Assembly: GCA_012837735.1 (NCBI GenBank)
Contig: DUQP01000027.1
Location: forward strand, 1 to 33,676
DNA from: Bacillota bacterium
GTDB taxonomy: Bacteria; Bacillota; Sulfobacillia; UBA3575; DUQP01
DNA length: 33,676 nucleotides
Direction: 5' to 3'
Shown here: piece by piece, positions 1-33,676 of the stretch
Position numbering within the stretch: position 1 is the stretch's first letter
How the letters are laid out: every line of letters begins with the position of its first letter
Program-made: the position numbers and the translations under genes
Notes under the pieces: generated by a model
What the model was told of the DNA's origin: nothing
Seen by the model: only the letters and a program-made list of their open reading frames with translations
The model's database searches: none

Positions 1-10
1 GGGTTTCTGC

Positions 11-57
11 GGGACTCAAGGGTCAAGATGAACTCGCTTTGCTCGCCCTTGATTCCC
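11..57. repeat. Imperfect inverted repeat at the left edge
   Basis: The arms at 11-22 and 46-57 are complementary at 11 of 12 positions (GGGACTCAAGGG against CCCTTGATTCCC) and enclose 23 bases. The inner part holds a second CAAG-type repeat and a CTCGC/GCTCG pair, so several foldings are possible. It lies just downstream of the stop codon of the small lipoprotein gene. There is no T-tract on the minus strand after the hairpin, so a classical terminator is doubtful. It could be an extragenic palindrome or the end of a mobile element. Confidence 0.45.
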
Positions 58-65
58 GATCACAA

Positions 66-515
66 TTAGTCGCTAACCATTACGGATTTTTTTAGATGGT
101 TTTTGCGAACATTACTTGACACTAACAAAGCAATTGTCGCATCTGAGAAAATATCACTCACATTACACTGGATAACAAAGGGGCGGCTCTCCTTTATTTC
201 AAATATTAGCACTGAGCCCATCGTTTCCATATCGTTTTTATACAACGCCAAAGACATATCGGGATATCTGGGTATGACAAGATAATATTCTCCCGGTGAT
301 AGGTAATGAATGGGCACGTTAGCGTCATCCAAGTATTTTTGCACATAATAAGCCAGATCACTGATATCATCATAGCCCAAATAAGCCACAGCATATAGCT
401 GATCATCCTCAAACTTGATGGATCCGGGCCTTTGGGTTTCAGAATCGCCTATATCTTCTGGTGCCAGAGAGCATCCTGATAAGAACACCACCAGTACAAA
501 AAAAGAAAACAACAT
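66..515 (-). CDS. Small putative lipoprotein, function unknown, with a probable N-terminal frameshift
   Basis: This 149-residue frame begins inside a signal sequence. Its first residues are hydrophobic and end in a lipobox (LSGC, Cys about residue 15), but the usual positively charged start is missing and no Shine-Dalgarno precedes the ATG at 515. An ATG at 531 with a good site (GAGGTG, six bases away) would start with Met-Lys-Lys in another frame. Removing one A from the A8 run at 521-528 (minus strand) would join the two and give MKKIAMLFSFFVLVVFLSGC, a textbook lipoprotein signal. The mature part is about 135 residues and acidic near the lipid anchor, with the segments YYLVIPRY and IQCNVSDI. 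It would be attached to the outer face of the membrane. I do not recognise the family. The frame break may be a sequencing error, a slippage site or real decay. Confidence 0.6.
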   Translation of the reverse strand: MLFSFFVLVVFLSGCSLAPEDIGDSETQRPGSIKFEDDQLYAVAYLGYDDISDLAYYVQKYLDDANVPIHYLSPGEYYLVIPRYPDMSLALYKNDMETMGSVLIFEIKESRPFVIQCNVSDIFSDATIALLVSSNVRKNHLKKSVMVSD

Positions 516-520
516 CGCTA

Positions 521-528
521 TTTTTTTT
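521..528 (-). other. A8 homopolymer at the lipoprotein start (frameshift or slippage site)
   Basis: On the minus strand the sequence reads ATG followed by eight A residues and then TAGCGATG. With seven A residues the well-spaced ATG at 531 would read straight into the lipoprotein frame; with eight it does not. Runs of this length are known sites of polymerase slippage and of indel error. Confidence 0.6.
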
Positions 529-531
529 CAT

Positions 532-982
532 CCGTGCCACCTCACAAAAAATGCTCCGTGTCAAGAGACGACTATCGCGTCAAAGCATTAAGAGCACTAT
601 TCCCCCACCGATAGATATATCCTGCCAGCAAATTTATCTACTTATTTCATGATGGTTTTCACTGCACAAAAACGATTACCACGAAAGGAATATCTTCTTG
701 CCAATCCTAGATCTATATCGTAATTCATCTATGTCTTCGCAAATGTTACAAATATATCACTTTTTTGAACCAGTCGTCGATATATTATTGCAAAAAAAGG
801 TGAAATAAATAATCTATGTTTTTTCTCCTGAAGAAAAAACAATGGATTACTGCACATCTATATTTGATAATAGCACCCTAATCATTTACCTTCTTTATTG
901 ATTACGGCGACGACAGCTAACAGAGCAAACCAATCATCGTTTTTGCATATTATGGGACTTTTCTCAGCCTGCTAGGTGGAAT
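532..982. other. AT-rich noncoding stretch
   Basis: About 450 bases lie between the two small lipoprotein genes. Both strands are rich in stop codons, and the short + strand frame at 461-652 has no ribosome binding site or recognisable product. I see no RNA gene, no clear repeat and no convincing promoter, although the region must carry the promoter of the lipoprotein gene to its left. Its base composition differs clearly from the GC-rich DNA right of 1690. Confidence 0.5.
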
Positions 983-1489
983 CTATTTCCGCTCTGCAGA
1001 TAATACTCTGAAATTCGTTTCAGAATCATTGCAGGAATATGCAACCGTATAATCATAGACAATCTCATTTAACAGGTCCTTAAGTAACAATGTAACGATA
1101 CCATTACCGAGATATGTTAAGACACTGTCATCGGCGATTACGTGCCGGTTGTCTGCGTCCAGACCAATCGGGTAGCTCCATGTATCTTTCACAAATGCCA
1201 GATAGCAAGCATTCCCATCTTCTTTTGTAAATTGGACAACTCCTGTTAATCCATATGCCCTGTCCTCAGCGACAACACAGTCCGTTATTGTGCGGTTGCT
1301 GTTCTCCTTCTCATTATTGAAAATAAACCTAACCTGTTCTTTGGTGAAAGTTTTTTCTGTAACAGAATCCGCCGTGACATCAGGCTGCGCTGAAATTTCC
1401 CTCCATCTTTTGGGATCGCTCTTCTGACACGCGGATAGGAATAAGCAAACCACAATACACAGTAATGCCACTGTTAACACTTTTTTCAT
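983..1489 (-). CDS. Small putative lipoprotein, function unknown
   Basis: The product is 168 residues from the ATG at 1489, which has a good Shine-Dalgarno (GAGGG, eight bases away); a longer frame from 1516 lacks one. The N-terminus MKKVLTVALLCIVVCLFLSA is followed by Cys21, so LSAC is a lipobox and the protein should be lipid-anchored outside the membrane. The mature part has no motif I recognise. It contains two further cysteines (in TDCVV and NACYL) and one near the C-terminus (YSCND). It stands alone in AT-rich DNA downstream of the ppdK hairpin, in the same orientation as the other small lipoprotein; the two do not look alike beyond the signal peptide. Start and gene status are fairly certain, function is unknown. 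Confidence 0.72.
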   Translation of the reverse strand: MKKVLTVALLCIVVCLFLSACQKSDPKRWREISAQPDVTADSVTEKTFTKEQVRFIFNNEKENSNRTITDCVVAEDRAYGLTGVVQFTKEDGNACYLAFVKDTWSYPIGLDADNRHVIADDSVLTYLGNGIVTLLLKDLLNEIVYDYTVAYSCNDSETNFRVLSAERK

Positions 1490-1576
1490 GAGTATTTCCC
1501 TCGCAATATTAATCATCCCACATCACATTATCCAAAAAATTACCACATGTTTTCCAACAGCAACCCTGAGAGCCAA

Positions 1577-1621
1577 CGAAAAAGGGTACTGCTCAAGACT
1601 TGATTGCAATACCCTTTTTCG
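1577..1621 (-). terminator. Hairpin downstream of ppdK
   Basis: A perfect 12-base inverted repeat (1577-1588 with 1610-1621, CGAAAAAGGGTA arms) encloses a 21-base loop. It lies about 70 bases past the ppdK stop. The five T residues fall within the stem on the minus strand rather than after it, so it may act as a terminator or only as a transcript-stabilising hairpin. Its AT-rich arms could work in either direction. Confidence 0.5.
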
Positions 1622-1690
1622 AGATTCCTTTGATTAGTCTTTACGTCTATCGCAGTCCTCCAAGTTGATGTGCCTACAGAATGTGATCAA

Positions 1691-4339
1691 TTACCGCGGA
1701 GAACTTATTGCCACCTGAGCTGCTGCCAAACGCGCCACCGGCACCCGGAACGGTGAGCAACTCACATAATCCAGGCCAATCTCATGGCAAAACTGAATTG
1801 AGGACGGATCACCGCCATGCTCCCCACAAATCCCGATGGACAAATCAGGACGGGTAGCCCGGCCGAGTTCCAACGCCATTTGCATCAGCTTGCCCACCCC
1901 ATTCCGATCCAGTTCCGCAAACGGGTTGGCCGGCAGGATTTTATTCATCAGATAATGGGTGAGGAACTTGCCCTCGGCGTCATCTCGGCTGAAGCCAAAT
2001 GTCATCTGGGTGAGGTCATTGGTGCCGAAAGAGAAGAATTCAGCGTAAGTGGCGATCTCATCTGCCGTTAGAGCGGCGCGCGGCACCTCAATCATCGTGC
2101 CCACTTTGTATGAGAATTTCACGCCGGTTTGCGCTTGCACATCTTTTGCTGCCCGAACCACGACCTGGCGGGTGGCTTCCAATTCCCGGTAGTGGCCCAC
2201 CAGCGGAATCATAACCTCCGGCTTGATCGTCAATCCTTCTTCCCCGACCAATTTCGCTACCGCCTGGAAGATGGCGCGGGCCTGCATCTCATAGATTTCA
2301 GGCGAGATTATCCCCACCCGGCAACCTCTGTGCCCCATCATCGGGTTCGCTTCCTGCATTCGCTGCACCTTTGTCAACAGGGCTTGTTTTTCTGCCAATG
2401 CCGTCCGGTCCCCGGCTTTTTCCAACTCCCAGACGCTTTTGTGCAATTCCATTTCATCCGGTAAGAATTCGTGCAAGGGAGGATCCAAGAGCCTGATGAT
2501 GACTGGATAGCCGGCCATGGCCCGCAGAATCCCTTCAAAGTCTCCCTGCTGCATGGGCAGGAGTTTATCCAATGCGGCCTGTCGTTCTTCCTCATTAGCT
2601 GCCAAGATCATATCTTGCACCACCGGCAGACGGTCCTGCGCCATGAACATATGCTCCGTGCGGCACAGGCCAATTCCGACGGCGCCAAAACGCCTGGCCG
2701 CCTCAGCATCAGCCGGAGTATCGGCGTTAGCGTACACTTCTAGGCGCGCTTCTTCATCGGCCCAACTGAGTAGACGGGCGAATTCCGCCCCTAATTTTGG
2801 CTCGATAGTTTCCACCAGCCCGTCAAATACGCGACCGGTGGTACCATCGATGGAAATCAAGTCTCCTTGCCGATACAGGCGTTCTCCCACCCGCAACGTG
2901 CCATTGACCAAATCGATCTCCAGCGCCTCACAACCCACTACGGCCGGTTTACCCATCCCGCGCGCCACAATTGCGGCATGACATGTCATGCCGCCCCGGC
3001 TGGTAAGCACGCCTTGAGCTTGCACAATGCCATGAATATCGTCCGGGGTGGTTTCCGGCCGCACCAGGATCACCTTTTCCCCTGCCTCACCAAGCCGTTC
3101 CGCTTCATCGGCGGAAAAGGCCACTTGCCCACTGGCCGCTCCGGGCGAGGCCGGCAATCCGACCGCCACCACATCACTATCAGTTTGCGGATCCACCTGC
3201 CGGTGCAACAGCTGCACCAATTGCTCCGGATCAACCCGGCGGAGAGCCTCGCGACGATCGATCAGTCCCTCGTCCACCATTTCGATCGCAATCCGGACCG
3301 CTGCTTGGGCCGTCCGCTTGCCGCTGCGCGTCTGGAGAATATAGAGGCGGCCTTTTTCGACGGTGAATTCGATGTCTTGCATTTCCTTGTAATGGGATTC
3401 CAACAACCGGCAAGCTGCCTGCAGTTCTGCCCAGACATCAGGCATCTCCATCGCCAACTGGGCAATCGGCTTCGGGGTGCGGATTCCCGCCACCACATCT
3501 TCACCCTGGGCATTTATCAGGTACTCACCGTACAGGACCGCTTCACCGGTATTCGGGTTGCGGGTGAACAACACCCCTGTCCCACAATCGGCCCCGAGGT
3601 TGCCAAACACCATCGCCTGCACATTGACAGCCGTCCCCAGGTCATCCGGAATATGATGAATGCGCCGGTACACGATCGCCCGCTCGTTCTGCCAGGAAGC
3701 CAGTACGGCATGCACTGCCATCAACAACTGTTCGTGCGGATCCTGCGGAAAAGAAACGCCGGTTTCCTGGAGCACCAATTTTTTGTAGTCCTCTATCAAT
3801 TCAGCCAGAGTAGCACTTTTAATCTCGTAGTCGTATTGGGCGCCAACGGCTACCCGCTTTTGCGCCAGGAGCTCTTCAAAACGGGCATGCGGGATTTTCA
3901 ACACCACATTGCCAAACATCTGGATGAACCGCCGGAAACAATCCAAGGCAAAGCGCTCATCATTCGCGTTGGCTGCCAACCCCTGGACAGTTTCATCATT
4001 CAGGCCTAAATTGAGGATAGTATCCATCATACCAGGCATGGAAACGGCAGCACCGGAACGCACTGACACTAACAGTGGATTCTGGGCATCGCCAAACGAC
4101 TTGCCCGTCTGCTTCTCCACCACAGACAGTTTTTCTGCCAATTGCTCCGCCAATCCCTCCGGCAAGCGCCTGCCCTCTTCATAAAAGCGCCGACAAGCAA
4201 TCGTCGTGATGGTCAATCCAGGCGGCACAGGCAGGCCGATGCGAGTCATCTCGGCCAAATTAGCGCCCTTACCTCCCAGCAATTCCCGCGCGCCGGCATC
4301 ACCATCGGCAAACAGCAGCACTAACTCCTTCTCTGTCAC
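1691..4339 (-). CDS. ppdK: Pyruvate, phosphate dikinase
   Basis: PPDK interconverts pyruvate, ATP and phosphate with PEP, AMP and pyrophosphate in the cytoplasm. The 882 residues from a GTG at 4339 match the usual length of about 875-880. That start has a GGGGGAG site; the longer frame from 4372 does not. The order is an N-terminal ATP-grasp domain, the swivelling phosphohistidine domain with GGMTCHAA (catalytic His454, regulatory Thr452), and a C-terminal PEP/pyruvate TIM barrel ending in GICGEHGGDP with the conserved Cys. Thr452 is the residue that PSRP-type regulators phosphorylate in known systems, and such a regulator is encoded immediately upstream, with a gap of 35 bases. In anaerobes the enzyme serves glycolysis or gluconeogenesis and pyrophosphate use; the direction here cannot be told. 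The assignment is very secure. Confidence 0.97.
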   Translation of the reverse strand: MTEKELVLLFADGDAGARELLGGKGANLAEMTRIGLPVPPGLTITTIACRRFYEEGRRLPEGLAEQLAEKLSVVEKQTGKSFGDAQNPLLVSVRSGAAVSMPGMMDTILNLGLNDETVQGLAANANDERFALDCFRRFIQMFGNVVLKIPHARFEELLAQKRVAVGAQYDYEIKSATLAELIEDYKKLVLQETGVSFPQDPHEQLLMAVHAVLASWQNERAIVYRRIHHIPDDLGTAVNVQAMVFGNLGADCGTGVLFTRNPNTGEAVLYGEYLINAQGEDVVAGIRTPKPIAQLAMEMPDVWAELQAACRLLESHYKEMQDIEFTVEKGRLYILQTRSGKRTAQAAVRIAIEMVDEGLIDRREALRRVDPEQLVQLLHRQVDPQTDSDVVAVGLPASPGAASGQVAFSADEAERLGEAGEKVILVRPETTPDDIHGIVQAQGVLTSRGGMTCHAAIVARGMGKPAVVGCEALEIDLVNGTLRVGERLYRQGDLISIDGTTGRVFDGLVETIEPKLGAEFARLLSWADEEARLEVYANADTPADAEAARRFGAVGIGLCRTEHMFMAQDRLPVVQDMILAANEEERQAALDKLLPMQQGDFEGILRAMAGYPVIIRLLDPPLHEFLPDEMELHKSVWELEKAGDRTALAEKQALLTKVQRMQEANPMMGHRGCRVGIISPEIYEMQARAIFQAVAKLVGEEGLTIKPEVMIPLVGHYRELEATRQVVVRAAKDVQAQTGVKFSYKVGTMIEVPRAALTADEIATYAEFFSFGTNDLTQMTFGFSRDDAEGKFLTHYLMNKILPANPFAELDRNGVGKLMQMALELGRATRPDLSIGICGEHGGDPSSIQFCHEIGLDYVSCSPFRVPVARLAAAQVAISSPR

Positions 4340-4374
4340 GCTTCTCCCCCCACAAGCTTGATATTCTACCACTA

Positions 4375-5217
4375 CTACCGCTGCTTAGCCCGCCAACCCA
4401 TTACCTCCAACACCTGGTTAGCGGTTTCCTCAATCGCCCGGTCAGTGGCATCGATCACAGGGCAGCGGAGGCGGCGAAAAACGTCTTCAGCGTAATTCAA
4501 CTCCGCCATAATGCGTTCCATGGAAGCATAATTGGCATCTGCCCCCAAACCCATAGCCTGTAACCGGGCGGCGCGGATCCGATATAACTGCTCCGGTGAC
4601 ACTGTCAGGCCCACCGTCCGCCCTCTCTCCAATCGGAACAATATTTCCGGAGGCTTAATTTCCGGCACCAGTGGCAGGTTAGCCACTTTCAGGCCGCGCG
4701 CATGGGCGAGAAAAAGGCTGACCGGTGTCTTGGATGAGCGCGAGATGCCTAGCAAAACCAGATCGGCTTCCCGCAGACCGCTTGTGTCTTTGCCATCGTC
4801 ATGTTTGACGGCAAATTCCACTGCCTCCACGCGCGCGAAATATTGCTTATCCATGCGATATACCAATCCCGGCTGCAGGCGCGGTGGTTTCCCGGTGAGC
4901 TGCGCGAAGGCATTCATCATCGGCCCCATGATATCAACACTGGCCAATCCAAAGCGGCTGGCTTCCCGCTGTATCAAGTTCCGCAGGGCCGGCAGAATAA
5001 TGGTATAAACGATCAATACCCGCCGCCCGCTGCTCTCCACTTTCCGAGCTTTGGCAATCATCCGGTGCACATCCGTCTCCTCCTGCACATGGTGGATCCG
5101 CCTGACCTCCACCATTCCGGAGTTGAACTGAATGGCTGCCGCCTTTGTCACCAGCTCGGCTGTCTCGCCCAGGGAATCGGAAACAACGAACACCACCGGG
5201 GGCGCGTCCCCTTTCAT
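4375..5217 (-). CDS. PPDK regulatory protein (DUF299 bifunctional Ser/Thr kinase/phosphorylase)
   Basis: Members of this family (B. subtilis YqfL, plant RP1, E. coli PpsR) phosphorylate with ADP, and dephosphorylate by phosphorolysis, the Thr next to the catalytic His of PPDK or PEP synthase, switching it off and on. The 280-residue product starts at the ATG at 5217, with GGGAGG eight bases upstream; a TTG at 5238 overlapping the glyS stop is less likely. It opens with VVFVVSDSLGETAE, typical of the family, and has the P-loop GISRSSKT at residues 157-164. It lies between glyS and ppdK, whose product is its probable substrate. The coupling to glyS follows an order common in Firmicutes and probably places it under the glycine T-box transcript. 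Confidence 0.93.
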   Translation of the reverse strand: MKGDAPPVVFVVSDSLGETAELVTKAAAIQFNSGMVEVRRIHHVQEETDVHRMIAKARKVESSGRRVLIVYTIILPALRNLIQREASRFGLASVDIMGPMMNAFAQLTGKPPRLQPGLVYRMDKQYFARVEAVEFAVKHDDGKDTSGLREADLVLLGISRSSKTPVSLFLAHARGLKVANLPLVPEIKPPEILFRLERGRTVGLTVSPEQLYRIRAARLQAMGLGADANYASMERIMAELNYAEDVFRRLRCPVIDATDRAIEETANQVLEVMGWRAKQR

Positions 5218-5234
5218 CCTCAACGCCTCCCAAG

Positions 5235-7316
5235 TCAATCCTGTACTATCTTGCCGAGGTCAGCTGCTAAACAACTCAAGTCCCGCACCTCGCGCAGCAG
5301 GGCGAGCCGGTTGTCCCGAAGAGCGGGTTCGTCCACCATTACCATCACGCCATCTAAGAACGCATCCAGCACCGGTCTCAAACTGGCCGCAGTGGCGAAG
5401 AAATCACGCCAGGCTCCGTCCACGACCTGTTTCTGGGCGGTGTTCCGCATACTCTCTAGCGCCTGATACAATTCTTTTTCCACGTTCTCCTGCAGTAGTT
5501 GCACCTGGATCGCTTCTTTTCCGGCCTTGGCCGCCAGGTTGGCCGCACGCCGATAAACGGTCAATAAATCCGCCATTACTTGCGGCTCCCCGCGGCGCAA
5601 GTCATCAAGGGCCAACCCGCAGGCCAGCGTCCGCTCCGGATCGTTGAAGCGGCCGCTCAGCACCGCTTCCACCGTGTCGTAGCGCACACCGGCTTCCTGC
5701 AAGATAGTCGCCATGCGGACAGCGAAAAACTCCAGGACGGCAGACACTAGAGCATCTTGATTAATGTCCGGCTGCTCCAAACCCCGCAACGCTTCCGTGA
5801 CCAAGGCGGGCAAAGCCAAATTGAAACTTCGTTCTGTCATGATGCGCAGCACCGCCAGGGCATGCCGGCGCAAACCATACGGATCCTGAGAACCGGTAGG
5901 TTGAATGCCGACTGCAAAACAGCCGGCGATTGTATCGAGCCGGTCGGCCAAACTGAGCAGAGCACCAGCAGTCGTTGCCGGCAACTGGTCACCGGCGCTG
6001 CGCGGCAAATAGTGTTCCCGGATGGCAAGCGCGACCGCTTCGGACTCACCCTGCCGCCGGGCATACTCGGCACCCATAATCCCCTGCAACTCCGGAAACT
6101 CGCCTACCATATTGGTAACTAAATCAGACTTGCACAAACGGGCCGCTCGCACAGCGGGGGCTCGCACCTCAGCATCTATGCCGGCCGCTTCGGCCAAGAA
6201 TCCGACCAACCGCTGCACACGCTGCACTTTGGCGCGGAGACTGCCCAAACCAGCCTGAAACATGACCTTTTCCAGGTCGGAAAGCCGCTCTTCCAAACTG
6301 CGCCTTTTGTCTTCAGCGAAAAAGAACATGGCATCTGCCAAACGGGCCCGCAATACCTTCTCGTTTCCGGCCCGCACGAAATCTAAACCGTCTCCTTTGC
6401 CATTACGGACGGCAATAAATACCGGTGCCAGGCCCTGCTGGGTGAAAACCGGGAAATACCTTTGGTGTGAGCGCATGCTGGTGATCAAGACCTCAGCTGG
6501 CAGTCGCAAGAAATCCGGGTTCATACGCCCGGCAAACGCCTGTGGCTCTTCGACCAAGAACACCACTTCGTCCAACAATTCACGGTCTTCCCCCAACTGC
6601 CCGCCATGTTCTGCCGCCAAAGCTCGCGCTTCGTGCAGGATGATCTGCCGTCTTTCTTCCTGATCGACCACCACCCCGGCCTCCCGCAGTGACGCCACAT
6701 AAGCGGCAGGTTCTGCGATTACCACTTCCTGAAAACCGGAAAAACGACGCCCACGACTGATACGTCCAGCGGAAATCCCCGCCACGGTAAAGGGCAATAC
6801 CTCATCCCCTAACAGTGCCACTAACCAGTGCAGCGGACGCACAAAACGTAGATCATTATCCCCCCAGCGCATGGACTTGGGAAACTCCAGCCCTGTGATC
6901 AAATCGGGCAAAGCCTCCGCCAGGACTTCCCTGGCCGGACGCCCCTGCTCCAAACGGTGGGCAAACAGGTAAGTTCCACCGTTTACCTCCCGCACCACCA
7001 GATCGGTGACCTGTAGACCCTGACTGCGCGCAAACCCTTCCGCCGCTTTGGTGGGCTTACCCTGCTCATCAAAAGCCACCCCAATAGCCGGTCCCCTGAC
7101 ATCGACGACCAAATCCTCTTGATAATCGGCCACCGCATCAACCAAAACGGCCAGGCGCCGGGGGGTTCCCACAGCCCGCACCCCGCCCGCCGACAAACGC
7201 AATTCCGATAGCAATGTCCGGATGCGCTCCTCTAACTGCTGTAAAGCAGCCGGCATGACAGCGGCCGGCACCTCTTCCAATCCTATCTCCAGCAGAAAAT
7301 CCTTAGTTCTCACCAT
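5235..7316 (-). CDS. glyS: Glycine--tRNA ligase beta subunit
   Basis: The beta subunit of the heterotetrameric bacterial glycyl-tRNA synthetase recognises tRNA-Gly and works with GlyQ in the cytoplasm. The product is 693 residues, normal for the family. The chosen ATG at 7316 begins [20 protein letters not shown], the family-typical N-terminus. The site GGAGGGGGG lies about ten bases upstream, and the longer frame from 7397 would add residues antisense to nothing conserved while overlapping glyQ deeply. The last 14 bases of glyQ overlap this start, so translation is probably coupled. The HD-like and anticodon-binding regions follow in the usual order (for example [19 protein letters not shown] near the middle). 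Expression should follow the T-box upstream of glyQ. Confidence 0.96.
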
Positions 7317-8208
7317 TGGTTTGCGCCCCCCTCCGGCCCCAGGCGCGCAGGAGCGGAAAACCCATTTCCTCGCGCTGCGCCAAATATGCCTCGGCATACA
7401 ACCGCGCTAGGTGTCGTACGCGAGCAATGTAGCCGGTGCGTTGGGTAACACTGATTGCGCCGCGCGCCTCCAAAAGGTTGAAAGTGTGCGAACACTTCAA
7501 AACATAATCATATCCGGGCAAAACCAGGTTTAGGCCTACTAAGCGTTTCGCTTCTCCTTCATACATGTCGAAGAGCGCGAACAACAATTCCCGGTCCGCC
7601 TCTTCAAAGCTGTACTGGGAGTGCTCCCGTTCCGCCCGCTGGAACAGTTCCCGGTATGTGACCCCATCCACCCATTCAATATCAAAGACATTGTCCACAT
7701 CCTGCAGATAGCTGGCTAACCGCTCTAAACCATAAGTAATTTCCACCGCTACCGGTTTGACGTCCATACCACCCACCTGCTGGAAATAGGTAAACTGGGT
7801 GACCTCCATGCCATCCAACCAGACCTCCCAGCCCAGGCCCCAGGCACCGAGGGTCGGGGCTTCCCAGTTGTCTTCCACGAATCTGATATCATGCAGGGCA
7901 GGATCGATCCCCAATTCCTGCAGACTGAGCAGATACAGGTCTTGAATATGCAAGGGGGATGGTTTCATGATCACCTGGTACTGATGATGCTGGTAAAGGC
8001 GGTTCGGGTTATCGCCATAGCGTCCATCGGCCGGTCGCCGGGAAGGCTCCACGTACGCCACATTCCATGGCTCAGGCCCGAGAGCACGCAAAAAGGTGGC
8101 GGGATTCATCGTCCCCGCGCCTTTTTCCACATCATAGGGCTGCAGGATAGCGCACCCCTGCCTGCCCCAAAAAGTCTCCAGAGTCAGCACCATTTCTTGA
8201 AAATTCAT
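7303..8208 (-). CDS. glyQ: Glycine--tRNA ligase alpha subunit
   Basis: GlyQ is the class II catalytic subunit that activates glycine with ATP and charges tRNA-Gly as an alpha2-beta2 enzyme with GlyS. The product is 301 residues, close to the usual 290-300. Strongly conserved stretches include [19 protein letters not shown] at the start, [38 protein letters not shown] and the class II segment [14 protein letters not shown]. The ATG at 8208 has GGGGG seven bases upstream and sits 30 bases after the T-box terminator. The operon continues through glyS and probably the PPDK regulator and ppdK. Identity is certain. Confidence 0.97.
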
Positions 8209-8238
8209 TTTCCTACCCCCAAATAACGACTTTTGCAG

Positions 8239-8454
8239 AAAAAAAAGGCCCGCCCTGACAAATGGTCAGGGACGAGAGCCTTCCTCCCGCGGTTCCACCC
8301 TGATTGACCCGCAGCACGTGCAGGTCCGCTCACTGGTGCAAGGCTTGGGAACGCCTTCACAGGAGGCTGTGCCGGGATTCCACCACGTCCCAGCTCTCTG
8401 CCAACAACCCTCCCTGTTACTCCTTTCCCGCATCGCCGAAACCGATTTCATTTA
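8239..8454 (-). promoter_or_regulatory. T-box riboswitch leader, glycine-specific
   Basis: T-box leaders read the charging state of a tRNA and end transcription when it is charged. The minus strand shows the parts in order. An AGTAA element lies near the 5' end of stem I, followed by a distal part with AGAGAGCTGGGA. The stem returns (CCTCCTG) into the specifier region GTGAAGGCGTTCCC, in which GGC (8353-8355) is the likely glycine specifier. Next comes the T-box sequence AGGGTGGAACCGCG at 8288-8301, and finally a terminator hairpin (CCCTGAC/GTCAGGG, 8253-8271) with a run of eight T (8239-8246). The gene that follows is glyQ, which agrees with the GGC specifier. Confidence 0.94.
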
Positions 8455-8460
8455 CACCTC

Positions 8461-8489
8461 AATCTACCATTTCAGGCTGCCGATGTCAA
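8461..8489 (-). promoter_or_regulatory. Sigma-A-type promoter of the glyQS T-box transcript
   Basis: TTGACA (8484-8489) and TAGATT (8461-8466) are separated by exactly 17 bases. The -35 box begins six bases after the stop codon of the DUF4342 gene. Transcription would start near 8454, at the beginning of the T-box leader. Confidence 0.8.
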
Positions 8490-8494
8490 GGTAG

Positions 8495-8902
8495 CTACAT
8501 GATGGGATCATCGTCTCCAGCAAACGGGTCGCAGGGATCAACCTGGCGTTCCACCTCGATCGTGCAGCGCGTCACCATCGCCGCCACCACACCCAGAGCG
8601 GCAATCGTAGGCAAAAGCAACGCCCCCACCGCCCCTACTGTGACAGGGATCTCAAACAGAATTTTTTCTCCTTGCCGCACCCGCACCCTGGTCACATTAC
8701 CCTCATGGATCAAATCCTTGACCTTTTCCACTAATTCCGAACCGTGCACCTGGATCCGTTCCTGCCAGGTGCCAGCCCGTTCTTCCAGGCGAGCCAAGGC
8801 ATCGATCACGTCACCGCCCGCTTCTTCTAAAACCTCGCGCGCCTCCCGGTAAGAAACCCCGGTTCGTTCCCGGATGATGTCAATCTTCTCCAGATATTCC
8901 AT
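8495..8902 (-). CDS. DUF4342 family protein with UBA-like N-terminus and one membrane segment
   Basis: The 135-residue product begins with a helical segment (residues about 5-42, IIRERTGVSYREAREVLEEA) resembling the UBA-like domain of elongation factor Ts. It continues with a basic, strand-rich part (NVTRVRVRQGEKILFEIPVT) and a hydrophobic segment (about residues 87-110), ending in an acidic tail. This layout matches DUF4342. The function is not established; a membrane-linked regulatory or binding role is only inferred. The ATG at 8902 has a strong GGGAGGTG site and lies inside the end of recO (23-base overlap), so the two are likely co-translated. The gene is followed directly by the T-box promoter, making it the last gene of its unit. 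Confidence 0.82.
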   Translation of the reverse strand: MEYLEKIDIIRERTGVSYREAREVLEEAGGDVIDALARLEERAGTWQERIQVHGSELVEKVKDLIHEGNVTRVRVRQGEKILFEIPVTVGAVGALLLPTIAALGVVAAMVTRCTIEVERQVDPCDPFAGDDDPIM

Positions 8903-9677
8903 TATAGGTCACCTCCCTGTCATTCTCCGCCCCGCGCAAGCTATCCAAAAAATCCAGGGATCGCAGCCGGCGCTCCAGAATATATGTGATGTATGTCCGC
9001 AAGGACCGTTCCAATTCCATGGCCACCGCTGCCCCCATGCGCGTGGAGCGTGCCCGGCGCAAGTCCGCACGCAACAAGTGGCGAGCCGTTTGCACTGCTC
9101 CCAGAGAAATCCGCAAACCTCCGCTCGCCACCCGGCAGGACCCGCACAGCAATCCCCCGGCCGCCGGATCAAAAGCAAAACTGTCACCCGGCAAATCTCC
9201 TCCGCAATGGCCACAGACATCCCAACCAGGCCCGAATCCGGCTGCTTGCAAAAGATGCAGCTCAAAGAAACGCAATGCGATGTCCCATTCATCGGCCGGG
9301 CCGTCGGCAAGTACATGCAGAGTGCCAAGCAACAAGGGATAAAGTATCGGCGCGGGATCCTGTTCCTCAGTGGCCAGGTCGAGCAGCTCCAAGCAGTATG
9401 AGCCGCGTGCCAACCGATCCAAATCCTCCCGCAGTGGTCGAAAAGCCTCCAACACCTGGCATTGGCTGACTGTGTGCAGACCCTTACCGCGGGATAACAG
9501 GAAATCGGCCCGCGTGAACAGCTGGGTGCCGCTGGCCAGGCGGTTGCGCTGCCTGCGTGCCCCGCGCGCTACCGCGCGCAACTTGCCCTCGGTCGCTGTC
9601 AAGAGAGTAACGATGCGATCGGCTTCACCCAGGTCCTTAGTCCGCAACACTACTGCCTCTGCGCGGAAGAGCGCCAA
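8880..9677 (-). CDS. recO: DNA repair protein RecO
   Basis: RecO acts with RecF and RecR in the cytoplasm, annealing single strands and loading RecA on gapped DNA. The 265 residues fit the family. The N-terminal OB-fold starts ALFRAEAVVLRTKDLGEADR, followed by a helical domain and a four-cysteine zinc site (CGHC near residue 156 and CGSC near 177). The start is a TTG at 9677 with GGGGAGGG nine bases upstream; no better in-frame ATG exists before the conserved N-terminus. recO often follows era in Firmicutes; here mgtE stands between them, with a gap of 54 bases before recO. Confidence 0.95.
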   Translation of the reverse strand: MALFRAEAVVLRTKDLGEADRIVTLLTATEGKLRAVARGARRQRNRLASGTQLFTRADFLLSRGKGLHTVSQCQVLEAFRPLREDLDRLARGSYCLELLDLATEEQDPAPILYPLLLGTLHVLADGPADEWDIALRFFELHLLQAAGFGPGWDVCGHCGGDLPGDSFAFDPAAGGLLCGSCRVASGGLRISLGAVQTARHLLRADLRRARSTRMGAAVAMELERSLRTYITYILERRLRSLDFLDSLRGAENDREVTYNGISGED

Positions 9678-9731
9678 AATTACCCTCCCCCTGTTTAGAA
9701 TTTACCAGATCAGACTCAACCATACCCTTCT

Positions 9732-11099
9732 TTATCCTTGATAGAAACGGTCTAGAAAGAAAGTCGCCAACCAAAAGTAGTTGAACAACCCCGTAACGTC
9801 CAAAAATGTGGCAATAAACGGTCCGGAAGCGATGGCCGGGTCGATCCCCAAACGACGAAACAGCAAGGGAAAGAAACTTCCCGCCACAGTTGCCATCACC
9901 ATGTTCAATAATAAAGCCAGCGCCACCACGATCGCCACCAGCAGCATCCCGTGCCACAAAAAAGCGATGCCAAACAGCAACACCCCGCAAACCAACCCCA
10001 CGACCAGACCGACTTGCGCTTCGCGACCGATCACTCGCCAGGCCTGCCGCCCCGTCAGCTCCCCTGTAGCCAACCCGCGTACTACCATGGTGAGAGACTG
10101 GGTGCCAATATTGCCGGCCGTGCCAGCCAGCACCGGAATGAAGAAAGCGAGGATTGCTACCGATTCCTTTGTCTTGGCAAAACCAGCGATCACACTGCCC
10201 GCAAACAATTCTCCCACCAACAATGCCACTAACCAGGGCAAGCGCCGCCAACTCCTTGCTAAGGCAGGACTGGAGAATTCCCCCTCCACAGGGGCCGTAA
10301 CAGCCGCCTGGGTGCGGAAAAAGTCTTCCGTCGCCTCTTCCTCCAAGACATCTATGGCATCGTCAAATGTGACGATGCCCACCAGCCGTTCTCTTTCATC
10401 AACAACCGGCACTGCCAGCAGATCGTACCGGGCAATAGTTTTTGCCACCTGTTCCTGGTCGGTATCGATCGCTACTTTAATCACACTGCGCGTCATAATG
10501 GCGCCGATTTCCTGGTTGGCAGCCGCCACGATCAATTCGCGCAAAGAAAGAACCCCCACCAGCCGATCGGCCTGGTCAGTCACGTATATATAATAAATCG
10601 TCTCGGCATCTGGCCCAATCTTGCGCATCACATCAATAGCCTGCTGGGCGGTCATGTTCTCCCGTAGCGCGATGAACTCATTGGTCATGATGCCACCGGC
10701 ACTATCGGCCGGATAGACCATCAGGTTGCGCAGGGAAATCGCCTCTTGTCCGCCAACCAACTGCAACAGGCGCTCCGCCGCCGCTGGCTCAAGCGATCGC
10801 AGTAATTCCGCCACCTCGTCAGCTGGCATTTTAACCAACACCGCGCTTGCCCGTGCGGCGCCAGCCAAGTGCAAAAGCCGGAACTGGCTTTCGTAGTCCA
10901 GTTCAACCAAAACCAACGCCACCCGCTCCACATCCAGCAACAGGAGCAAGCGTTGCCGGTCCTCATCCGCCAAGGCCGTCAAGACCCCCGCCACGTCCAC
11001 CGGGTGCATCTCGGAAAGGAGTTGTTGCAAAGCAACATTATCCTCAATGTTTAACAGACTCTGGACAGAACGCAGTAGCAATTCTTGTTCATACGTCAT
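9732..11099 (-). CDS. mgtE: Magnesium transporter MgtE
   Basis: MgtE is a gated magnesium channel of the cytoplasmic membrane that closes when cytosolic magnesium is high. The 455 residues show the expected layout: an acidic N-domain of helical repeats (about 1-130), two CBS domains (about 135-255), and a C-terminal part with about five membrane segments (from residue 285). The segment VLAGTAGNIGTQSLTMVVRG corresponds to the pore-region motif of the family. The ATG at 11099 has AAGGGG eight bases upstream; a GTG at 11108 overlaps that site and is rejected. It lies 121 bases after era, enough for its own promoter, although I see none clearly and no M-box riboswitch. Confidence 0.94.
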   Translation of the reverse strand: MTYEQELLLRSVQSLLNIEDNVALQQLLSEMHPVDVAGVLTALADEDRQRLLLLLDVERVALVLVELDYESQFRLLHLAGAARASAVLVKMPADEVAELLRSLEPAAAERLLQLVGGQEAISLRNLMVYPADSAGGIMTNEFIALRENMTAQQAIDVMRKIGPDAETIYYIYVTDQADRLVGVLSLRELIVAAANQEIGAIMTRSVIKVAIDTDQEQVAKTIARYDLLAVPVVDERERLVGIVTFDDAIDVLEEEATEDFFRTQAAVTAPVEGEFSSPALARSWRRLPWLVALLVGELFAGSVIAGFAKTKESVAILAFFIPVLAGTAGNIGTQSLTMVVRGLATGELTGRQAWRVIGREAQVGLVVGLVCGVLLFGIAFLWHGMLLVAIVVALALLLNMVMATVAGSFFPLLFRRLGIDPAIASGPFIATFLDVTGLFNYFWLATFFLDRFYQG

Positions 11100-11220
11100 C
11101 GGCTCCACCCCTTCCGAAAAAGGTCACGCTGGGGCAGAACCACTCCCTAATGGGGGGAAGGCGGTCCGGCCCATGCGCATTTGTAATTGACTAGGTCCAG
11201 GGTCCACCATACCACCCCCT

Positions 11221-12114
11221 TTAATCAGGCCGATAGCCGAAGTTGTGCAGGGCTGCCGGTCGATTGCGCCAATCCTTGCTCACTTTCACCCACAAGTCAA
11301 GGTAGATGCGGCTGCCTAGCAACCGCTCGATCTCACCGCGCGCCCGGCGCCCAATCTCCCTTAACATCATACCATTGCGTCCCACAATAATCCCTTTCTG
11401 GGACTCCTTTTCCACATACACCACTGCCCGCACATAAACCAGCTCCGGCGAGCGCAGGGTCATTTCCTCCACCGCGACCGTGATCGCATGCGGCACTTCT
11501 TCCCACGTCAAATGCAAAACCTGCTCCCGGATGAATTCCGCCACCAGGAAGGTCTCTGGCCGATCCGTCACCATCCCCTCCGGGAAGTACTGCGGTCCCT
11601 CTGGCAAGAAGGCTAACAAAGCCTGATACAAATCATCTAGATTCGTTCCCTGCAAGGCGGAAACAGCCAGGATAGTATGGCAGTCTCTCAACGTGCCGTA
11701 TGTCTGCTTGGCGTCCGCTACCTCCTGCGCCGAAAGTCGGTCGATCTTGTTCACCACAATCAGTAAGGGGGTTTTTGGCAGACGTTCGGCAATCATCCGA
11801 TCGCCCTTGCCCGGCGGTACCGTGCCATCCACCACAAACAAAATGGCATCCACCTCCCGCAGAGCTGATTGGGCTGTCTCCACCATATATTTACCTAAGC
11901 GATGACGCGGCTTGTGTATGCCCGGTGTGTCGATCAACACAACTTGTGCCCCTGGGCGGTGCACCACACCCATAATACGATTGCGGGTGGTTTGCGGTTT
12001 GTCGGACACGATCGCCACCTTGTCCCCCACCAAGGCATTGATCAGCGTCGACTTTCCGACATTCGGCCGCCCAATCACAGCGACAAATCCAGAGCGGAAT
12101 CCCTGCTTGCTCAT
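11221..12114 (-). CDS. era: GTPase Era
   Basis: Era binds 16S rRNA near its 3' end and helps mature the small ribosomal subunit. The 297-residue product starts at the ATG at 12114, which shares one base with the stop of cdd (TGATG) and has a GAGG site. The longer frame from 12303 would run through cdd and is rejected. The G-motifs are in order: GRPNVGKS at residues 15-22, DTPGIHK, NKID and a SAL element. A C-terminal KH domain includes GIIVGRNGMMLREIG, then the usual end with SKDWRNRP. The neighbours ybeY, dgkA and cdd form the classical Firmicute group with era. Confidence 0.97.
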   Translation of the reverse strand: MSKQGFRSGFVAVIGRPNVGKSTLINALVGDKVAIVSDKPQTTRNRIMGVVHRPGAQVVLIDTPGIHKPRHRLGKYMVETAQSALREVDAILFVVDGTVPPGKGDRMIAERLPKTPLLIVVNKIDRLSAQEVADAKQTYGTLRDCHTILAVSALQGTNLDDLYQALLAFLPEGPQYFPEGMVTDRPETFLVAEFIREQVLHLTWEEVPHAITVAVEEMTLRSPELVYVRAVVYVEKESQKGIIVGRNGMMLREIGRRARGEIERLLGSRIYLDLWVKVSKDWRNRPAALHNFGYRPD

Positions 12115-12518
12115 CAGCGGTCCTCTGTCAGGGCGAAAGCAGCGGGAAGCAGCGCGCGCAAGTTCGTGTGTTGTCCTGCCCCGCCGTCCACCACACCCAG
12201 TAAAATCTCCAATTCCGGGGCAAACTCCGCTAAAAACTGCCGGCAAGCGCCGCAGGGCGTGACCGGTTGCGGTCCGGCTGTCACCACGGCCAGGGCCCGC
12301 CAACTCAGCTCTCCCGCCATAATAGCCTGCACGGCCGCCACCCGCTCAGCACAAATGGTCAAACCAAAAGAAGCATTTTCCACGTTTGCTCCCGGAAAGA
12401 TTTTACCACTGTTAGTCAACAGGGCGGCACCGACAGCAAACCGGGAATACGGCGCATAAGCCTTGCTGCGCGCCTCAGCCGCTGCCGCCAATAAACATTG
12501 CTCATCCCAGTCTTTCAT
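12114..12518 (-). CDS. cdd: Cytidine deaminase
   Basis: The enzyme deaminates cytidine and deoxycytidine to uridine forms in pyrimidine salvage. At 134 residues it is the small tetrameric type. The zinc site and proton shuttle are clear: Cys56-Ala-Glu58 and Pro-Cys89-Gly-Ala-Cys92. The substrate segment FPGANVENAS lies before them. The ATG at 12518 has GAGGGGGAG six bases upstream. Its stop overlaps the start of era (TGATG), so the two are translationally coupled. This is the standard position of cdd in the ybeY-dgkA-cdd-era order. Confidence 0.96.
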   Translation of the reverse strand: MKDWDEQCLLAAAAEARSKAYAPYSRFAVGAALLTNSGKIFPGANVENASFGLTICAERVAAVQAIMAGELSWRALAVVTAGPQPVTPCGACRQFLAEFAPELEILLGVVDGGAGQHTNLRALLPAAFALTEDR

Positions 12519-12528
12519 CTGCTCCCCC

Positions 12529-13575
12529 TCACTCGCTCTCGATCTTAGTCCCGACCGGCACGATTTGGATCCAGGTTTTCCCCGCTGTTAATTCCAGACG
12601 GCCCTGCTGGCCCTGGAATTTTAATGGTGCTGAGACTGAAGCTTTGGACCATGTCCCTGTATAAAGATGACCACCGCTGAAACAATCCAGCGCCCCGGAG
12701 CCGACCAAATCCATATCAATCCGGTCCTGTTGGTCACCGGGGATCGCCCATGTCTCAACATACAGCACAAGAATATTGTCTGCCCGCAGCTGTTCCCCTG
12801 TGGCAGCATCACGGTGCGGTTGCCCTCCCACATAGCGCAAATAATCACCTGATGGTGTATACCGATAACCCACCCGCGTCTGCAAATATCCCGGGTAGTG
12901 AATTGTCAAATTAGTAACGGGGTCGCCCGCCAACGCTTGATCGCCGGAGCGAAAAGAAAAAAGCTGATCCGGCACACCGCCGGCACGGAAACCCCTTTGC
13001 TCGGCCTTTTCCCGTAACATCGGCACGCTCGTGAATGTACTGTAAGGGCGTTTCTTATTTTTGTCCACCCAAAAACAGCCGAAACCCGTACCCAACACGT
13101 CGTTAAAGTCCCCCATTTTGTGTTCGGTAATGAACTGATGCGCCTGGGGGCTCCCGCCGACATGCGCATATATGGCGTCCAGACCTAAAGCTATTTGAGC
13201 GAAGTAGTGCCGGGCGCTGCGTACCGGTCCGACCAGCTCCGGTTCTGCCTGCAGGTAGACAGCCATAAAGCGCGTCGTTCCCCCCTCCACCAGAGCCTCA
13301 AACACCAGATCTGCCTGGGCGAGCCCGGCTTGTGGCCTTGTCACGGGATCATTATCGATCATCACCGCCACTGGTCGCCGCTCTAACCGCTCCAGCAATT
13401 CCAACTGGCCGCTGAAGGGAGAAATATCCATGGGCGGCGGAGGTGGCGGCGGAGGTTCTTCAATCACTGGCTCCTGGGGCTCAACTCCTGCCTGCGGGTC
13501 ATTCCCGCACCCGACCAGGAAAAAACACATTAGCCCGACTAGCAAGAAAAAAACTGTCCAACGCGCCCAACGCAT
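12529..13575 (-). CDS. YerB-like lipoprotein (DUF3048)
   Basis: The 348-residue product starts best at the ATG at 13575, which has GGGAGTGGTGGG just upstream; an ATG at 13590 overlaps the stop of the preceding gene and is an alternative. The N-terminus is a lipoprotein signal (basic start, hydrophobic core, LVGC), followed by an unusual acidic and proline-rich linker with about eight consecutive prolines. The body carries DUF3048 marks: RRPVAVMIDNDP, DLVFEALVEGGTTRFMA, GPVRSARHYF and AHVGGSPQ. The protein should sit outside the membrane, tethered by lipid. The family's biochemical role is not established; cell-envelope metabolism is inferred. It stands together with a DUF502 gene inside the otherwise conserved dgkA-cdd interval, which is unusual. 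Confidence 0.9.
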   Translation of the reverse strand: MRWARWTVFFLLVGLMCFFLVGCGNDPQAGVEPQEPVIEEPPPPPPPPMDISPFSGQLELLERLERRPVAVMIDNDPVTRPQAGLAQADLVFEALVEGGTTRFMAVYLQAEPELVGPVRSARHYFAQIALGLDAIYAHVGGSPQAHQFITEHKMGDFNDVLGTGFGCFWVDKNKKRPYSTFTSVPMLREKAEQRGFRAGGVPDQLFSFRSGDQALAGDPVTNLTIHYPGYLQTRVGYRYTPSGDYLRYVGGQPHRDAATGEQLRADNILVLYVETWAIPGDQQDRIDMDLVGSGALDCFSGGHLYTGTWSKASVSAPLKFQGQQGRLELTAGKTWIQIVPVGTKIESE

Positions 13576-13589
13576 TCCCACCACTCCCA

Positions 13590-14210
13590 TCAGCAAGTTC
13601 CCATCCGGCCGCCTGGTTGGACAACCGCCATTTCCCGAGCACGGGCGGCGGTCACGCCCCCGGAGATCACCAGCTTCAGTCCTTCTTCCACTGGCATTTG
13701 CAAATAAGTAATGTCCCGCTCCGGGAGCAATAATAGCCATCCAGAAGTCGGATTGGGAGTGGTGGGCAAGAAAACGCTCACCAACTGCTCATCCCCCATC
13801 ATCGCCAATTCGCCCTTTGGCCACCCTGTGAAAAATCCGATCGTATAGCAACCCTGACGCGGATATTCGACCAGCACCACCCGCTTGAAAGCCGTCTGAT
13901 GCGGCTGCGAAAAGGCATCTACGATTTGTTTCATGGCCCGGTAGATGCTGCCCACCAATGGCAGCCGCGCCAACAAACATCCGACCAGATCTATCACGCG
14001 CCGGCCAAGAAAATTCGTCGCCAGCATCCCTGTCCCGAGCACTAATAATAAAGTCAAGAATACCCCCACCCCGGGGAGTGGCCGCCCAAAAAGGTATTGA
14101 CCTACAGGTGCAAACAAATGATCAAAAAACGAAAAAAACAGCCAAATCAGGTACAGACTAGCCATTACCGGCAGGAGCACGACCATGCCGGTAATCAGAA
14201 ACCGCCGCAT
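13590..14210 (-). CDS. DUF502 membrane protein
   Basis: The product is 206 residues from the ATG at 14210 (GGGGGTGAG upstream), beginning MRRFLITGMVVLLPVMASLY. Two hydrophobic segments (about residues 5-27 and 46-70) are followed by a family-typical region with LVGSIYRAMKQIVDAFS and KRVVLVEYPRQGCYTIGF, and FLPTTPNPTSGWLLLLPE further on. These match DUF502, a widespread family of unknown function. The gene begins 16 bases after dgkA and overlaps the upstream alternative start of the DUF3048 gene, so it is co-transcribed with both. A membrane location is clear; the role is unknown. Confidence 0.9.
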   Translation of the reverse strand: MRRFLITGMVVLLPVMASLYLIWLFFSFFDHLFAPVGQYLFGRPLPGVGVFLTLLLVLGTGMLATNFLGRRVIDLVGCLLARLPLVGSIYRAMKQIVDAFSQPHQTAFKRVVLVEYPRQGCYTIGFFTGWPKGELAMMGDEQLVSVFLPTTPNPTSGWLLLLPERDITYLQMPVEEGLKLVISGGVTAARAREMAVVQPGGRMGTC

Positions 14211-14226
14211 TCTCTCACCCCCACCC

Positions 14227-14703
14227 TTACCGAACGGTCGGTCGTTCTTTGCGAGGCAAAAAAATGGTCGCCACCAACCCAAACCAGGGCAAAGCGGCAA
14301 TCCCCGCCAACCAGCCCCTTGCTAACAACGCACGCCAAATCAACCCAGGGACCAATAAACGGGGTCCGAAAACCAGTACACCAGTCGCAATCGCCCCCGC
14401 CGCTGCCAAAAACACGGCGCCTGCTGCGGCATCCTTCGTCCAGCGCGCCAAATCGTTCCACTCTGGCGACGAAAGGTCTACCACCGCCTCAAGCACCGTG
14501 TTCCAGACTTCCATCGTCAGTACCAAGCCAATTGTCAACACCAAAGCCACCCACTCTAAAAAGGAGAGCCCCAACAACCAAGCTCCCCACAATACCCCAT
14601 AAGCTGCGGCAGTGTGGATGCGAAAATTGCGCTCCGCCCGCCAAACCGCCCCCAACCCCCGCAGCGCATCCCGAAAACTGATCAGGATCGGTCGCTCACG
14701 CAT
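14227..14703 (-). CDS. dgkA: Diacylglycerol/undecaprenol kinase family protein
   Basis: In Gram-positive bacteria this small integral membrane kinase phosphorylates undecaprenol to recycle the lipid carrier of wall synthesis. From the ATG at 14703, which overlaps the ybeY stop by eight bases, it has 158 residues; the usual length is near 125. Conserved parts are AERNFRIH near residue 25 and EVWNTVLEAVVDL, which holds the catalytic Glu, followed by KDAAAGAVFLAA. Three membrane segments are expected for the core. After them comes an extra hydrophobic stretch of about 35 residues with a basic end. The Shine-Dalgarno is poor, so translation probably depends on coupling to ybeY. Confidence 0.92.
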   Translation of the reverse strand: MRERPILISFRDALRGLGAVWRAERNFRIHTAAAYGVLWGAWLLGLSFLEWVALVLTIGLVLTMEVWNTVLEAVVDLSSPEWNDLARWTKDAAAGAVFLAAAGAIATGVLVFGPRLLVPGLIWRALLARGWLAGIAALPWFGLVATIFLPRKERPTVR

Positions 14704-15142
14704 GCCGTGCCAACCCCACCTGTTGCAAAATCTCCTCTTCCCGAGCTCGCATCTGCGCACCATGGTCTGCACCGAGCAGATGCAACAATCCGTGGACCGC
14801 CAAATAGCAAACCTCTCTCGCTAACGAATGACCATATTCTTGCGCTTGGGCCTGAGCAGTGGGCAAAGAGATGACGATGTCACCCAATAGTTGCCCCCCC
14901 ACAGTCGGCATCGCCTCCCCCTCTAACTGGGAAAACGACAACACATCCGTCTTGGCAGCAATGCCGCGATAGTCGGAGTTCAACTGCGCAATCGTTTCGT
15001 CATCCACCAATGTGATCCCCACTTCGGCCTCACTCATACCAGCCAGTGCCAACCCGCATGTGACCGCTTTGATAACCAGGTCAGCCAACTCATCCGTGAG
15101 CGGGATCATCTGCTGTCGGTTTTCCAGCAGGACCGGCATCAT
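14696..15142 (-). CDS. ybeY: Endoribonuclease YbeY
   Basis: YbeY is a zinc-dependent endoribonuclease in 16S rRNA 3'-end maturation and ribosome quality control. The product is 148 residues from the ATG at 15142, with GAGAGGAAGG nine bases upstream; another ATG lies one codon further on. The metal site is intact: HGLLHLLGADH with His117, His121 and His127. The segment NSDYRGIAAKTDVLSF is family-typical. The start lies about 50 bases inside the 3' end of pgpH and the stop overlaps dgkA, so translation of all three is linked. Era, encoded further along, acts on the same rRNA region. Confidence 0.96.
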   Translation of the reverse strand: MMPVLLENRQQMIPLTDELADLVIKAVTCGLALAGMSEAEVGITLVDDETIAQLNSDYRGIAAKTDVLSFSQLEGEAMPTVGGQLLGDIVISLPTAQAQAQEYGHSLAREVCYLAVHGLLHLLGADHGAQMRAREEEILQQVGLARHA

Positions 15143-17267
15143 GCCCGCCTTCCTCTCCATCCAAGGATTCATCCTTGCCCTTTTCTTCCTTGGTACGCCC
15201 CTTCACTTCCTTGATCATATCCGGGTACTCGATGCGGGGATGGAAAATCCCACTCAGCACCGCCACAAAGCTGCGAGCGATGGCATCCAAATCCCGCAAC
15301 GTAAGATCTGAGCGGTCAAGCTGACCGTCATCCAAGCGCTCTTTTGTTAAACGCCGGACCATGCCTTCAATGCGCCCTTTTGTCGGGTTGTTCAGTGAAC
15401 GCACCGCCGCCTCTGCCGAGTCGGCCAACATTACGATGGCCGCTTCCTTCGACTCTGGCAATGGTCCATCGTATCGGAAGGCGCTCTCATCCACTGCCTC
15501 GGCATGGCCATTTTCCGTCGCGCGACAATAAAAATAGGACACCAGCGTTGAACCATGGTGCTGCCGGATGATATCAATCACCGCCTGCGGCAAACCGTAA
15601 TCACGTGCCATGTCCGCACCATCCTTGACATGCGCTGTGATGATCAAAGCGCTTAAAGAGGGCGCAATTTTTTGGTGCGGATTCTCGCCCCCAAATTGAT
15701 TCTCTACGAAGAAAAATGGCCGTTTCAACTTGCCGATATCGTGGTAGTGTGCCCCGACCCTTGCCAGCAGCGGGTTAGCGCCGACCGATTCCGCCGCCGC
15801 TTCCGCCATATTACCGACGATGATACTGTGGTGATATGTTCCAGGCGCCTCCAACAGTAACCGTCTCAATAATGGTTGGTTCGGATTCGACAGCTCAAGC
15901 AGTTTGAAAGAAGTGATGATGCCGAAGAAACCCTCGAAAAATGGTAGCGATCCCAGCGTTAGGACCACAGACAGGACACCATTCACCATCCCCCACATGA
16001 CTTCTTTCCAAGCCGCCAACTGTGAGAAGGGGTTACCTGCCAATAGATTAAGGCCGACAATCACCAGGGCATTCGCCATACCCACCTGGACGCCGGCCCA
16101 GGTCAAGGTGGAGCGCTGTCCAGTCCGGCTGACGGCAAACACGCCCACCGCGCCCCCCATGATGGCCACTACTGCGATCCCCAGGTCATTGCCAGTCAGC
16201 ATCCCCAAAAAAAGACCCAGCGCAGTGCCAGTGACCAACGCCACCTGCGGTCCAAGCAAAATGGTCAACAACATGGTGGCCGCTCCCACCGGCATTAAAT
16301 AACCTGAGACTGATTTCACCATCAATGACAACAATGTGGCCACGATCACGACCAAGCAAATGGTCGCTACCTGGCGTTCATTTTGGAACATGCGGCGTCG
16401 GAACTGAAAGAGATAGATGGTGACAAACGCCGCTAGCAACAGTGACAATAGCACTGCTCCAACAACCGTCTTATAACTGCTGCGGTGATCAAGCAGACCA
16501 GCGGCCCGCAATATTTCGATCTGCTCATGTGTTACCGGCTGCCCGTCCTGAATGATGATCTGCCCTTTCAGGATGCGCACGGGTTCCACATTGGCCATTG
16601 CCTCTTGCCGCCGTTGGAGAGTCTCCGCCTGGTTGAAGACCGCATTCGGCTCCACCAGTTGCGTGACCACGGCGGCAACGAAGTCTGCCACCGCATTTTC
16701 CCCCAGCTGCTGCTTGGCGTCTGTCGCCGCCAGGCGGCGTGCCGTATCGAGACTTTCCTGGGTAATCGTGCCTTCCAGCACTCTGTGCAAAATTGCTTCC
16801 GTTTCCGCGCGCGCCTGGCCTAATGTCTCCGGCGCAGCCTGCAGTACAGCACGTAATTCCTCATTGCTGGCTGTCACACTCAGCTCCCGGGCCAAAACCT
16901 CTATCTTCGTCGTCACGCTACCGCTGCGCTCCCGCACGGTCGCCACGGTATCGAAAATATCCGTCGTGCGTGCCAGCGCGTTCTCCAAAACAGAGGCATC
17001 ATTGTCGTAGACCGGTTGCACTTGATCAGCAGCTTGTTGTTGGCGCCGCTGCGTCTCCACCGGATTGATCAGCTGCCGGTTGGCCTTGATGTCACGGGGA
17101 GCAATATCCCCAACCTGCAAAGAGAGCTGTTCCGGGACGAGGTTGGCTGCCAAAACCGCCGCCAGAAACACAAACATAATCAGCGCCCAGGCCAGGCGCC
17201 TGAGCGGGCGCCGGCCAAACAAGCGCCGACCCATTCGTGGTAGAGCATTACGCAACCAATCCGGCAC
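15090..17267 (-). CDS. pgpH: Cyclic-di-AMP phosphodiesterase PgpH-like (7TM-HD)
   Basis: The 725-residue product has a GTG start at 17267 with AGGAGGG seven bases upstream. The N-terminus has one membrane segment (about 26-43), followed by an extracellular 7TMR-HDED region with repeated alpha-helical content. A block of about seven membrane segments (about 270-465) comes next, then a cytoplasmic HD domain. The HD domain shows HHSIIVGNMAEAA, the metal site HYHDIGK (His509-Asp510) and later ITAHVKDG and IRQHHGS. Such proteins hydrolyse c-di-AMP to pApA in Listeria and Bacillus. The tail is highly charged (Lys/Glu-rich) and overlaps ybeY. It is 12 bases after phoH, the usual order in Firmicutes. 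Confidence 0.95.
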   Translation of the reverse strand: MPDWLRNALPRMGRRLFGRRPLRRLAWALIMFVFLAAVLAANLVPEQLSLQVGDIAPRDIKANRQLINPVETQRRQQQAADQVQPVYDNDASVLENALARTTDIFDTVATVRERSGSVTTKIEVLARELSVTASNEELRAVLQAAPETLGQARAETEAILHRVLEGTITQESLDTARRLAATDAKQQLGENAVADFVAAVVTQLVEPNAVFNQAETLQRRQEAMANVEPVRILKGQIIIQDGQPVTHEQIEILRAAGLLDHRSSYKTVVGAVLLSLLLAAFVTIYLFQFRRRMFQNERQVATICLVVIVATLLSLMVKSVSGYLMPVGAATMLLTILLGPQVALVTGTALGLFLGMLTGNDLGIAVVAIMGGAVGVFAVSRTGQRSTLTWAGVQVGMANALVIVGLNLLAGNPFSQLAAWKEVMWGMVNGVLSVVLTLGSLPFFEGFFGIITSFKLLELSNPNQPLLRRLLLEAPGTYHHSIIVGNMAEAAAESVGANPLLARVGAHYHDIGKLKRPFFFVENQFGGENPHQKIAPSLSALIITAHVKDGADMARDYGLPQAVIDIIRQHHGSTLVSYFYCRATENGHAEAVDESAFRYDGPLPESKEAAIVMLADSAEAAVRSLNNPTKGRIEGMVRRLTKERLDDGQLDRSDLTLRDLDAIARSFVAVLSGIFHPRIEYPDMIKEVKGRTKEEKGKDESLDGEEGGHDAGPAGKPTADDPAHG

Positions 17268-17279
17268 CCGTTACCCTCC

Positions 17280-18290
17280 TTACCCCATCTGCTCGGATCC
17301 GTTTCCCTCTTCCCGTCCAAAACGTTCATAGGCTAAGATAATCTTTTGTACCAGCGGGTGCCGGACCACATCTTTGTCAGTCAGATAAACAAAGGCAATT
17401 CCTTCAATCCCCGCCAAGATTCGCCGCGCCTGTTCCAGCCCGGATGACACGCCCCGGGGCAAGTCGATCTGGGTAATATCACCCGTTACGACCGCCTGCG
17501 AACCAAAGCCCAACCTGGTCAGAAACATCTTCATCTGTTCCGGGGTGGTGTTTTGGGCTTCGTCCAGAATCACAAACGAATCATCTAATGTGCGCCCGCG
17601 CATATAAGCCAGCGGAGCCACTTCGATTAAACCGCGCTGGAGAAACTTTTCATATGTCTCCCCGCCCATAATGTCAAACAAAGCATCATAAAGCGGGCGC
17701 AGATAAGGATCGACTTTCTCCTGCAAGTCCCCGGGCAGAAAACCCAGTTTCTCCCCCGCCTCCACCGCCGGTCTGGTCAGGATGATTCTAGTCACGCGCC
17801 TGTCCTTGAGGGCTGCCACCGCTTTGGCCATGGCCAGGTATGTCTTGCCTGTGCCAGCCGGGCCAATCCCAAATGTCAATCCGTTGTTGCTGATTGCCTC
17901 TAGGTAGCGACGCTGACCGACCGTTTTTGCCTTAATCCGTTTCCCGCGCGGCGTCACAATTACATGATCATCCAACAGCTCGTCCAATTGCTGCTGCTCG
18001 CCTTCCTTGGTGAGACGGATGGCGTAGTTCACTTCCTGGATAGTGACCGGCATCCCATTTCGCACCATGCCAAGCAAACGATCAAAAAGGGAAGCCACCC
18101 GCTCAACCTCTGCCTGGCGCCCCGTGATCACCAATTCGTTGCCACGAGGAATGATCGTGACCGCAAAACTCTCTTCAATCCGGCGCAGGTTTTGGTCGTA
18201 ATGGCCGAACAGGCTGATGGCTTCCGCATTGCTCTCCGTGTATACCCTTTTTTCAAACTTTTCCTCCAAAAGCGCACATCCCTCCGTCAT
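17280..18290 (-). CDS. PhoH family ATPase
   Basis: PhoH-like proteins are cytoplasmic P-loop ATPases thought to act in RNA metabolism; they neighbour ybeY in most bacteria. The 336-residue product contains a KH-like N-terminal part (VTIIPRGNELVITG), Walker A GPAGTGKT near residue 140, and Walker B VILDEAQNTTPEQMKMFLTR. The end GIAFVYLTDKDVVRHPLVQ is typical. The ATG at 18290 lies after the yqfD stop but has no Shine-Dalgarno. A TTG at 18269 with GGAGGG ten bases upstream is a possible real start. The longer frame from 18353 is rejected because it overlaps yqfD. Confidence 0.94.
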   Translation of the reverse strand: MTEGCALLEEKFEKRVYTESNAEAISLFGHYDQNLRRIEESFAVTIIPRGNELVITGRQAEVERVASLFDRLLGMVRNGMPVTIQEVNYAIRLTKEGEQQQLDELLDDHVIVTPRGKRIKAKTVGQRRYLEAISNNGLTFGIGPAGTGKTYLAMAKAVAALKDRRVTRIILTRPAVEAGEKLGFLPGDLQEKVDPYLRPLYDALFDIMGGETYEKFLQRGLIEVAPLAYMRGRTLDDSFVILDEAQNTTPEQMKMFLTRLGFGSQAVVTGDITQIDLPRGVSSGLEQARRILAGIEGIAFVYLTDKDVVRHPLVQKIILAYERFGREEGNGSEQMG

Positions 18291-18297
18291 GCAAAAT

Positions 18298-19533
18298 CTA
18301 TGTTTGAGCAGGCTCCTCTGGCACGACCCATTTCTCCTCACCTGGCATGCCAATTTCTTCTTCCACTTCCACCGTCACACGCACGGTGACGCTCCCTTGC
18401 TCGCCTTCCACCACCCTGTCCATCACCCGCAAAATATTCGCTCCGGCAGGGAGGGAAGTAGCGATCTTGCCATATGCCTCAGCCCGGGCGCGTTCCCTGG
18501 CTTGCTCGGGCGTAAGTCGCTCCGTACCGAAAATAATCTCAGACCAGGTAATGATTGTTGTTTCGACAGGAATTTGGATACTCCTCCACCCCGGCAGGGA
18601 ACGGCGTTCTATCCGTTGTTGCCCATGGGCAAAGGGCGGCTTGTTCCGGCCTGTTAGCATTATCTCCTTTTGCCCGATTTTCAATGTTGTTACCCGGTAC
18701 TGACGCCCCGTTTGGATGGGAATGCGTTGAATCAGCGGCACCACAGCCTCCTCCCCATACCAAACGCGCCCGCGCACCGTTCCCTCCGCCGGGCTGATAA
18801 ATGCCGCCGACTCCGGCGCGTCCGTGGGGACAGGCGCTTCACCGGTCAAATAGCCCCGCAACAAGAGATCACCAGCCGCTACAGTGTCACCGGGCTCAAC
18901 CACGGCCACGCCGTTTATGGCCAGGATGTGGGTGATTAAAGCGTCTTTCCTGGCGAATATGCGCACAGGAGGTGCCAGTGCTGGTGGCGGTGGTAGCTCC
19001 TTCTCCACCACTTCTACGACCACCCTCGTGCCGCGGCGGGTGATGCCGACCCACGATACACCCCGCACCAGCTTGGGAAGCTCATTTTCCAAGAATTGCT
19101 CATCGACCTGCCAGCGCAGGACACCGGGTTTGAGACCAAGGCCGGCCGCTGCGACGACCACTGTCTCCGGTGTAACCGTTTCCGTGCCCCGCACATCCAC
19201 AAACCAAATGAACGACGAAAGCGTGTATAGTACTATACAAAAAAACAACGCGCTGGCCATAAGAGCGCGCCGCCTTTGCAGGCGCATGGCTATGAAAGGC
19301 AGCCCTGCTCGCCGCACGATGCGCACCCGGGCATGGGTCAACCTGGCCACAGGCCTGATGGCAAAGAAATCTTCTATCTCCATCCGTAACCTAAGCTCAT
19401 GCTCCTGCCGTTCAATCTGCCAAACGGCGAAACCCCGCTTAATCGCCAAATTCAAAAAGCGTTCCAAGAATGGGCCTTGCACGCTCACCACCAGGTACCC
19501 GGCCAGGAATCGCCACAACCTGCCCAGCAGCAT
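18298..19533 (-). CDS. yqfD: Sporulation protein YqfD
   Basis: The 411-residue product matches YqfD, which in B. subtilis is made in the mother cell under sigma-E and is needed for efficient sporulation. It has a soluble N-terminal part, one membrane segment (about residues 91-112), then an outside region beginning VRGTETVTPETVVVAAAGL. That region resembles a POTRA-like fold of FtsQ type and runs through EVVEKELPPPPALAPP to a strand-rich C-terminus. The ATG at 19533 has GAGGTGA seven bases upstream and follows yqfC by nine bases. It should share the yqfC promoter. The last residues are acidic (PGEEKWVVPEEPAQT). Confidence 0.93.
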   Translation of the reverse strand: MLLGRLWRFLAGYLVVSVQGPFLERFLNLAIKRGFAVWQIERQEHELRLRMEIEDFFAIRPVARLTHARVRIVRRAGLPFIAMRLQRRRALMASALFFCIVLYTLSSFIWFVDVRGTETVTPETVVVAAAGLGLKPGVLRWQVDEQFLENELPKLVRGVSWVGITRRGTRVVVEVVEKELPPPPALAPPVRIFARKDALITHILAINGVAVVEPGDTVAAGDLLLRGYLTGEAPVPTDAPESAAFISPAEGTVRGRVWYGEEAVVPLIQRIPIQTGRQYRVTTLKIGQKEIMLTGRNKPPFAHGQQRIERRSLPGWRSIQIPVETTIITWSEIIFGTERLTPEQARERARAEAYGKIATSLPAGANILRVMDRVVEGEQGSVTVRVTVEVEEEIGMPGEEKWVVPEEPAQT

Positions 19534-19542
19534 GATCTCACC

Positions 19543-19851
19543 TCATTCGTGGTCTGGCTCATCGGGGCGTAACAGGCCACCCTCGAACACCACGGATTGG
19601 AGAATGCCCGTCACACAAACCTCTTCCTCCTGAATGGTGGCAATCACCATCTCTTCCCCGGTGACAAGCAGCTGCCCCCCGGAAATGCCAATCACAACGC
19701 GATCCGGCCGGTATTCCAACAGACCGCGGTGGTTCTGTACCGTTACTTGCAAAGAACCGATAATGGTAATCCTGGGCATATCGAGTACCAGATCCTGGGG
19801 CAACTCGAACATGCTGGCCAGGCCAAACCGCAACGCCTTTCGATACCGCAC
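19543..19851 (-). CDS. yqfC: Sporulation protein YqfC
   Basis: YqfC is a small conserved sporulation protein always paired with yqfD. The product is 102 residues from a GTG at 19851, preceded by AAAGGAG; the family is about 95 residues. An ATG at 19878 has no ribosome binding site and lies almost on the predicted sigma-E transcription start, so it is rejected. Conserved parts are LPQDLVLDMPRITIIG, LQVTVQNHRGLLEY and ISGGQLLVTGEEM. The gene is preceded by a sigma-E-like promoter and a sigma-A-like promoter, and is divergent from the capA-like gene. Confidence 0.92.
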   Translation of the reverse strand: MRYRKALRFGLASMFELPQDLVLDMPRITIIGSLQVTVQNHRGLLEYRPDRVVIGISGGQLLVTGEEMVIATIQEEEVCVTGILQSVVFEGGLLRPDEPDHE

Positions 19852-19881
19852 CCCTTCCCCTCTCCTTTCTCTCGGCATATC

Positions 19882-19907
19882 TGTATGCCCGGCGGTATGC
19901 GTTATGA
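19882..19907 (-). promoter_or_regulatory. Sigma-E-like promoter of yqfCD
   Basis: On the minus strand TCATAA (19902-19907) and CATACAGAT (its CATACA core at 19882-19887) are separated by 14 bases. This agrees with the B. subtilis sigma-E consensus (ATA-type -35, CATACA-type -10). Transcription would begin near 19875, just upstream of the GTG start of yqfC, a sporulation gene that belongs to the sigma-E regulon in B. subtilis. Confidence 0.65.
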
Positions 19908-19919
19908 CCGGGAAGAAGG

Positions 19920-19948
19920 TTAACAGCCCCGGATGCGGAATTTGTCAA
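19920..19948 (-). promoter_or_regulatory. Sigma-A-like promoter upstream of yqfC
   Basis: TTGACA (19943-19948) is followed after 17 bases by TGTTAA (19920-19925). The -35 box is perfect and the -10 box is poor. It could give vegetative transcription into yqfCD-phoH-pgpH and beyond, whose housekeeping genes cannot depend on a sporulation promoter alone. Confidence 0.5.
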
Positions 19949-19979
19949 GTATCAAGTATGAAAGTGCAGGTGCTGTGCA

Positions 19980-21713
19980 ATGAAGAGCACTGACCATAGC
20001 GACCTTGGCGGTCGCCACCAAGGCGGTAACACAGGCCGCAACTGGGCCATCGCCATCATCATCGGCGGGTTGTTCGTCGCCAGTGCCATACTCACTGCCT
20101 GGCTGACAGCCGGTGCACCATGGCGGGATCGGAATCAGGTGATTATGCTAATAGATGCGGAATTAGCACCAGCCAAAATGGACATCCGGGATCAAAGCGC
20201 GCATTTGGGTATTGATCTTCATATCGAGCAGGTCGATAAACAAACGGCCATCACCGCCATTGCCAGCGGTGCCGCTGACCTTGCCCTGCTCAGCGAGCAA
20301 CCACCGGGTCTGGACGGTTTCGTGGTAGCCAATCGTTATCCAGTTCTGGCAGTGCCATTTTTGCACCCACTGCAAGACATCACCAGCCAGACAGCACGAG
20401 AAATCCTGGCAGCAATTGATGCCCAGATTATGGTCCAGGGTGAAAATTTTGAGGTTCGGCTCCCCGGTCCCGGTCAAGAACAGCCCAAGGCACCGGCGGA
20501 TCTGGAAGCAAATCATATTCTCGTCGGGGAGAGAATCAATCTCGGGCCCGGTTGGCGGGCGCTGAGCATAGACGGGGTAAGCCCTTACGGTCATGACCTC
20601 GAGGCCGGCCGCTACCCATTGCAGCAACCCCTTTGGCTGGTGGAAAGACCAACCCACAGGGGTATCATGGCCCCGATCCTGGAAAGACGTCGCTTCCCCA
20701 ACCGAGATGCCGTCGCCAGCCTGACAGCGTGGCTGCAGGGTGACGGGAAAGCGCTTATGCAAGGGGATGAACCGTGCCTGAGCCTGACGGCCGTGGGCGA
20801 TATCATGCTCGGCCGGGCAGTGGAACGGCGCATTACCGAATTCGGCGCTGATTACCCATTTATGCGCGTCACCCCTTACTTACAAAGATCAGACGTGACA
20901 TTTGCCAATCTTGAGTCGCCGCTCGGCACAGGCGGCACCCCCATACCCGGCAAAGGTATTTGGTTTCGCGCGGATCCCGCTCTGGCTGCGACCATGGCCG
21001 AAGCGGGAATCGATGCCGTCACCCTGGCCAACAACCATATCCTAGACTATGACAGTGAATTGCTACTGGAAACCCTAGATGCTTTGCATGAGAGCGGCAT
21101 CACCTATTGCGGCGCCGGCCGCAACACGGACGAGGCGCACCGGCCGCTAATCATAAATCACAACGGAGTGCGGCTTGCTTTTTTGGGATACAGCCAATTC
21201 GGAGACCTTTTCTGGTCGTGGGAATACAACCGCAGCTTCGCCGCCGGACCGGATCTGCCGGGTGTAGCCTGTTTAGGGCGTGAGCACCTGGCACAAATCA
21301 AAACAGACATTAACAAGGCCCGTGCCGAAGCAGATGTGGTGATCGTCGCCTGCCACTGGGGGGACGAATATGTGGAAATGCCCAACGAAGAGCAACGCTA
21401 CCTGGCACACGCTCTGGCAGATGCGGGCGCCGATTTAATCCTGGGCTCCCACCCGCACGCCATTCAGGGATTTGAATACTATCAAGGCACTGTGATCGTC
21501 TACAGCCTGGGCAATTTCATCATGGATCAGGCCCGCCCGGTAACCTGTCGCAGCATGATTCTGGAAGCCCAGATTACCCCGCAAGGGATTAACAGTCTGT
21601 CGGTAACACCGGCCATCATCAACGAGTGCCAACCCTATGTGCCAGAGGGAGCAGAATACTATGAACTGGCGGATAGAATCCGCCGCATTTCACGGCCGCT
21701 CGTCACTCAATAG
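19980..21713 (+). CDS. CapA-type metallophosphatase with substrate-binding-like N-terminal domain
   Basis: This is the only complete gene here on the + strand. The 577-residue product starts with a cytoplasmic tail and one membrane segment (about residues 21-44), so the rest lies outside. Residues about 48-260 look like a PstS-like substrate-binding fold: IASGAADLALLSE, NRYPVLAVPFLHPLQDITS, PLWLVERP and ASLTAWLQGDGKALMQ. Residues about 267-560 form a CapA/poly-gamma-glutamate-type metallophosphatase: AVGDIMLGR with Asp274, ANLESPLG, LANNHILDYD, ACHWGDEY, GSHPHAIQG and SLGNFIMDQ. The ATG at 19980 has an AGGTG site. The usual capB/capC partners are absent, so polyglutamate synthesis is doubtful; an envelope phosphoesterase or polymer-linkage role is inferred. 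Its 3' end overlaps yqeY by 24 bases, tail to tail. Confidence 0.88.
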   Translation: MKSTDHSDLGGRHQGGNTGRNWAIAIIIGGLFVASAILTAWLTAGAPWRDRNQVIMLIDAELAPAKMDIRDQSAHLGIDLHIEQVDKQTAITAIASGAADLALLSEQPPGLDGFVVANRYPVLAVPFLHPLQDITSQTAREILAAIDAQIMVQGENFEVRLPGPGQEQPKAPADLEANHILVGERINLGPGWRALSIDGVSPYGHDLEAGRYPLQQPLWLVERPTHRGIMAPILERRRFPNRDAVASLTAWLQGDGKALMQGDEPCLSLTAVGDIMLGRAVERRITEFGADYPFMRVTPYLQRSDVTFANLESPLGTGGTPIPGKGIWFRADPALAATMAEAGIDAVTLANNHILDYDSELLLETLDALHESGITYCGAGRNTDEAHRPLIINHNGVRLAFLGYSQFGDLFWSWEYNRSFAAGPDLPGVACLGREHLAQIKTDINKARAEADVVIVACHWGDEYVEMPNEEQRYLAHALADAGADLILGSHPHAIQGFEYYQGTVIVYSLGNFIMDQARPVTCRSMILEAQITPQGINSLSVTPAIINECQPYVPEGAEYYELADRIRRISRPLVTQ

Positions 21714-22151
21714 GCGCTGGACAATTTCGTTCACGAAACGGCCATCCGCGCGTCCTTTCAGCCGCGGCATGAGTTGCTTCATCACTTTGCCCAAATCACC
21801 GCGTCCCGTCGCGCCTGTGTCGGCAATCACCTGCTGGACCAGGGCTGTAATTTCTCCTTCCCCCATCTGTTGCGGCAGGTATTTTCCCAGAATGGAGATT
21901 TCTAGCTTGGTGGCCTGTACAAGATCAGGTCTGCACCCCCGTTCAAATTCGACTAACGCATCCCGGCGCTGCTTGACCTCCCTGGCCAGGACCACCAGCT
22001 CCTCTTCCTCATTCAGCTCCCGCCCTTTTTCGATTTCGGCGTTTTTCAGAGCAGCGCGCGTCATCCTGATCACTGCCAGGGCGGCCTTCCCCTCCGGCCC
22101 TGCTTTCATGGCCTGCACCATATCTTTTTGCAGCCGCTCATTCAAACTCAT
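21690..22151 (-). CDS. yqeY: YqeY/GatB-tail family protein
   Basis: The 153-residue product matches YqeY, a small cytoplasmic protein related to the tail domain of the amidotransferase subunit GatB. It is thought to act on tRNA or its charging, but this is not proven. It begins MSLNERLQKDMVQAMKAG and has EIEKGRELNEEEELVV, LEISILGKYLPQQM and GDLGKVMKQLMPRLKGRADG, all typical. The ATG at 22151 has AGAGGTG six bases upstream; the longer frame from 22214 overlaps rpsU and its hairpin and is rejected. yqeY follows rpsU in many Firmicutes. Its stop lies inside the end of the convergent capA-like gene. Confidence 0.95.
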   Translation of the reverse strand: MSLNERLQKDMVQAMKAGPEGKAALAVIRMTRAALKNAEIEKGRELNEEEELVVLAREVKQRRDALVEFERGCRPDLVQATKLEISILGKYLPQQMGEGEITALVQQVIADTGATGRGDLGKVMKQLMPRLKGRADGRFVNEIVQRLLSDERP

Positions 22152-22174
22152 CAACCACACCTCTTTCCTGAGAT

Positions 22175-22204
22175 TCAAACAGCCCCGGCTCTGTGGGCCG
22201 GGGC
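22175..22204 (-). terminator. Hairpin between rpsU and yqeY
   Basis: GCCCCGGC (22197-22204) pairs with GCCGGGGC (22182-22189) around a seven-base loop, followed on the minus strand by TGTTTGAAT. It begins seven bases after the rpsU stop. The T-rich tail is short, so partial termination is likely, giving more rpsU than yqeY transcript. Confidence 0.65.
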
Positions 22205-22210
22205 CATGTC

Positions 22211-22393
22211 TCATCTGTATCTACGTTTGTTGCGCCTTGCCGCCTCGGATTTCTTCTTGCGCCGCACGCTCGGTTTTTCGTAGTGTTCCTTGCGGCGAGC
22301 ATCCCGCAGAATCCCAGACCGTTGACATTGACGCTTGAAACGCCGCAAAGCGCTGTCAAGGCTCTCGTTTTCCCGAATAATAACCTGGGTCAC
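22211..22393 (-). CDS. rpsU: 30S ribosomal protein S21
   Basis: S21 is a small basic protein of the 30S subunit that helps translation initiation. The product is 60 residues from a GTG at 22393 with a purine-rich GGGAGGG site. It begins [20 protein letters not shown] and ends in [15 protein letters not shown], as usual. The open frame extends further upstream to 22477, but the added residues are not conserved. The gene lies about 98 bases after the HIT gene and before yqeY, a common order. Confidence 0.96.
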
Positions 22394-22491
22394 CCCGCCC
22401 TCCCCCTCCCCTCGCAATGGCCAACGCGGATCAGGACCGCATATCTGGTCTCGGCCAATGTACTTCTCTGAACACAAAAACGATTAAAATT

Positions 22492-22836
22492 CTAACCTGG
22501 CGGCCATGTCATAAAACGCCCACCTAACAAATGGAAATGTAGGTGTGGCACTGTTTGTCCGCCCAGGTCCCGGCAGTTGACTACAACCCGATACCCGTCT
22601 TCTGCCAGCCCTTGCTCTTGTGCCAACAGTTTCACCCGCAGGACCAATTTGCCTAACAGGCCCGCTTGGGCAGGGGTTGCCTCTGCCAACGAAGCAATGT
22701 GTTCCTTCGGAATGACAAGCAAGTGCACCGGAGCTTGGGGGTTGATGTCTTTGAAGGCAAGCAAATCATCGTCTTCATACACGATTTGAGCCGGAATCTC
22801 CTTAGCCACGATTTTGCAAAAAAGACAATCAGACAT
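22492..22836 (-). CDS. HIT family protein (HinT-like purine nucleoside phosphoramidase)
   Basis: The 114-residue product has the histidine triad HLHFHLL with His98, His100 and His102 preceded by GGQTVP. The zinc-binding cysteines of HinT-type proteins are seen as CLFC at residues 4-7. HIT proteins hydrolyse nucleoside phosphoramidates or AMP-linked compounds; the cellular substrate is not known. The ATG at 22836 follows a GAGGGGGTGGAG site. The position before rpsU-yqeY is common in Clostridia. A 138-base leader with nested inverted repeats separates it from ddl. Confidence 0.95.
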   Translation of the reverse strand: MSDCLFCKIVAKEIPAQIVYEDDDLLAFKDINPQAPVHLLVIPKEHIASLAEATPAQAGLLGKLVLRVKLLAQEQGLAEDGYRVVVNCRDLGGQTVPHLHFHLLGGRFMTWPPG

Positions 22837-22893
22837 ACTTCTCCACCCCCTCTCCTGCTCGCTCTCACCCCGAAACCTAACGGGGAAAGCGCA

Positions 22894-22940
22894 GGGTTAT
22901 GCAAAATCTAGCTTAGCACATAACCCAGTTTGCATGCAAA
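22894..22940. repeat. Paired inverted repeats in the leader of the HIT gene
   Basis: GGGTTATG (22894-22901) and CATAACCC (22919-22926) form an 8-base inverted repeat around 17 bases. Two bases further is the perfect 12-base palindrome TTTGCATGCAAA (22929-22940). A weak -35/-10 pair on the minus strand (TTGCAT, 18 bases, TAAGCT) overlaps both. They may be operator sites or RNA stems; no regulator can be named. Confidence 0.45.
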
Positions 22941-22974
22941 TATTTCGCGTCGCAACGAAGAAATCCTTTTCCAT

Positions 22975-24051
22975 TCAATTATACGACGTACGCAAGCGAC
23001 TTCTATCCTGGAATCTTTCCCAGCCCAATGTGAGCAAACGCGTAAGCAGATCTCGATACGAAAGCCCACTCGCTTCCCATAATTTCGGATACATACTGAT
23101 GGCCGTAAAACCTGGAATAGTGTTGATTTCGTTCACCAAAACCCGTCCGCTGTCCTTTTCCAGGAAAAAGTCCACCCTGGCCATGCCAGAACAGTCGATC
23201 GCCCGGAAAGCTTTGATGGCCAATTTTTGGACCTCAGCAACCACATCATCTGCCAGGGGAGCGGGAATCAGCAGCTCAGAGCCAGTATCCACATATTTCG
23301 CCCGGTAATCATAGAATTCATTGCAGGGCACGATTTCACCCGGGATGGAAGCACAAGGCTCGTCATTCCCCAACACACTGCACTCGATCTCGCGCGCAAC
23401 CACCCCTTGCTCCACAATCAAACGCCGATCATATGCCGCCGCCTTTGCAATAGCCACATTGAGTTGCGCCCGGTCCAGCGCTTTGCTCACCCCCACACTT
23501 GAACCCAGATTGGCCGGTTTCACAAACATCGGGTAAGCCAGGGTCCCTTCGAGGCGCTGCACTATCTTTGCCGGTGACCGCTCCCATTCGCTGCGCAACA
23601 ACACCTGATACGGAACTTGCGGCAAACCCGCCTGGGCAAACAATGCCTTCATGATCCCTTTGTCCATCCCGGCCGCGCTGGCCAACACTCCGGCACCTAC
23701 GTAAGGGACTCCCGCCATCTCCAACAGCCCCTGTAGCGTGCCATCTTCCCCAAAGGTACCGTGCAAGACGGGGAAGAAGATGTCGATCTGCTCAACCCGC
23801 TCCCCGGCTAAGGAAACCAAACGAGGGTTTGTGGGGTCAGTCAGCAAAGCTACCGGTTCTCCTGTCGCCACCGCCTGTGTGCCATCAAACTGCGCCCTTA
23901 GCCAACGGCCGTTCTTGTCAATCGCAATCGGTACTACGTCAAATCGCTCTCGGTCGATCGCCCGCATCACGGAAGCGGCGGATACCAGGGAAACCTCGTG
24001 CTCGCCGGAGCGCCCCCCATAAATGACCCCAACTCGGCAACGCTTTTGCAC
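22975..24051 (-). CDS. ddl: D-alanine--D-alanine ligase
   Basis: This ATP-grasp enzyme joins two D-alanines for the peptidoglycan precursor. The 358-residue product starts at a GTG (24051) with a GAGGGGG site. It begins RVGVIYGGRSGEHEVSL (Glu17-His18-Glu19), has KPANLGSSVGVSKA, and carries FYDYRAKYV in the omega loop. The Lys-Tyr in that loop is the pattern of D-Ala-D-Ala ligases; a Phe at the Tyr position marks D-Ala-D-Lac enzymes such as that of Leuconostoc. It ends with the metal-binding RVLVNEINTIPGFTAISMYP. The gene follows the ThDP enzyme by 24 bases. Vancomycin resistance is not suggested. Confidence 0.96.
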   Translation of the reverse strand: MQKRCRVGVIYGGRSGEHEVSLVSAASVMRAIDRERFDVVPIAIDKNGRWLRAQFDGTQAVATGEPVALLTDPTNPRLVSLAGERVEQIDIFFPVLHGTFGEDGTLQGLLEMAGVPYVGAGVLASAAGMDKGIMKALFAQAGLPQVPYQVLLRSEWERSPAKIVQRLEGTLAYPMFVKPANLGSSVGVSKALDRAQLNVAIAKAAAYDRRLIVEQGVVAREIECSVLGNDEPCASIPGEIVPCNEFYDYRAKYVDTGSELLIPAPLADDVVAEVQKLAIKAFRAIDCSGMARVDFFLEKDSGRVLVNEINTIPGFTAISMYPKLWEASGLSYRDLLTRLLTLGWERFQDRSRLRTSYN

Positions 24052-24075
24052 AAACCCAACCCCCTCAACATTTTT

Positions 24076-25680
24076 CTAACCAGGATAGCGCGCTTCATTG
24101 ATTGGAATGGCCAACAAGGCCGGACTCCCATCATTAAAGGCCTTAGCCACCTGCGCCGATAATTGCCCTGCGCCGGCAGCGGACAGGCCGGTCATGCCAA
24201 ATGCCCGCGCCAGTGCCGGCAGATCCGGATTCTGGAACTTTACCGCCGTGTGGTTGAGACCGCGCCGGTCCTGATGGATCCGAATCAAGCTGAGCGTCTC
24301 ATCTATAAAAACACACACCACTACCGGTAGTGCTTCCCGAACGATCGTCTCCAGTTCCCCTAGATACATCCCTAAACCGCCATCTCCCACCAAGGCCAGG
24401 ACCGGCACATCACGCCGCGCCAAAGCGGCCGCCACGGCCGCCGGCAGGGCGTACCCCATGGACGACAAGCCATTTGAGACCAAAAAGCTGTTTGGGTGAT
24501 ATACGGGCAGCGTTTGCCCGGCAGCGAGCTTATGGGCCCCCACATCACAGGTGATAATCGCCGCCCGCGGGGTGCCTGCGCGCACCTGCAACAGCGCCTG
24601 CGTAATCGACAGACCCTCACCCGGCGGATTAATGGCGGCCAATACTCGCTGGCGCGTCTCACTGCCGATTCCCTCTGGCCAGTGGAAACGTCGCACTCCC
24701 TCGGCCAAAGCCCGCAGGCCCGCCGCCATATCGCCGGCCAGCTCCACATCCGCTTGATAATAACAGTCGATATTCGGCAGGCGGTCAATGTGAATGACCG
24801 GGCAATCCCATGCCCAAGGCTTCATCAATTCACTGGCATCAAGCCCGACGGCCAGCACAAGGTCGGCCTGATCTAGCAACTCCCGCACCTGGTCGCTGCC
24901 GAAAGCGACATCCATCACCCCTGCTGACAGGAGGTGGTCTTCCGGTATAACGCCTTTCCCTTTCGGGGTGGTCACAACCGGCACCCCGCCAGTCTCGGCA
25001 AACCGCCTCACGGCATCTGCGACCGGGCCGGCAGCCAGACCAGCCACCAGCACCGGATAGTGTGACTCTGTCAACAGCTGCCCGGCGTTCTGTAAAGCGA
25101 ACGGGTCCACCCCATAAGCGGTCCTGCCGCCCCCCTTCCCTTCCAACAGCCGGGCAGATCCACCGCTCCAATGACCAACCGGGGCCTCGGCACCCGCGAC
25201 ATCGCTGGGCACCTGCAACAATACCGGCCCTGGCCGCCCCATCAGGCTAATGCGCATCGCTTTATCAACCACTGCCCCGACGTTGCCGGCCGTCACTGTC
25301 TGGCACCACTTTGTGATCGGAGCAAACAACTGATTCAAGTCCAGGTATTGATGGGTAGCGATCCCCTGAAAATCCGTCTTCAGCTGACCGGCAATGGCGA
25401 TTACAGGGCAGCGATCCAAATAAGCATGTGCCACGCCGCTCACCAAGTTCGTGGCCCCTGGTCCCAATGTCGCCAGACACACTCCCGGTCGGCCTGTCAT
25501 GCCACCATAAGTAGCGGCCATGAAAGCAGCGGCCGCTTCGTGCTTGGCCAACACAACCCGCATCCCTTCTGCCTGCACAGCATCCAGGACCGCCAACACT
25601 TCGCCTCCGGGATATGCAAACACCACATCACAACCTGCGCTCCGCAAGCGCCGGGCCATCACTTGCGCAACAGTGGCCAC
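24076..25680 (-). CDS. IlvB-like thiamine-diphosphate-dependent enzyme
   Basis: The 534-residue product has the three-domain layout of acetolactate synthase-like enzymes. The PYR domain has the cofactor-activating Glu48 in AKHEAAAAFMA and LATLGPGATNLVSGVAHAY; a central domain and a PP domain with GDGG (Asp433) follow. The usual Asn-Asn of the diphosphate/Mg site is Ile459-Asp460 (FIDETLSLI), so Asp would supply the second metal ligand. It decarboxylates a 2-keto acid in all likelihood, but the substrate is unknown. There is no ilvN, ilvC or other branched-chain gene nearby, so acetolactate synthesis for valine/leucine is not supported. The GTG at 25680 has a GAGGGGGGAG site. The gene sits between mtaB and ddl. 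Confidence 0.88.
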   Translation of the reverse strand: MATVAQVMARRLRSAGCDVVFAYPGGEVLAVLDAVQAEGMRVVLAKHEAAAAFMAATYGGMTGRPGVCLATLGPGATNLVSGVAHAYLDRCPVIAIAGQLKTDFQGIATHQYLDLNQLFAPITKWCQTVTAGNVGAVVDKAMRISLMGRPGPVLLQVPSDVAGAEAPVGHWSGGSARLLEGKGGGRTAYGVDPFALQNAGQLLTESHYPVLVAGLAAGPVADAVRRFAETGGVPVVTTPKGKGVIPEDHLLSAGVMDVAFGSDQVRELLDQADLVLAVGLDASELMKPWAWDCPVIHIDRLPNIDCYYQADVELAGDMAAGLRALAEGVRRFHWPEGIGSETRQRVLAAINPPGEGLSITQALLQVRAGTPRAAIITCDVGAHKLAAGQTLPVYHPNSFLVSNGLSSMGYALPAAVAAALARRDVPVLALVGDGGLGMYLGELETIVREALPVVVCVFIDETLSLIRIHQDRRGLNHTAVKFQNPDLPALARAFGMTGLSAAGAGQLSAQVAKAFNDGSPALLAIPINEARYPG

Positions 25681-25700
25681 TTTTCTCCCCCCTCGCAGGT

Positions 25701-26984
25701 CTATTCCGCCAACTCTCCCGCGGCGCCGGCGCTGGTGACATGCGTGATCCGTACCGGCACCAATGTGTTAATATCTCGATCGGCTTTCGCCCTCACCCGA
25801 ATGTAGTTCGGACTGTAGCCGGTCACGTAGCCCCCTTGTCTTTCTTCCACTAAGACCGACAGGACACGGCCCAGGTAACGGCGGTGAAAGTCCTCCGCCA
25901 ATTCCTCGCCCAACTTCATCAATAATTTGCTGCGCTCTTTCTTAACGCTATTCGGCAACTGCCCGGGCATGGCAGCGGCCGCCGTGCCGGGACGGCGAGA
26001 ATATGTAAAAACATGCAAACGACTGAAACCGATCTGACGCGAGAAATCATAGGTGGCCCGGAAATCCTCCTCGCTTTCCCCGGGGAAACCCACCAGCACA
26101 TCAGTCGTGATGGCCAGGTCTGGGATGTGTCGGCGGGCCGTCTCCACCAAACGGGCGAAATACGCCGTGTCATATGGTCTACGCATGCGGCGTAATACGT
26201 CATCACTGCCGCTTTGCAAAGGCAAGTGCAAATGCGGACAAAAACGATCCCCAGACCCCAGCAGAGCGAACAACTCCGGTTCGATGTCCATTGGCTCCAG
26301 CGAACTCAGCCGAATCCGCCACAAACCCTCAATGCCGGCCAGTGCCCGTAATAAGGCCACCAAGCCGCCTTCATAGGCGCCGAGATGGACCCCGGCAACC
26401 ACGATTTCGCGATAACCGGCCCTCACCAAGCGCTGCGCTTCTGCCACCGCCTCCGCCAGGGGACGGCTGCGTTGTGGACCCCGGGCAAACGGCACTATAC
26501 AATATGCACAAAACTGCCGGCAACCCTCCTGCACCTTCAAAACAGCCCGCGCCCGCTCATTCCAATCCGCGATCCAGGCCTCGTCAAACCGCTGTAAATC
26601 CTCCACATCGCCCACCAGGCAGACTGGATGCGCGTCCCGCCGGCGCAGTCCCTGCACCAATTCCACCAGCTGACCGCGCTCGCCAATCCCAAACACCAGG
26701 TCCACTTCCGGCAAAGCCGCGGCCGCCTCTGGGGCTACCTGAGCATAGCATCCTCCCAGGGCAATCAGGGCAGCCGGGTTTTCCCGCCGGAACCGGCGGA
26801 TCGCCTGGCGAGCTTTTTGCTCGCTGCGGGCCGTCACGGCACAGGTGTTGACCACGAACACATCCGGGCTTTCATCATGGCCCACCACTTCATAGCCGGC
26901 CCGTCGGAACACCTCCTGCATAGCGACCATGTCATACTGGTTGACCTTGCAACCAAGGGTGTAAAATGCTACGCGCCCACTCAC
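25701..26984 (-). CDS. mtaB: tRNA (N6-threonylcarbamoyladenosine(37)-C2)-methylthiotransferase MtaB
   Basis: MtaB is a radical-SAM enzyme that adds a methylthio group to t6A37 of ANN-decoding tRNAs. The 427-residue product has all parts: the N-terminal cluster cysteines Cys12 (TLGCKVNQYD), Cys48 (VNTCAVTA) and Cys79 (GGCYAQ), the radical-SAM triad Cys155-Cys159-Cys162 (CRQFCAYC), and a C-terminal TRAM domain with GYVTGYSPNYIRV. The start is a GTG overlapping the rsmE stop (GTGA), so translation is coupled. The cluster prmA-rsmE-mtaB is standard next to dnaJ in Clostridia and Bacilli. Confidence 0.97.
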   Translation of the reverse strand: MSGRVAFYTLGCKVNQYDMVAMQEVFRRAGYEVVGHDESPDVFVVNTCAVTARSEQKARQAIRRFRRENPAALIALGGCYAQVAPEAAAALPEVDLVFGIGERGQLVELVQGLRRRDAHPVCLVGDVEDLQRFDEAWIADWNERARAVLKVQEGCRQFCAYCIVPFARGPQRSRPLAEAVAEAQRLVRAGYREIVVAGVHLGAYEGGLVALLRALAGIEGLWRIRLSSLEPMDIEPELFALLGSGDRFCPHLHLPLQSGSDDVLRRMRRPYDTAYFARLVETARRHIPDLAITTDVLVGFPGESEEDFRATYDFSRQIGFSRLHVFTYSRRPGTAAAAMPGQLPNSVKKERSKLLMKLGEELAEDFHRRYLGRVLSVLVEERQGGYVTGYSPNYIRVRAKADRDINTLVPVRITHVTSAGAAGELAE

Positions 26985-27727
26985 CGCGGCAATCCTCCCA
27001 TGTCTCCGAGCTCATACATGATTGCCGTCAACAGGGCAATCACCGCTGTCTCAGCCCGCAAGATGCGTGGTCCCAATGAGACCGGCTGCAAACCGCTTGC
27101 TTGCGCCATCACCACTTCCTGTTCTGTCAAACCGCCCTCCGGCCCTACCAACACCGTTAAAGATGGCGTTTCCCGCAACGCCTGCAAATGATCTTTCAGG
27201 CTGGCATCCCCCTCTCCTTCCCAGGCCACTACCCCAGGGCCCGGCGAATCCGCCAACAACTCTGGCAGAGGACATGGTTCCGCTATCTCAGGCCAACGCA
27301 AACGCCCGCATTGCTCAGCCGCTTCCACGGCGATCCTCTCCCACCGCCGCTGCTGTTTGGCCGCCCGTTCACCTGCCGGCCGTTTCACAGTACGCTGGGA
27401 CAGAGCCGGCCATATGCGGGCCGCACCCAGTTCTGTAGCCTTCTGGATAATCAGGTCCATTTTGTCGCCCTTCGGCAAACACTGGATGACTGTGACCGTT
27501 AATTCCGGGTCACGCTCCGGCAGCCTGCTGCCCAGCAAACGGCATTCTACCCGATTGGCTCCACAGGCGGTGATTTCAGCCTGATATTCCACCCCGTTGG
27601 CTATCAAGAACAGTTGTTCACCGGGGAGCAACCGCAGTACCCGGCCGATCTGATGAGCTTGTTCCTCGACCAGGATAGCTTTGGCACCCCTGATGTTTTG
27701 CGCTGGAATGAAGAAACGGTGGCTCAT
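26981..27727 (-). CDS. rsmE: 16S rRNA (uracil(1498)-N3)-methyltransferase
   Basis: RsmE methylates U1498 of 16S rRNA in the assembled small subunit. The 248-residue product starts MSHRFFIPAQN at the ATG at 27727, which overlaps the prmA stop by four bases (ATGA) and has a GGTGGGAG site. A PUA-like N-terminal domain is followed by a SPOUT domain with QKATELGAARIWP, LVGPEGGLTEQEV and SLGPRILRAETA, which form the knotted SAM pocket. It is part of the coupled prmA-rsmE-mtaB set. Confidence 0.96.
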   Translation of the reverse strand: MSHRFFIPAQNIRGAKAILVEEQAHQIGRVLRLLPGEQLFLIANGVEYQAEITACGANRVECRLLGSRLPERDPELTVTVIQCLPKGDKMDLIIQKATELGAARIWPALSQRTVKRPAGERAAKQQRRWERIAVEAAEQCGRLRWPEIAEPCPLPELLADSPGPGVVAWEGEGDASLKDHLQALRETPSLTVLVGPEGGLTEQEVVMAQASGLQPVSLGPRILRAETAVIALLTAIMYELGDMGGLPR

Positions 27728-28626
27728 GCTCCCACCACCAGTGTCACCCACTCGCCTTCCTGATATCGCTCCTTCACAATCAAACCAGTCCCAGCCAGGG
27801 CTTCTTGCACCAAGCCGACCCGCTCGGCGATGATACCGCCCAGGACAGCCAGCCCGGCAGCTGTTAATAGGCCACGCAACCGCGGCGAAAAACCTGCCAA
27901 CACCTCCGCCGTGATGTTGGCCAACACCAAATCAGCCGGCCACGGGAAATCATCGTTCAAGTCACCTTGGCGCGCCAGAACTCCGGTCACCCGGTTACGA
28001 ACCACATTTTGTTCCGCCACCCGCACCGCCACTGGGTCCACATCCACCGCCAAGACTTCCCGGGCGCCCAACAAAGCAGCCGCCACAGCCAGAATACCGG
28101 AACCAGTACCAAGATCCAATACCCTATCGCCAGTCCGGCAATATGTTTGCAATATCTCCAAACACATTCGGGTTGTGGGGTGGGTACCAGTGCCAAAAGC
28201 CATCCCCGGATCAAGTTTGATCACCAAATCGCCCGCTTGCGGTTGATATTCCTCCCAGCTAGGCACGATTACCATCCCTGGGCCGACGCGTGTGGGATGC
28301 CAAAAGGCCTGCCAAGCTGTTTCCCAGTCCCGTTCCGCCACTTCTCGCCAAGTAACGCGCCCCGGTCCGACCGCCAACCCGTACTGCGGCAGCTTCCGCA
28401 AACGTTCCTGCACCGTTTTGACCAAACTGTCCGGCCTGGGCGATTGATCAACCTGCGGGTAATAAGCTGACACGACCAGATTTTGGGGTTCAGCCCTGAC
28501 CGTTGACAGTTGCCCGGGGTCCCGGTCCGAGACGACAGTCCCGGCGGCCCCCAGGGAGCGGAGAATTTCCCCCACTGCCTCCTGCGCTTCGGCCGTGGTA
28601 TGGATATTTATTTCCCACCAATTCAT
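27724..28626 (-). CDS. prmA: Ribosomal protein L11 methyltransferase
   Basis: PrmA trimethylates lysines and the N-terminus of ribosomal protein L11. The 300-residue product starts MNWWEINIHTTAEAQEAVGE with a GAGGGGG site. The methyltransferase part has RVLDLGTGSGILAVAAALLG (SAM motif I), AVDVDPVAVRVAEQN and DLVLANITAEVL, and upstream KLDPGMAFGTGTHPTT, the linker typical of PrmA. It begins 57 bases after the hairpin that closes the dnaK operon. I see no convincing promoter in that gap, so read-through may feed it. Confidence 0.96.
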   Translation of the reverse strand: MNWWEINIHTTAEAQEAVGEILRSLGAAGTVVSDRDPGQLSTVRAEPQNLVVSAYYPQVDQSPRPDSLVKTVQERLRKLPQYGLAVGPGRVTWREVAERDWETAWQAFWHPTRVGPGMVIVPSWEEYQPQAGDLVIKLDPGMAFGTGTHPTTRMCLEILQTYCRTGDRVLDLGTGSGILAVAAALLGAREVLAVDVDPVAVRVAEQNVVRNRVTGVLARQGDLNDDFPWPADLVLANITAEVLAGFSPRLRGLLTAAGLAVLGGIIAERVGLVQEALAGTGLIVKERYQEGEWVTLVVGA

Positions 28627-28682
28627 AGCAGTCCCCCTCAGTCACTAGTTTTGACCAAAATGGGGTTTTCCCTGTCCCAATG

Positions 28683-28713
28683 AAACAAGGCCGGCGGCGC
28701 GCCGGCCTTGTTT
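28683..28713 (-). terminator. Strong hairpin after dnaJ
   Basis: A perfect 13-base stem (AAACAAGGCCGGC with GCCGGCCTTGTTT) encloses a five-base loop and starts five bases after the dnaJ stop. The downstream sequence has TTGTTTCATT, a modest T-tract. It should end or reduce transcription of the heat-shock operon before prmA. Confidence 0.82.
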
Positions 28714-28718
28714 CTTCT

Positions 28719-29846
28719 TCATACCCCAAAGGCATCTTTCACTTTACCGAAAAACCCCTTCTCCTTGCCGCCATTTACTAATTCGCCCGTTTCCTCAGCG
28801 TATTCCTGCAGCAAGGCACGTTGCTTGGGGGTCAATTTTTTCGGTACCCGCACCTGCACGTGCACATGCTGGTCCCCCCGACCGCTCCCCCGCAGGTGCG
28901 GGATACCCTTGTTTCTTAACCGGAAAGTTGCCCCGCTTTGCGTCCCGGGTGGTATATTCAGTTTTGTCATCCCGTCCAATGTCTCCACCTGAATTTCAGT
29001 GCCGAGAGCCGCCTGGGCGATCCCGATCCCCACCCGCACTATGACGTCATCGCCATGCCTTTCAAATACCGGGTGGGGCGCCACCGTTATGAACACGTAG
29101 AGGTCACCGCTTGGCCCTCCGCGCAGCCCGGCATCGCCTTCCCCAGCTATACGCAAGCGGGCCCCGTTATCCGCCCCAGCGGGCACTTTGACCTTGATAT
29201 GGCGCTTTTTGCGCACCCGCCCGGTGCCTTGACAGTGCGGGCAGGGTTCTTCCACGATCTCACCCAGCCCATGGCAACGGTCACAGGTGCGCACACTGAC
29301 GAAGCTGCCCAAAGGGGTGCTCCGGGACACCCGCACCTGACCGCTCCCGCCGCAACGCACACACGGGATGGGCCCCGTACCCGGCTTTGCTCCCGACCCG
29401 CTACACATATCGCAATGGGCAGTCCGGGTCACCTGGACCTCTTTTTCAGTACCAAACGCCGCCTCGGTGAAACTGATCTGCAAATCAACGCGCAGATCCG
29501 CTCCCCTTACAGCCGTACTCCCCCTGGCCTCGCGCGCCCCGCCGAAGAACATATCAAAGATATCATCGAAAGCACCGAATCCCCCGGCGAAATCACCGAA
29601 CCCTCCTGGGCCGCCGCCTTCAGTCCCGGCATGCCCGAACCGATCATAACGGGCCCGGTTTTCTTCATCGCCAAGGATTTGATAAGCTTCATTGATTTCT
29701 TTGAAGCGCTGCTCAGCATTCGGATCGCCCGGGTTGGCATCCGGGTGGTACTGCCTGGCCAAACGGCGGTAGGCTTTCTTGATTTCATCCTGGCTGGCGC
29801 TCCGCTCCACCCCGAGCACTTCGTAGAAATCGCGTTTATCCGCCAT
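28719..29846 (-). CDS. dnaJ: Chaperone protein DnaJ
   Basis: DnaJ is the co-chaperone that delivers unfolded proteins to DnaK and stimulates its ATPase. The 375-residue product has a J-domain with His34-Pro35-Asp36, a Gly/Phe-rich linker (GGPGGFGDFAGGFGAFD), four zinc repeats (CDMCSGSG, CVRCGGSG, CDRCHGLG, CPHCQGTG) and the C-terminal substrate-binding domain. The ATG at 29846 is preferred over 29852 because AAGGTGG lies six bases upstream of it and touches the other. It follows dnaK by 24 bases. Confidence 0.97.
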   Translation of the reverse strand: MADKRDFYEVLGVERSASQDEIKKAYRRLARQYHPDANPGDPNAEQRFKEINEAYQILGDEENRARYDRFGHAGTEGGGPGGFGDFAGGFGAFDDIFDMFFGGAREARGSTAVRGADLRVDLQISFTEAAFGTEKEVQVTRTAHCDMCSGSGAKPGTGPIPCVRCGGSGQVRVSRSTPLGSFVSVRTCDRCHGLGEIVEEPCPHCQGTGRVRKKRHIKVKVPAGADNGARLRIAGEGDAGLRGGPSGDLYVFITVAPHPVFERHGDDVIVRVGIGIAQAALGTEIQVETLDGMTKLNIPPGTQSGATFRLRNKGIPHLRGSGRGDQHVHVQVRVPKKLTPKQRALLQEYAEETGELVNGGKEKGFFGKVKDAFGV

Positions 29847-29870
29847 GCTCATCCACCTTGTTCGGTCCGG

Positions 29871-31691
29871 TTACTGGGTATCATCGTCCTTCATCTCATA
29901 CTCGGCATCGACCACGTTCTCATCGGAACCGCTCTCATGCTCGCCCTCCGCCTGGGCCCCGGCATCGGCATACACCTTTGCGGATAATTCATACAGAACG
30001 TTGGCCAAGCCCTCAGCAGCGGACTTGATACGCTCAATATCATCGCCCTGCAGAGTCTCCTTGACAGTGCCAATTTCTTTTTGCACCTTTTCTACCAACC
30101 CGGCATCTGCTTTGTCGCCCAGGTCCTTAATCGTTTTCTCGGCATTATAGACTAAGCTGTCGGCGTTGTTGCGCACCTCCACAGCTTCTTTTTGTTTGCG
30201 GTCTGCTTCCGCGTGCGACTCCGCCTCTTTCACCATCCGTTCAATCTCATCATCCCGCAAACCACTACTGGACTTAATCGTCACCTTCTGCTCCTTGCCA
30301 GTGCCGAGGTCTTTGGCTGACACATGCACGATCCCGTTTACGTCAATATCAAATGTGACTTCGATTTTCGGTATCCCCCGCGGCGCGGGAGGAATACCGT
30401 CCAGCGAAAAGCGCCCCAAAGTCTTGTTATCGGCCGCCATGGCCCGTTCTCCCTGTAAGACGTGGATTTCCACGCTGGTCTGATGATCGGCCGCCGTCGA
30501 GAAGATCTGGCTCTTTTTGGTGGGAATGGTCGTGTTCCGCTCGATCAAGCGCGTGAACACACCCCCGAGAGTCTCGATCCCCAGGGAAAGCGGGGTAACA
30601 TCCAGTAAAAGCACATCTTTGACCTCACCGGCCAGTACGCCGGCCTGAATGGCGGCCCCCATGGAAACCACCTCGTCCGGGTTGATACCCTTGAAGGGTT
30701 CCTTTTTCAACACCCGTTTCACCGCCTCTTGCACGGCGGGAATGCGAGTGGACCCCCCCACCAGGATCACCTTGTCGATTTCTTCCGGCGTTAAACCGGC
30801 ATCATCCAAAGCTTGCTTGGTGGGACCAATCGTCATTTGCACCAGATCCGCAGTCAATTCCTCGAATTTAGCCCGCGTGATGTTCACATCCAAATGTTTT
30901 GGCCCATTCTGGTCCGCCGTGATAAAGGGCAAGTTGATGTTGGTAGTCAACACACTGGACAGTTCCACCTTGGCCTTTTCCGCCGCTTCCCGTAAACGCT
31001 CCAGCGCCATGCGGTCCTGGCGCAGATCGATCCCATGCTCCTTTTTGAATTCCCCGGCTATGTAGTCGATCAAACGCTGGTCGAAATCGTCGCCCCCCAG
31101 GCGGTTGTTGCCACTGGTGGCCTTCACCTGGAACACGCCCTCGCCCAGTTCCAAAATAGAGACATCAAATGTACCGCCACCGAGGTCAAACACCAGAATC
31201 GTCTGGTCCTCACCCTTATCCAGCCCGTAAGCGAGCGCGGCCGCCGTCGGTTCGTTGATGATCCGCAAGACTTCCAAACCGGCAATCGTTCCCGCATCCT
31301 TTGTGGCCTGCCGCTGGCTGTCCGTGAAATAGGCGGGCACCGTAATCACGGCTTTGTGCACTTGCTCCCCAAGGTATGCCTCCGCATCTGCCTTCAGCTT
31401 CTGTAAGACCATGGCCGACAACTCTTGCGGCGTATACTGTTTATCATCTATCCGGACCCGGTAATCCGTGCCCATATGTCGCTTGATGGAAACGATGGTG
31501 CGATCGGGATTGGAAACCGCCTGCCGTTTGGCCACCTGACCCACCAGACGTTCACCGTTCTTGGCAAACGCCACCACAGAAGGAGTCAGACGGCTCCCCT
31601 CAGCATTGGTAATGATGGTCGGTTCTCCACCTTCCATCACAGCCACCACGGAGTTCGTCGTACCCAAATCGATCCCGATTACCTTAGCCAT
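29871..31691 (-). CDS. dnaK: Chaperone protein DnaK (Hsp70)
   Basis: DnaK is the ATP-driven Hsp70 chaperone. The 606-residue product starts [20 protein letters not shown] at the ATG at 31691 with a GAGGGGG site; the frame is open 12 codons further but without a site. Signatures are [19 protein letters not shown] and [12 protein letters not shown], followed by the substrate domain ([14 protein letters not shown]). The C-terminus ends in an acidic DDDTQ-type tail instead of the EEVD of eukaryotes. The nucleotide domain lacks the 24-residue loop typical of Gram-negative DnaK, in line with a Gram-positive host. Confidence 0.98.
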
Positions 31692-31736
31692 GTCACGTCC
31701 CCCTCTTTTTGCTATCTCAGCAGGCAAACCACCTTG

Positions 31737-32249
31737 CTACTTCGACACTTTCACCATTGCTGCCCGGAGCACCCGCTCCCGAAACAGATACCCACGGCGC
31801 ACCTCTTCCACTACCATGTCTGCTGCCACACCCTCCTGGGCTTCCACTTGCATGACAGCCTCATGCACGTTCGGGTCAAATGGGCAGTTTTGAGCTTCGA
31901 TCGGGGTCACGCCTTCCTCTTCCAGGATAGATAACAACTGGCGATGGATCATCGCCACACCCTTATGGAACTCCCCCGCATTATCTTCCCCGGCCTTCAA
32001 TGCCAGCTCGAAATTATCCAAGACCGGCAACAGTTTGCGAAAGACATCCGCCTTCGTCTGGCGGTCCCAATCTGCCCGCTCCGCCCGCACCCGCTTGCGA
32101 TAATTATCGAACTCCGCCTGTAAACGGCGGAGATGATCTAAATATTCTTCCGCTTCCTGCCGGGCCGTTTCCAGTTCCGTTTCCAGATCCGTTTGCAAAC
32201 CTTCTTCCGGTACTGTTTCTTGCTCTTTTTTCCTTTCCTCTGGCCCCAT
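31737..32249 (-). CDS. grpE: Nucleotide exchange factor GrpE
   Basis: GrpE releases ADP from DnaK. The product is 170 residues from the ATG at 32249, preceded by AGGGTG seven bases away; an ATG two codons upstream (32255) overlaps that site. An acidic, glutamate-rich N-terminus leads into a long coiled-coil (about residues 20-75, with LRRLQAEFDNYRKRVRAER), then the beta-wing domain with VLDNFELAL, EGVTPIEAQNCPFDPNVHEA and EVRRGYLFRERVLRAAMVKV. It lies 22 bases after hrcA and 45 before dnaK. Confidence 0.97.
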   Translation of the reverse strand: MGPEERKKEQETVPEEGLQTDLETELETARQEAEEYLDHLRRLQAEFDNYRKRVRAERADWDRQTKADVFRKLLPVLDNFELALKAGEDNAGEFHKGVAMIHRQLLSILEEEGVTPIEAQNCPFDPNVHEAVMQVEAQEGVAADMVVEEVRRGYLFRERVLRAAMVKVSK

Positions 32250-32271
32250 TAGCATTCACCCTAATTCCTGG

Positions 32272-33336
32272 TTATTTCCAAAACCGCGTCAGCGTCTCCG
32301 CCAAATGCGTAGTCACATACTCAGTGACGGAAACCGCCCGGCCATATTCCATGCGCCGTGGGCCGAGCAACCCAACCCTACCTGCTTCGGCCTCACCAAC
32401 CCGGTACGGGGCGACCACCAGACTGCAATCCCGCACCGCGGGGTGCCGGTTTTCGCCGCCGATGACGATAAACACGTCCATATTCTGATCCTGTGAGCCA
32501 TGCCCTGCCAACAGGGTGCAAACCATCTCGCGCTGTTCCAAAGCGGACAAGAGCATACGCAACTTCTCCACATCCCGGAACTCCGGCTGCCTCATGATGT
32601 TCGTGGCCCCAGCCAAGAATACACGCTCTTCATCGCTTGGGCTCAAGGCCTGCTCTAGCAGTTCCATAATCTGATCCAATAACGCTCGGTAGCCACTCAT
32701 TTCACTGGCCAGCATGCGCAGCACTGCGCTGCTGATCTGATCTAAAGACAGCCCGCGCAAGTGTTTTTGCCACACATATGAGATGCGCGCCAATTCACTC
32801 TCATCCAGGTCCGGCGGCACTTGCAAAACCCGGCTCTCCACGATCCCGTTTTCGGTCACAACCAGCAACAAAGCCTGCCCGGGACTGAGCGGGATAATCT
32901 GAATTGCCCTCACCGCAGTTGATAGGAGACTGGGCGCCAACACTAAAGCCAGATAGTCAGTCACTTCCGCCAGCACCTGGGTGGTAATCTGGACAAGGGT
33001 CTCGATCCCGCGCGTGCAGCGATCATATATTTGTCTGATGCGCCAGATATCGTCATTGGAAAGACGCGGGTGTTCCATCAGGTAATCAACATAATAGCGG
33101 TAGCCAAGATCGGAGGGCAACCGGCCAGCGGAGGTATGGGGTTGTTCCAGGTAACCCAATTCCTCCAGGTCAGCCATCTCGTTGCGAATGGTTGCCGGGC
33201 TAACACCAAGCTCATATTTCCGCGCCACCGTGCGGGAGCCCACCGGTTCCCCGGTGCTTATGAAATCCTCGATCACCGCCTGGAGAATCGAACGTTTCCG
33301 TTCATCCAACCAGGAAAAACTGTGCTGTGCTTCCAT
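32272..33336 (-). CDS. hrcA: Heat-inducible transcription repressor HrcA
   Basis: HrcA binds CIRCE and represses the chaperone operons, itself stabilised by GroEL. The 354-residue product starts at the ATG at 33336, which has AGGAGG eight bases upstream. The frame stays open to a GTG at 33384, but that codon lies inside CIRCE and is rejected. A winged-helix N-terminus (ERKRSILQAVIEDFISTGEP, SPATIRNEMADLEELGYL) is followed by a GAF-like central domain and the family-typical end. It is the first gene of hrcA-grpE-dnaK-dnaJ and should regulate its own operon. Confidence 0.97.
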   Translation of the reverse strand: MEAQHSFSWLDERKRSILQAVIEDFISTGEPVGSRTVARKYELGVSPATIRNEMADLEELGYLEQPHTSAGRLPSDLGYRYYVDYLMEHPRLSNDDIWRIRQIYDRCTRGIETLVQITTQVLAEVTDYLALVLAPSLLSTAVRAIQIIPLSPGQALLLVVTENGIVESRVLQVPPDLDESELARISYVWQKHLRGLSLDQISSAVLRMLASEMSGYRALLDQIMELLEQALSPSDEERVFLAGATNIMRQPEFRDVEKLRMLLSALEQREMVCTLLAGHGSQDQNMDVFIVIGGENRHPAVRDCSLVVAPYRVGEAEAGRVGLLGPRRMEYGRAVSVTEYVTTHLAETLTRFWK

Positions 33337-33377
33337 GCCCAGCGCCTCCTGACACCTGATCTCCTCAGGACGCGCCC

Positions 33378-33404
33378 TTAGCACTCCTGGAGGGAGAGTG
33401 CTAA
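33378..33404 (-). promoter_or_regulatory. CIRCE operator
   Basis: TTAGCACTC, nine bases, GAGTGCTAA: a perfect match to the CIRCE consensus. It lies directly downstream of the hrcA promoter, in the 5' untranslated region, where HrcA binding blocks transcription until heat stress. In the transcript it can also fold into a hairpin. Confidence 0.98.
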
Positions 33405-33416
33405 GGGCTCAAGTAA

Positions 33417-33445
33417 AAAATAGCATCCCACCCCAACTTTGTCAA
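33417..33445 (-). promoter_or_regulatory. Sigma-A promoter of the hrcA operon
   Basis: TTGACA (33440-33445) and TATTTT (33417-33422) are separated by 17 bases on the minus strand. The predicted start near 33410 lies just before CIRCE, giving an untranslated leader of about 75 bases. Confidence 0.85.
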
Positions 33446-33525
33446 GGTCGCCCCCGCCCTCAGATTGTAGAGCGACCAGAGTTTCGTTCAGGGCATTTTA
33501 TTCGGGTAAAAAAAGCATTGCAAAG

Positions 33526-33589
33526 GGTGGGTATCCCTAAGGTATTATGGTTGTGGAACCAATCCAAAACCGAAGGGAGAGTACCCACC
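33526..33589 (+). repeat. Inverted repeat in the leader of the right-edge gene
   Basis: GGTGGGTA (33526-33533) pairs with TACCCACC (33582-33589), and the adjacent TCCCT (33534-33538) pairs with AGGGA (33574-33578) across a three-base bulge. The stem of 13 pairs encloses about 35 bases and ends two bases before the ATG at 33592. A promoter-like pair (TTGCAA 33518-33523, TATTAT 33543-33548, spacing 19) overlaps the left arm. It may be a transposon end or a leader hairpin. Confidence 0.5.
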
Positions 33590-33591
33590 TA

Positions 33592-33676
33592 ATGACATTA
33601 TACCACCAACTCATGCATTCCGGTAACCCACAAGCTGCTGCCCAAATGGTTATTTCTCTGCTCGAAAAACACTCAC
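33592..33676 (+). CDS. Partial gene at the right edge, unidentified
   Basis: An ATG at 33592 opens a frame that runs off the window after 28 codons (MTLYHQLMHSGNPQAAAQMV and eight more residues). The residues look like an amphipathic helical start, and the frame is divergent from hrcA. No Shine-Dalgarno is well placed; the purine run GGGAGAG lies about 12 bases upstream, inside the leader stem. A transposase is one possibility given the flanking inverted repeat, but the fragment is too short for a family to be named. Confidence 0.45.
   Translation, partial: MTLYHQLMHSGNPQAAAQMVISLLEKHS

Follow-up and report, generated by a model that had tools for sequence, protein, structure and literature searches.

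An open reading frame in a 33,676-nucleotide stretch of Bacillota DNA (contig DUQP01000027.1, here called the window) joins a domain related to the phosphate-binding protein PstS to a CapA-type catalytic domain, and the phosphate-site segments of PstS are lost from the first of these. With a probability of roughly 0.6, we favor the reading that the product is a surface metalloenzyme of the CapA/MslH type in which a periplasmic-binding-protein (PBP) fold without its phosphate site has been repurposed as a spacer or docking module. The gene lies on the forward strand at positions 19980 to 21713, starts with ATG, and encodes 577 residues. A helix at residues 18 to 43 (20031 to 20108), present in the predicted model and hydrophobic in sequence, is followed by a PstS-derived type II PBP-fold domain of 218 residues (residues 45 to 262, 20112 to 20765), which was delimited by profile, structure-prediction, and alignment searches, and by a PGA_cap domain with a metallophosphatase fold (residues 269 to 517, 20784 to 21530), which was delimited by Pfam and structure comparison. 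The first-pass annotation had proposed a fusion of a PstS-like half to a CapA half anchored outside the membrane. The fusion is confirmed by the open reading frame, the PGA_cap match, the family profile, and the fold prediction, and the modeled helix agrees with a membrane anchor that would hold the protein N-in/C-out, on the extracytoplasmic side. Lipobox-like sequences occur at the anchor position in four relatives (L005, L128, L134, and L135); lipobox-pattern matches in L006, L040, L130, and L133 were doubtful and were excluded from that count.

The identity of the N-terminal domain is taken from a family profile, because the profile names PstS whereas single-sequence Pfam and NCBIfam searches do not. 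For the window protein searched singly, no Pfam family exceeded its cutoff over the N-domain (LysR_substrate reached an E value of 0.0086 on the N-terminal part), and the NCBIfam scan gave the domain no family name. A profile built from the N-domains of 21 fusion proteins, the window protein among them, ranked PstS first among solved structures, with the lowest E value for 4h1x (2.9e-14, a match in two stretches whose order is swapped in the 4h1x chain) and collinear PstS matches to 4q8r (7.3e-8), 4gd5 (8.8e-8), and 1twy (1.4e-7). The best LysR-type regulator reached 0.0028. When the profile was compared by hhalign with a profile of four PstS proteins of the same class, the probability was 99.4% (E = 8.8e-22); two other binding proteins of the window genome gave 0.5% and 0.1%, an uneven control in that each of the two entered as one sequence, whereas PstS was represented by a profile. 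BLASTP of the window N-domain against one class PstS returned an E value of 4e-6. Searched one by one, 9 of the 21 members matched LysR_substrate in Pfam (best E = 1.7e-6) versus 7 matching PBP_like_2 (best E = 1e-4), and 9 matched the PstS model TIGR02136 in NCBIfam (best E = 3.6e-5). By sequence, then, the kinship of the domain points to PstS.

Because the VIA list for the full-length model covered mainly residues 263 to 562, mostly the CapA part, a separate model of the N-domain was made and used for structure searches. This AlphaFold2 prediction, which spans residues 45 to 262 and was made from the alignment, reached a pLDDT of 86.0 and a pTM of 0.80 and was weak at its own residues 101 to 130 (pLDDT 53 to 60). 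Foldseek placed phosphate-binding proteins at ranks 1 through 14 (1twy_B: E = 2.7e-10, TM 0.56, rmsd 8.6). VIA-align also put 1twy_B on top (Z = 13.7, rmsd 3.8, 191 residues aligned), in a tie with LysR effector domains (Z = 13.0). The predicted fold is thus that of a type II PBP. The first-pass annotation had named two outcomes that would tell against its proposal, a fold unrelated to such proteins and a simple linker; neither materialized, because the predicted fold is of the PBP type and profile comparisons indicate PstS kinship. The N-domain shares with PstS (PF12849, TIGR02136) the fold, the order of secondary-structure elements, and a DGV-P-G-YPL stretch; it differs in that the phosphate-site segments are missing, lobe 2 is shorter, and the domain is joined to an enzyme.

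Four segments, GSTS, GGGS(S/T)AG, (S/V/L)SR, and REEGSGTR, which we take to be the phosphate contacts of PstS, were present in all six class PstS proteins that were aligned (chosen partly by a GSGT-like motif). The full set was found in none of the 21 aligned fused domains, and in the alignment with the six PstS proteins the REEGSGTR region was largely deleted. One fused domain, that of L017, retains GSS at the second segment. The pattern scan was extended to 35 N-regions (the 21 plus 14 more, after removal of the duplicates L126 and L139): a GSGT-like motif occurred in none, a P-loop pattern matched once (GSST at the second segment of L017), and an [AS]SR pattern matched in L040, L127, L133, and L140. 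Over 210 pairs, mean pairwise identity was 22% for the N-domain versus 50% for the CapA domain, and the six PstS proteins averaged 55% among themselves. The best conserved N-domain positions resemble framework, such as the DGVSP...GRYPL segment at residues 198 to 214 (20571 to 20621), which class PstS also contains; its conservation was taken from the alignment, as a regular expression missed members visible there. No alternative conserved pocket was evident among the aligned positions, and none of the polar pocket positions was strongly conserved. The suggestion that the protein might capture an anion is therefore unsupported as far as PstS chemistry is concerned. Since the phosphate segments have been lost, we conclude that the fusion is probably not a phosphate sensor.

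The catalytic half, in turn, is canonical. PGA_cap (PF09587) matched with an E value of 5e-83 (278.9 bits against a cutoff of 27), and VIA-align superimposed residues 264 to 577 on structures of MslH, a lasso-peptide Trp epimerase (PDB 8gq9, 8itg, 8ith, and 8gqb), with Z scores of 39.3 to 39.6, an rmsd of 2.0 over 295 residues, and 27 to 28% identity. MslH is the closest solved fold; the next structures, YmdB and a 5′-nucleotidase among them, scored about 17 to 18. According to the accessible text of PMC10406935, MslH binds Ca(II) through Glu44, Asn87, His259, and His261 and relies on His88/Asp91 and His295/Asp11 for catalysis. Equivalents were counted by hand from the alignment, with D274 (20799 to 20801), outside the aligned stretch, taken by motif as the counterpart of Asp11. 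E312 (20913 to 20915) corresponds to the metal ligand Glu44; N352-H353-x-x-D356 (21033 to 21047) corresponds to Asn87, His88, and Asp91; H459 of an HWGDE motif (21354 to 21368) corresponds to His259; and H493 of an HPH motif (21450 to 21458) corresponds to His295. These seven of the eight MslH positions were identical in all 59 CapA domains aligned. The eighth, His261 in MslH, is glycine in all 59 (G461), and E463 and H491 are retained in 54. The metal-site motifs noticed at first pass are present. The NCBIfam model for MslH-type epimerases (NF038314) scored 92.4 bits against a cutoff of 700, below the equivalog score.

The fusion shares with CapA/PgsA proteins of poly-gamma-glutamate synthesis a full-length PGA_cap domain, the metal-site motifs, and a probable extracytoplasmic anchor; it differs from them in the added PstS-derived domain and in the absence of a CapC match from its genome. 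No match to CapC (PF14102) was found in the window genome, which is 94.9% complete (1.55 Mb in 67 contigs), and the B. subtilis control was matched; for CapC, the search agrees with the missing partner remarked on earlier. The same genome contains one further PGA_cap gene, on another contig (C45, 16450 to 17166, minus strand), whose 393-residue product is too short for a PstS-like domain and sits on a very long tree branch. MslH belongs to the CapA family (accessible text of PMC9266682), and B. subtilis with pgsBC and without pgsA made polyglutamate with a D/L ratio of 5/95 instead of 75/25 (accessible text of PMC6029982). On these two precedents, it is a reasonable guess that the CapA domain would alter the stereochemistry of a peptide or polymer.

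A search for the same domain architecture showed that the fusion is not unique to the window. Relatives were collected at 56 loci, of which 47 were translated; the weak matches L050 to L058 were set aside. Ahead of tree building, L035 was removed for masking, L036 and L038 for truncation at contig ends, and L047 for a match spread over more than one frame. By hand comparison of the tables, the N-domain profile and PF09587 fall in one open frame at at least 28 loci in at least 26 of the 154 class genomes. Two other N-domain matches were set aside as fusions, one in a 333-residue frame (G152) and one in a 532-residue frame (G132), as neither had a PGA_cap partner among the matches listed. Across the phylum, 115 of 398 genomes matched the full profile at an E value of 1e-60, and in most of the matches the alignment began beyond position 180 of the 530-position model and so covered the CapA part alone; four genomes outside the class (G192, G233, G469, and G307) matched the N-domain too. 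A plasmid search returned 122 matching records, none covering over 80% of the query. A limited search of open-access literature, in which candidate papers were judged by title and the start of the abstract, showed no description of a PstS-like/CapA fusion.

On a 45-row tree of the CapA domain, the PstS-like label requires three changes, and none of 500 shuffles was as low. The PstS-like clade has support of 85/94 and is not starred, and 21 of its 23 rows keep the N-domain. The protein L013 lacks the domain and forms a sister pair with the fusion L004 (support 99/89), and L018 (3539 to 4939) is a CapA protein with a short apparent PstS-like remnant and a weak profile match (E = 0.41). The tree fits one gain, a full loss in L013, and a half-loss in L018, the direction of change being our reading of an unrooted tree. 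In other members of the same CapA family, a different domain occupies the same position: Germane (PF10646, spore germination) exceeded its cutoff in L026 and L029 and fell below it in L032, and Pfam found no Germane match in L028. The N-domain of the window fusion, in contrast, has a predicted PBP fold.

The fusion gene is divergent from yqfC-yqfD (TIGR02856 and TIGR02876) and convergent with a gene at 21690 to 22214 (minus strand) that overlaps its 3′ end by 24 bases; this neighbor had no NCBIfam match, and from its sequence we presume it to be yqeY-like. yqfC itself (19543 to 19878, minus strand), which encodes a sporulation protein, scored 85.8 bits against a cutoff of 77.8. Ten neighbors were scanned, nine of them with an NCBIfam match, and the neighbors read all sit on the minus strand; relative to these neighbors, the fusion gene does run against the strand of its block, as first remarked. 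The intergenic region at 19879 to 19979 contained no sigma-70-like site. At 19880 to 19908 (minus strand), upstream of yqfC, lies GTCATA-N15-CATACANA, which in our judgment resembles the sigma-E promoter consensus; the search pattern was written after the sighting. Farther along the minus strand, at 22975 to 25680, a D-alanine--D-alanine ligase gene and an acetolactate-synthase-like gene lie between an HIT gene and mtaB. According to the accessible text of PMC3533761, yqfC and yqfD are transcribed under sigma-E and presumed to have a role in the spore cortex. The neighborhood thus suggests a tie between the fusion and sporulation. Co-occurrence was uninformative on this point, with Spo0A_C found in 143 of the 154 class genomes and in 24 of the 26 fusion genomes listed.

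Among 35 fusion loci, where neighbor labels outside the NCBIfam-matched genes of the window are our own assignments from sequence, seven lie on the yqfC side: the window, L004, L005, L128, L129, and L135 adjoin yqfC, and L003 is placed there by its floA-nfeD-yqeY side. Nine lie on the rpsT/holA side (L007, L011, L012, L014, L131, and L134, and more loosely L010, L132, and L136), and two are within about 3 kb of prmA (L137 and L138). Another nine are near a polyprenyl-synthase-like or AAA-like gene (L006, L008, L009, L015, L041, L043, L125, L127, and L130), and eight, some on short contigs, have none of these marker genes. Eighteen of the 35, for example, the window, L012, and L138, are thus at or near three points of a conserved holA-rpsT...prmA...yqfC-phoH block, the point differing by lineage.

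A PBP_like_2 protein is encoded elsewhere in 25 of the 26 fusion genomes listed, which rules out the fusion as a PstS replacement as a rule; the PBP_like_2 family also covers tungstate-type binding proteins. The sole exception is the window genome, in which nothing, the fusion protein included, matched PBP_like_2 (PF12849) over the cutoff; a phosphate-related role of the fusion is for that reason conceivable there, which counts against the favored reading. PHO4 had no match in this genome, and Na_Pi_cotrans matched at two loci (C66 and C11), which may supply phosphate. No pst genes were recognized alongside the fusion gene and no pstCAB partners in the window, and the five PF00528 matches in the genome resemble, as judged by eye, peptide, glycine-betaine, and amino-acid transporters.

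In the favored reading, a PstS-type phosphate-binding protein would have been the ancestor of a domain placed between the membrane and the enzyme. The PBP fold of that domain would have survived while the phosphate-site segments and a portion of the second lobe disappeared, and the domain would now most likely serve as a spacer and as a docking or orientation module. By analogy with MslH and PgsA, the most likely substrate of the intact CapA domain would be a secreted or envelope peptide or an anionic polymer, processed by metal-assisted His/Asp chemistry, either epimerization or bond cleavage. Retention of the N-domain in 21 of 23 clade rows counts against a mere spacer. Also counting against this reading are the GSS of L017, the LysR tie in VIA-align, and the more frequent and stronger LysR_substrate matches of single members in Pfam. 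The last two are what would be expected of a LysR-effector-type domain not derived from PstS, an origin we consider very improbable given the far better collinear PstS matches of the family profile, the TIGR02136 matches, the DGV-P-G-YPL stretch held in common with class PstS, and the hhalign result (a comparison with PstS and two other binding proteins). We judge LysR kinship the weaker of the two, though not on every test.

A different role for the domain would be to capture an anion or polymer substrate and thereby switch or feed the CapA domain. Its nearest structures, PstS and LysR-effector domains, both belong to ligand-binding families, and its retention across the clade is in keeping with such gating. 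Set against this are the lost segments, the partly deleted lobe 2, the lack of strong conservation at polar pocket positions, and one full and one half loss alongside intact CapA domains, and we regard gating as unlikely; the domain may nevertheless hold a new ligand pocket whose residues are not strictly conserved. The missing domain in L013 and the short remnant in L018, the fast divergence of the N-domain, and the failure of L137 and L138 to match the first part of its profile would also suit an old PstS-CapA fusion in which the PstS portion no longer has a function and is decaying. We likewise doubt simple erosion, as the fold is mostly confident, the DGV-P-G-YPL stretch is conserved, and the N-region is in frame at the 35 loci read, though these were gathered as open frames. 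More speculatively, and still as a minority possibility, the PstS-derived domain could recognize a new nonphosphate ligand or partner, such as a peptide or polymer of the envelope or a membrane protein involved in sporulation (for example, the yqfC-yqfD products), and exchange of N-domains, PstS-like for Germane, could steer the CapA enzymes of these Bacillota to different targets.

On the favored reading of a repurposed PBP fold, the ligand-binding protein of a transporter would have shed its ligand site and been put to new use as an accessory domain in a surface enzyme, in a series that can be traced from a full PstS-like domain through a remnant to none. The fusion would also mark a branch of CapA proteins that lacks CapC in the genome tested, often lies beside a conserved block that includes sporulation genes, and has a substrate that can be searched for directly.
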